Below, one piece after another: positions 1-43,143 of a DNA stretch of 43,143 bases. The stretch comes from a virus: the IMG/VR virus record IMGVR_UViG_3300043446_002534, positions 1-43,143 of that record, one strand, 5' to 3'. A program made the position numbers and the translations under genes. The notes beneath the pieces are model-generated. The model did not search any database and was not told the DNA's origin. It was given only the letters and a program-made list of their open reading frames with translations. Every line of letters begins with the position of its first letter. The stretch's first letter is position 1.

Positions 1-2
1 TC

Positions 3-128
3 GATTTTAAACAACTCGACCCGTTTATTGCGAAGGAGAGTAGTGGAACTACGCTCACTCGCGAGGCGGATGCGCGCGCAAAAGTAACGAGTAGCGCGTC
101 GCTTCTGTTTTCCGACGTCGCAGAATGA
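3..128 (+). CDS. 3' end of a DUF2800-like (Cas4-type nuclease family) gene, partial
   Basis: An open frame enters from the left edge and runs 41 codons to a TGA at 126-128. The tail reads PFIAKESSGTTLTREADARA, followed by a short acidic end. It resembles the usual end of phage DUF2800 proteins, where a lysine, a TL.xE.D.R motif and a short DF/DV tail close the protein. DUF2800 genes commonly sit directly before a DUF2815 gene, which is what follows here 39 bases later. Known family role: Cas4/RecB-like nuclease in phage replication or recombination modules. Only the C-terminus is visible, so no catalytic residues can be checked and the call rests on a short tail plus gene order. Confidence 0.5.
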   Translation, partial: DFKQLDPFIAKESSGTTLTREADARAKVTSSASLLFSDVAE

Positions 129-167
129 CGCGGCATTCTACTAACCTAAAAGTCTAAAGGATCTATT

Positions 168-713
168 ATGGCTAATCTGACTACTCCGACTGGCGTTCTT
201 AATTTCCCTCAATTATTTGAGGCTGCGCCTAAATCTAAGGGCTCAGAGAAAAAGGTCTTCTCTGGCACGCTCACATTTGACGCGGCTGCGCGTAATACTC
301 AGGCGTATCGCGATTTAGAAGCGGCCGTCGAAGAGTGCGTGCAGGATCTTATAAAGAAACATAAAATCAAGCGCGAGAAAATCGACGTTGCATTGCGCGA
401 CGGCGACGAGAAGGCGGATAAGTATCCGTCTTACGCCGGGACGACATACATCTCGCCCTGGTCGATCACTCGCCCTGGCGTTATTGGCCCAGACAAAGAG
501 ACAATCTTTGACAAGGACGACGTGTATAGCGGCCAACTGGCGCGCTTTAACGTGCGCCCATTCGGCTGGGAATATTCCGGCAAGTATGGCGTGAACTTTA
601 ACCTCAATGGCGTGCAGATCCAGAAATTGGATTGCCCGCGCCTGGATGGTAAGGCGTCCGTCGAAAGCATGTTCGACGATGTTAAAATTTCGTCTAAAGC
701 AACGCCTTTCTAA
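168..713 (+). CDS. DUF2815 family protein, probable ssDNA-binding protein
   Basis: This 181-residue protein fits the phage DUF2815 family, described as an OB-fold-like ssDNA-binding protein of replication modules. Visible family features are the start 'TPTGVLNFPQLFEAAP', a central charged stretch, 'YISPWSITRPGVIGPDK' (residues 94-110), and 'DDVYSGQLARFNVRPFG' before a C-terminal beta-rich part. The ATG follows AAAGGATCTATT, an acceptable ribosome site. It stands just after the DUF2800-like tail, the usual gene order. It probably coats single-stranded DNA made by the polymerase-primase-helicase encoded at 35-39.7 kb. Binding activity is inferred from the family, not shown by a motif. Confidence 0.8.
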   Translation: MANLTTPTGVLNFPQLFEAAPKSKGSEKKVFSGTLTFDAAARNTQAYRDLEAAVEECVQDLIKKHKIKREKIDVALRDGDEKADKYPSYAGTTYISPWSITRPGVIGPDKETIFDKDDVYSGQLARFNVRPFGWEYSGKYGVNFNLNGVQIQKLDCPRLDGKASVESMFDDVKISSKATPF

Positions 714-727
714 TAACTGCTAAACGG

Positions 728-747
728 CGTGGGGGTGCAGCCCCACG
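728..747 (+). terminator. Stem-loop between DUF2815 and DUF6378 genes
   Basis: A perfect 7-bp stem CGTGGGG/CCCCACG closes a 6-base loop 14 bases after the DUF2815 stop. No run of T follows, only TCGCTTCTC, so it may be a weak terminator or an mRNA-stabilising or processing hairpin. Confidence 0.4.
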
Positions 748-777
748 TCGCTTCTCACGACTGACATGGAGAGTGCT

Positions 778-1167
778 ATGAAACACAAAGAACTATTATT
801 GCAGGCGGCCAGGACGATTGACGAAAGAGGCGGCGAGTATGGCGATATGGTTGAGACGCACAAAAGAATTGCCAGGCTCTTTAATGACATGGTTTCTGAC
901 GTTAAATTGGAAGCGCATCACGTCGCGGCCGTTTTGTTGGCGACTAAACTTGCGCGGATTTACGCCAACCCAACGCACGACGACAGTTACGTCGATCTCG
1001 CCGCATACGCCAGTTTCCGTTCAGAATTGGTTAGAGCAGATACGAGCGTTCAATCTCCGATTGCGGATTTAATTAATACGCGTCGCAATAACGACGTGAA
1101 AAATAAAATTGATCACGCTGCCGCTCTGGCTCTTAAAAGCCTCGACGATTTAGAGGACACGAAATGA
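778..1167 (+). CDS. DUF6378 domain phage protein
   Basis: A 129-residue protein with the pattern of phage DUF6378 proteins: 'ERGGEYGDMVETHKRIARLF' near the N-terminus and 'TKLARIYANPTHDDSYVDLA' in the middle. The fold is expected to be all-helical, and the arrangement of acidic residues and 'K.AR...H.DSY.D' recalls MazG/all-alpha NTP pyrophosphatases, but no activity has been established here. The start at 778 is preferred over the ATG at 766 because GGAGAG lies four bases before it. The stop overlaps the next start (ATGA), so the two are probably translationally coupled. Confidence 0.7.
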   Translation: MKHKELLLQAARTIDERGGEYGDMVETHKRIARLFNDMVSDVKLEAHHVAAVLLATKLARIYANPTHDDSYVDLAAYASFRSELVRADTSVQSPIADLINTRRNNDVKNKIDHAAALALKSLDDLEDTK

Positions 1168-1415
1168 GGTTGCCGGAGGTAGCCGCGCGCCTCGAGGAGC
1201 TTGGGAAAGAAATTTCCCAGCTTTCTAAAATGATCGCTCGCCGTAAACCAATCCGCAAGGCGGAACCAACATCAACGCCAATGTCGCCAGATCTTGCGCG
1301 CGACATTCGCGCATTTGCAAGACAGCATCCGACAATGTCGCAATTAAAGATCGGACAAAAGTTCGGCGTCAATCAAGGACGCGTCAGCGAAGCATTAAGG
1401 GGGAAACGGAGATGA
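1164..1415 (+). CDS. Small helix-turn-helix protein
   Basis: An 83-residue basic protein. The N-terminal third is helical and coiled-coil-like (RLEELGKEISQLSKMI). The C-terminal third, 'MSQLKIGQKFGVNQGRVSEA', is a typical helix-turn-helix (QLKIGQKFGV turn NQGRVSEAL) ending in basic residues. It could bind DNA as a small phage regulator. It overlaps the genes on both sides by four bases (ATGA), so it is part of a tightly packed operon. No target site can be assigned. Confidence 0.65.
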   Translation: MRLPEVAARLEELGKEISQLSKMIARRKPIRKAEPTSTPMSPDLARDIRAFARQHPTMSQLKIGQKFGVNQGRVSEALRGKRR

Positions 1416-1558
1416 TGTTGCCGCTAATGATGTTGATCCTGGCGTTATTGCTTATTTCAATGTCGTATCTTGACGCTGGATGGCTAATTTTTCTGCATTT
1501 AGTTTTGTCAGTGATGATTGGCGTTACGGCCTTTGTCTACGCTTATATTTATCGGTAG
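1412..1558 (+). CDS. Small two-helix membrane protein (48 aa)
   Basis: A 48-residue ORF starting at the ATG that overlaps the previous stop. It reads MMLPLMMLILALLLISMSYL, then 'DAGW', then a second hydrophobic segment of about 22 residues ending in YAYIYR. Two transmembrane helices with a tiny turn fill nearly the whole protein. Size and topology resemble a small holin-like or superinfection-type inner-membrane peptide, but it is far from the endolysin, so no function is assigned. Coupled start and coding context support it being real. Confidence 0.5.
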   Translation: MMLPLMMLILALLLISMSYLDAGWLIFLHLVLSVMIGVTAFVYAYIYR

Positions 1559-1574
1559 ACCACTGGAGACCTTG

Positions 1575-1982
1575 ATGACTTACGTTTTTCCTTACGTTGG
1601 ATCGGAGCAATTTGAAGCCGAGTATCGCTTGCGATCTTTAAATTTTACTCGCCCCAAAACTGCGCGGAAAAGACCGACGCAAAAACAAGCGGCTGTAATG
1701 CAGGCGTTGTCAGAGTATTCAGATAATCCAATGCCGCCATCTTTGAAAAAAATTTTATATGAGGTGGCCCGGGCGCATAATTTGAGCATCCCAGAACTCG
1801 TTGGTTCAGCAAGGCCGCGTTATAAAGTCAGCGCAAGGCGCGAGTTTGTTTACCGCGCAAGAAAAGAGACAAATAAATCGTTCCCGCAAATTGGTCGCGC
1901 CATTGGCAGGGATCACACAACTGCGATCCATCTTTTTCAGACATACGATGAAGGATTAGACGGCTTGAGCGTGAAGCGATGA
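1575..1982 (+). CDS. DnaA domain IV-like DNA-binding protein
   Basis: A 135-residue protein whose last 75 residues match the C-terminal DNA-binding domain of the replication initiator DnaA. It has 'ILYEVARAHNLSIPELVGSA' (60-79), 'SARREFVYRARKET' (86-99) and the DnaA signature GRDHTTAIHL (111-120). The DHTT residues contact the DnaA box in DnaA. There is no AAA+ ATPase domain, so it cannot unwind an origin by itself. It may bind DnaA boxes in the phage or host origin, either to recruit or to block replication. The start at 1575 is chosen because TGGAGACC lies just upstream. An extension to 1518 would overlap the previous gene. The next gene overlaps its stop by four bases. Confidence 0.8.
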   Translation: MTYVFPYVGSEQFEAEYRLRSLNFTRPKTARKRPTQKQAAVMQALSEYSDNPMPPSLKKILYEVARAHNLSIPELVGSARPRYKVSARREFVYRARKETNKSFPQIGRAIGRDHTTAIHLFQTYDEGLDGLSVKR

Positions 1983-2293
1983 AATACGTTTTGCTGATTA
2001 TTTATCTTTCAACGTCAGGCGCGGCTTGGCAGGAAACAAAATATCGCGAAGAATTTTCTGATATGAAATCCTGCCAGGCGCGCTTCGCGTCTTGGAAGGC
2101 AAGCCTCGGCAAGAATTTTATTTCCGGGCAGTGCTATTACAAAGCGGCGACGCCACTGCCCGGCGACTGCAAAGCGTGGCAGCAATTTTCGTTTCGCTGG
2201 ACAAACCATTGCTTGAAAAAAGGCAACGACATACAGCGCCAGTGCATTGATTTAAACGATCCGCCGGCGCCGTATGATCGGTGCGGTAAATAA
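1979..2293 (+). CDS. Small exported Cys-rich protein, unknown function
   Basis: A 104-residue protein. The first 16 residues (MKYVLLIIYLSTSGAA) form a short hydrophobic export signal. The rest contains six cysteines in an even pattern (CQARF, GQCYY, GDCKA, NHCLK, RQCID, DRCGK), suggesting disulphide bonds in the periplasm. The family is not recognised. It overlaps the DnaA-like gene by four bases and may be a lysogeny or superinfection accessory factor, which is inference only. Confidence 0.55.
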   Translation: MKYVLLIIYLSTSGAAWQETKYREEFSDMKSCQARFASWKASLGKNFISGQCYYKAATPLPGDCKAWQQFSFRWTNHCLKKGNDIQRQCIDLNDPPAPYDRCGK

Positions 2294-2294
2294 A

Positions 2295-2501
2295 ATGAAA
2301 GCCAAACGATACCGTAGCGGCGAGGCGCATCCACGATCCAAACTGCGCCTCGAGGACGCGATAAAGATCCGCCGGGCGTATGACTTAGGCGGCCAGACTT
2401 ATCGCAGCCTGGCGCAACAGTATGGCGTCGGGTGCTCAACAATCAGCGATATTTTGAATTGCAGGACGTGGCGCTTGACAACGTGTCCACGCGTCGCTTA
2501 G
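2295..2501 (+). CDS. Small helix-turn-helix protein
   Basis: A basic protein of 68 residues from the ATG at 2295, or 75 from 2274. It reads 'GEAHPRSKLRLEDAIKIRRA' then 'YRSLAQQYGVGCSTISDIL', a clear helix-turn-helix of the kind found in small phage proteins and in the C-terminus of some HNH endonucleases. Its last codons (RLTTCPRVA) are formed by the promoter of the next gene: the TTGACA box and the CGTGTCCACG element lie inside its 3' end. No ribosome site is strong for either start. Confidence 0.6.
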   Translation: MKAKRYRSGEAHPRSKLRLEDAIKIRRAYDLGGQTYRSLAQQYGVGCSTISDILNCRTWRLTTCPRVA

Positions 2502-2504
2502 TGT
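2475..2504 (+). promoter_or_regulatory. Early promoter, repeat copy A, with CGTGTCCACG element
   Basis: TTGACA (2475-2480), an 18-base spacer and TAGTGT (2499-2504). The imperfect palindrome CGTGTCCACG (2482-2491) sits between the boxes, two bases after TTGACA. The same arrangement recurs at 3185 and 4773. Placement between the boxes suggests operator control. Confidence 0.65.
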
Positions 2505-2513
2505 AGCCAACGT

Positions 2514-2552
2514 GAGCCGACAAGACCAGCCGGCTCCGACACTAAGGAGACC
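2514..2552 (+). promoter_or_regulatory. Leader hairpin and AGGAGACC ribosome site, copy A
   Basis: GAGCCG (2514-2519) pairs with CGGCTC (2531-2536) around an 11-base loop, followed by AGGAGACC (2545-2552) and ATG at 2556. The element is nearly identical to those before the genes at 3267 and 4855. Confidence 0.65.
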
Positions 2553-2555
2553 AAC

Positions 2556-3188
2556 ATGCAATCTTTTGAAACACTCGACTTTGACGCCTTGAGATCCCAC
2601 CTGGAGACCTCGAGCGAAAAACTGTCCGCCAAAGACCAGGAATTTGCATCTTCCTTACTGGAAAGCATCTGGCGGCGCGGATCGCCGACCGACAAGCAGC
2701 TTTATTGGGTTCGCGAGCTATGCAAGCGCACGCAGCCTAAAGTTCGCGAGACTGTCGAACTCGGCTCCCTGGAGGGCATTAACGCCCTTTTCAATCGCGC
2801 CTCGGCCGCTCTGAAGCGTCCGGCGATTGTCCTTGAGGCTGACAATACGCCAATCCGTTTGTCCGTCGCCGGCCCTGACGCTCGCGTCCCTGGATCAATT
2901 AACGTGACGTCCAACGGCTCGTTCGAGGATCGCACCTGGTTTGGTCGGATCTTGGCCGACGGCCGTTTTGAGGTCTCGCCTCGCGTCACGCCGCCTGCTT
3001 CGCTGATCGCCACGCTCAAGAGGTTCGCCTCCGAGCCGGCCCTTGTCGCGGCAGAATACGGGCGCAAGACGGGCTCTTGCTGCTTCTGCGCAAGAGAACT
3101 GACGGACGGGCGGTCTGTGTCGGTCGGATACGGCCCGGTTTGCGCCGAGCGTTACGGCCTCCCTTGGGGCGAAGCGCAAGCCGCTTGA
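2556..3188 (+). CDS. DUF6011 domain protein with C-terminal zinc-type motif
   Basis: A 210-residue protein. The C-terminus carries the DUF6011 pattern: cysteines 175, 176 and 178 in 'GSCCFCARELTDGRSVSVGY' and then 'GPVCAERYG' with C196, a small treble-clef-like metal site. The N-terminal 85 residues contain 'SPTDKQLYWVRELCKRT', typical of phage proteins that carry this domain. The middle may be beta-rich. Function is unknown; nucleic-acid binding is a guess from the zinc motif. It is driven by its own promoter (copy A). Its TGA stop lies inside the TTGACA of the following promoter. Confidence 0.7.
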   Translation: MQSFETLDFDALRSHLETSSEKLSAKDQEFASSLLESIWRRGSPTDKQLYWVRELCKRTQPKVRETVELGSLEGINALFNRASAALKRPAIVLEADNTPIRLSVAGPDARVPGSINVTSNGSFEDRTWFGRILADGRFEVSPRVTPPASLIATLKRFASEPALVAAEYGRKTGSCCFCARELTDGRSVSVGYGPVCAERYGLPWGEAQAA

Positions 3189-3214
3189 CAGCGTGTCCAC
3201 GTATCGCCTACATT
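3185..3214 (+). promoter_or_regulatory. Early promoter, repeat copy B, with CGTGTCCACG element
   Basis: TTGACA (3185-3190), an 18-base spacer and TACATT (3209-3214). CGTGTCCACG occupies 3192-3201, at the same offset as in copies A and D. Confidence 0.65.
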
Positions 3215-3222
3215 GAACAACG

Positions 3223-3263
3223 TGAGCCGACGTGACCAGCCGGCTCAATCTAACCAGGAGACC
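3223..3263 (+). promoter_or_regulatory. Leader hairpin and AGGAGACC ribosome site, copy B
   Basis: TGAGCCG (3223-3229) pairs with CGGCTCA (3241-3247), a perfect 7-bp stem with an 11-base loop. AGGAGACC follows at 3256-3263 and the ATG at 3267. The leader can be read in frame as SRRDQPAQSN, which wrongly extends the gene upstream. Confidence 0.65.
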
Positions 3264-3266
3264 AAA

Positions 3267-3857
3267 ATGACCTCACAATTTGCTACCCGCGAAGAATGGC
3301 TTGCAGCCGCCACGTCGCATCTTTCCGTTAAATTTGCGGAAGCAAATCGCCCTCTTCCTGAGAAGATCCGCTTCGCCATTGGCTTCACGTCCAAGGGCGC
3401 GAAGGGTAAGCGCATTGGCGAATGCTGGCAGTCAGTCGCCTCCGCCGACAGTCATTACGAGATTTTTATCACGCCCACGCTGTCTGACCCGGTTCGAATT
3501 CTCGACGTGCTTGTCCACGAACTCTGCCACGCCGCTCTGCCAATTGGCGCCGGTCACGGCCCTTCATTTAGAGCCCTCGCAACGCGCCTCGGCCTTACGG
3601 GTCGCATGACTGCGACTGTCGCCTCCCCTGCCCTGGAGGCTGAATTGGGCCTCCTGGTGCATGAAAAACTTGGCCCGCTACCTCACGGCGAGCTCCGCGC
3701 CGATCGCGCTGTAGGAGCCCCTAAAGCCCAAAAGAACCGCTGGCTGAAAGCGTCCTGCCCTCACTGCGACTATACCGTGCGGATTACCCGCACGCACGCC
3801 GAGAGCCTTGGCGCAGTCTGCCCCGAGCACGGCCAAATGGAAATTGAGGGGCTTTGA
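3267..3857 (+). CDS. SprT-like zinc metalloprotease
   Basis: A 196-residue protein with the SprT/Spartan-type active site 'VLVHELCHAALPIGAGHGPS' (81-100): HExxH at 84-88 and a third ligand His at 97. The C-terminus has a second metal site with C164, C167 and C185 plus H188 (CPHC...CPEHG), as in the SprT zinc ribbon. Members of the family cut proteins bound to DNA, and phage homologues occur in early regions. The start at 3267 follows AGGAGACC; an upstream start would only translate the leader hairpin. The gene ends inside a strong terminator. Confidence 0.85.
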   Translation: MTSQFATREEWLAAATSHLSVKFAEANRPLPEKIRFAIGFTSKGAKGKRIGECWQSVASADSHYEIFITPTLSDPVRILDVLVHELCHAALPIGAGHGPSFRALATRLGLTGRMTATVASPALEAELGLLVHEKLGPLPHGELRADRAVGAPKAQKNRWLKASCPHCDYTVRITRTHAESLGAVCPEHGQMEIEGL

Positions 3858-3871
3858 GCCCCTCTTTTTTT
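3846..3871 (+). terminator. Rho-independent terminator after SprT-like gene
   Basis: GAGGGGCT (3846-3853) pairs with AGCCCCTC (3857-3864) around a 3-base loop and is followed by seven T (3865-3871). The stop codon lies in the loop and stem. Confidence 0.9.
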
Positions 3872-3880
3872 GCGCAAGGG

Positions 3881-3956
3881 TTGACACTAGCGGAATGATT
3901 GCTTACGTTAGTTGTATCGGCCGACGTGACCAGTCAGCCCGACAAACTAGGAGACC
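3881..3956 (+). promoter_or_regulatory. Early promoter and leader, diverged copy C
   Basis: TTGACA (3881-3886), a 17-base spacer and TACGTT (3904-3909). A weaker hairpin follows (GGCCGA/TCAGCC with one mismatch, around the shared CGACGTGACCAG core), then AGGAGACC (3949-3956) and ATG at 3960. The CGTGTCCACG element is missing, so this copy may escape the control acting on copies A, B and D. Confidence 0.55.
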
Positions 3957-3959
3957 GCA

Positions 3960-4247
3960 ATGCTTGTCGATAACATCAAAACTTTCCACCCAGAGCAATT
4001 CATCAAGATCCGCGAAGACAAACGCGGAGATTGGTCTGAGATTGCAGTTTATGTCGAGGCGAAAGTCGGCCAAGTCGCCGCCGCGATTGTCACGCACCCC
4101 TGCGCGGGCGCGAAATGGTTCGTTCATAGCTCAACTGCTTACGGGCGTGGCGTTCCTCATAAAACGCGCAAGGGCGCTCTAGAGGCCGCTGTAGCGATCG
4201 CCAAAGAGAGCGACACGTATCAAAGCCGCATCGCGAAAATTGATTGA
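3960..4247 (+). CDS. Hypothetical small early protein
   Basis: A 95-residue protein that I do not recognise. It has an N-terminal charged part (FIKIREDKRGDWSEIAVYVE) and a C-terminal helix rich in Ala (KGALEAAVAIAKESDTYQ). The central 'GAKWFVHSSTAYGRG' suggests a compact alpha/beta fold. It has its own promoter (copy C) and an AGGAGACC ribosome site. The next gene starts 10 bases later with its own ribosome site, so the two form a short operon. Confidence 0.6.
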   Translation: MLVDNIKTFHPEQFIKIREDKRGDWSEIAVYVEAKVGQVAAAIVTHPCAGAKWFVHSSTAYGRGVPHKTRKGALEAAVAIAKESDTYQSRIAKID

Positions 4248-4257
4248 GGAGACCAAA

Positions 4258-4413
4258 ATGTCACTCGCCATAAGCGCCCTAATCATCAGCCTCTGGGTCA
4301 TTTGGAAGCTCGCGGAAGAGTATTCCGAGAACCGCGCGACTTGGAATTTCTTCGCCGCGTGCTTCATCGTTCCTGGCCTTCTTGGCTGGGCTTACACAGT
4401 AATTTTCAACTAA
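4258..4413 (+). CDS. Small membrane protein (51 aa)
   Basis: A 51-residue ORF beginning after GAGGAGACCAAA. It has a first hydrophobic helix (SLAISALIISLWVIWKL), a charged turn (AEEYSENRATWN) and a second helix (FFAACFIVPGLLGWAYTVIF). Both helices would span the inner membrane. The next gene starts 11 bases after its stop with its own ribosome site. Function is unknown. Confidence 0.6.
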   Translation: MSLAISALIISLWVIWKLAEEYSENRATWNFFAACFIVPGLLGWAYTVIFN

Positions 4414-4424
4414 GGAGACACAAA

Positions 4425-4763
4425 ATGAGCATTATGCATTTCTCGAACACGCTCGGTCTTTTCGCCAAAATAAATCCTGAGATTAATTCAACAATGATCC
4501 AGGTTTTTATTTATGTCGCGCAGGCGGGCATTGTTAATCAAAAAAATATACAGGATCGACTGAACCTCACAAACTCTACCGCCAGCCGGAATATCTCTTG
4601 GTGGTGTAGCGACAAAGTCTACGGCAAGCCTGGCGTTGGATTTATCGAGCGATACGAAGACCCCACAGATCGCAGATACAAATTGATCCGCCTGACGCCT
4701 GCCGGCCAACAATTCTACGCACGCGTTGTCGATAGCCTAAAATATTTTAGCCAGGCCGCTTAA
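4425..4763 (+). CDS. MarR-like winged-helix protein
   Basis: A 112-residue protein from the ATG after TAAGGAGACACAAA. It has an N-terminal helical part, then 'VFIYVAQAGIVNQKNIQDRL', 'LTNSTASRNISWW' as a recognition helix, and a wing 'YEDPTDRRYKLIRLTPAGQQ'. The DxxDRRxKxxxLTxxG wing is the hallmark of MarR-type winged-helix regulators. MarR proteins usually dimerise through flanking helices, and this one is shorter than the usual 140-150 residues. It may regulate phage or host genes. A start at 4302 was rejected because it would overlap the small membrane gene. Confidence 0.7.
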   Translation: MSIMHFSNTLGLFAKINPEINSTMIQVFIYVAQAGIVNQKNIQDRLNLTNSTASRNISWWCSDKVYGKPGVGFIERYEDPTDRRYKLIRLTPAGQQFYARVVDSLKYFSQAA

Positions 4764-4772
4764 AAATAACGC

Positions 4773-4802
4773 TTGACAGCGTGTACACGCATCGCTTAGT
4801 GT
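4773..4802 (+). promoter_or_regulatory. Early promoter, repeat copy D, with perfect CGTGTACACG palindrome
   Basis: TTGACA (4773-4778), an 18-base spacer and TAGTGT (4797-4802). CGTGTACACG (4780-4789) is a perfect 10-bp palindrome at the same place as CGTGTCCACG in copies A and B. It is therefore the most symmetrical version of the putative operator. Confidence 0.7.
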
Positions 4803-4810
4803 AGCCGACA

Positions 4811-4850
4811 TGAGCCGACGTGACCAGCCGGCTCAGTCAAACAGGAGACC
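4811..4850 (+). promoter_or_regulatory. Leader hairpin and AGGAGACC ribosome site, copy D
   Basis: TGAGCCG (4811-4817) pairs with CGGCTCA (4829-4835) around the same 11-base loop as in copy B. AGGAGACC follows at 4843-4850. Confidence 0.65.
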
Positions 4851-4854
4851 AAAA

Positions 4855-5151
4855 ATGACCCATCAAATTTCCCTCGGCGATTTCATCACCATCGCTTTCG
4901 GCAGCAAAGCCTCTTGCCCCGCTCGCGTTGAGGGCTTCACCAAAACCGGCAAACTGATCATCCGTCGCTTCAACAAGAGCCGTGACGAATGGTATGCAAA
5001 CACCGCCAAGATCGGCCAGGAGCTCGTTCTGGGCGCCTACGCCGGCCCAGCCATTAGCGGCAAAACAGTCACCAACGTCACCCGCTACAACTACGAATTG
5101 AGAAATTTTGTCGAGATCAGCCCTCGCGGCCCTCTTCCAGAACTTAACTGA
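4855..5151 (+). CDS. Hypothetical small early protein
   Basis: A 98-residue protein that I do not recognise. The pattern 'SLGDFITIAFGSKASCPARV' followed by 'GKLIIRRFNKSRDEWYANT' looks like a small beta-barrel (SH3/OB-like), ending in a Pro/Gly tail. It has its own promoter (copy D). The upstream ATG at 4810 only reads through the leader hairpin and is rejected. Confidence 0.6.
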   Translation: MTHQISLGDFITIAFGSKASCPARVEGFTKTGKLIIRRFNKSRDEWYANTAKIGQELVLGAYAGPAISGKTVTNVTRYNYELRNFVEISPRGPLPELN

Positions 5152-5202
5152 ACCAGGCGGGGGCCTAACCAGCCCCTCCCCCTGCCCACCAGGAGACCTA
5201 AA

Positions 5203-5400
5203 ATGACCTACATCGTCCGCTTTTTTACTAGCACCTTCGCCCCGATCAAAGTCGGTCTTGCGCCCAATTTGGCGGAAGCAAAAAAGCTCCTCAACGACGG
5301 CGTTTTTCAGATCGAAGAGGACGCCGACAACCCTGACCATTTTGACGGCATCACCAACCACGGCGAGGTCTTTACGATCACCCCCTACAAGGAGGCCTAA
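5203..5400 (+). CDS. Hypothetical small early protein
   Basis: A 65-residue protein starting after CAGGAGACCTAAA. It is mixed alpha/beta and acidic, with 'LAEAKKLLNDGVFQIEEDAD' in the middle and 'GEVFTITPYKEA' at the end. No family is recognised. A weak hairpin (GGGGC 5160-5164 with GCCCC 5172-5176) lies in its leader. Confidence 0.55.
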   Translation: MTYIVRFFTSTFAPIKVGLAPNLAEAKKLLNDGVFQIEEDADNPDHFDGITNHGEVFTITPYKEA

Positions 5401-5408
5401 AGGTCGAA

Positions 5409-5462
5409 ACGGGGCTCCGGCCCCGTCACGCCGTCACGCGGCGTCTGATGAGACCAAATCAG
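5409..5462 (+). other. Three consecutive hairpins in an intergenic leader
   Basis: ACGGGGC/GCCCCGT (5409-5426, 4-base loop), ACGCCG/CGGCGT (5428-5444, 5-base loop) and CTGAT/ATCAG (5445-5462, 8-base loop) follow each other directly before the ribosome site of the next gene. There is no T-run, so mRNA structure or attenuation is more likely than simple termination. Confidence 0.5.
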
Positions 5463-5480
5463 CAAACCAGGAGACCAACA

Positions 5481-5738
5481 ATGACCCGCACGATTTTAGA
5501 AATTCTTTTCGCCGCTCTGATCGCCACAGTCGTGTTCACGAACACGATCCCAGCCTATGCGCGTGAAATTGGCGGCGATCGTCGCATCGAAAGTCCTGAC
5601 GCCGATAACGGCAACTGGGCCGCCATTGAGGCGATCGAGCGCAGCCAGAACCAGCCAGTCGTGACGCCGAATTGCGGCACGTATCCGTCTGGATACGCCC
5701 CTCAGATGCATTGCTGGGAGCTCCGCCCAACTCGCTGA
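5481..5738 (+). CDS. Small secreted protein with signal peptide
   Basis: An 85-residue protein beginning after CAGGAGACCAACA. Residues 1-27 are a clear Sec signal peptide: a basic start, the hydrophobic core 'ILFAALIATVVF', and a cleavage site after IPAYA. The mature part is about 58 residues, with two cysteines near the C-terminus ('NCGTYPSGYAPQMHC') that could form a disulphide. It is the last gene of the rightward block before the terminator and attP. Genes next to att sites are often lysogenic-conversion cargo, which is a possible but unproven role. Confidence 0.6.
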   Translation: MTRTILEILFAALIATVVFTNTIPAYAREIGGDRRIESPDADNGNWAAIEAIERSQNQPVVTPNCGTYPSGYAPQMHCWELRPTR

Positions 5739-5773
5739 GTGTTACAATTCACCAGAACCGACTGGTAAGATTG

Positions 5774-5805
5774 TCGCCCGGCGTGAACCGATTGCCGGGC
5801 GATTT
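5774..5805 (+). terminator. Terminator-like hairpin closing the rightward operon
   Basis: TCGCCCGGC (5774-5782) pairs perfectly with GCCGGGCGA (5794-5802) around an 11-base loop, followed by only three T. It is placed just before the attP-like tRNA fragment. Confidence 0.6.
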
Positions 5806-5818
5806 CAACTCGATAAAT

Positions 5819-5868
5819 TGGTGGGCGGCACAGGGATTGAACCTGTGACCCCTCCCGTGTGAAGGGAG
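5819..5868 (-). other. attP-like core: 3' part of a tRNA-Val(CAC) gene
   Basis: Read on the minus strand, this is the 3' part of a tRNA. It has an anticodon stem CTCCC/GGGAG with loop TTCACAC (anticodon CAC, valine), a 5-base variable loop, a T arm ACAGG-TTCAATC-CCTGT, the acceptor strand GCCGCCC with discriminator A, and encoded CCA at 5821-5819. The similarity stops beyond the anticodon stem: there is no D arm or 5' acceptor strand, so it is not a working tRNA. Tyrosine-integrase phages commonly carry the 3' end of their target tRNA so that integration restores the gene. This is therefore the probable attP for integration into a host tRNA-Val. Confidence 0.85.
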
Positions 5869-5992
5869 CCAAAGAAAAATTGACCGACGTGAGAATTCGT
5901 TGATCTACACGGCTTTTTGCCAGTTTTGCAAGACCGTCCGCGACAGTTTGTCCCGCCAGACCTTACCGTCGCCCGACAAAGATGACATGAAT

Positions 5993-6020
5993 TGCACCAC
6001 TTTCGTGCTATAGTGGTGCA
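5993..6020 (+). promoter_or_regulatory. Perfect 9-bp inverted repeat (operator or leader hairpin)
   Basis: TGCACCACT (5993-6001) and AGTGGTGCA (6012-6020) are separated by 10 bases that include part of a TATAGT -10-like box (6009-6014). The repeat ends 8 bases before the AGGAGACC of the gene at 6039. It may be an operator or, as RNA, a leader hairpin like those before other early genes. No good -35 box is seen. Confidence 0.55.
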
Positions 6021-6038
6021 GACCAAAGGAGACCAAAA

Positions 6039-6245
6039 ATGAGCGGTAACGCAATCTCATACGGCATTCCAGCTTATGTCGCGCGTCTGAAAGATAAGAT
6101 CGGGAAACGCCCGATTGAGCGGCAGATCGCTTTCCTCGAGCGCAAGGTTCGCAATCCGCCCGTAGACGAAATGGGCGCATCATTGCAACGCCAAATTCAG
6201 CGCGTCATTGACGACCTTCGGGCCTCTCTGCCGCCATCGCCTTGA
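6039..6245 (+). CDS. Hypothetical small protein
   Basis: A 68-residue basic, helical protein (IERQIAFLERKVRNP, LQRQIQRVIDDLRASL) after AAAGGAGACCAAAA. Its family is not recognised. Its last 41 bases overlap tail-to-tail with the leftward gene ending at 6205. It has a standard ribosome site and its own upstream inverted repeat, so it is likely real and separately expressed. Confidence 0.6.
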   Translation: MSGNAISYGIPAYVARLKDKIGKRPIERQIAFLERKVRNPPVDEMGASLQRQIQRVIDDLRASLPPSP

Positions 6246-8613
6246 TGTCATAACCCAGGGCGGCCGCTGCCGCTGCCGGAGCGGCGCCCTTTCTGATCAT
6301 TTCCACCGCCTTGGCCCAATCAGCGTCCTTAAAGAACCGGCGCATATTTTGGATGTCCTGACGCGCTCCTGGGAGCATGTCGTCTCTGGCGATTTTCTGA
6401 CCAATAATTTTTCTGATGTCTTCGCTTTCAGATAAATTCTGCGCCACAGTTGGAGGCAACTGCGCCGCCGCATTTAATACTTTCGACGTGACGACGCCTT
6501 GAGATTGCGGCTCCGGCACGCCGTCAACGACGTGCGCTTGCTGATACTGGGTATTCATGCGCGCCTTTTGTGGCGTCGCTCCTGGGATCTGTCCCGTCAC
6601 TGCCGGGTCTTTGAACACCTTTGCGGCGTCACGCGACGTGGCGCTGCTTTGGTCATACGGGAATACGCTAACGCCGCGATTGGTGGCGCTCGCGCCGTAT
6701 CCGTATTTTCCGGCCGCCTCATTAATGGCCGCCAATTGCTCGGCCGTCGGCTGCGCGCCGGTAATGGCCCCGTGAGGTACAGTATCCAGCAAGACGCCCG
6801 TTTTATTTTTCACGCCGCTTTTCATCGTATTCGGCAAATTGGCGGCGCCTGCCGCTTGAGCGTCGATCGCGGCGCGGAAGAGTTCAGCCAGGCCGACGGC
6901 GTCATTCGTCAATGGCGCCACTGCGCCACCTCCACCGCCCGTCGGGAAATCGACTAAGGGCCTGGCGATCGTCAGAGGATTATTCTGCAGCTTACCGTTT
7001 TCCATCCAGGCGCCGACGCTTGGAATGGATGGTAGCTGACGCAGCCCCAGGGCGCTGTAGAGAGCGTCTCGAGCTCCTGCGCCTATGTGTGGCTGCCCAG
7101 GGATTTGACCTACCAGGGGCGTCTCTACGTCCCAGCGACCGACGTTGCCGTAGTCTTGTCGCGCCTCGTAGGGCATGTCCAAGACGGAATTGACGTGATC
7201 AATTTGCCCGCTCGGAACCGCCTCATGCGTGGCGCTCATTGTGTGCTTCGGCAAATAATCCTCGAAAGTATTATTCGCCTCTCGGATGGCGGACATGCGG
7301 CCCTCTAATGGGTCGCCCTTGAAACGCGCATTTTTGCCGCGCTCGTAGAGATCCTGCGCCTTGCCGTAGACCCAGGGGAGCTCCTGCATTTGCGGCCCGC
7401 TCCAATTCATCTTGCCGCCGGCGGCGGCCTTGTTCATGCGATCCGTCAGGAGGGCCGTTTCGCCGTCCATGAAAGGGTGCATGGTGCTACTGACGGCCGC
7501 CTTCCAGGGCTTGCCCTGCTTATTGGTAAAGCCGAAATTTTGCGCGGCGCGGAAATCATTGACGCCAAACAAGCCAGAAACAGGCAGGCGCGGGTCTAAT
7601 TTTGAGCGATATTCGTCAGTTTTTGGCGCCAGCTTGGCCGGCTCGCCTTTTTCGGCCGCCGTATCGAGCGTGTTCATGACTTTCTTGCGGAAGGCCATGC
7701 CGGGCTCGCCCAGGGCGCGAGAATTTTGATGCTTTAAGGAAAACCCTAATTCGCTTTCTGGCGCCACGCCGGCGGAATATGCGCCGTGCGCGTCCAGAGA
7801 TCCTTGCAATTGGTGCGGCTCATTTGTGGCCGCCATTCCGCCCTTTGCGCGCTGATACCAGGTTCCCAGGCGCGTCGGGTCTCCGAGCTCAACGGCCTCG
7901 GCGGAATTTGTAATCTCATTATCGAGTTTTCGGCGCAAATTGCCGAGGGCTTGCGGGCTGTCGATCGTACGAGGGCCGCCAACATAGCCACCCAGGCCGT
8001 CACGCTTTAAATGCTTACCGGCATTGACGAAATTGAGAACGGCCTCGTCGCCCTGACTGGCGGCCATGTCGCGCAGCATGGTTGGCGGAACCGCCTCGAA
8101 GCGCGTCTTGCCGACGGAGCTCGACGCTCGATCGCCCATTGCGGCGACTTTATTTGCATTAGCCGCCTCGAAGGCGTGCTTCGAGCCCCAATTTTCCATT
8201 ACGCGATCGGCCAGGCTGGCCTCTGGCGTTGCCGCCTGGGCGAGAGTTTTGGCGACTGGACTGGCGTCAGCTAATGCATTCGCGGCCTTGAGACCTAACA
8301 CGGCAGCCGCCATTTTGGCGCCGCCGCCAAAAACCGGCCCAAGAACGGGAGCCACTGACGCTGCCTGCATGCCGGCGATTATCGGGTGGCCCGTTTTCCA
8401 ATTCTCGACCATTGAAGGATACCCGGCCAGGCCGGCCGCATCCTGCACGCCTCCGACGCCCGTAAAGCCGTGTAGGAAACGTCCTACGCCGTCGTATCGT
8501 GTCGGCGTGGCCCCCGACGCGCCCCCCTGGGGCATGCCAGGTAAAGTGTCCACGGGTCTGAACGGTCGAGGCGTTTTATACGCCCCAGCGAAATCGGAGC
8601 CTAAGTCGTCCAT
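6205..8613 (-). CDS. Large late protein, probable internal virion/ejection protein
   Basis: An 802-residue protein that is the last gene of the leftward late block. It has no enzyme motif that I recognise. It is rich in Ala, Gly and Pro. Its N-terminal part (about 60-115) has long Ala/Gly hydrophobic stretches ('GPVFGGGAKMAAAVLGLKAA'), and another Ala-rich helix lies near the C-terminus (KGAAPAAAAAALGYD). Such compositions are typical of podovirus proteins that are carried in the head and ejected through the membrane. Its position after a series of similar proteins supports a structural role. Its ATG directly abuts the stop of the preceding gene. Confidence 0.5.
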   Translation of the reverse strand: MDDLGSDFAGAYKTPRPFRPVDTLPGMPQGGASGATPTRYDGVGRFLHGFTGVGGVQDAAGLAGYPSMVENWKTGHPIIAGMQAASVAPVLGPVFGGGAKMAAAVLGLKAANALADASPVAKTLAQAATPEASLADRVMENWGSKHAFEAANANKVAAMGDRASSSVGKTRFEAVPPTMLRDMAASQGDEAVLNFVNAGKHLKRDGLGGYVGGPRTIDSPQALGNLRRKLDNEITNSAEAVELGDPTRLGTWYQRAKGGMAATNEPHQLQGSLDAHGAYSAGVAPESELGFSLKHQNSRALGEPGMAFRKKVMNTLDTAAEKGEPAKLAPKTDEYRSKLDPRLPVSGLFGVNDFRAAQNFGFTNKQGKPWKAAVSSTMHPFMDGETALLTDRMNKAAAGGKMNWSGPQMQELPWVYGKAQDLYERGKNARFKGDPLEGRMSAIREANNTFEDYLPKHTMSATHEAVPSGQIDHVNSVLDMPYEARQDYGNVGRWDVETPLVGQIPGQPHIGAGARDALYSALGLRQLPSIPSVGAWMENGKLQNNPLTIARPLVDFPTGGGGGAVAPLTNDAVGLAELFRAAIDAQAAGAANLPNTMKSGVKNKTGVLLDTVPHGAITGAQPTAEQLAAINEAAGKYGYGASATNRGVSVFPYDQSSATSRDAAKVFKDPAVTGQIPGATPQKARMNTQYQQAHVVDGVPEPQSQGVVTSKVLNAAAQLPPTVAQNLSESEDIRKIIGQKIARDDMLPGARQDIQNMRRFFKDADWAKAVEMIRKGAAPAAAAAALGYDIKAMAAERPEGRQ

Positions 8614-9189
8614 TTATTGCTCAAATTGGTTAGGGTTAGGGCCTACGCTTTCGCGTCTTTGAAACATATTCGGCGGGGGCGGCGCGGCGCCTTTTTTCTG
8701 GAATTCCATAGAAGGAATTACAGTTCGCGGATTTTGGCCCATGCCGCCCTCTAGAGGCTCGTTTGGCGGGACAATTTCCGGGCCGCTGTAAGGAGGAGCG
8801 CCAGACATTGGCGCGTGCCAGGGCTCTGGCGCTTTTGGCGCCTCTGGAGCGGACGGGGCAGCCGGAGCGGCAGCTTGCGCCTGCCCTGGAACCCAGCCCT
8901 GCAAACTGTCCCAAACGTAACCGCCTGGGGCTTGCGCCTGCCCGCCCATGCTGCCGGAAAATAAATTAGATAAAAATCCGCCGATCTCATCCAAAATATT
9001 ACTCTCGCCCGTATCGATTTGTTGCGAATTAATCGCAGGCGTCGGCGCCGCCTTCGCCGGGGCGTTAGCGGGCGCCGCTTGCGCTTGTGAAAATTCTGGC
9101 GGGCGACGTGGCGGCAGAGGAACGGAATTCCCAGGCGCTATTGTCTCAAAGGCGCTCTGTGGCGGGCGCTTGGGAGGTAAAGGAACCAT
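8614..9189 (-). CDS. Pro/Ala-rich late protein
   Basis: A 191-residue low-complexity protein. The N-terminus contains two copies of a 'VPLPP(K/R)RPP' element at residues 2-10 and 22-31, followed by long Ala/Pro/Gln stretches and a short conserved-looking helix 'DEIGGFLSNLFSG'. It is probably largely disordered and part of the virion or an assembly factor. It abuts both neighbours without a gap, so it is part of one operon. No family is recognised. Confidence 0.5.
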   Translation of the reverse strand: MVPLPPKRPPQSAFETIAPGNSVPLPPRRPPEFSQAQAAPANAPAKAAPTPAINSQQIDTGESNILDEIGGFLSNLFSGSMGGQAQAPGGYVWDSLQGWVPGQAQAAAPAAPSAPEAPKAPEPWHAPMSGAPPYSGPEIVPPNEPLEGGMGQNPRTVIPSMEFQKKGAAPPPPNMFQRRESVGPNPNQFEQ

Positions 9190-9618
9190 TTAGTCCTCTT
9201 TCTTTCCGTTTGCTTTTTTATCTGATTTTTTACCTTTAACGAGAGCCTTCTTTGCGGCGCCCATCATTGTGTCTTCTTCTTCCTCGTCTCCAGGGCCTTC
9301 GCCTTTATCCTCGGCTTTGCTTTCAACGTCGGCGTGCTTTGCATTCCTGATCGGCGGCGCCTTTGAAGAAATATCCTGCCCAGGGCGAGGAGGCTTCGGC
9401 CCCATTGGCGGAGGCGCTTTTGGCGCAACGCCAGGGAGAGGCCCTTGCGACTGCATTGGCGGCACGGGCGCTTGCGGGGCGCTCATATGAGCCGATTGTT
9501 GTGGCGCGGCGCTTGGGCCAAGACCTTGCGGCGCGCTCATTGATTGCGGGCTTTGTGGAATGCGAGACGGCCCACCTGATGTGAGGGCCTGCATTAAGAG
9601 TTGAGCGAGTGCGGACAT
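9190..9618 (-). CDS. Pro-rich late protein with acidic/Lys-rich tail
   Basis: A 142-residue protein. A short helix at the N-terminus (MSALAQLLMQALTSG) is followed by about 75 residues rich in Pro, Ser and Gln, an acidic run (GPGDEEEEDTMMG) and a Lys-rich tail (KGKKSDKKANGKKED). It is likely disordered. The start overlaps the previous stop (TAATG). Function is unknown; it is called from coding context within the late operon. Confidence 0.5.
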   Translation of the reverse strand: MSALAQLLMQALTSGGPSRIPQSPQSMSAPQGLGPSAAPQQSAHMSAPQAPVPPMQSQGPLPGVAPKAPPPMGPKPPRPGQDISSKAPPIRNAKHADVESKAEDKGEGPGDEEEEDTMMGAAKKALVKGKKSDKKANGKKED

Positions 9619-10373
9619 TAGAAAATTGTTCCTCCAGAAGAGCCTGTTTTTGATCCGCCAGTCGCGTTACTAAATACGCTTGCTAAATCGTTCTTGGCTT
9701 GTGTGTCGCCCTGGATAAATCCAGTTTGAGGTGACGTTTGTGAAAGCGGCATGCTCCCTAAATTACCGAGGAGATTTCCATCCGCGCCGATATTAAATCC
9801 GTTATCGTTTTGCGATTGGGTTTTAGCATCCGCGCCCGCTTCGCCTGAGACGTTTCCGCCGCCAGTGCTCGCGCCCCATACGCCAGGTAATTGTCCTGGC
9901 AGTTTTGTTGTGAGCGCATTTTGTTGCGCTTCAACATCAGCCAACCAATTCTTACTGGCGTCGTATTGCGATTTCGCCATGTTGAAATCGTCAAATGCCT
10001 GCTTATCGAGCGCGCTATACCATTGGTTCAATAAATCCTGGTTTTGATCCGCCTCGGACTTATTAGTCGATTTGTGATACTGAGGATTTATTGTGTAAGG
10101 ATTAAAAGTAAATTCCGAATGTGCGTTATAATTCGGGTTTATCTTTTTAATTTTGCCAATGTTAGCGTTATAAAGATCCCACTCGTCTGCGACTTTCTTT
10201 GTCTGATTAGTCACTAAATCCGAGTAACGCTGATAATTTTGATTTTCACCGCGCTGCGCAGCCTCAAACGCTTGGCGCTCCGCTTCACGGCGTTGCTGTT
10301 CCATTTGTTGTTGTTGCTGAATAGCCATCATCATCATCATCATGCCGTTATCGCCGCCGCCACCTCCGCCCAT
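9618..10373 (-). CDS. Late structural protein with Met and Gln homopolymers
   Basis: A 251-residue protein with an extreme N-terminus: six Gly, then DNG, then six Met in a row and a run of five Gln, leading into a charged helix (EQQRREAERQAFEAAQRGE). The middle is helical and rich in Asn, Gln and Tyr, and the C-terminus is Gly/Ser-rich. The Met run is encoded by tandem ATG codons (CAT on the plus strand). AAGGATG lies before the first ATG. It resembles other Gly-flanked internal virion proteins of this genome. Function is inferred only from context. Confidence 0.5.
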   Translation of the reverse strand: MGGGGGGDNGMMMMMMAIQQQQQMEQQRREAERQAFEAAQRGENQNYQRYSDLVTNQTKKVADEWDLYNANIGKIKKINPNYNAHSEFTFNPYTINPQYHKSTNKSEADQNQDLLNQWYSALDKQAFDDFNMAKSQYDASKNWLADVEAQQNALTTKLPGQLPGVWGASTGGGNVSGEAGADAKTQSQNDNGFNIGADGNLLGNLGSMPLSQTSPQTGFIQGDTQAKNDLASVFSNATGGSKTGSSGGTIF

Positions 10374-10413
10374 AGTTTACATCCTTCTATTAGAGAATTG
10401 CGCCTTCACGCAG

Positions 10414-10860
10414 TTAAATTGTAGCTAAACGAGCGGCAGGAACTTTCATCAATGCGCGCGGGTTCCAGCTTGTGATTAATGTCCAACTATCCTTGTAGAG
10501 ACCGCCACGATTGATGCGGTCATCGATCCACAGTTCTGTCATTTCCGCCGGATAACCGTTAGCTATATACCAGTTATAGGCATTTACTGCATTCGGAAAC
10601 GGCAAGTATTTACTCGGAACTGCAAACGCATCAACTGTATCGCCCGCTGATCGACTTGCAGGAGACAGAGTTATTTGTGCAGGATCTAGTCCCGCTGCGC
10701 GAATAATATCGTCCATTGTTGCGTAATGCGCGGCGTTATTAACAATCTCTGCCGCCTTCTCAGGTGCAACGCCAGCTTTGTGTAGCATTTCCGCAAGCAT
10801 GATTGCTTCTTGCGCGCCCGTCGTTACTGTATTCGGATCTGGTTTAGGTGCTTTAGCCAT
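10414..10860 (-). CDS. Hypothetical late protein
   Basis: A 148-residue protein that I do not recognise. The N-terminal half is helical ('QEAIMLAEMLHKAGVAPEKA'). The C-terminal half contains aromatic residues ('NAYNWYIANGYPAEMTELWI') and suggests a compact domain. Its ATG overlaps the stop of the DUF4239 gene (TAATG), and AGGAGAG precedes it. It may be a small virion protein. Confidence 0.5.
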   Translation of the reverse strand: MAKAPKPDPNTVTTGAQEAIMLAEMLHKAGVAPEKAAEIVNNAAHYATMDDIIRAAGLDPAQITLSPASRSAGDTVDAFAVPSKYLPFPNAVNAYNWYIANGYPAEMTELWIDDRINRGGLYKDSWTLITSWNPRALMKVPAARLATI

Positions 10861-11609
10861 TATTTCTCTCCTATCTCTTTCAATACCCGTCCAAAGGGTT
10901 CTATTGAAACTTGTATTAAGCCTTGCCGTGCGTTTTCAAATTCATTCGTAATGAAGGCGGTGCTTCCTACACAAAAGGCCACGGCTAATGAGGCGAAGAA
11001 GGCCACGCTAGATAAAGGCTCTGAGGATACGCCAATGCAGATAAAGATTGTTGAAAGCCACAAAGACAAAAGCAACGAAGTAAAAGCATAAGTGCCGTGA
11101 ATGGATAATGTCGCCAGCTTGTAACGGTCGAGGCTAATTCGACCCATTAAATCCAAAATAAACTTTTTTGTATTCGCTGCGATGCCAGGGTCTTTTATTG
11201 GCACTGGCAATGTCTGCAATTCAATTGCGAATTTCTCGGCATTCGTTCTATCTACGCCGCCCCACATAGCGTCAGGCGTTGAAAGAATATAACGCAAGTA
11301 GTCTCTAAAATCGGCTTGCGCTTGCTCGGCGGGCTTTCCGTAATAAGTCAATGCTCTGTCGAGTTGGACAGACAATGACGCCATATCGTCAATTGTGCGT
11401 TGCTTATTTAAAAAGCCCTCACGCGCCGCGCCGAGTTGCGACGACATAACAACAGACATGACAAGAATGAGCGGCAATGTCGCAAAACGAATTGAGCTTA
11501 TTGCATCATGAGAAAGATTAGGGAAATAATAATGCCGAATGTAAATGCCAGCATAATAGCTCACAATAGCAATTGTTATGAGGGAGAGGGCCGAAGCGAA
11601 ATTATGCAC
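10860..11609 (-). CDS. DUF4239 (bestrophin-like) membrane protein
   Basis: About 249 residues from the GTG at 11609. It has two N-terminal transmembrane segments ('LSLITIAIVSYYAGIYI' and 'IRFATLPLILVMSVVMSSQL'), then a helical cytoplasmic stretch with 'EGFLNKQRTIDDMASLSVQL', and two more membrane segments near the C-terminus ('LLLSLWLSTIFICIG' and 'SSVAFFASLAVAFCVGSTAF'). This topology and the ending 'ENARQGLIQVS..P' fit DUF4239 bestrophin-like proteins. Function in phages is unknown. An earlier ATG at 11714 would overlap the upstream gene by 113 bases, so the GTG is preferred, but the start is uncertain. Confidence 0.65.
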   Translation of the reverse strand: MHNFASALSLITIAIVSYYAGIYIRHYYFPNLSHDAISSIRFATLPLILVMSVVMSSQLGAAREGFLNKQRTIDDMASLSVQLDRALTYYGKPAEQAQADFRDYLRYILSTPDAMWGGVDRTNAEKFAIELQTLPVPIKDPGIAANTKKFILDLMGRISLDRYKLATLSIHGTYAFTSLLLSLWLSTIFICIGVSSEPLSSVAFFASLAVAFCVGSTAFITNEFENARQGLIQVSIEPFGRVLKEIGEK

Positions 11610-11883
11610 TGTCTTCCCCCAATGCCTTACGGGCTTGGCGTAGGTCGCCAACAGTTCCAGATGCAGACGCCATGTCGCTAACGTCATCAGGTATCTGTTC
11701 TGCGTAATAGGCAAATGGCTTTAACGCTTCCTTTAGTTCCTCAATCCGCTTTGCTTGCGCCTCTAGTGCGTCTGCCGCTTCGTGGCACACTGTGTCGTGC
11801 AGAACTTCAGTTTTTCCGTAAGTGCGGCAGACCCAATTTACCCCACGCAATCGTTTCACAAGTTCTAAATAATCAGCCATCAT
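11602..11883 (-). CDS. Ead/Ea22-like small phage protein
   Basis: A 93-residue protein with 'ELVKRLRG' at the start and 'CHEAADALEAQAKRIEELKE' in the middle, a coiled-coil pattern seen in many small phage proteins of the Ead/Ea22 type. It shares the 'EAADA.E' element with the preceding gene, suggesting related or duplicated modules. Function is unknown. The stop lies just inside the start of the DUF4239 gene. Confidence 0.55.
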   Translation of the reverse strand: MMADYLELVKRLRGVNWVCRTYGKTEVLHDTVCHEAADALEAQAKRIEELKEALKPFAYYAEQIPDDVSDMASASGTVGDLRQARKALGEDSA

Positions 11884-12128
11884 TATTCCCCGTATCTAAT
11901 TCGCATATACTTTGCGGCAATCTCTACCATCTCTTTAATCAACTGCTGCTGATAGCCCTCTGCACACGTCTCAGGAATAAATCCGTCGCTGCCAGCATAA
12001 ACCTCGTAGATTTCCCTAAATGCGTCTTGCAGTTCCTCAATAGCGTCGGCGGCTTCGCCAAGCATTTTCATTCCGCTTGTAGTGTGCCCAAGGCGCAATC
12101 GCGCAAGTAATGGAATGTTCGTGCTCAT
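11883..12128 (-). CDS. Ead/Ea22-like small phage protein
   Basis: An 81-residue protein from the ATG at 12128, which overlaps the endolysin stop by four bases. A start at 12167 is possible but overlaps the endolysin by 43 bases. It contains 'GEAADAIEELQDAFREIYEV', echoing its neighbour. It is probably a small helical accessory protein of the lysis cluster; its function is not known. Confidence 0.55.
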   Translation of the reverse strand: MSTNIPLLARLRLGHTTSGMKMLGEAADAIEELQDAFREIYEVYAGSDGFIPETCAEGYQQQLIKEMVEIAAKYMRIRYGE

Positions 12129-12955
12129 GCTGCGCGCGGCCCTTTCCATAAAGCCTTCGCCCACCAAGGAGCGGCAGCTTTATAAGCGGCGGCAAGAGCG
12201 CCAGTTAGAACCATAACAATAGACGCTGAAGGGTTATCCATCACGCTGTTCCAATCAGCGCCAGCAAGCGCGCCAAAAAACGCAATCATTGCTGGAACTA
12301 AATATGTGTGCAGCGCATCGTCATGAGATGGCGCAGCTTGCGGAGCGTCTTTCTGACCCTTCGTCCAATCAATGAAATCACCAATCTCATCAAAGATTGA
12401 TTTTTCTTCCCCATGTGGAACAGCCTTCGCAACGACGACAGGCGCTTTCGCCGCCAGTGTTAGACCCTTCTTTTTAACATCGGCAACCCTATCACCCCAG
12501 CCCTTACCAAACACAGGCCAGGTCTTTAGTCCCCGCATAAAACTTAACCGCGTATCACATAATTCGCCGCAGCTTTTAGGATGTGCATTAGCAGCCGCCA
12601 ATGTCTGAGGGCCGATAACGCCATCAACGCGAACGCCAAGAACTTTTTGCAATGCTCTTATTGCGCGTGATGGGCCGCTATTTACGGCGAAATCGAAAAC
12701 GCATAAATCCAAACCACTAGGCAAAGTATCGCCGTGTATCCTATCCCAATAATCACGCCGATATATCTGCTCGATTTCATCCTGAGAGATTGAGCGAACT
12801 GATTGATGCGACAAACCATGCTTTGACCTCCAAGCGTCATAAGTCGCTTGTGTAACGCCCTTCATCGTAGCGCCGCCTGGATCAGCCGGATGATTGCTGT
12901 AGCCGCCTTCGTATCTTAGAACAGCGGCGAGAGCGGTCGGGTAGTTCTCTCTCAT
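12125..12955 (-). CDS. GH108 endolysin with PG-binding domain and two C-terminal membrane helices
   Basis: A 276-residue protein. Residues 1-75 are a GH108 lysozyme domain with the catalytic Glu in 'RYEGGYSNHPADPGGATMKG' (E16). Residues 80-150 match a type 3 peptidoglycan-binding domain ('CVFDFAVNSGPSRAIRALQK', 'DGVIGPQTL'). It would cleave host peptidoglycan during lysis. The C-terminus is unusual: after a charged linker (180-212) there are two hydrophobic segments (about 217-232 and 244-262) separated by a short polar turn and ending in basic residues, like a small holin or membrane anchor. No separate holin is obvious nearby. It overlaps the preceding gene by four bases (ATGA). Confidence 0.85.
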   Translation of the reverse strand: MRENYPTALAAVLRYEGGYSNHPADPGGATMKGVTQATYDAWRSKHGLSHQSVRSISQDEIEQIYRRDYWDRIHGDTLPSGLDLCVFDFAVNSGPSRAIRALQKVLGVRVDGVIGPQTLAAANAHPKSCGELCDTRLSFMRGLKTWPVFGKGWGDRVADVKKKGLTLAAKAPVVVAKAVPHGEEKSIFDEIGDFIDWTKGQKDAPQAAPSHDDALHTYLVPAMIAFFGALAGADWNSVMDNPSASIVMVLTGALAAAYKAAAPWWAKALWKGPRAA

Positions 12956-13833
12956 CCGATCTTCCGCATTGTCGGCATATTCGCAGCCTGTCCAATATTG
13001 CTGACGACTGACGCGTCGAATACTTTTCCGAGAGGAGATATTCCGCCCACAGGTTCACCCTGCCCGGCGTCGGCGAGTTGTTTCTTCATCGCCAAGCGTT
13101 GTTGAATGTCTGAAATGCCTGACGTGTCTTGCGCAAAAGCGTCGCCAACATCCGGCGCAGGCATCGCCGCGCCGCCGCCAATGCCGTTCGACCCTGGCGA
13201 ACCAGGATCTCCTCCGCCACCTCCGCCGCCACCGCCGCCTTCATCCCCGAGAACAAGATCGCCAGGACTTTCAACCGTGCCGCGATCACGCCTGGCAAAT
13301 GCGTCTCCCGCTCCTGCGCCCATGCCTGGGTCGCCAGTCACTGGCGTTGCGCCAGCGCGTCCCGTCGATGAGTTTTCAGCGTAGGCCATTGGCGACATGC
13401 CAAGCATCGCCCGAGCCGTGTTCACGCGATTGCCGTATCCGTCAATATTTGAAGCAATGCCAGTCTGCGCCCCTCTGGGGCGCTCATAATGCAAGCCAAA
13501 CATGCCGGCCGCTTCTTCCGGCGAGTGGGAATTCATCAGGGCGTTATAGGCCCTTGGGTATTGCGTCTTTAATTCGTGATCGAGAAATCCGATTTGCGTC
13601 GCGAGACTATTTGGATTGCCGCCAGTGTGCGCCGCGTAATTCAACATATTTGTCCATCTCGACCCGCGCCATTGCGCAATGCCGTGAGCCGTGCCGTGAT
13701 CGCCGCTCGGGCCGACGGGGTTAACGTGGCTTTCCTGCATCAAATTTCCGACAATGCCGGCGGCCTGGTGTGGCTGATAGCCAAGACCCTGCAACAAACC
13801 CATCGCCATTTGCGCGTTACGTGTATCGGCCAT
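12952..13833 (-). CDS. Virion-associated (tail) lysozyme
   Basis: A 293-residue protein. Residues 1-140 match phage tail lysozyme domains: 'GYQPHQAAGIVGNLMQESHV' with probable catalytic E34, then 'GTAHGIAQWRG'. The rest is low-complexity, with a run of ten Gly, and ends in a short basic tail. It probably opens the peptidoglycan locally when DNA is ejected rather than causing final lysis. It lies among the internal virion proteins and overlaps the GH108 endolysin gene by four bases, so entry and exit lysozymes are adjacent. Confidence 0.75.
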   Translation of the reverse strand: MADTRNAQMAMGLLQGLGYQPHQAAGIVGNLMQESHVNPVGPSGDHGTAHGIAQWRGSRWTNMLNYAAHTGGNPNSLATQIGFLDHELKTQYPRAYNALMNSHSPEEAAGMFGLHYERPRGAQTGIASNIDGYGNRVNTARAMLGMSPMAYAENSSTGRAGATPVTGDPGMGAGAGDAFARRDRGTVESPGDLVLGDEGGGGGGGGGGDPGSPGSNGIGGGAAMPAPDVGDAFAQDTSGISDIQQRLAMKKQLADAGQGEPVGGISPLGKVFDASVVSNIGQAANMPTMRKIG

Positions 13834-15713
13834 TATCGATCGCCTCGGACGTGTATTGTTGGGAGCTCGATCGGCAACGGCATGGCGTTAACGATCGGCG
13901 CGTATTGCTGGAATTGATTGAATAGTGGCCCGCCCTCGATCGGTCTTACGGCGGCAGAATTGCGCGCCATGCGTTGTCCGAGTTGGGAGCCTTGGAATTT
14001 ATTGACGATCGCAGGCGCTAGGGCGCCAAGAATTGCGCCTCCGGCCGTGCCGCCGACTGGGCCGCCAACTGCATTGCCAATAGCCGCGCCAACTGTCGCG
14101 CCCGTGCCGGATAAATTTAAATTCTGCGCGAGGGATCTTTCTGCCGTGCCGGAGCTCTTTGGTCGAGGCAATACTGCGTCGGCCGCGCGAGCCAGGTTCC
14201 CTACGTCGCTATTGCCCTCCAGGTAAGGCACAGGAGCTTTCTGGGCGGCCTTACTGCGAATGCGGGCTGGAGATAGCTCAAAATTATTCGCGGCCTCACC
14301 GGCCGCCGGAGCCATCGCCTCTTGTACAACTTTATAATTCGCGTAGCGGCGATTTAAATCGTTCCAGGCCGTGGCGTCTTCGCCAATCAATGTACGACCC
14401 ATCGTGTCCGTTAACGCCTGGCGCATATTCGTGAGAGCGTCCAGCGTCGGCGCGTGATCTCTATGACGATTAATCGCCTTTGTTAAATCTGAATACCACG
14501 TTTGGTATTGCTGCCCGGGAAGCGTTCGCAACCCGCCATTCGTTAGATCATTATAAATATTTGAGACGACGCCGCGCTGGCTGCTATTCATTGGGCCAAG
14601 GTCGTCCGTATAGGCGCCGTGGATGCGATGAAAATCAGACAAGGCGTCTTGGTCTATGTGAATATTATTTCGACTTGTCAGGTCTCCGTATTGCTGGCGG
14701 AACATGCGCTTCGCGCCAAGCCATTCTTCTGGCGTCCAGAGGCCAACCTCCGGGTTTTGCATGTCGTAACCCATCAAGCGTGCGAATGCGCGAGACAAGG
14801 CAGGCGTCTGGGAGCGCATCACGTCCCCGGCGTGAGATCCGCCAGGTAAATTCGCTGCAACATCTTCAGCGGCCCGCAAGGAATTATTATTGAGCTCCTG
14901 CCCGGCCGTCATTGGCACGTCGTTCTGGCGCAAAATATCGATATTGCGTTCGCTGCCAGGGAAACGGCGTGTATTTTGTGCGGCGGAATTCATTGCCCTA
15001 TTCGCCGCCGCGCCGCCAGCGAATGCGCCGCCAAGGCCGCCAACAAGTTCGCCGAGGGCTTCATACGTGCGGCCCGCCTCGGGACTTATTTGACTGCCAA
15101 TTAAATGCCCGGCGCGACCAAGGCCGGAAGAAGCCGCCTCGCCTGTAGCAGCCGCCGTGGTTCCGGCGATCGTGTCTCTGGCTGCCCCGCGCGTGAGCGC
15201 GCTCACGGCCTCGCCAGCGCCGCGCGTTCCAGCTAGAACCTCCGGCGCAACGGCCGCGCCTCGAACTATCGCCCCAGGGCCTGCAACGGCCCCGACAAAA
15301 TTTCCGACTTTGCGGGTCGTATCGTAACCTTCAACTGGTGGAGGTAGGACATTCCGCTCGACCCATCCTTGCAGTCCGCTTTGCATTTTTTGACGTACAT
15401 CTGCGCCTCGCGGAACGCCCATCATTTTGGCGATCTGGTCTGCAAAGTAACCTTGCATATTCATGCCAATATCGATCGGGTTTGCTGAAGCCAGACCCGA
15501 TACGGCGCCCTTGCCAAATTCTTTTGCGTAACGCGCGAAGGAATTATCGTCAGGCGGCGCAGGCACGTTTAACGGGCGACCGTAATCGTCCAACTTTGCA
15601 GGCTGACGCGACGCCAGGATCTGCTTTGCTTTTTCAATAGCCTCATCGCGAGATCCAGCTTCAACTGGGATCGTCTCTTTGGAGCCTTTAATTGGGACAA
15701 GAAAAGTTCCCAT
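13833..15713 (-). CDS. Internal virion / DNA ejection protein
   Basis: A 626-residue protein. A short N-terminal 'VPVEAGSRDEAIEKAKQIL'-type motif (about 14-34) is followed by a long Ala/Gly region (about 130-250), a central helical region with aromatic and charged residues, and a second glycine-zipper stretch near 545-575 ('AAIGNAVGGPVGGTAGGAIL'). Gly-zipper segments can insert in membranes and are typical of podovirus ejection proteins. The TAATG overlap with its neighbour shows a packed operon. The exact family is not recognised. Confidence 0.6.
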   Translation of the reverse strand: MGTFLVPIKGSKETIPVEAGSRDEAIEKAKQILASRQPAKLDDYGRPLNVPAPPDDNSFARYAKEFGKGAVSGLASANPIDIGMNMQGYFADQIAKMMGVPRGADVRQKMQSGLQGWVERNVLPPPVEGYDTTRKVGNFVGAVAGPGAIVRGAAVAPEVLAGTRGAGEAVSALTRGAARDTIAGTTAAATGEAASSGLGRAGHLIGSQISPEAGRTYEALGELVGGLGGAFAGGAAANRAMNSAAQNTRRFPGSERNIDILRQNDVPMTAGQELNNNSLRAAEDVAANLPGGSHAGDVMRSQTPALSRAFARLMGYDMQNPEVGLWTPEEWLGAKRMFRQQYGDLTSRNNIHIDQDALSDFHRIHGAYTDDLGPMNSSQRGVVSNIYNDLTNGGLRTLPGQQYQTWYSDLTKAINRHRDHAPTLDALTNMRQALTDTMGRTLIGEDATAWNDLNRRYANYKVVQEAMAPAAGEAANNFELSPARIRSKAAQKAPVPYLEGNSDVGNLARAADAVLPRPKSSGTAERSLAQNLNLSGTGATVGAAIGNAVGGPVGGTAGGAILGALAPAIVNKFQGSQLGQRMARNSAAVRPIEGGPLFNQFQQYAPIVNAMPLPIELPTIHVRGDR

Positions 15714-17326
15714 TATTGAACCTCAACGACGCCATCTACGTCGATCTCAGGAGATTGCGCAGGAGAAGCCGGGCTGTAAGGCGGGACGTATGGGACGTCC
15801 GCGTCATGGAATTTTACGTTTGCGCGCTGCGCATGAAGATCTAGCTCTGCCTGGAGATGTTGCGGAAGCATTGAGAAATCGCCCGCGATGTCGCTCTTAC
15901 GCAACGCCGTCTTGCGCGCGATTTCTTGCGCCGTAGCGTGACCAGATGGGAGGAGCGTCGGGTAGCGTTGCGCAAATTCATTCATGCCGATCGCCGCGCC
16001 GCTTTCTTCACGTAGCGTGCCGATCAAGAATAAATAAGCCGCGTCAAACCAGGCGCGAGATTTTTCATCCGGCAGAGCTTCCCAGAATTGTTGCGCCGTC
16101 AAACCAGAATTTTGCATAGAGCGGATTACGCCATCCATTTGCGATGGCAGTTGAGAATTTTGCGTAAAATTCTGAAGCGTCGCCTCGGCGTCTAATTTTG
16201 CGCGAGCGTATTTATAAGCCTTACCTTGCGCTTCAGTTGGCGCCGCTGATGGCTTCGGCGAACCGAAACGCATTTCTTTTGGCGCCGCCGGCGCGGCAGT
16301 CGGTTGCGGGCCGACAATCATTGGGGGCGCCGTAAGCGCGTCAGTCGGCATTGGAGGAGGCGTTGAAGGGCGCGTGGGCGCAACAACGACTGGAGCCGGC
16401 GAGGACGTCGCCGGGGCAGAGAAGCCGTCACTGCGAGGTATCGTGGACACAGGCGCAGGAGCGGGAGAATTGTTGTATAAATCTGGCGCGCGGTTGCCGC
16501 GTTGAGGGACAACGACATGCTCTCCAGTTCCGCGATCTTCGTATTCAATATCCTTTTGCGGGTAGAGTTTTGATTTGACGGCCTCGAATAAAGCCGCATC
16601 GTCAGGAGATAATTGCCCGCCTTGATCCTGCTTCTTCTTTGACAGCGTAACGAATAGGCTGTCAGGATTTTTCATAGGATCTAATTTGAGCTCATTCTCA
16701 GCCTTCGCGCGATCAATCTCGATTTTATTTGGCACGTCTGCTTTATCAACGAGAATATCGCCCTGCGCCTTTGCAGCTTGATTGGCGTCATTAATACGTA
16801 TCGTGGCATTTGTTCCCGCCGTGTCGTTTGGCCCCAAGACTGTAGAGTTCGTTGGATTGCCGCCATACAATGTGTAGTTGAGGCGTTGCTGATTTTCTGG
16901 ACCGTGCATTAAGCCAATAGCGCCAGAGCCGCGACCAAAAGCGTTCGTTGCATCAGTTGCGCTATTCGCGAATAATTGCGTTGCGCCAACGTATCTCGCC
17001 GACGCGTCGGGTATATTCACAATTGCCGGAGCATTTGAACCGGCAGGCGTTGCGTTAGAATGCCCTTGACTGTAGCGCGCGCGCTCTAATTCAGCGGCCG
17101 CTTTCGACGCCGCGTCACGACCGCCATATTCTTGTTCGTCTAATTTTCGCTTCGCTTCTGTCGCTGCGACATAAGCTAAATTTTTATCATGCTGATCCAT
17201 TAACAATTGGCGCTTTAATTCATTCCCGCCGCCAAAGGCGCTCGCAAGCGTAGCGCCGAGAGATTGGCCCTGGTTGAATAAAGTGCTTGTGTAATTTCCG
17301 CCGTAATCGACTTGCATTTGCGCCAT
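15713..17326 (-). CDS. Internal virion protein
   Basis: A 537-residue protein from the ATG at 17326, one base after the preceding stop; a GTG at 17356 would overlap that gene. The N-terminal part is Ala/Gly-rich with a charged helix (KRQLLMDQHDKNLAYVAATE). The middle is Pro/Ala-rich and probably disordered. The C-terminal 170 residues look folded ('WFDAAYLFLIGTLREESGAA', 'EFAQRYPTLLPSGHATAQEI'), a pattern I associate with phage structural proteins. It is likely packaged in the head or injected. No catalytic motif is seen. Confidence 0.55.
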   Translation of the reverse strand: MAQMQVDYGGNYTSTLFNQGQSLGATLASAFGGGNELKRQLLMDQHDKNLAYVAATEAKRKLDEQEYGGRDAASKAAAELERARYSQGHSNATPAGSNAPAIVNIPDASARYVGATQLFANSATDATNAFGRGSGAIGLMHGPENQQRLNYTLYGGNPTNSTVLGPNDTAGTNATIRINDANQAAKAQGDILVDKADVPNKIEIDRAKAENELKLDPMKNPDSLFVTLSKKKQDQGGQLSPDDAALFEAVKSKLYPQKDIEYEDRGTGEHVVVPQRGNRAPDLYNNSPAPAPVSTIPRSDGFSAPATSSPAPVVVAPTRPSTPPPMPTDALTAPPMIVGPQPTAAPAAPKEMRFGSPKPSAAPTEAQGKAYKYARAKLDAEATLQNFTQNSQLPSQMDGVIRSMQNSGLTAQQFWEALPDEKSRAWFDAAYLFLIGTLREESGAAIGMNEFAQRYPTLLPSGHATAQEIARKTALRKSDIAGDFSMLPQHLQAELDLHAQRANVKFHDADVPYVPPYSPASPAQSPEIDVDGVVEVQ

Positions 17327-17327
17327 G

Positions 17328-18041
17328 TTAGAAGCCCATCCCTCCGCCGCCGCCACCCATGCCGCTCAAGGCGCCGCCTAAAGACGAAAGGCCCATAGAC
17401 ATAGGAGACTGGCGATAATAAATTTGTTCTGGTTCAATCGCTTTTTCGACGCCGTAAGCAGCAAGACTGCCTTTGCGAAAATTATTGAACATATTTATAT
17501 CGGCCGCGCTTCTAGCGAAGGCCAAAGGAACAACTGTGCCAAGACCGCCCATGCTATTCCCGTAAGCGCCCACAGTAGCCATGCCGCGAATAAGATCGCG
17601 CGTATTGGCCGTCGCATTATTTAAACGACGCGCGAGGTCTGACGTGAATTGCTGATCGCCGCCTCCTTGACCAGTCAATGTCCCGGCTTGTGATCCAGCG
17701 CGAATTGCTGCGTCAGACGCGCTCGGCGCAGACGAAGAGGCTGACGTGCCTTGAGCGTAAGCGTCGTTGAGACGATCGCCTTCCTGCATAAGAGTATTTT
17801 TTTGCGCGATGTTAGATACGTCTCCGTAAAGCGTATTCAGTCGCGACGTGTCGGCGCCATTGCGAAGATCTTCCTGGCGCTGACGTTCTTGCATGCGAAA
17901 CGCATTCTGCATCGCATACCATTTATGTAACGCCTCTTGTTGCTTCTGGTGCGCCTTTTTGCGCCCTTGCAAGTCCATCAACCCGCCAGCTAATCCCGCG
18001 CCAGTACCGGCCAGGCTGCCTATTAATTCCATGCCGCCCAT
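17328..18041 (-). CDS. Internal virion protein
   Basis: A 237-residue protein. It starts with a Gly-rich hydrophobic helix ('IGSLAGTGAGLAGGLMDLQG'), continues with a Gln/Arg-rich amphipathic helix ('KKAHQKQQEALHKWYAMQN'), and ends with a Gly-rich tail (six Gly then MGF). The hydrophobic N-terminus followed by a coiled region resembles small podovirus internal proteins such as the gp14-like class, which is inference from composition and position. The start overlaps the preceding stop (TAATG). Confidence 0.55.
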   Translation of the reverse strand: MGGMELIGSLAGTGAGLAGGLMDLQGRKKAHQKQQEALHKWYAMQNAFRMQERQRQEDLRNGADTSRLNTLYGDVSNIAQKNTLMQEGDRLNDAYAQGTSASSSAPSASDAAIRAGSQAGTLTGQGGGDQQFTSDLARRLNNATANTRDLIRGMATVGAYGNSMGGLGTVVPLAFARSAADINMFNNFRKGSLAAYGVEKAIEPEQIYYRQSPMSMGLSSLGGALSGMGGGGGGMGF

Positions 18042-18694
18042 TAGCTGATAACCTTTCCTGCGTTGCCATAGCCGGACGTTTGTGGAACGCCGCCCATAAA
18101 CCCGCCGCCGCTACCGTTTTGCATTGCTTTGAGCGCATTCGCCATGCCGGAGGTTCCGACATTAAATAAATTCGCCATTGCGCCGGATAAATCTGGCGGC
18201 CCCATTGGGATATTCTGAATGCTGTTAAGAGACGCCGTCAAAGCCATATCTGGGTCGTTTGTGGCGTAGAGTTGTTGCTCTGCGTTTTGCTTGTCGTTTG
18301 CAACGCGCGTGCGAAGATCGGCCGTGGCGTTATCTATTTTCGCATTCATGTTCGCTATAGCGGCGTCGTTTTGTCTTACGAGATCGGCCGTCATGTCAGC
18401 CGCTGCGCTCGAGCGCAGCGTTCCTGCGTCAGCTAAACGATATGTCAATTCTTTATTAGCGTCGGCGTATTGACGTTGGATTTGCGGGAAATAAACGTCG
18501 CGCGCGCCACGCTGGTATCTTTTATAAAAAGTATCATTAGGGTTCATCAATTGCGAGAATTGACGATCAATAATTCCGCGACCTTCTCTAATTCTTTGCT
18601 GTCGCAAATTCTCGCGATCGCGCGCATCGGCAGCTTGCAGGAACTGCATGTACATGCCGGTTTGATCGCCTGACGAGACGCCACCACCACCCAT
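18041..18694 (-). CDS. Internal virion protein
   Basis: A 217-residue protein with a Gly-rich start and a long amphipathic helical region ('AADARDRENLRQQRIREGRG', 'FPQIQRQYADANKELTYRLA'). It likely acts with the next two proteins as a set of ejection or internal head proteins. AAGGAG lies 7 bases before the ATG. No specific family is recognised. Confidence 0.55.
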   Translation of the reverse strand: MGGGGVSSGDQTGMYMQFLQAADARDRENLRQQRIREGRGIIDRQFSQLMNPNDTFYKRYQRGARDVYFPQIQRQYADANKELTYRLADAGTLRSSAAADMTADLVRQNDAAIANMNAKIDNATADLRTRVANDKQNAEQQLYATNDPDMALTASLNSIQNIPMGPPDLSGAMANLFNVGTSGMANALKAMQNGSGGGFMGGVPQTSGYGNAGKVIS

Positions 18695-18696
18695 TA

Positions 18697-19209
18697 TTAT
18701 AACTCCTTAGACATAATATAGCCGGTGAGTTTAAACCCGGCTTTGCCGAGTGAATTCCCCAAACTATGTACGTGATCGCCGCCATTATTTACTGGCGCAA
18801 AAAATGCGCAGGCTTGTTCGTCCTGGGCGATATGAAGGGCCGTGCTTATCAGCATCCGCCCGATTAAAGTTCGACGATATTTTTTCGTGACAAAAATATT
18901 TTGTAAAATAGCAATTGGTTTTTTACTAAATGAATTATCGTAAGAATAAGAAATTCCGCCAACAACCTCATCGCCAATGCAGGCGACAATGTGGGGTAAG
19001 TACATATTCTCGAGCACCATCGTCAGATATTTTTCTGACGCAACCTCAGAATATTCGACGCCAAAGTGCGCATATTTTGACGTCTCGAATTGCTCCTTGC
19101 CGAGCTTAACCAAGGCCGGAACGTCCGCCACGGTAGCCATGCGGAGCTCTAAACCTTCTGGTTCAAGACGTGATTTTTTACGAATTTCGACTGATGGGAC
19201 GTCGAGCAT
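18697..19209 (-). CDS. GNAT-family N-acetyltransferase
   Basis: A 170-residue protein with GNAT features: beta-strand/helix starts 'LRMATVADVPALVKLG', the acetyl-CoA loop 'NIFVTKKYRRTLIGRMLIST' (the Q/RxxGxG/A position), and a C-terminal 'AGFKLTGYIMSKEL' strand. GNAT enzymes transfer acetyl from acetyl-CoA to amines of proteins or small molecules. A single acetyltransferase between tail-tube and internal virion genes is found in several podoviruses, so it may modify a virion or host protein. The start at 19209 has AGGTGG upstream. A TTG at 19239 is less likely. Confidence 0.75.
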   Translation of the reverse strand: MLDVPSVEIRKKSRLEPEGLELRMATVADVPALVKLGKEQFETSKYAHFGVEYSEVASEKYLTMVLENMYLPHIVACIGDEVVGGISYSYDNSFSKKPIAILQNIFVTKKYRRTLIGRMLISTALHIAQDEQACAFFAPVNNGGDHVHSLGNSLGKAGFKLTGYIMSKEL

Positions 19210-19211
19210 AA

Positions 19212-19271
19212 GCCACCTGGGTAAGCACGCCGGAGCCAATCCCAGCCGTCAGGTGGCCGCTCAAAAGAGCG
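19212..19271 (-). other. Inverted repeats in front of the GNAT gene
   Basis: GCCACCTG (19212-19219) and CAGGTGGC (19250-19257) form a perfect 8-bp long-range stem. The short hairpin CGCTC-AAAA-GAGCG (19258-19271) lies next to it. The stem covers the AGGTGG ribosome site of the GNAT gene, so folding could reduce its translation. No T-run is present. Confidence 0.4.
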
Positions 19272-19289
19272 AATAGTCGCTGTATAACC

Positions 19290-21518
19290 TTATTCACTGT
19301 CGTTTCCAAGGTTATAGTGCAGGGCGCAATTACTCAAAATCGCCGGCCCAGTCGTATTATTATAGAACCTCATAGACAAATGTGAGGCGAAGGCCGTCAT
19401 TTCATATCGGCCCTTATTCCATGTTGAAGCAGAAATAGGGTTCGCGGGGTCGCTCGGGATGACATGCGCCACAAGCTCTTCAGCTTCCGGGTTATCAAAA
19501 TTAGTCCCGACTGACACGTCCCAAGAGCCTTGAGCCGTCACGTCAATGGCCGTGTAGGCTTTTAAATGCCCTGGTTTACCGCCGTCATGGTAAGGCAGCC
19601 TAATCTCAACGCCACAATTATCGTAAGCCTCTCCATCAACGCCGCCGTATAAATAAAGATCATCCCCAGACCTAACGAACACGCGATCGCCAGCGACGAC
19701 TAAGTAATCAATGTTGAATGTCGTTTTATAAACGCTCCAGGCCGTAATATTTGGGCCTGGGAAGGCCGACAAAACCATAATCTCGCGTGGGAAGGCGAGC
19801 CAGAAACGACCGACAACCGGCTCCAATATAGCGCGCGCATTATTATAAAAATTACTTGTTGGAGACGTAGCCATCGGCTCCATCATGCGCGCCGTCGCAG
19901 CGTATTTTTTTGGAAGGGCGCGAACGTAATCATCAATCGGGCTGCCTATGTCAGACACAGCCGCGCTATTTGAAAGATCTCGAGCTTTTAAAGATCTTAT
20001 GCCGGAAGAGGCCAAGAAAAGAATATCGCCGCTGCCGTATTGTTGAACTGACCAGGGCGCCCTTGTGCCAGTCGCGCGAAGGATCTGACCCAACGCGGCC
20101 TGTTTCGGGTCTGACGTCACGCTCCAGATTTGCGTTGTGTATTCCGACAAGAGGGCGAGTTTGTCGTAATAAATCTCAATGCCTTTTAAAACGGCCGAGG
20201 AGCCCTCTTGGAGGCTTACGTTTATGTAGCCCGCGCCAGTGCGCGACGTGTCATTCGGATCAGTAGCCGGCTGCCAAAGAAACCCATTTTCAGTTGCAGA
20301 GAAGCGAAGATATTTATCGCCGACAGTGTACATCTTGCTTTTATATGCGCGAACAAAAAGCCCCATGCCGGAGCCTTCAGTTTCTTGATACGAATTAATG
20401 TTAGGGTTTGCTTTAGTTGTCCATGACCAAGTGCCATCAATATTTTGAAGCAATTCGTCATTTACTTTTTCGCGCGTGTCAAAATAGTAATGCGGATTAA
20501 CTAATTTTGGCGTGAGGCCCCAAAGTATCCATTTATCTACACGCCACTCATAAATATCGCCAGTGTCAGTCGCTTTATAAACGTCACCCGTGGCGCCAGT
20601 AGCTGGTCGCGCAGCGAGTGTGCCTTGCGCAGTTGGGACAGGCGCTTGACCTTGCCACAATATCCAGCCGCTTGTTTTCCACTCGTAATAATTTTTATTT
20701 GTAGTGTTATAAAAAGCCGTGCCGTCGATATAAGCCTTCGGCAGTGTCGTCACGGCATGATCGGCGACAAATGGCTCCCAAAATTTATTCTTCGTAATAT
20801 AATTTAGTTTTTCATTGTAATTATAATACGTAGTTTTTTCCATTTGATTAGATGGTAAAAACGCGCCGGAATTTTGAATGTCGCTTCCGCCTGGCGTTGT
20901 CGTCTGCAATATCCAGTCGCTGCCAACAACTTTATACCATTTATTATTTGTCAGATTGTGGAACCACTCATTGGAATACCCGCGCGCAGGGAGAGCGGCC
21001 GCGCGTTTATCGGCCGCCCAATCACGCCAATTAGTTTGCTTCCAAACTTTAATCGAACCGTCAGGAAGAGAATACGTCGTCCCGTCCGGCACGCCAGCCG
21101 GGAGTGTGGCGCCTTGCTCCGCGCCCGTTGGCGGGGATGGGCTCGGGTCATACAGAGTGACGTAGAGTTTGCTATCGAATACCTCATAATCTGAGAGAAC
21201 TGACGTGGGTGAGGTATTTGGCAGGCGATGGTATTCTAACGTAACGTCGTCAGGAGATTTATTTGTTGTCGGATCTTTTAAGCCTGGATTTGCTGGCGAT
21301 GTGTTCTTTGTGAAAACAACAACCGTCGGGCCAATAGCCGCCAAACCAAATGTGCCAGTAACAGTGGCGACTTTCACAAATGCGCGCCGCTTTACAATTT
21401 CGCCGCCAGGAGAAATTGCAGCATTTACTAATTTTGTTAAAGATCCCGCCGGCGCCGTTAGAATGCTTTTTCTAACATCAAGCCCGGCTTTGAAATCCTC
21501 GACAAGAAAATAACTCAT
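19290..21518 (-). CDS. Tail tube / nozzle protein (T7 gp12-like)
   Basis: A 742-residue, beta-rich protein with a podovirus tail-nozzle start (DFKAGLDVRKSILTAPAGSL; 'G.D.R....AP.G.L....NA...PGGE'), which is strongly typical of tail tubular protein B-like proteins. The middle contains repeated short 'W.Y/K...WI' units ('YEWKTSGWILW', 'YEWRVDKWILW') likely forming insertion domains. The C-terminal half has 'VSLQEGSSAVLKGIEIYYDK' and 'GDILFLASSGIRSLKARDLS', features of the nozzle beta-propeller. It would form the tail tube below the adaptor encoded just upstream. The TGATG overlap shows coupling. Confidence 0.75.
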   Translation of the reverse strand: MSYFLVEDFKAGLDVRKSILTAPAGSLTKLVNAAISPGGEIVKRRAFVKVATVTGTFGLAAIGPTVVVFTKNTSPANPGLKDPTTNKSPDDVTLEYHRLPNTSPTSVLSDYEVFDSKLYVTLYDPSPSPPTGAEQGATLPAGVPDGTTYSLPDGSIKVWKQTNWRDWAADKRAAALPARGYSNEWFHNLTNNKWYKVVGSDWILQTTTPGGSDIQNSGAFLPSNQMEKTTYYNYNEKLNYITKNKFWEPFVADHAVTTLPKAYIDGTAFYNTTNKNYYEWKTSGWILWQGQAPVPTAQGTLAARPATGATGDVYKATDTGDIYEWRVDKWILWGLTPKLVNPHYYFDTREKVNDELLQNIDGTWSWTTKANPNINSYQETEGSGMGLFVRAYKSKMYTVGDKYLRFSATENGFLWQPATDPNDTSRTGAGYINVSLQEGSSAVLKGIEIYYDKLALLSEYTTQIWSVTSDPKQAALGQILRATGTRAPWSVQQYGSGDILFLASSGIRSLKARDLSNSAAVSDIGSPIDDYVRALPKKYAATARMMEPMATSPTSNFYNNARAILEPVVGRFWLAFPREIMVLSAFPGPNITAWSVYKTTFNIDYLVVAGDRVFVRSGDDLYLYGGVDGEAYDNCGVEIRLPYHDGGKPGHLKAYTAIDVTAQGSWDVSVGTNFDNPEAEELVAHVIPSDPANPISASTWNKGRYEMTAFASHLSMRFYNNTTGPAILSNCALHYNLGNDSE

Positions 21519-22225
21519 CAGACAACAATCCTAGTGCGATGCGACATGACGTAAGGCGATCTAACTGATCCAAATGTTGAAACTTTTTGTTTGTCGGAAT
21601 TTGTATTCGCTAATAATTTTTGCAAATGACGCTGGGCCTTTTGTTGCTTTGGCCCTGCGCCTTCATTCTTAGCCTCGCCCATAATTTCAGCGGCGGCAAA
21701 AAGCGCAATCAATGTCGCGTCCAGTGTACACGTATCTGTATCTTCCACCATGCCGTTTAATTTGTATTGCCCCTTCAATCGCAAGAAGCCCGCCTTCGAC
21801 GGTGTCGGCCAGACGCGGATCTTTGTAGCGTGAGGAGAAGCAGGGTCAGTGACAATGTCCCAAAACTCAGGACGAGATCCTTTAGAAGGCGCAATGCCCG
21901 TGGGAGGTATTGCGTCTTCTGGTATTTTAAATTTAACAGGCGTCCAATTTGGGTCAGAGACCGCCTCCGACGTCCACCACACAGTGTGAATTTGGTCAAA
22001 TTCAACATCAGTCGGGAATGCAGCGTCGGCCTGGTTAGCGCCAATCGACACGTCCCATCGCGTTGCAATTTGCGGCCAGTCAAAGGCCGTCCATAATTCA
22101 TACTGCGTGCGACGAATTACGTGCTTCAAACGATCAAGCGTATTCAATCCTTGAGCGACAGACAAAGAATGCCCCGCCTCCGCTCTGACCATAGAGACCA
22201 ATGTCGAAAGAGAAGCATGTTGCAT
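21518..22225 (-). CDS. Head-tail adaptor (T7 gp11-like tail tubular protein A)
   Basis: A 235-residue protein in the expected place between capsid-associated genes and the nozzle. It has a helical start ('LSTLVSMVRAEAGHSLSVA', 'LDRLKHVIRRTQYELWTAFD') followed by a beta-rich part ending with 'KIRVWPTPSKAGFLRLKGQY'. This helix-then-beta layout with 'P.P....L.L.Y' is typical of podovirus adaptor proteins that join portal and nozzle. It ends overlapping the nozzle start. Confidence 0.7.
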   Translation of the reverse strand: MQHASLSTLVSMVRAEAGHSLSVAQGLNTLDRLKHVIRRTQYELWTAFDWPQIATRWDVSIGANQADAAFPTDVEFDQIHTVWWTSEAVSDPNWTPVKFKIPEDAIPPTGIAPSKGSRPEFWDIVTDPASPHATKIRVWPTPSKAGFLRLKGQYKLNGMVEDTDTCTLDATLIALFAAAEIMGEAKNEGAGPKQQKAQRHLQKLLANTNSDKQKVSTFGSVRSPYVMSHRTRIVV

Positions 22226-22237
22226 TCTTGTCGCCTT

Positions 22238-22639
22238 TTAATTGAACGGAAGATCTTTAGGCGCCTTCGCGGCGGGCTTTTCTGCTTTGGCGACGATTGG
22301 TTCGACAATGCCTTTATCGGCCGGATCTAAGTCAATCGGGTTGCGCCAAAGAGGAATTTGATCCGGCAATTTCGCGCCTGGCATATCTAATTCCATCTGG
22401 GGATTTTTACCTGGGTAAACGTCTTCAACTGTCGGGCCGTAAATTAAACGCAAGCGTTCTTTTTCTTGCTTGGCGGTCTGATTAACGCGAGCGATTGGCT
22501 TTATTTCAACAACTGCGTCTTCACCATGAATAAATCGTATGACGTCAATCTCAGGCCATGAAACAGGATTAAAATTATCGCGGGGAACGACGTAGCCTAA
22601 ATCGCCAGCAAGTCGAACCATTGCGCTACAAAACATCAT
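22238..22639 (-). CDS. Hypothetical head protein
   Basis: A 133-residue protein from the ATG at 22639, which has AGGAGAG seven bases upstream; GTG at 22645 is possible. It has 'AGDLGYVVPRDNFNPVSWPE' near the N-terminus and a Lys/Ala/Pro tail (AKAEKPAAKAPKDLPFN). It lies between capsid and adaptor genes, so it is probably a minor head or head-completion protein. The family is not recognised. Confidence 0.5.
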   Translation of the reverse strand: MMFCSAMVRLAGDLGYVVPRDNFNPVSWPEIDVIRFIHGEDAVVEIKPIARVNQTAKQEKERLRLIYGPTVEDVYPGKNPQMELDMPGAKLPDQIPLWRNPIDLDPADKGIVEPIVAKAEKPAAKAPKDLPFN

Positions 22640-22679
22640 TGGCACTCTCTCCTATTTTTAAATTGCACCCTATTAAGCG

Positions 22680-22749
22680 AGTGACGTGTCGAGGCGATCG
22701 TCACGTCACTCTGTCGCGTATTGGGAGAGTGCAGCCAACCAATACGCGA
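22680..22749 (-). terminator. Double hairpin downstream of the major capsid gene
   Basis: Two perfect inverted repeats lie in the 120-base gap after the capsid stop: TCGCGTATTGG/CCAATACGCGA (22714-22724 with 22739-22749, 11 bp) and AGTGACGTG/CACGTCACT (22680-22688 with 22702-22710, 9 bp). No T-run follows on the minus strand, so this could be a partial terminator or an mRNA 3' stabiliser that sets capsid mRNA levels. Confidence 0.6.
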
Positions 22750-22764
22750 CTTTCTTTTCACTTA

Positions 22765-23868
22765 TTAAGCGATGTCGATAACAAGCGAACTATTAAGACG
22801 AGAAGCAACCATCGCGCCCGTTGATGTGATCGAGCGGAAGATTACAAACTGGTCTGAAGGCCGGGCTGGCGTATGATCACGGCGCCATTCATCCTGCATT
22901 GCAAAGAGGCGAATTGCGTCAGTGTCTAACCAGTAGCAGCGTTTTGAATTGCCGGCGTCATCGAGACTTGGGTCGTATTTAAATTCAACCCCGCCCCATT
23001 TAATTGACCCCATGTCAATTTGCTGCGTGCCAGTGTAGCCGTTCGTCGTCATCAAACCATTGGCGCGTACTTCTTTCTCAAGTGCGTCAAGGAATGCTGA
23101 ACCGCAAACAGCGAAATCTGGCTTGCCGCCGTAACGAGATAACTGGCGCTGCTCGTATTGGAGAACTTGCAACAAGGCGCCGCCATCGGCAGGATTTGTT
23201 GTCACGGCGCCGCCGCCATGACCAGCAAGCGCAGGCGTTGACGTTACAGCCGCTGCGTAAGCAGCCGTGCGTGCGCGATTACGCCACCACTTGTTATCGA
23301 CGCACGAAAGCCCGCCAACGGTGCCGGCGGCCGGATTGTCTTTAACAAGAGAAGCAAGGCCTGCCATTGCTTTCGCATCAGCAACGCCATCCGAGTACGC
23401 AAGCGAGTTCATTCCCCTGACATATTGCTCGCCAAGAGCGAAGATCTTGTCCTGCAACAAGTCCACGAGGGCTGTTAATTCGCGCTGGGAGTGGTTCGAC
23501 GTGTTCTCCCCGTTAGTGTCGCGAACGCTCACGCCATCGATTTTGAGCTCAGTCATGGTCATGGTGAGACCAATATGATGCTCGCGCCAAGCGTATTCCG
23601 CACGCTTGATATTTGCAGGCGTCATGAATGCGACTTTATCGTTATGAGTAAAGCCTTTCACAACGTCATTGCCGCTGCCGTCGCCAAATTCACCTTCGAC
23701 TGCAAGGGAAATTTTTCCTTTGCCGCCTGGGAATGTTTTCTTCTTGCCTTCCAGCTTGTCCCAAAGAGGACGAGCTTGAAGCGTCTGTCTGAACACGTCG
23801 CCACGATTAAAGTAAAAATCGAGTGCGGCGTTCGCAATATTTGCGAGTTCGCCTGCCGTAAATGCCAT
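22765..23868 (-). CDS. Major capsid protein (HK97-like fold)
   Basis: A 367-residue protein following the scaffold gene. It shows features of podovirus major capsid proteins: a charged N-terminal part ('KKTFPGGKGKISLAVEGEFG'), an E-loop-like region, and long helices with 'GLTMTMTELKIDGVSV' and 'LVDLLQDKIFALGEQYVRGM' (spine helix). The C-terminal part has 'KWGGVEFKYDPSLDD' and 'YWLDTDAIRLFAMQDEW'. The fold assignment is from the pattern and gene order, not a search. Expression is likely high: it has a hairpin leader and GGAGAG ribosome site, and is followed by a double hairpin. Confidence 0.8.
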   Translation of the reverse strand: MAFTAGELANIANAALDFYFNRGDVFRQTLQARPLWDKLEGKKKTFPGGKGKISLAVEGEFGDGSGNDVVKGFTHNDKVAFMTPANIKRAEYAWREHHIGLTMTMTELKIDGVSVRDTNGENTSNHSQRELTALVDLLQDKIFALGEQYVRGMNSLAYSDGVADAKAMAGLASLVKDNPAAGTVGGLSCVDNKWWRNRARTAAYAAAVTSTPALAGHGGGAVTTNPADGGALLQVLQYEQRQLSRYGGKPDFAVCGSAFLDALEKEVRANGLMTTNGYTGTQQIDMGSIKWGGVEFKYDPSLDDAGNSKRCYWLDTDAIRLFAMQDEWRRDHTPARPSDQFVIFRSITSTGAMVASRLNSSLVIDIA

Positions 23869-23881
23869 TTACTCTCTCCAT

Positions 23882-23900
23882 GTCGGCCTTGAGAACCGAC
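23882..23900 (-). promoter_or_regulatory. Conserved 19-base hairpin before the capsid gene
   Basis: GTCGG (23882-23886) pairs with CCGAC (23896-23900) around a 9-base loop. The same 19 bases occur before the scaffold gene at 24973-24991. It lies immediately after the scaffold stop and just upstream of ATGGAGAGAGTAA and the capsid ATG. Confidence 0.6.
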
Positions 23901-23901
23901 G

Positions 23902-24948
23902 TTAACCTCGAGCCAGTGCGTTTTTCACTGCGTCCATTAATGTTTTGGGTTGAGGACGTGACGAGGGGGTTTGTGGATTTGAGCGTCCCGGCTGCGGCGC
24001 CGTTGCGCGAACTGGTTGCTGAATGCGACGGTATTGCGCAGTAACCTCGTTGTAGGCTTGCTGAGTTATTGCGATTGCCTCATCAACGGAATTAATACGA
24101 CCGCCACGCTCGAACAGTATTGCTTGCGCCGCTCGACGGACACTCTCTTGCTTTGCTTTATAGTCGGGGTCGCTCGCAGCGAGACGTTGCTCGAAGGCCG
24201 TAACAGATCTTTGCACATTGTCCTTCGCCTGCGCAGAAACAAAATGCTCTTGTTGAGCCTGCATCTGCCTGGCGCGAACTTCGTAATTAGACCGCTCAAA
24301 TCGCGTTGTCGCAAATTTGTGCGCAGCCTCTGGGGTCATTTGTTGGTTTGCAACCATCTGATCTAAGTCAGGCGGTAAAACAATTCCAAGCACCTCCTGG
24401 GTATGACGAATAATTGGCGCGATGCGTTCATAGAACCCAGCGTAATCGCCCTTATTCACCATCACCAACAAATCCAGCGCGTCGATTATACCATCTGTTG
24501 AAAGTTGGTTCGATTGCTGAAAATTGTGTAGCTGTTGTCCAATCTCCGCCGCCGGCCTCATTGCAGCGACCTCATCGCGCAACTGTCGCCTTTCGCGGAG
24601 CAATTTATTGATCTTTTTTCGCGTCTGTATCGGAATGTCTTTAGACGTTTCTTCTACGTCAGCGACTTCTTCGCCTTCTTGCTGTTCTTCTCCTGCCTTA
24701 ACCTCTCCTTCAGCTTCTGAGGATGGGGCTTCCTCTTTCCGCATCGCGTCCTCGACAGTCGGCTCGGGCGTGGGGTCAGCCACCTTGAGCACGGCGTCGA
24801 GTAACGTCTCTTTGGAATTTTCCCCGGATGTCTCAGACGACGTCGATGACGACGCGTCCGTAGATGGCGTGGACGATACTGTATCAGTCGCTGGAGCTCC
24901 GCTCTCAACGTGCGTGTCGGTATCGTTTAAATTTTCATCGCCCTGCAC
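23902..24948 (-). CDS. Scaffolding protein
   Basis: A 348-residue acidic, helical protein between portal and capsid genes. The first 110 residues are Ser/Thr/Glu-rich and disordered. The middle holds coiled-coil segments ('RKKINKLLRERRQLRDEVAA', 'YEVRARQMQAQQEHFVSAQA'), and the C-terminus ends in Pro/Gln then a basic helix (PKTLMDAVKNALARG) of the kind that contacts capsid protein. The start is a GTG at 24948 with AAGGAG upstream. It would guide procapsid assembly and then leave the head. Confidence 0.8.
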   Translation of the reverse strand: MQGDENLNDTDTHVESGAPATDTVSSTPSTDASSSTSSETSGENSKETLLDAVLKVADPTPEPTVEDAMRKEEAPSSEAEGEVKAGEEQQEGEEVADVEETSKDIPIQTRKKINKLLRERRQLRDEVAAMRPAAEIGQQLHNFQQSNQLSTDGIIDALDLLVMVNKGDYAGFYERIAPIIRHTQEVLGIVLPPDLDQMVANQQMTPEAAHKFATTRFERSNYEVRARQMQAQQEHFVSAQAKDNVQRSVTAFEQRLAASDPDYKAKQESVRRAAQAILFERGGRINSVDEAIAITQQAYNEVTAQYRRIQQPVRATAPQPGRSNPQTPSSRPQPKTLMDAVKNALARG

Positions 24949-24969
24949 TCGGCTTCTCCTTGTTGCTGG

Positions 24970-24994
24970 ACGTCGGCCTTGAGAACCGACGTCG
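24970..24994 (-). promoter_or_regulatory. Conserved hairpin before the scaffold gene
   Basis: GACGTCGG (24970-24977) pairs with CCGACGTC (24987-24994), an 8-bp stem with the same 9-base loop as the capsid leader hairpin. Nineteen bases are identical between the two. Confidence 0.6.
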
Positions 24995-25019
24995 TCATAT
25001 CAGAAATGTAGCGGACTTG

Positions 25020-27350
25020 CTACATTCCAGGTGCGCCACTCATTTGTGGCGTATGCGGCGCCGGCGCAGCGGAATGCGGCTCCGGCGGTTTTGGCGCATT
25101 GTTGGCGCCTTGCGGGCCTTGCTGCCCTGGCGTCATTGCAGCGCCGCCACTTGCGCCAATTGGCGGAGGCTTTGCTGCATTCAATGAAGAAATACTCGGA
25201 ACGCCTTCAGCGAGTAAGGCGTCAACGTCGAGTTTATCATCCAATCTTTTAATCGCCTCTTTAGCGAGAGAAATTGGATTAATGCCTGGAAGCTGCATTA
25301 AAATTGGCGCTAGTTTTTCAAAGGCCATCAATTCCATTTGCTGATTTGGACGACCGCTTGATCCGGCTTCAATTTCCAACATCAAATCTTTTGCGACCTC
25401 TGCTTTCGTTAGCGAAGGCCAAATCGCTCCAGGGCCGACAACTGATTTTACAACCTCCTCAGAACAATTCAGCAAAAGGATTTGTCCGGCAGCGCGCGCG
25501 ATTTCTGTTAACGTGACGTCAATATTATCCATATTCAGACCAAGAGATCCGGCCTGACTTGCTTGCGCGATGGACGTCTCTGTCGCTGTTTTACCTGCCG
25601 GCCCGCCGAGCGTCGCCTCTTGCGTTCCGACGGCGCGCGTCAGATCCATGAACACTGGATTGACCTCGTATAAATTTGGATCAAGCGGCACGCCAGTTAA
25701 TGGCTGAACGACTTGCTTGATGTCTTGATTAGGCTGCAAACCAGAAACGGAAATCAGTGCGTTGACTGGGTGCGTTCGCAACGCCTCAAGATCGTCCTCA
25801 GACAATAAGCCCTCGGCGTAAACCATTTTCGGTCTATTCGCCATGCGATGCTCGCGCAGGCCTTGCCTGGAGCGATTGAGTTCGAGTTGCATTGGGCGAA
25901 TTAATGAGACGTCGCTGATTGGGTAAACTTTACCTTCGACCTCATTAAGGGCCACCAAAAACCAAGGCCAGAACCTGTCAGTATATTCCGCCGGGCTTTC
26001 TGGATTACGCAAGAAATCTGGGTAGCCGTCGCAAATTGTATAAACCAGCCCGTCTTTTTTATTCCAGACTTCCCACACTAATGCGCTTGAACTGTCCCCT
26101 TCAGAAATTTGCGTGTCTTCGCCTCTGTGTTCCCACAACAAGCGCGCTTTTTCAAAATCGCTATTCGTGTCGAGACGATTATACGATGTGAAATTTGTTC
26201 CAACATCGACGCCATACGTTTCTTTAATTTCGTTGGTCGTCATTATAAATTCTTCAGCGACCCAATCAGCGTTTAAAAAATTACGCAATTCAATGCATCT
26301 CGGGTCTGGGATGACGGCCGTCGGTTTCGGGTAAGAGAGCAACAAGCCTTCCCTTACGACGATCTCTGTGTCCTTGTGTAAATCTTCGATCAAAAGGCGC
26401 AATTGTTCCGCTTCTGCGCTGTCAGGCTGCGTCTCATTATCGGCAATGTCGGCTGAAATTCTTTCGATCGTGCTAAGACGTTGCTGCATGTCAGCGATAC
26501 GCAATTCGACGTCTGCGTTTTTACCCATGACGCGCTGGAACCCAAGACGTATCCAGCCAACGCCGCTTGTCACCGCGCGACGCACGACTAATTTCATCAT
26601 TGTTTTAAATGGCGCAGGCTGTTCCGATAATTCGTAATCGTAAAGGAGCTCCAGCGTGCGCGCGATTTTCTTGCGCATCAGCAATTCTTGTTGAACTTGC
26701 TTTGCGTCTTCAATGACGGCCTGCGCCTCTTGCACGGCGACGGGGTCTGGCATCTCCGGGGGCGCCATTGGCATGCCCATTGCCGGGCCGGGCATTCCGT
26801 CAGGGCCAGGAGCTCCTGGCGTTTGCCCAGGCATAGGATGTCCGGCTGCGACAGACATCATCATCATTTGCTGCGCTTGTTGCGCCATCTTGGCTTGGTC
26901 AAGAACAGACTGAGCCTGTTTTAGGCTCTGCATATTCCCATCCCAAACCGTCGCCAGTAATTTTGGGCGGACGCGACAAACAGCCTTCGGATTTTTCGCG
27001 TAAAGAGACGCAACGCGCGTCTGTACGTGACGCAATACAATATTCGCGACGTATCGATCGTCCAGGGCGTCGTTGAATAATCCGGCCTTCGTTTCGTCCG
27101 GCCATTGCTCCCCGGCGGCGAAACGCTGGTCTTTCTCCATGCGCTTGAAATCTTTTTCCCAGTGACGCTTCGCCTGGGAGACCATCGCCGTCAATGAATT
27201 GACAAGGGCGGCGCGTTGAGGCGTCGGCTCCGGCTTCTCGCGCTCCATGACCTTCTCGCCGGGCATTGTCGGGGCGTCATGCTCGTCCAGCAATGGCGGC
27301 AAATCCATTGGGCCTTCTTCCATAAATCCGAGTGGATCGTCGCCTTCCAT
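25020..27350 (-). CDS. Portal protein (P22-like family)
   Basis: A 776-residue portal protein from the ATG at 27350, which has GGAGG six bases upstream and overlaps the TerL stop. The N-terminal 'SLTAMVSQAKRHWEKDFKRM' and 'AGEQWPDETK....RYVANIV' are typical of P22-type portals. A Met/Pro/Gly-rich insertion sits around residues 160-205. The central part contains 'LNRSRQGLREHRMANRPKMV' and 'GGPAGKTATETSIAQASQAG', both characteristic. It forms the head vertex ring for DNA entry. The C-terminus is Pro/Ala-rich. Confidence 0.85.
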   Translation of the reverse strand: MEGDDPLGFMEEGPMDLPPLLDEHDAPTMPGEKVMEREKPEPTPQRAALVNSLTAMVSQAKRHWEKDFKRMEKDQRFAAGEQWPDETKAGLFNDALDDRYVANIVLRHVQTRVASLYAKNPKAVCRVRPKLLATVWDGNMQSLKQAQSVLDQAKMAQQAQQMMMMSVAAGHPMPGQTPGAPGPDGMPGPAMGMPMAPPEMPDPVAVQEAQAVIEDAKQVQQELLMRKKIARTLELLYDYELSEQPAPFKTMMKLVVRRAVTSGVGWIRLGFQRVMGKNADVELRIADMQQRLSTIERISADIADNETQPDSAEAEQLRLLIEDLHKDTEIVVREGLLLSYPKPTAVIPDPRCIELRNFLNADWVAEEFIMTTNEIKETYGVDVGTNFTSYNRLDTNSDFEKARLLWEHRGEDTQISEGDSSSALVWEVWNKKDGLVYTICDGYPDFLRNPESPAEYTDRFWPWFLVALNEVEGKVYPISDVSLIRPMQLELNRSRQGLREHRMANRPKMVYAEGLLSEDDLEALRTHPVNALISVSGLQPNQDIKQVVQPLTGVPLDPNLYEVNPVFMDLTRAVGTQEATLGGPAGKTATETSIAQASQAGSLGLNMDNIDVTLTEIARAAGQILLLNCSEEVVKSVVGPGAIWPSLTKAEVAKDLMLEIEAGSSGRPNQQMELMAFEKLAPILMQLPGINPISLAKEAIKRLDDKLDVDALLAEGVPSISSLNAAKPPPIGASGGAAMTPGQQGPQGANNAPKPPEPHSAAPAPHTPQMSGAPGM

Positions 27351-28915
27351 CACCAACCTCCATTACGCGTGCGGAGCTCTCGCTCTTTCCGACGCGTGTC
27401 TTGTTTGATCCAGCCCATTGTGTATGGAGCGGGGCCTTTTTCTGGTTTCTTTATACGGTTCGCGCCATGCTGAATTGCAATGCCTAATCCAATATAACTC
27501 AATGCGTCCACAGCGTCGTCTCGCGCGCCGTAGGGGAATTTCAAAAGCTCGTCTTTGAATTCCATGTACCAGGGCGCGTAAGACGGGAGGTAAACCATGC
27601 CCATGCTGATGCGACCGCGGATTGATTGAGCGCGTGACGCCTTATCCAATACAGGCACAATTTCATCGATGGACGTGAAGACTTGCCTCTCCAGCATTCT
27701 CTTACGCAAAAACGGGCCAATTGATTTGCTGATGTGTCCGCGCTCCGCAAACCACATTTGCGGGCGATATTTTTCCATGCGGTCGATCATCGCCTCAATA
27801 ACGACGTCAGGGGGCGATCGCTCCCAGAATATATCGTCCATCACCCAAATATTGCTGTCTGCGTCAATGCCGACTGTAATTAAGCACGTCTTGTCTCGAT
27901 CCTGCTTAACTGAAACAGCGTGATCGGACGCGCAGTAAAATCTCAATTGATCCATTGGCGGGCGATCGTGCGGCCTGGCGTATGTGCGCAGCTTGTCGCC
28001 GTCAAAGAAATTTCCTTTCTCTGGCGTGGGGCTCGACATATACAGCGCCTGGAAGCCGCGCGGGTCAGCGTCTCGCAAATCGTGTAAGTATTCTTTTGGG
28101 AATTTCTCAGGCCAGAGAGCTTCTCCTGGCTTGCGCATCAAGACGTCATTATCTCGCGCGAGCGCAGGCAAAGAAATTTGTTTCCATTTTTTTGCTTCTG
28201 TGGCCGAGTAATAAGAATTTGTCTTATCTAACAAGCGACCGATAACGTCATCTTCCGTCCATCGCGTGTTAATTAAAACAATTCTACCGCTACTCGATAA
28301 GAGGCGCGTTTTGAGCACCTCGTTGAACCATTTCCAGATGCGATCGCGCTGCAAGAGACTGTCAGCCTCTGCGCGACCTTTAACAAAGTCATCGCCTAAA
28401 ACAATATCGGCGCCTCGGCCCGTAATAGATCCGCCGACGCCAGTAAAAAACATTTTACCGCCTTGATCGAGTTCGAGACGATCAACTGACGCCGCGCCCG
28501 CTTTTAAATTCACGCCAGGAAAAACTTGCGCGTAGAGAGGGTCTTCAAGAAGGGCTCTGACGTCGCGACCGAAATCATTCGCGAGATCTTGGTTATACGT
28601 TGCGAATATCACGCTCTTTGTTGGATTGCGCCCAAGAAACCACGCAGGAAATAATCTTGAAACAAGTTCAGATTTTCCATGCCTTGGCGCAAGATCGACA
28701 ATTAATCTTTTTAATTCGCCACGCTCAACGCGCTCCATCGCCGTTGCAATCACAATGTGATGCTTGGCCGCTTGATACGTTGACTTGTCTGGGTCTTCAT
28801 ACGCGTCCTGATCAGGGCGCATGAATTTCGCAAAATCAATTAAATCGTCCTTCGCGCGCAATGCTGCGCGGCGACGTTTCAACGCAAGAAGATAGCGTTC
28901 TTCTTCTGGCGTCAC
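27350..28915 (-). CDS. terL: Terminase large subunit
   Basis: A 521-residue packaging motor. Walker A 'DLAPRHGKSELVSR' (P77-S82), Walker B 'ADIVLGDDFV' with D175/D176, and the coupling-type 'NTRWTEDDVIGRLLD' identify the ATPase. The C-terminal RNase H-like nuclease shows an Asp in 'FYCASDHAVS', and 'DDAVDALSYIG' near the end. It cuts concatemers and pumps DNA into the head. The GTG start overlaps the stop of the upstream tail gene (GTGA) with no good ribosome site, so translation is probably coupled. Unusually, tail fibre genes come before it. Confidence 0.9.
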   Translation of the reverse strand: MTPEEERYLLALKRRRAALRAKDDLIDFAKFMRPDQDAYEDPDKSTYQAAKHHIVIATAMERVERGELKRLIVDLAPRHGKSELVSRLFPAWFLGRNPTKSVIFATYNQDLANDFGRDVRALLEDPLYAQVFPGVNLKAGAASVDRLELDQGGKMFFTGVGGSITGRGADIVLGDDFVKGRAEADSLLQRDRIWKWFNEVLKTRLLSSSGRIVLINTRWTEDDVIGRLLDKTNSYYSATEAKKWKQISLPALARDNDVLMRKPGEALWPEKFPKEYLHDLRDADPRGFQALYMSSPTPEKGNFFDGDKLRTYARPHDRPPMDQLRFYCASDHAVSVKQDRDKTCLITVGIDADSNIWVMDDIFWERSPPDVVIEAMIDRMEKYRPQMWFAERGHISKSIGPFLRKRMLERQVFTSIDEIVPVLDKASRAQSIRGRISMGMVYLPSYAPWYMEFKDELLKFPYGARDDAVDALSYIGLGIAIQHGANRIKKPEKGPAPYTMGWIKQDTRRKERELRTRNGGW

Positions 28916-30051
28916 GTTATTTTGAACACTTTAATGACGTAAGGCGTAGCCGCCGAGTCATGTATATATGATCCATATATTGCACCTAGCTTGTGATCTA
29001 TAGCTAAATACTTGGGTTCTTTTGTTAGGCCAGAAATCCATCGGCTATTTATCACGCCATTAACGTCTATTTTCATAATATGATACGCCGCCCCGTTCGC
29101 TACGACACGGTAGGCGTTCCCCAAACCATCGGCCAACATATTACAAGACGTTACGGTGTCGCCGTTAGTATGTGCAGCCCAAGTAGCCTCTATCGCTTGA
29201 CCGGGGCGGCGTCTAGCGGTGCCATACGGCGTGGAGAAATACACTGTCCCGTTAGTCGTAATACAAAACGACATCATTCGGTTGTTTCCCGCAGCGCCCC
29301 AAGGTGTAGTTATAACTTCCTTAAAAACGCCCGCCGGAGATATGACTAGAACCTCGCGCGCCACCGACGCATTATCCATTATGTAGAAGTCATTATTAAA
29401 CACTTGTGAATAGGGGCCTAGATCGTTGATGTAATTGGTCAAAGTGGCGAATGCCTTATTAACCGTCCCGTCTCTCGACGCTCTGCAAATTTGTTTAGGG
29501 CTAGTCTGTTCTGAATAATAACAATAATCGCCATTAGCAGACGCGCCGCATGTAGATACGTAAGTGCTTGCAGCGTTAAGATGACTAGTAACCGTCTCGT
29601 TGGGATGAATTATAGCTATTCTGGTAGAAGGGGTATTCGTAACGTTACAATTCCAAACCGCGTAGCCAGTGCCATCATTACCGAAAGAGATACTACCATA
29701 AGATCCTCTTAACTCTGGATCTTCATATATGTTTTCAGTGCTAACAACAGCGGTATTCTTATTTATCTTTATCAGTCTGTATTGGCGAAAGGAAGATATC
29801 ACTCCAGTATCCCCCATCCATATATTACCTGTGACGGGGTGAACTTCGATTTTCCAATAAACACTATTGAAAGTCGCAAAGTCTGGAATAAGCGTCCCTT
29901 GCGGAGCCTTTGGCCCATTCGGCCAAACTTGCTTCCACACGCCACCATCCTTGACCCATGCAGCTTGAACCGTCTTCCACGCGCCAGCGTCTTTCACCGA
30001 AAAGGATTTCGGCTCTTTCCAGACGCCGCCGTCTTTCACATACGTCGGCAT
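28912..30051 (-). CDS. Tail/receptor-binding protein with W-repeat N-terminus and propeller-like C-terminus
   Basis: A 379-residue protein. The N-terminus has three tandem units of 'VKDGGVWK', 'VKDAGAWK' and 'VKDGGVWK' (residues 5-40), a module shared in degenerate form with the gene at 30752. The remainder is beta-rich with repeated 'NGDYCYYSE', 'GNIWMGDTG' and 'NGTVYFS' turns, suggesting a beta-propeller (NHL-like). It is probably a receptor-binding or tail-spike component attached by the N-terminal repeats. It overlaps terL by four bases. The function is inferred. Confidence 0.6.
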   Translation of the reverse strand: MPTYVKDGGVWKEPKSFSVKDAGAWKTVQAAWVKDGGVWKQVWPNGPKAPQGTLIPDFATFNSVYWKIEVHPVTGNIWMGDTGVISSFRQYRLIKINKNTAVVSTENIYEDPELRGSYGSISFGNDGTGYAVWNCNVTNTPSTRIAIIHPNETVTSHLNAASTYVSTCGASANGDYCYYSEQTSPKQICRASRDGTVNKAFATLTNYINDLGPYSQVFNNDFYIMDNASVAREVLVISPAGVFKEVITTPWGAAGNNRMMSFCITTNGTVYFSTPYGTARRRPGQAIEATWAAHTNGDTVTSCNMLADGLGNAYRVVANGAAYHIMKIDVNGVINSRWISGLTKEPKYLAIDHKLGAIYGSYIHDSAATPYVIKVFKIT

Positions 30052-30055
30052 AGCG

Positions 30056-30358
30056 TCAGACCTTCAACCACATCCAACCCTGACCGCCTTGTCCGGCGTC
30101 GGGATCGGCAGTCGAAATAATCATACTCAAAGCACCTGTTGGCCCAGTAGGGCCTTGTATGCCTTGTATGCCTTGGTCGCCTTTAGGCCCTTGAATACCT
30201 TGAGGCCCTTGGCTTCCTGTATCGCCTTTAGGCCCTTGAATGCCTTGAACGCCAGCGACGCCTCGCGCCTTCCAGACGCTTCCCGTCCATTCATACTGTA
30301 AATTTCCAGGCGACTGATAAAGCTGCCCTACGGTTGGATTACTTGGAAAGTCCATCAT
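30056..30358 (-). CDS. Short collagen-like tail protein
   Basis: A 100-residue protein. The N-terminus '[20 protein letters not shown]' with 'W.GSVWKA' is common in phage tail fibre/collar proteins. Residues 33-72 are G-x-y repeats ([18 protein letters not shown]) that would form a collagen-like triple helix. The end '[20 protein letters not shown]' resembles the last residues of the fibre at 31768 ('STADP...G..W.KV'), so this is likely a small paralogue of that fibre's ends. Confidence 0.65.
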
Positions 30359-30360
30359 CT

Positions 30361-30750
30361 TTAAGCGTCCTTAGACTGTAATGGCTGCACAACCCATGAA
30401 AGCGTCGCCTCATCCCAAACATAAAATTCAAAGTTTTTTGGAACAGGCTTTGGAATAGGCGCTTCCCATTCCGCCGTTGCTTTATTAAGCGTCCAAGACT
30501 TGTAAGGTTGCGGCAATGCAAAAGCGTCAATGTCTGAGTGATAGGTCATGCCCGAAGAGGCAAATCGCTTGCGAATATTGCCGTGATAGCTTGTTCTCAT
30601 CCATCGCGTATTTGCGCCAAAGATTGACTGCAAATAGGCAATGCCTTTTTCCTCACTGTCGTCGCCATGCTCATCTTGCTCGTCTTCGTTGCGAACAACT
30701 AAAACGCGCAAAACAACATCGTGCTCATCTAATTCTGCGTAATGCGCCAT
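30361..30750 (-). CDS. Conserved phage tail-region protein
   Basis: A 129-residue protein from '[20 protein letters not shown]', one base after the preceding stop. The pattern '[20 protein letters not shown]' followed by 'Y....DAF..P.P..SW.L' and 'W.AP.P.P' and '[11 protein letters not shown]' is one I know from many marine and cyanobacterial phage structural regions. Function is unknown; it is probably a minor virion protein or tail-fibre assembly factor. An upstream start at 30840 was rejected because it would overlap the previous gene by 89 bases. Confidence 0.7.
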
Positions 30751-30751
30751 G

Positions 30752-31762
30752 TCAGAACGTGATGCTCCCCGTGCCTGTGAAGCGATACCAATGATAGCCG
30801 CCGCTTTGTGAGTGAGATGCGCCAGAGACGCTTTTTGCAACGGGGAATGTGTCGGGATAGCGGATGCAGACTATGCCCGAACCGCCAGCGTGTGGGCCGT
30901 TATTATTAGTCATTGATGAACCGCCGCCGCCGCCTGTATTGGGTTGGCCTGCGGAACCATTTGGGCCAGCGGCGCCGCCGCCGCCTTGAGAATTGCCAGG
31001 AACGTCAGAGTTAAAACGTGCACACATGCCGCTGCCGCCAGCCGCATACCATTGCCCGTCAAGCCATTGTTTTCCCACGCCGCCTATACTGGGAGATCCA
31101 GAGCTGTTTCCTCCTATGCCATCCCCACCAGCGCCGCCACCGCCGCCGCTGTGCCTATATGTGCTGCCGTAAGGGTCTGTAGTCCAATTCGCACCCGCCC
31201 TTCCCTGGTCTGTAGCAGGAAACGGATAGCGATTACTGCCGGAAGGCCATTGATACGAGGAAGACCCAGAGCCGCTACCGTAGCCGCCTAACGGTGTGAG
31301 AAGACTAGCGTCAATCGCTCCTTTGGCATAGAAAATCCCAGGCGCTCCCCCTCGCCCGACAATACCAGCAAAAGAGCTTTGCTCTCCTATCCTGCCGCCA
31401 AGGTATTCCAGGCCAGAGGGGAAATTCTGCATGGCGTAAATTGCTGCGCCTCCTGCGCCGACTACAACAGGATAAGCAACTCCTGGCGTGACTGCTACGG
31501 TGCCTGAGACATACCCGCCTGCACCGGCGCCGCCTGGTGCGCCGTAAGCGTCCGAACCATCGTTTTTAGTGCTACTGCCGCCGCCGCCAACGACTAAGTA
31601 TTCGACTGATGATGGCCCTGGCGGCGTATTCGGGAAAATCTTCTTCCACGCGCCAGAAGAAAAAACCCAACCTTCTTTAATCTCTTTCCACGCGTTGCTT
31701 GAATAAACCCAACCTTTCGATGGGCTTTTCCAAGCATTATCTTTCCGCGTCCAGAGAGGCAT
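30752..31762 (-). CDS. Glycine-rich tail fibre/receptor-binding protein
   Basis: A 336-residue protein. The N-terminus has three 'W...(N/G)AWK' units ('TRKDNAWKSPSKGWVYSSNA', 'GWVFSSGAWKKIFP'). After 'VEYLVVGGGGSS' comes a long Gly/Ser-rich domain with many GGGG and Tyr/Trp residues, closing with 'GYHWYRFTGTGSITF'. Glycine-rich domains of this kind form the distal receptor-binding part of phage fibres. Long Gly loops suggest variation, but no retroelement or variable repeat is seen. Confidence 0.7.
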   Translation of the reverse strand: MPLWTRKDNAWKSPSKGWVYSSNAWKEIKEGWVFSSGAWKKIFPNTPPGPSSVEYLVVGGGGSSTKNDGSDAYGAPGGAGAGGYVSGTVAVTPGVAYPVVVGAGGAAIYAMQNFPSGLEYLGGRIGEQSSFAGIVGRGGAPGIFYAKGAIDASLLTPLGGYGSGSGSSSYQWPSGSNRYPFPATDQGRAGANWTTDPYGSTYRHSGGGGGAGGDGIGGNSSGSPSIGGVGKQWLDGQWYAAGGSGMCARFNSDVPGNSQGGGGAAGPNGSAGQPNTGGGGGSSMTNNNGPHAGGSGIVCIRYPDTFPVAKSVSGASHSQSGGYHWYRFTGTGSITF

Positions 31763-31767
31763 GGCGC

Positions 31768-33723
31768 TTAAACCTTAAACCAAAGTGCGCCCTCAGTCGC
31801 AGTTCCAGTTGGGTCAGCCGTCGATACGGTTTGAACTGCAATCGCGCTGCCCGCGCTCGTCGCATATGTCGCTGTCGCAGCATGTGTCGCTTCTGTCGCA
31901 TGTGCGGCAACGCCGCTAATGCCTATACCCCAAGTGCCAGAAGCTCCCGTGCCAGTTTTCGTCGGAGCGTCAGTAATTCCATATCCAGCAATCGTGTTCG
32001 GCTTGCCCGTTATATCAACCCAAGCATTCGACCCCGCAGGGCCCGGGTCGCCTTTCGGCCCAGGAGCGGAAACAGAAACCCACTGCGCCGAATTTCCGTC
32101 ATTATACCAAGTATAAAGATTGCCATCTGTGCTATTCCACCAGGCATCTCCTTGAGATGGATTAGCAGGGGCTGTGCCGCTGATATCAAATCGCGTTGAC
32201 CCAGTATCGCCTTTTGGCCCTTGAGGCCCAGGAACCGTTGAGGCTGCGCCAGCAGGGCCTTGAGGCCCTTGAGGCCCAGGAACAGTTGACGCCGCTCCTT
32301 GATCGCCTTTAGGCCCTTGAGGCCCTTGAGGGCCAGCAATACCGTCTAACCCCGTGTCGCCTTTAGGCCCTTGAGCGCCCGTCGCGCCCGTCAACCCTTG
32401 AGGCCCCATAGGCCCTTGAGGCCCAGCAGGGCCTTTCATCTGACCAGCATTCACCCAGCCATGCGGTTGATCCGTCAATCCAGCCGGATCAGATCCAACA
32501 AACACATAAACATTGCCCGTCGGCTCATGATAAAGCGCCTGGTCAGCAAGCATCTGCCAATCAACGCTCGGATGCATATTCGCATCCCAACTCACTGGGA
32601 TAAATCCATTTGTCGGCAACTCAAGAGGATTGCGGCTAAAATGCCCAATCAACTTAGCAATAACGCCAGGAGCGCCATCCGTTCCCGAAATACCTTGAGG
32701 CCCAGTAGGCCCTTGAATGCCTTGGTCGCCCTGATCTCCTTTAGGCCCTTGAACGCCTTGAACGCCTTGGTCGCCTTTAGGCCCAATATTTCCTTGAGGC
32801 CCCGTCAACCCGATATCGCCTTTAGGCCCCGTCAATCCTTGAATGCCCTGAGGCCCCGTCAACCCAATAGGCCCTTGAGGGCCTACCGCCCCCGTGTCGC
32901 CCTTATCGCCCTTAACTCCTTGAGGCCCCGTCAACCCAACCCAAGAAGTCCCATTATAAATCAAAGGCGCATTAACCGTCGTATCAAAATACATCGCGCC
33001 CTTCTTCAAAGGCGTTCCGTCAATCATCGTCGTCGGAGCAGTCGCGCTATTGCCTAACCAAAATACCGTCAGCGTCCCAAAAGCATGGTCAATATGGTTC
33101 GCCCACCATCTCGCAGACCAATGCTCTCCGCTAATGCCCATCTGCGCCAGAATATTCGGCGGTATGGTGTCAGGCATATGCTCTGCCCAAGCATGGCTCA
33201 CATCAGCCCAAAGCTCGGCGGTATTCGCTGATTGAAGCGCATGATTTTCATCATTACTAATACGCGAGGCGACAGCATTCGCGTCAGCAAGAGCTTGCAC
33301 CGCATGCGCCTCTACTGAGGCTATTTTCGCAAGCGCAGAATTAGAATTAGCATCAAGAATATTAGCGGCGGCTTCCGCTCTCGCCGCGTCGCTCTGCGCG
33401 GCAGTCGCCGCATGAATAGCATCCTGCGCAGAGGATTGCGCTACATGCGACGCCGCATGCGTCCTTGAAACATCATCATGAATTTGCGTCTGGAAATCAT
33501 GCGCAATGTCGGAAATCAAATCCGGGGCGAGACTTTCCTTCGTGACGATCCCATCATGAAGACGCCCGTCAGATCTGCGAATGTCCTTGAGCTCTGCGTC
33601 AATCTCATTAACCGCCCGCCTGGTTTCTGCGAATTCCTCGTCAACCTTATCTCCTGGGAGAGGAACTGACGGGCGGCTGGCGCTCCAACTCGTGAAGCTA
33701 AACAATTTACTGAGACGCGGCAC
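31768..33723 (-). CDS. Tail fibre with coiled-coil and collagen-like repeats
   Basis: A 651-residue protein starting with GTG (GAGGA upstream). Residues 1-60 are likely the tail-binding head. Residues 60-190 form an Ala-rich coiled coil ('AAQSDAARAEAAANILDANS'). Residues about 265-345 and 430-520 are G-x-y collagen-like repeats ('GPQGPIGLTGPQGIQGLTGP'), separated by a globular insertion. The C-terminus 'VSTADPTGTATEGALWFKV' resembles the gene at 30056. It probably forms a trimeric fibre for host recognition. It precedes all packaging and head genes in the leftward block. Confidence 0.8.
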   Translation of the reverse strand: MPRLSKLFSFTSWSASRPSVPLPGDKVDEEFAETRRAVNEIDAELKDIRRSDGRLHDGIVTKESLAPDLISDIAHDFQTQIHDDVSRTHAASHVAQSSAQDAIHAATAAQSDAARAEAAANILDANSNSALAKIASVEAHAVQALADANAVASRISNDENHALQSANTAELWADVSHAWAEHMPDTIPPNILAQMGISGEHWSARWWANHIDHAFGTLTVFWLGNSATAPTTMIDGTPLKKGAMYFDTTVNAPLIYNGTSWVGLTGPQGVKGDKGDTGAVGPQGPIGLTGPQGIQGLTGPKGDIGLTGPQGNIGPKGDQGVQGVQGPKGDQGDQGIQGPTGPQGISGTDGAPGVIAKLIGHFSRNPLELPTNGFIPVSWDANMHPSVDWQMLADQALYHEPTGNVYVFVGSDPAGLTDQPHGWVNAGQMKGPAGPQGPMGPQGLTGATGAQGPKGDTGLDGIAGPQGPQGPKGDQGAASTVPGPQGPQGPAGAASTVPGPQGPKGDTGSTRFDISGTAPANPSQGDAWWNSTDGNLYTWYNDGNSAQWVSVSAPGPKGDPGPAGSNAWVDITGKPNTIAGYGITDAPTKTGTGASGTWGIGISGVAAHATEATHAATATYATSAGSAIAVQTVSTADPTGTATEGALWFKV

Positions 33724-34157
33724 GGGCAGTCCTCGCAGGCGAGCGGCGGGGCTGTCGCCGCAATTGCCGCCTTACCACGTCGTGGGACGCGTGTCCACGT
33801 CAGTCAATCGCGTAGGTAGGTACAGTTGAAAATTTGTGGGCGGTGCGGGCGTTTTGGGCGTTTTGAGCGTTTTGGGCGTTGCGGCTGAAATTTTGTGGGC
33901 GTTTTGGGCGTTGCGGCTGAAATTTCGCGGGCGTTTTGGGCGTTGCGGGCGTTGCGGCTGAAATTTCGCGGGCGTTTTGGGCGTTGCGGGCGTTGCGGCT
34001 GAAATTTAAAACTAGAAAATTTTCGCGTGGTGGCTGACGGCCATCTATCGCCCTCGCCGGCTGGGGGCCAGGGGTCACCCGGCCGCCCCAGGCCGCGTGT
34101 CCACGCCCGCGCCGCGCAGCGCGCTCCCCCCAGCAAGGCGATGATTGTTGTTACAAA
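33724..34157. other. Non-coding region with direct repeats (candidate pac/cos site or origin)
   Basis: 434 bases with no credible gene. It holds the 13-bp motif repeated four times in the 41-bp array, two copies of CGTGTCCACG (33790-33799 and about 34095-34104), and a GC-rich segment with long inverted repeats (34045-34095). On the minus strand TTGACT (33802-33807) lies just before the first CGTGGACACG, the same order as in the early promoters, so a promoter for the fibre gene is possible. Confidence 0.6.
33881..34007. repeat. 41-bp direct repeats containing GCGGCTGAAATTT
   Basis: GCGGCTGAAATTT occurs at 33881, 33913, 33954 and 33995. The last two intervals are exactly 41 bases and the first is 32, missing one 9-base GGGCGTTGC unit. 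Between copies run GGGCGTT(TT)/(GC) units, so the block is a nested repeat of G-rich heptamers. Confidence 0.85.
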
Positions 34158-34439
34158 TTAAGGTGTTACGGCCTTGCCGCTTTTCTTCCCTGCACCACCC
34201 CCAGGGGTCAATCGGCGGATCTCTGCGTCGAGCTCGTCGATCGATAGGTCATTCAAGCTCTTCGCCTCAACGTCCTTCACGCCTTCCGCGTTCTTGCCCA
34301 GGAGCCCGCAAATCTCGGCGATCGAGCGCGCGGCAGCGCCTCGAGCGGCCGCCGGCGCCGTCTCATCCAACGCCACCTGGCGCAGCGTCTGGATCGCGAC
34401 GTCGCGCAGTGGCATGTCTAAGTTATTGTTTTTGCTCAT
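34158..34439 (-). CDS. Small helical protein, candidate terminase small subunit
   Basis: A 93-residue protein. The N-terminal two thirds are helical ('VAIQTLRQVALDETAPAAAR', 'AARSIAEICGLLG'), with a C-terminal 'SIDELDAEIRRL' helix and a basic tail (GGGAGKKSGKAVTP). A helical body ending in an 'L..L+DDEL..EI.RL' type segment is common in phage small terminase subunits, and a terminase small subunit would otherwise be missing. It overlaps the upstream gene by four bases. It lies directly beside the 33.8-34.0 kb repeats, a possible packaging site. The call is by position and pattern only. Confidence 0.45.
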   Translation of the reverse strand: MSKNNNLDMPLRDVAIQTLRQVALDETAPAAARGAAARSIAEICGLLGKNAEGVKDVEAKSLNDLSIDELDAEIRRLTPGGGAGKKSGKAVTP

Positions 34440-34804
34440 TCTTCTAATTTTTTCCCATTGACGAAATCGTGGATCGCGCGTCCTCGCGCCCCCAACCCCG
34501 CAAGGCTATTAATTTTTTTCACGGCAGAAGGGTACTTAGATACCACATCATTTAAAGCCTCAGAGACGGCCACTGATGCGAAATACTGCACGTCAGGTCT
34601 AACCCCCTTGCCGACAGTCTTACGCCATCTGTTGCGCATCCCCGTCCCGCCATGCTGCCTGCAAACCGTTGACCCTTTCACGGCCGGTTGCGGGCATGGT
34701 TTGCCAGTCTTTCGAGCGATGCATTTGCATAACCGCTGCGCCCCGCCGCCAAAATAAGTCTTGTGCCGGACGGCCTCGATGCAATGAAAATTCCTTGGAG
34801 CCAT
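34436..34804 (-). CDS. Small HGG-motif phage protein
   Basis: A 122-residue basic protein. Residues about 23-55 contain 'CKCIARKTGKPCPQPAVKGS' and 'VCRQHGGTG', the CxA..GKPC..PA..G...CR.HGG pattern seen in phage proteins near terminase or HNH genes. It may be a small metal-binding or DNA-binding domain, followed by a helical C-terminus. It is the first gene after the 34.82 kb terminator, with no clear ribosome site before its ATG. The role could be in packaging (a terminase small-subunit candidate) but this is unproven. Confidence 0.55.
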   Translation of the reverse strand: MAPRNFHCIEAVRHKTYFGGGAQRLCKCIARKTGKPCPQPAVKGSTVCRQHGGTGMRNRWRKTVGKGVRPDVQYFASVAVSEALNDVVSKYPSAVKKINSLAGLGARGRAIHDFVNGKKLEE

Positions 34805-34818
34805 ACGTCAACAAACGC

Positions 34819-34853
34819 AAAAAAATGGCGCGACGTCAAGAGACGTCACGCCA
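34819..34853 (-). terminator. Rho-independent terminator after the polymerase gene
   Basis: On the minus strand TGGCGTGACGTC (34853-34842) pairs with GACGTCGCGCCA (34837-34826) around a 4-base loop, with one mismatch in 12. Seven T follow (34825-34819). It ends leftward transcription from the replication gene just before the late block. Confidence 0.85.
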
Positions 34854-35193
34854 CAACCAAGGGGAGGAAATGCGGTTGCCAGGCATCAAAAACACACCCG
34901 ACGTGGGCCGTCAATGGCGTGGTTTTTGGGCCGCTTTGCGGCCTGTACAATTTCACTATTCTGGACGGGCTTGGACAGGTGAACCGGGTTTTTCACTATT
35001 TTACCGCAACACACTATATATACATTTTGTATTATATACATTTTGTCTACTTCATAATCTTCCTATTGATTTAAGTGATTTCACCCGTCACCCGTCCAAG
35101 AATAGCTACAAGCCGCAATTCTCTAGGGCTCCAGATCCGCCGGGGCATTGATTTTACCCCGTCGGAAAATCACAATCACCCGTCCAGATCCGC
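34854..35193. other. Non-coding region between late and replication blocks, with AT-rich island
   Basis: 340 bases without a credible gene. Two identical 14-base repeats TATATACATTTTGT lie at 35017-35030 and 35033-35046 in a markedly AT-rich stretch (34990-35080). Near 35080-35105 and 35175-35190 there are repeated CACCCGTC(C) units. Possible roles are a late promoter region or an origin with a melting element; neither is proven. Confidence 0.55.
35017..35046. repeat. 14-bp AT-rich tandem direct repeats
   Basis: TATATACATTTTGT at 35017-35030 and again at 35033-35046, 16 bases apart. The second copy is preceded by ATTA, giving TATAAT-like boxes on the minus strand. Confidence 0.75.
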
Positions 35194-38100
35194 TCAATCT
35201 TCAAACAATCCGAGCGTGCGCTTGGTGTTAGTTTTGTCCACCTCAGATTTCCACATATTCACGACAGACGGGTGACTGACGCCCTTAAACATAGCAGCCC
35301 GTCTACGCACGCCCCACAAAGAAACCTTCGCTCCGCCACCCTTATTTGCGCGGCAAATATGCTCCCAAGAATAGCGCCTCAACTGCGCCACGATCAGTTG
35401 CGGATCGAGATCATTTTTTATTCTTTTCGACAGCCTGGTCGTATTAATCGCCTCCGCCTCGATCTCTCCGACAGTAATGAGCGTGCGATCTGAGAAGATC
35501 CCCTCATCGCCAAAAATATGCTCAAACCATCGATCGAGTGGCGGCCTGGCGTGTTCTATCATCATCGCCTTTGCGTGCGTCATTGGCGGCGCAGCCATAG
35601 GATTAAAGCGCGACAAGTCTCTGTCTAACAGCCACCGATACAGCTTCGACAAGACGGCCCGCGACTTAAAGGCCCTGCCAGTCGCCTCGTAATACTCAGG
35701 CGCCTTCTTCTCAACGTCTGAGCCAATCACAAAATATCTGCGATCGTCTTCCGCGAGCGCCATTGCGTTCTCATGGTTTGACATAAGCACCCACGCCTGG
35801 AGATTGCGTATCTGATACGCCGGAATATTTTTCTCGTTGACGCGCGTGTATTCCTGGGCGGACGAAACAAGCGATTTCAGCCTCTCGTAAACGTCCTTCT
35901 TATGATAAGGCGGCAATTCTTCAACAATCACCAAGCGCGATTTCATATAATCGCTGAAGCCCTCATCGAGCACGCCAGCCGGGATTGATTTAACATTATG
36001 CTTGCCCAGGAGCTCAACGAGCGGCTGCAACATCAAATCTTTTCCAACGCCCTGCTTGGATCGCAGCAAGACGGCGAAATTGATCTTTTTCCCAGGATGC
36101 TTCACCAAAAAGGCCGCCCAGTCTAAAAAGAATGCGCGCTCATTATCATTCTCAACAATATACTCGACGTGATCCAGCCATTTACGCAAATCGGCGTCAT
36201 CGTCAGGCACGCTATCGAATGGGTAAGGATCTATAAATCCAGGCCGCCACTGATTATACGCGCTCATGCGCGCTCCATCCATATCAAGGGACGTCACAAC
36301 TCCATCGCCTGGCGCATATGTGATCAAATCAACAACGCGCCCGCCGTCATTAATGAAAACCGACGAGGCGGCCTTCATCCCAGACGCGCCAGCGTCAGCC
36401 AAGTCAGTGGCGATCATATTGAAGCCTGACTTAGTCAAAACTAATCCCGTCGAGATTTGTGCGAATTTCTCAACATTCTTAATCCACACAAAGTCCGACA
36501 TCTGCCCGTCAATATCCTCCCTCTCCCTGACAATATCGCCCGCAAGATCCTCCAGGCCCGTCAGGTCTTGATCGCCCACGGGATCATTGCGAAACATGAG
36601 GGCCGTAGCCTTGCCCTTCTCGTCAGGCGTCGCCAGGCCCTCAAGAAATCCATGCAAGTCCTTAACCGTGCGCCCTGCGCAATGCGCATGAAAGCATTTG
36701 AAGCCGCCACTCGTTACGTGATACCCGGCCTCAGTATTCCCGTCCGTATGCTGATCCGCCCAAGGGCATTCAATGGCGATAAATCCCTGCCGATTGATCC
36801 TGTAATCATGGATAGGCCATTTAACGGCCGAGAAGAGCGCAAGGATTGGGTCGGCTGCGAGAACTGACGTGTCCGTCCCTGCGCGCTTGATGCGCGCCTT
36901 GCTGTCCCTTTTAAAGGCCTCGTAAGCGCCCTGCGCAGCGTCAGAAATATCCACGCCAAGAATGCGCGCCAAGTCATCCTGGCCCAGCCTGGAGGCGCCT
37001 GGAGAGAATTTTACAAGCCTCGTTACAAATCCAGCCTTACTTGGATCTTTCTTTTTAAACGCCGCGCCATTTGGCAACCTGTAATAAGCCCCGGCGCCAT
37101 TCCCATCAGCCGCGCCAGATAATTTCTCGCTATTCTTAAAAGCGTCCCTGAGTATTCCCCAGACCGTAATATTCTCGATCGGCCGCGACAGCCAATAATG
37201 CCACTGGAAATTCCCGGCGCTCGTTTCGATAATCGCATTCGGCGGCCCAAAGGTCGCCTCAACAATATCAGCGCCGATCTTGGTTCCGACGTCATCAGCC
37301 ACCCACATATGAGCTCGAGCGAATGTCTCGTCGCTTCGCGTCTTTGCGTCAGGTTTTAGAGACGCCACGGAAATATAATTCGGGCTGTCGTCCATCATCT
37401 TCAGCAATTCAGATGGCGCAAAGCCTCCCGTCCAATTCCCCGCCTTGTCGCCTCCAGCCTGGAGCCAGCCGTGTTCAAAGAATTCACCAAACACGGCCCT
37501 GGCGTAAAATTCATTTGAGACATGAAACGGCAGGGGCGAGGTGGACACGGCGTCCTCCTGGGCCTGGCTTGTTGATACGTTATTCTCCACCACAATCTCC
37601 CCTTGTCCGTCTCGAGCCCCTTGATCTACTGTCCCGACCACAACGCCGCTCGCCCCGGGTTCTGGTCTCCTAACCGCCTGGCTGGCGTTCGCCGTTGAGG
37701 GGGCGACACCATCGCCGGGATTGGTCTCCTGGGCGACGTCGCTCCCGCCCCCCAATTCTTCAAATTCGTAATCATCAAGCGCGCCCCATGTGGCGCCAGA
37801 TTTGATGTCCCAAGTCAGAGGCGCGCTTGGTTTGAATTCCCATTCGCGCTCATACGGCAGGTCATTGAGCGTGTCGCGCAAGTCATGAATAAAAGCGTCA
37901 ACAACGCCAGACGGACAAAACCAATACAGGCCGTCGTGCAAATCCAGCGCAAGCCTCGCGCCGTATTTTTTCAACAATGGTTTAACGTGCTTGATCGCTA
38001 AAAATTTTTGGTCGGCGCCCGTACCTTGAACAGGAAAATTAATCGTCGTCGAATGCATCGACCATTCTTTATCTCCGCCCCAACCCTGGCGCATATTCAC

Positions 38101-39669
38101 GCGCCTGCCTCCAAACGTCTCAGCGAATTTTTGTGAGGCGCAAATATTTCTCTGCCTCTCCCAAAATTTCACAACGCCAGGATAGGCCGCGCGATACGCA
38201 GCATGAATATTCTCAGCCTCTGGCAATTCCATCGCCAGGCCCCAGTCAGTGCGCGCCTTCTGGCGCAGCTTCTTTGCGCTGGTGCGATAGCCGAGACTGA
38301 GGTTCGCTAATTTTCCAAGATTACGCGCAGCCTTTGCTTTTTTATCTCCAGCCTTATTGCCGGCGACGAGATCAGCGTAATTAATGCGCGCAATTTGCGC
38401 GCCCATGTAACTGTGCGGGTCTTCTCCAGGGCGACACAAATCCAACATGACGGGATCATTCGACGCAATCGCCATCCAGCGAAATTCTTGTGAACTTGCG
38501 TCGCTTTCCACCAACGTCATGCCTGGAGGCGCCATAATTAAATTGCGAAACTCGGCAGCCTTTGGAACTTGCTGAAGGGCGGCGCCAGAGGGTTTCTTTT
38601 CTTCAACAAATGCGCCCGCTTTATTTTTATTTGGACGAAGGCCCTTAACGCTGCCAGAGTATTGCACGCGTCCAGTGTAAGCCGCAAAGATGCGCGGCTC
38701 TGGGTGTGTCATGCCGTCCTCATTATATTCAAGACTTGCTTCAATCTGCGCAAGAAATCCTGACTGTCTATTGAGCGTATTTCTGAGTTCAGCAATTTTA
38801 GCGGCGCGCGGATCAATTAGACTTAATTCGTGCAAGACGTCCTTGTCCGTTGACGCGCCGCCACTCTCAGTCCTTTTGATTATTGGCAAGCCCCACGTCT
38901 CAAACAACAATACTGCGAGCTCTTTATTTGATCTTACGATTGCGCCATCAACGCCAATGTCTTTCAACTCTTGCATGAGTTCCGCTTCACGCGCGGCGAG
39001 CTTTTCTTTGAGGGGCTCAATGGTCGCGACATTTACTGGCAGGCCCTTAACGTGCGCCATCGCCATGAGGGGCAATGCTTCCGCCTCAATCAGCATGGCG
39101 TTGCGTTGCTTGTCAGTTAATTTCTCAAACCAAAATTTTCCAAGGCGCAAACAGAACTCAACATCCCTCTCGTTATATCTATGCAACTTTGCGCGCGCCT
39201 CTGGGGAAGCGTCATGAAAATCCACGCCGTCTTCGTATCCCGCTTCGTCAGGCCAGAGTTGCGCCACGCCCGCCTTCAACCCGTAGCTAAATCTTTTATT
39301 TAATGGCGTGTCGTATTCTGGAACGATTGTGGCGTGCTTCCAGATCAACATGCTGTCGAGAAACTTGGCTTTCATAACCAGTTCCTCAAGGCCGTAACCA
39401 ATCAACCAACCAATATCGAATGAGGCGTTGTGCGCCATTAAATAACAATCGCGCTGGATCGCATACTCGAGCATTTCCTTCATGTCTTCGCGCGTCGGAT
39501 TTAATCCGCCGCAGAATTTTGTTTTATTATTTTTACGCCCGGCCCAAACAAGAGAAGTCGCCCAAGATTTCTCTTGAGCGACCCTCCATGCTTGCAGTGC
39601 GTATTCTGGTTTTAGGCCGCTTGTTTCGAAATCGAAAGCAATGACCTTTTCATCGTTCCACGCCTGCAT
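35194..39669 (-). CDS. Fused 3'-5' exonuclease/family A DNA polymerase/AEP primase/SF3 helicase
   Basis: A single uninterrupted 1,491-residue protein. Exonuclease: D13/E15 in 'AFDFETSGL', D85 in 'MAHNASFD', Y165/D169 in 'YNERD'. Polymerase: motif A D390 ('LVESDASSQEF'), motif B R449/K453 with Leu457 at the position of E. coli Pol I F762, and motif C H578-D579. Linker: about 640-715, low complexity. Primase: AEP-like/RepB-type 'ARAHMWVADDVGTK' with D792/D793 and H824 in 'FQWHYWL', followed by a zinc-type motif C968, C992, H994/H996, C997. Helicase: Walker A 'SKQGVGKD' (K1210), Walker B E1250/E1251 in 'LVIVEEL', sensor N1298 in 'VLMSNHE', and Arg 1310-1311. It could prime, unwind and copy DNA from one chain. 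An internal GTG at 37548 may also give a 784-residue primase-helicase. Confidence 0.9.
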   Translation of the reverse strand: MQAWNDEKVIAFDFETSGLKPEYALQAWRVAQEKSWATSLVWAGRKNNKTKFCGGLNPTREDMKEMLEYAIQRDCYLMAHNASFDIGWLIGYGLEELVMKAKFLDSMLIWKHATIVPEYDTPLNKRFSYGLKAGVAQLWPDEAGYEDGVDFHDASPEARAKLHRYNERDVEFCLRLGKFWFEKLTDKQRNAMLIEAEALPLMAMAHVKGLPVNVATIEPLKEKLAAREAELMQELKDIGVDGAIVRSNKELAVLLFETWGLPIIKRTESGGASTDKDVLHELSLIDPRAAKIAELRNTLNRQSGFLAQIEASLEYNEDGMTHPEPRIFAAYTGRVQYSGSVKGLRPNKNKAGAFVEEKKPSGAALQQVPKAAEFRNLIMAPPGMTLVESDASSQEFRWMAIASNDPVMLDLCRPGEDPHSYMGAQIARINYADLVAGNKAGDKKAKAARNLGKLANLSLGYRTSAKKLRQKARTDWGLAMELPEAENIHAAYRAAYPGVVKFWERQRNICASQKFAETFGGRRVNMRQGWGGDKEWSMHSTTINFPVQGTGADQKFLAIKHVKPLLKKYGARLALDLHDGLYWFCPSGVVDAFIHDLRDTLNDLPYEREWEFKPSAPLTWDIKSGATWGALDDYEFEELGGGSDVAQETNPGDGVAPSTANASQAVRRPEPGASGVVVGTVDQGARDGQGEIVVENNVSTSQAQEDAVSTSPLPFHVSNEFYARAVFGEFFEHGWLQAGGDKAGNWTGGFAPSELLKMMDDSPNYISVASLKPDAKTRSDETFARAHMWVADDVGTKIGADIVEATFGPPNAIIETSAGNFQWHYWLSRPIENITVWGILRDAFKNSEKLSGAADGNGAGAYYRLPNGAAFKKKDPSKAGFVTRLVKFSPGASRLGQDDLARILGVDISDAAQGAYEAFKRDSKARIKRAGTDTSVLAADPILALFSAVKWPIHDYRINRQGFIAIECPWADQHTDGNTEAGYHVTSGGFKCFHAHCAGRTVKDLHGFLEGLATPDEKGKATALMFRNDPVGDQDLTGLEDLAGDIVREREDIDGQMSDFVWIKNVEKFAQISTGLVLTKSGFNMIATDLADAGASGMKAASSVFINDGGRVVDLITYAPGDGVVTSLDMDGARMSAYNQWRPGFIDPYPFDSVPDDDADLRKWLDHVEYIVENDNERAFFLDWAAFLVKHPGKKINFAVLLRSKQGVGKDLMLQPLVELLGKHNVKSIPAGVLDEGFSDYMKSRLVIVEELPPYHKKDVYERLKSLVSSAQEYTRVNEKNIPAYQIRNLQAWVLMSNHENAMALAEDDRRYFVIGSDVEKKAPEYYEATGRAFKSRAVLSKLYRWLLDRDLSRFNPMAAPPMTHAKAMMIEHARPPLDRWFEHIFGDEGIFSDRTLITVGEIEAEAINTTRLSKRIKNDLDPQLIVAQLRRYSWEHICRANKGGGAKVSLWGVRRRAAMFKGVSHPSVVNMWKSEVDKTNTKRTLGLFED
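37546..37559 (-). promoter_or_regulatory. Internal in-frame start: AGGAGG and GTG inside the replisome gene
   Basis: AGGAGG (37559-37554) lies five bases before a GTG (37548-37546) that is in frame, at residue 708, exactly between polymerase and primase parts. A protein from here would be 784 residues. Use in the cell is inferred, not shown. Confidence 0.45.
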
Positions 39670-39674
39670 GATTA

Positions 39675-40085
39675 TTAATCATCCTTCGCCATTTGGTCTT
39701 CGAGATAAAGATCGCGCATGCCATCTTCCGTATTAAAATACGCGTCTTCAATTTGCATTTCCAAGCCGCTGATTTTTTCAACAAGCAAACTACTGGCTTT
39801 CTTAAACCCTTCGACAGTAATTGCGTCTTCGACAGCTTCTAGCTCCGACAATAATTCAATGTCGCTTATGACAGCGTTATTCTTTTCTATTATGTCGGAA
39901 ATTGCGTCTAAGAGTTTAACGAGCCTATCGCGCAATACGATAAGTTCTATTAAGTTCACGTCGTCTCCAGTGTCGTTTGCTTGAATTAATTGATACAACG
40001 ACATGCCGTTGTATATTTCAAACGTCTTTGGGGTTTCTTTTCGCGTGTTAATCGCGATCGTTTCTGCATCTGGTAAATTAGCCAT
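39675..40085 (-). CDS. Hypothetical small protein upstream of the replisome gene
   Basis: A 136-residue acidic, helical protein ('LIVLRDRLVKLLDAISDIIE', 'SSLLVEKISGLEMQIEDAYF') with coiled-coil character. The ATG at 40085 has AGGAGACC upstream, within the end of the previous gene. Family not recognised. It lies five bases before the replisome gene and probably shares its transcript, so a replication accessory role is possible but unproven. Confidence 0.6.
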   Translation of the reverse strand: MANLPDAETIAINTRKETPKTFEIYNGMSLYQLIQANDTGDDVNLIELIVLRDRLVKLLDAISDIIEKNNAVISDIELLSELEAVEDAITVEGFKKASSLLVEKISGLEMQIEDAYFNTEDGMRDLYLEDQMAKDD

Positions 40086-40306
40086 CACGCGGTCTCCTTG
40101 AGTTGAGCGTGGTTTTCATCCGCATAAAAAATATCAATCGATAATCTCTCCTGCGTGGCGTCAACGCGTGACACCTCCGCATCAATTATCGACTTATCTA
40201 CGGCTGCGTATGCGGATAAAGTAAGCAGCTTTCGATAATCAGTTAGAGCTCGACTGAGCGTCTCAGCCTCGCGCATTGAGAGGCGCAAATAGTGTGTCAC
40301 GTACAT
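40085..40306 (-). CDS. Hypothetical small protein
   Basis: A 73-residue helical protein ('SMREAETLSRALTDYRKLLT', 'SIIDAEVSRVDATQERL') starting directly after CCAGGAGACC. It opens the short operon with the next gene and the replisome gene. The last codons are formed by the following gene's AGGAGACC site (encoding KET). The family is not recognised. Confidence 0.6.
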   Translation of the reverse strand: MYVTHYLRLSMREAETLSRALTDYRKLLTLSAYAAVDKSIIDAEVSRVDATQERLSIDIFYADENHAQLKETA

Positions 40307-40437
40307 GGTCTCCTGGCGGTCTAAGTGAGTTGACGGCGGCTGCGTTAACCGACGCGAACCTACATCTGTGTCCTAATCAGCGGCGATTTGGCAAGCCACA
40401 ATATATAGATTGCGGCCTGCCTATTAGTGGTATTGGC

Positions 40438-41460
40438 TTAGAACGTGTCCACGGCCTTCTGGGCCATGCCTGGTACGTGCTTGGCGTAATGCTTCAAGAC
40501 AATTTCTATGCTGTCGCCCAAAATTGCGGCCACATCGACAATTGAGACGCCCGCCTGGACGGCTAAAGTCGCCCACGTTCTACGGCAGTCATGGGGGCAA
40601 ATATGCGGATAAGGCGTCTTCTTGACCCAAGTCTCCCACGTCTTTCTAATCGACGCGCGCTCATCAAGCACGAAAGGATTGCCTGGCTTGCGCTCGCGGT
40701 AGGCTTGTTCAAGAATTGGTCGGAGGCGTTTTGAAATAGGAACGATTACTCTTCTTTTATTGTGTAATTGCTCGCCAGGCTCTTGGAAATTTATCGTATT
40801 CCCGTCCCAGTCAACGCGATCCCAACGAAGGCCAAGAATTGCGTCTCGCCTTGCGGCCGTTGTTAAGGCGATGAACACAAAACGCGTCAGGCGCGTTAAC
40901 CTCTTCTTCCCAGCCGAATGCGCCAAAGCAAGATCAAGAAAGTGCTCGGCCTGGCTGCGCGTGAGGTAAGTCTCTTTCGATTGCGACTTGCGCGGCAATT
41001 CAATAAACGGCAAATCCCCTTTTATTAATTGATGCTTTTTGCAATACGCCAAAGCCGCGCGAAGCGTTCCAAGTTCCCGCCGCAACGTGCCTGACTGGAC
41101 GTTACGATCTTGTCGGTAACGTAGGATTGTTGCGGGCGTGAGATCGGACACAAAAACATCTTTGAAGCCGCGCCTTAAAAGGCGGATGCAGATTTGCTGC
41201 GTCTCGCCGCGTCGTTCAGCCAAAACATATTCTTCGTAATGATCAAGGACGTCGCTGACGCGCGGGGAAGAAAGCGACGTGCGTAATTTGTCTGTTCCCG
41301 TCAGGAAGGACGTGAGCGCAGCTTCCGCTTCAATGCGATCCTTTGTCCACGTAGAGATCCGTCTCGAGTGCGTTTTTCCGTCAAGGCGCTCAGAGAAGGC
41401 GATTTCCCAATTTCCACTGCGCGTGGATCTTGCAAGTCTTGGATTGATAGCTTGTGACAT
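40438..41460 (-). CDS. int: Tyrosine integrase
   Basis: A 340-residue phage integrase. The N-terminal part has 'NWEIAFSERLDGKTHSRRIS' (arm-type domain-like), the middle a SAM-like core-binding region, and the C-terminal domain the catalytic set: Arg204 in 'TAARRDAILGL', H290-x-x-R293 in 'ICPHDCRRTWATLAV', and nucleophile Y325 in 'KHYAKHVPG'. The second His/Trp position reads 'LGDS' (Asp316), a substitution seen in some integrases. It would catalyse recombination between attP (5819-5868) and a host tRNA-Val. AGGAGACC precedes the ATG. The upstream excisionase-like gene runs 160 bases into it. Confidence 0.9.
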   Translation of the reverse strand: MSQAINPRLARSTRSGNWEIAFSERLDGKTHSRRISTWTKDRIEAEAALTSFLTGTDKLRTSLSSPRVSDVLDHYEEYVLAERRGETQQICIRLLRRGFKDVFVSDLTPATILRYRQDRNVQSGTLRRELGTLRAALAYCKKHQLIKGDLPFIELPRKSQSKETYLTRSQAEHFLDLALAHSAGKKRLTRLTRFVFIALTTAARRDAILGLRWDRVDWDGNTINFQEPGEQLHNKRRVIVPISKRLRPILEQAYRERKPGNPFVLDERASIRKTWETWVKKTPYPHICPHDCRRTWATLAVQAGVSIVDVAAILGDSIEIVLKHYAKHVPGMAQKAVDTF

Positions 41461-41648
41461 TTGGCGGTCTCCTCGATGTAACGCACCACGTCGGTCAAAC
41501 GGATGCGAATTGGTCGAGAAGAAATATAAGGGAGTTGTCCGCTTTTTCGCAAGCGAAAAATTGTTCTTGTTGAAACCCTAAGAATATCAGCAACCTCGTC
41601 CTCAGTTAACAAAACTGGGACGTCCACCCCCTCATAACCTTTTGTCAT
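41301..41648 (-). CDS. Excisionase-like helix-turn-helix protein
   Basis: A 115-residue protein. Residues 10-60 match the HTH_17/MerR-type excisionase fold: 'LTEDEVADILRVSTRTIFRL', 'RKSGQLPYI' and 'IRIRLTDVVRYIEET'. It could act as recombination directionality factor or regulator of integrase. Its C-terminal 50 residues are encoded in 160 bases that overlap the integrase gene in another frame, with no earlier stop. It overlaps the repressor gene by four bases. The tail is basic, with 'RIALKRKLRSRPS'. Confidence 0.7.
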   Translation of the reverse strand: MTKGYEGVDVPVLLTEDEVADILRVSTRTIFRLRKSGQLPYISSRPIRIRLTDVVRYIEETAKCHKLSIQDLQDPRAVEIGKSPSLSALTEKRTRDGSLRGQRIALKRKLRSRPS

Positions 41649-42103
41649 TTCCCGTCGTTCTCGAGAAGCGTGATAACTCGAGCGGCCGTCGATAAAGACA
41701 CAATGCGATTGACGCGCAGCCAGGCGTGGTCTTCCCGGCCCGCGACGACGCGCATGTCAATGCTCGGATTATCGCGCGCCACGGCCATTGTAGCGATGTC
41801 TGGGGCTAACGCTTCCGGCGAAAGGCCTAAAACGTCTGCGATTTTCTTGAGCGTGGCCGGCTCTGGCGTGGCTTTGGAATTCACATACGCGGAAATCCTA
41901 TCGCGACCCACGGCGGCTCTGAAGCCCCTACTGTCAGTCGTCTCAGCGCCCCAGACGGCGCGCGCCAGGTCTGATTGCGACCATCCCCGCTTCAGCATTT
42001 CATGCTGTAAAATGCGAGCGAAATTCTGTGTTTTACTTTCAATAATTGGCGCTTCACTGACTGGCTTTGTCAGTGTCAGACGCCTCTTTGGTTGACGCGG
42101 CAT
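41645..42103 (-). CDS. CI-like XRE-family repressor
   Basis: A 152-residue protein. The N-terminal half has an XRE helix-turn-helix: 'LKRGWSQSDLARAVWGAETT', 'GRDRISAYVNSKATPEPATL' and 'KKIADVLGLSPEAL'. The C-terminal part ('DHAWLRVNRIVSLSTAARVI') is short, without the LexA-type peptidase Ser/Lys seen in classical CI, so induction may differ. The gene is divergent from the Cro-like gene at 42303. The gap between them has a symmetrical GGACAAATTGTCC site. AGGAGACC precedes the ATG. Confidence 0.75.
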   Translation of the reverse strand: MPRQPKRRLTLTKPVSEAPIIESKTQNFARILQHEMLKRGWSQSDLARAVWGAETTDSRGFRAAVGRDRISAYVNSKATPEPATLKKIADVLGLSPEALAPDIATMAVARDNPSIDMRVVAGREDHAWLRVNRIVSLSTAARVITLLENDGK

Positions 42104-42302
42104 GTCGGTCTCCTGGGGGTCGTCTACAGGACAAATTGTCCATCAAAATAGTTAATGCGCCTTTGTAAGGGACAAAATCAACACTTTTTTTACGGACTTT
42201 TCCACAGTTTGTCTTTTTTCGTCTTGACGACGTGAAGCAAATCGTAAAATACGTGACAAAACGTGAGTATGCGTAGATTTACTCAATAAGGACGCGCGTT
42301 GC
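42104..42302. promoter_or_regulatory. Lysis-lysogeny switch region with palindromic operator
   Basis: This 199-base divergent control region lies between the repressor and Cro-like genes. GGACAAATTGTCC (42129-42141) is a perfect palindrome around a central A. TTTGT-N5-ACAAA (42162-42176) is a second, related inverted repeat. Further TTGTC/GACAA half-sites lie near 42210 and 42250. A rightward promoter may be TTGACG with TAAAAT (about 42225-42252, 15-base spacer). A leftward one is less clear. Confidence 0.6.
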
Positions 42303-42539
42303 ATGGAGCCAGTCTTTAACATTCAAGCTCTTATCGCCTCTCTGGGGGGCGTGAAGGGTCTGAGGGAGCGATTTAAAAATGTGGGAATTACTCCCCCGCC
42401 GAGCAATACAATAATTGGCTGGAGGCGTCGAAATAGCGCACCCGGGCCGTGGACGTTGGCGATGCTTTACGTCGCCTCACGCGACCCATACATGCCCGAC
42501 GCTGACGAGATTTTAGAACTTATGAGGGACACAGCATGA
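42303..42539 (+). CDS. Cro-like small DNA-binding protein
   Basis: A 78-residue protein, first of the rightward early block. 'FNIQALIASLGGVKGLRERF' and 'PPPSNTIIGWRRRNSAPGPW' form an HTH-like pair (the GGVKGL segment and a recognition helix containing N.I..WRRR), similar to the small Cro/YdaS-type antirepressors. It would oppose the repressor encoded divergently. It overlaps the next gene by four bases (ATGA). Confidence 0.65.
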   Translation: MEPVFNIQALIASLGGVKGLRERFKNVGITPPPSNTIIGWRRRNSAPGPWTLAMLYVASRDPYMPDADEILELMRDTA

Positions 42540-42793
42540 TTTTTTACGCCCTTGTGATGCCCTCTGAAGAGGTCGGGAATGCGACGTGGTGGTTTGACAG
42601 CCGGGAAGAGGCGGAGGTTTTGCTGCCAAATCTTATGCAGCTTGTGCCAGACGCGCGCATCGAGAAAATTGACGTGCCAACAAAATCCAAACTCGAAATG
42701 GCGGATTTTTTAAACCAATACGCCTTGAGATCCCGCCCGAGCGCAGAAAAAGCTCTAAGAGAGGCCGGCGCCTTAAAGGATTATCATTCGTGA
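42536..42793 (+). CDS. Hypothetical early protein
   Basis: An 85-residue protein, mixed alpha/beta ('DSREEAEVLLPNLMQLVPDA', 'SAEKALREAGAL'). The family is not recognised. It overlaps both the Cro-like gene (ATGA) and the resolvase start (GTGA) by four bases, so translation of the three is coupled. Confidence 0.55.
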   Translation: MIFYALVMPSEEVGNATWWFDSREEAEVLLPNLMQLVPDARIEKIDVPTKSKLEMADFLNQYALRSRPSAEKALREAGALKDYHS

Positions 42794-43143
42794 GAATTGT
42801 TGGAATTGATCCGGGCGTCTCTGGCGCAATTGCTCTGATCGCCCCTGGGGCCGTGCATGTCGATGACTTGCCTGTTATCGGCAACCGCATCAATGGCGCG
42901 GAACTGGCGCGCATGCTGTCGGTTCTCAAGAGCGACGTTGTAATAGTGGAGAATGTAAATGCAATGCCCGGCCAGGGCGTCAGTTCAGTTTGGACGTTTG
43001 GGCATTCAGTTGGCGTCATTCACGGCGTTGTCGCCGCCCTGGGCTTGCGCCTGGAGCTCGTCAGCCCCGCAAAATGGAAAGGGCATTTTAATTTAGGTCG
43101 AGACAAGGAAGCCTCAAGAATTAAAGCAATTCAGAAATATCCA
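42790..43143 (+). CDS. RuvC-like Holliday junction resolvase (N-terminal part)
   Basis: 118 codons to the window edge, starting at GTG overlapping the previous stop. 'RIVGIDPGVSGAIALI' (D7) is the first catalytic Asp region of RNase H-fold RuvC-like resolvases. 'VVIVENVNAMPGQGVSSVWT' holds the expected Glu, and 'FGHSVGVIHGVVAALGLRLE' with 'VSPAKWK' is typical of phage members. It would cut branched replication or recombination intermediates before packaging. The C-terminal catalytic residues lie beyond the window. Confidence 0.85.
   Translation, partial: MRIVGIDPGVSGAIALIAPGAVHVDDLPVIGNRINGAELARMLSVLKSDVVIVENVNAMPGQGVSSVWTFGHSVGVIHGVVAALGLRLELVSPAKWKGHFNLGRDKEASRIKAIQKYP

Follow-up and report, generated by a model that had tools for sequence, protein, structure and literature searches.

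A single open frame encodes polymerase, putative primase and helicase domains

We analysed a 43,143-nucleotide stretch of viral DNA, IMG/VR record IMGVR_UViG_3300043446_002534, referred to here as the window. Translation revealed a stop-free frame of 1,491 residues on the minus strand (39669→35194); the plus strand across the same interval is packed with stops. A preliminary description of this DNA had placed a family A polymerase (PolA), an AEP-type primase and an SF3 helicase in one protein at these coordinates, which hold with the strand now given as minus. Pfam, alignment and fold matches agree with the polymerase and helicase, matches in relatives point to the primase, and the one-chain frame is confirmed at the level of sequence. 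Its features and those of neighbouring genes are collected in Table 1, where L268 and L398 denote two fused relatives described below.

Table 1 Features of the one-chain replicase gene and associated genes in the window
Feature	Position	Strand	Evidence or remark
Whole gene, PolA - AEP primase - SF3 helicase, one chain	35194..39669	-	Single open frame; profile matches in both halves
3'-5' exonuclease domain, residues ~1-200	39070..39669	-	Invariant columns D13, E15, D85, Y165, D169 (DEDDy); Klenow and Pol theta fold matches
Family A polymerase domain, residues 217-629	37783..39021	-	PF00476; D390, R449, K453, Y461, H578, D579; model, Foldseek
Disordered A/G/S/P/Q-rich linker, residues ~633-713	37531..37773	-	Low pLDDT; weak likeness to L268 linker
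AGGAGG (37554-37559) and in-frame GTG codon 708 (37546-37548)	37546..37559	-	Possible relic or live internal start
RepB-type AEP primase domain (putative), residues ~715-905	36955..37527	-	Alignment of 36; RepB_primase in relatives; model strands pLDDT 83-88
Zn-binding motif, residues 968-997	36679..36768	-	Invariant in 36 sequences
SF3 helicase domain, residues ~1165-1372	35554..36177	-	DUF5906; NrS-1 helicase 6k9c by sequence and fold
C-terminal tail, residues 1373-1491	35197..35553	-	Low model confidence
gp2.5-type SSB	168-713		Scan of window ORFs
DnaA C-terminal (DnaA-box-binding) domain protein	1518-1982	+	PF08299 E 2e-13
Upstream gene, 137 aa	39675..40088	-	Same direction; ends 5 nt before replicase start
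Upstream gene, 73 aa	40085..40306	-	Kept in L268 (55%) and L398 (37%); in shared synteny

Searches with the two halves and with the full length, as proposed in the preliminary description, returned PolA and SF3 matches, but no phage or plasmid record covers 80% of the protein. An exact-peptide search of the full-length protein in IMG/VR gave no match, and a full-length search of 385 genomes of Alphaproteobacteria (the class of Bartonella) and 398 of its phylum gave unfused helicase matches only.

Elsewhere in the window, an 83-nt repeat unit on the plus strand (2472-2554, 3182-3264 and 4770-4852, with a shorter copy at 3920-3956) precedes small early genes. Its elements are promoter-like boxes (TTGACA/TAGTGT), a hairpin of the GAGCCGAC...GCCGGCTC kind and a ribosome-binding site, AGGAGACC. 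A bestrophin-like membrane protein is encoded next to the lysis genes (10860-11714, minus strand).

The amino-terminal half is a Klenow-like polymerase with a proofreading domain

Residues 1-632 correspond to a Klenow-like PolA with a DEDDy exonuclease. DNA_pol_A (PF00476) matches residues 217-629 with an E of 5e-40, motifs A, B and C accompany the 3'-5' exonuclease, and a model of this half, with a mean pLDDT of 81, matched PolA-family structures in Foldseek (E 2e-26), the fold matches including Klenow, Bst and Pol theta. All DEDDy exonuclease and polymerase residues are present. The exonuclease positions picked out from the sequence earlier (D13/E15, D85, D169) are conserved, with Y165 completing the DEDDy set, and the polymerase residues D390, R449/K453 and H578-D579 were likewise found in place. 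No 5'-nuclease domain was matched in this half. The closest named PolA relatives are those of Xanthomonas phage Xp15 and Acinetobacter phages Effie and HHU4 (about 28-30%), and a GTDB scan with the PolA yielded only distant Bartonella PolA-like ORFs.

The carboxy-terminal half combines a putative RepB-type primase region with an SF3 helicase

The back half was aligned over its whole length with 35 relatives, giving 36 sequences. RepB_primase is matched in 26 of the 36 (best E 2e-8), and on the strength of these relatives we assign residues ~715-1000, the primase and Zn region, as a putative RepB-type AEP; the window protein alone matches at residues 783-823 with an E of 0.046, below the cut-off. 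Invariant residues in the primase region are D792, D793, S817, Q822, W823, Y825, R864, P866 and K872. The aspartates D792/D793 named in the preliminary description are thus among the invariants, but its H824 is not conserved, although S817, Q822, W823 and Y825 around it are; the canonical SxH histidine is absent from the AEP region and Q822 takes its place. A fold search gave no match for the AEP core by itself. The C/H zinc motif described there is borne out by six invariant residues, C968, H974, C992, H994, H996 and C997, which would include the Zn ligands.

DUF5906, an SF3-type family, matches residues 1202-1311 with an E of 1e-12, and the helicase is closest to that of NrS-1 (6k9c) both by sequence (2.8e-19) and by fold (5.8e-14). 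G1207, G1209, K1210, D1211, N1298, D1309, R1310 and R1311 are invariant and E1251 is conserved. The region has the fold of an NrS-1/D5-type SF3 helicase along with its Walker A, acidic B, sensor-1 Asn and Arg finger. K1210, E1251 and N1298 had been proposed previously together with E1250, which is not conserved. The initial reading depended on AEP or SF3 homology in this half, where SF3 was matched directly and RepB_primase in the relatives. The structure prediction suggested at that stage is less certain here than for PolA, with a moderate model of the C half (mean pLDDT 61, pTM 0.42).

PolA and primase-helicase are usually separate neighbouring genes

Among 101 loci encoding both halves, the two are separate same-strand neighbours in 99. 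PolA comes first in 90 and the primase-helicase in nine, one locus has them on opposite strands, and the window is the only fusion; about 430 loci contained no second fusion of PolA to AEP-SF3. Separate genes in the order PolA then primase-helicase are found in MW202483, MW202496 and phiM5, whereas in Xp15 (gp46-gp48), Effie and HHU4 a separate primase-helicase gene lies upstream of PolA, in contrast to the fused gene of the window.

Phylogenetic trees placed the window PolA with Xp15-type PolAs (support 100/100) and the back half with stand-alone AEP-SF3 proteins of the other gene order (98/97). An AU test rejected placing the window PolA with the PolAs neighbouring such AEP-SF3 genes (p = 0.0001). 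The halves belong to different PolA and back-half clades and do not derive from one known adjacent pair.

Several long PolA frames were considered as further fusions and set aside. Those in L304, L307-L309, L314-L318 and L326-L329 have internal insertions instead, LAGLIDADG-like or intein-like where inspected (LAGLIDADG-like in L327). Like L309, L314-L318 and L326-L329, L092 (3575-5950) has a PolA of the same clade with a large in-frame insertion, here intein-like. The candidates in L375 (1647-4337) and L376 (2562-5252) proved to join uracil-DNA glycosylase (UDG), 3'-5' exonuclease and PolA, rather than a primase, in one 897-residue frame. In L185 (6831-9746), a 972-residue PolA frame has about 380 extra residues and is directly followed by an AEP-SF3 gene.

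Two syntenic relatives carry one-chain proteins with a different back half

PolA-clade-directed scans uncovered two more one-chain proteins, of 1,339 residues in L268 (IMGVR_UViG_3300042317_001150) and 1,362 residues in L398 (IMGVR_UViG_3300044922_000436), whose PolAs are 50% and 45% identical to that of the window. Their back half consists of PF09250 Prim-Pol, PriCT-2 and AAA_25, and gave no match to AEP-SF3 profiles. Each record holds one PF09250 and no second, and window-type AEP-SF3 was matched neither in these records nor in ten unfused relatives; L268 is not covered to 80% by any phage record. The three genomes share an integrase, excisionase, repressor, RuvC resolvase, small upstream gene, TerS-like gene and tail-fibre-like N-terminus, and the fusion occupies the same position in each. 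With these syntenic one-chain relatives, the fusion is not accidental.

The tail-fibre-like protein of the window (31768-33723, minus strand, 651 residues) has collagen-like GPQGPKGD repeats and an N-terminus conserved in L268 and L398. The corresponding frame in L398 (11738-15244) exceeds 1,100 residues and has only the N-terminus in common with it. The tail-fibre gene of the window is separated from the TerS-like gene by tandem 41-nt repeats (GGGCGTTTTGGGCGTTGCGG...; 33837-34007).

It is most improbable that a missing stop or a frame error in the metagenomic contig merely ran two neighbouring genes together. Such an assembly or sequencing artefact would suit the separate arrangement in nearly all surveyed loci and the fact that an AEP-SF3 back half in fused form is known from one contig. 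Yet the base composition of the linker by codon position is coding-like and the halves belong to different PolA and helicase clades; an error is also unlikely because in two other, independent contigs, from syntenic phages, PolA, primase and ATPase are fused in frame at that position.

In a larger PolA tree the three fused PolAs group together with moderate support (92/82) and the window pairs with L268 (94/95). The same pair received 97/98 in a smaller tree, which included L305 (a very long branch, probably the wrong ORF, left out of the larger tree), and a quick tree did not resolve the two. We consider it likely that the window belongs to a temperate tailed phage with a one-chain replicase, that its lineage already possessed a fused Xp15-type PolA-linker-primase-ATPase, and that the back half was exchanged for AEP-SF3 in the window. 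The simplest history starts from an older PolA-Prim-Pol-AAA_25 chain with its back half swapped in the window lineage, a direction of exchange that we infer. An independent fusion, in which an Xp15-type PolA joined a downstream AEP-SF3 by stop loss, apart from L268 and L398, would be helped by the prevalence of the PolA-first order and by the limited support for the fused clade, but seems unlikely when set against the identical position in a syntenic genome, the sister placement with L268 in both trees and some likeness between the linkers (weak for the window and L268, reached by 30 of 5,000 shuffles).

Exchange behind an already fused PolA invites a broader proposal, to which we give about even weight: that the lineage keeps PolA and linker as a platform and swaps everything behind them, the primase-helicase half, between classes that are not related (Prim-Pol with a RecA-fold AAA_25 versus RepB-AEP with SF3). 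If both motors form rings and these differ in polarity, as would be expected from their families, one and the same PolA would be attached to motors on opposite strands of the template.

A strong candidate ribosome-binding site lies at the junction

Residues 638-712 are predicted to be disordered (pLDDT 24-31 in the structure model). Near the end of this linker, AGGAGG stands 5 nt ahead of the GTG of codon 708, and its SD energy (-10.3 kcal/mol) is the strongest among the gene's 103 in-frame internal start codons. An SD of this strength occurs at 4 of 562 internal starts in 25 genes, codon 708 included, and none of the window's listed gene starts has a stronger one. GTG708 sits 10 residues ahead of an SN(T)EF block, at the point where the free homologue L043 begins. 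The L268 junction has weak start sites only, and in L398 codons 601-680 are devoid of ATG, GTG and TTG; with no in-frame start codon at its junction, L398 must therefore be made as one chain only.

Judging from these sequence features, the AGGAGG/GTG may be the start of the captured gene itself. We tentatively entertain a further step, that the AEP-SF3 gene brought along its ribosome-binding site when it was captured and that initiation at GTG708 would still yield a free primase-helicase beside the full chain, the free form perhaps doing most of the unwinding. The rank of the site within the gene, its coincidence with the L043 start and the poorer junctions of L268 and L398 would all favour two products, but comparable SDs arise by chance elsewhere in the genome.

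A putative mechanism for coupled replication

Beyond the open frame, its domains, conserved catalytic residues, synteny and relatives, which are observed, the activities of the protein, its assembly into hexamers and the coupling between its parts are put forward as a proposal. SF3 helicases of the NrS-1 type are hexamers that translocate 3'-5'. The SF3 domain would accordingly be expected as a hexameric ring unwinding the fork, the AEP domain would lay primers, and PolA, on a tether of about 75-80 flexible residues, would extend them with proofreading; a tether of this length would hold several polymerases at each ring. The gp2.5-like SSB and the DnaA-C-domain protein probably assist, and GTG708 may additionally provide free primase-helicase. 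DnaA boxes, in the origin of the phage or of the host, are possible binding sites of the DnaA-C-domain protein.

The domains might instead act apart, with PolA replicating while AEP-SF3 serves chiefly in origin firing and priming, or with AEP as the replicative prim-pol and PolA used for repair. NrS-1-type AEP-helicases can synthesise DNA alone (PMC10423840; PMC12205980), and a DnaA-C-domain protein is also present in the phage. We nevertheless think such a division of labour improbable, as the catalytic and proofreading residues of PolA are intact and no further polymerase turned up in the window ORFs scanned. These ORFs yielded no second primase or helicase either.

Comparison with known one-chain replicases

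Plasmodium PREX uses a Toprim/Twinkle-type primase-helicase. Like the window protein, it unites PolA and exonuclease with primase and helicase in one precursor, and the apicoplast polymerase shows weak sequence similarity to the window PolA half; neither Toprim nor DnaB/Twinkle has a Pfam match in the window protein, which falls outside the PREX type. The PREX-like layout with another primase and helicase class put forward in the preliminary description is right in that the classes differ, but the arrangement is less unprecedented than was implied, in view of two phage proteins. The most telling points lie outside that description: the sister phages that join this PolA to another primase-ATPase, the separate genes found in most loci and the candidate start at codon 708.

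In GP55 of lactococcal phage 1706, helicase, AEP, 3'-5' exonuclease and PolB lie in one chain with all activities demonstrated, a combination that its authors in 2025 called unprecedented (PMC12205980). The window protein matches this content, helicase, AEP primase and proofreading polymerase in one chain, as far as predicted domains go. Its layout differs, since GP55 has the helicase N-terminal and PolB C-terminal, whereas PolA is N-terminal in the window. The 1,606-residue polyprotein of Pyrovirus OS3173 has a DUF927 helicase/primase N-terminal to PolA, unfused in sister viruses (PMC7689252). It resembles the window protein in chaining a phage PolA with 3'-5' exonuclease to a helicase/primase-like region, but that region is N-terminal rather than C-terminal, and with no Pfam match to DUF927 the window protein is not of the Pyrovirus DUF927-PolA type.

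The closest solved structure, the NrS-1 primase-polymerase-helicase (6k9c), has an SF3-type helicase C-terminal to AEP, as in the window. NrS-1 is without PolA and its AEP is its own replicase, whereas a complete PolA stands ahead of the AEP in the window, where AEP is not the sole polymerase domain. In L268 and L398 the one-chain protein contains the same PolA and sits at the same syntenic place; they differ in carrying PF09250, PriCT-2 and AAA_25 in place of RepB-type AEP, Zn motif and SF3. We found no report in the open-licence literature of PolA fused either to AEP and SF3 or to Prim-Pol and AAA_25.

With one-chain replicases one can ask if tethering alone suffices for a replisome or if specific contacts are required, and here nature has seemingly put a different priming and unwinding half behind one polymerase, which allows a direct bench comparison. 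Such enzymes may copy DNA without added primers and would be useful for isothermal amplification. They have precedents in GP55, OS3173 and PREX, from each of which the window protein differs by its combination of polymerase, primase and helicase or by their order.
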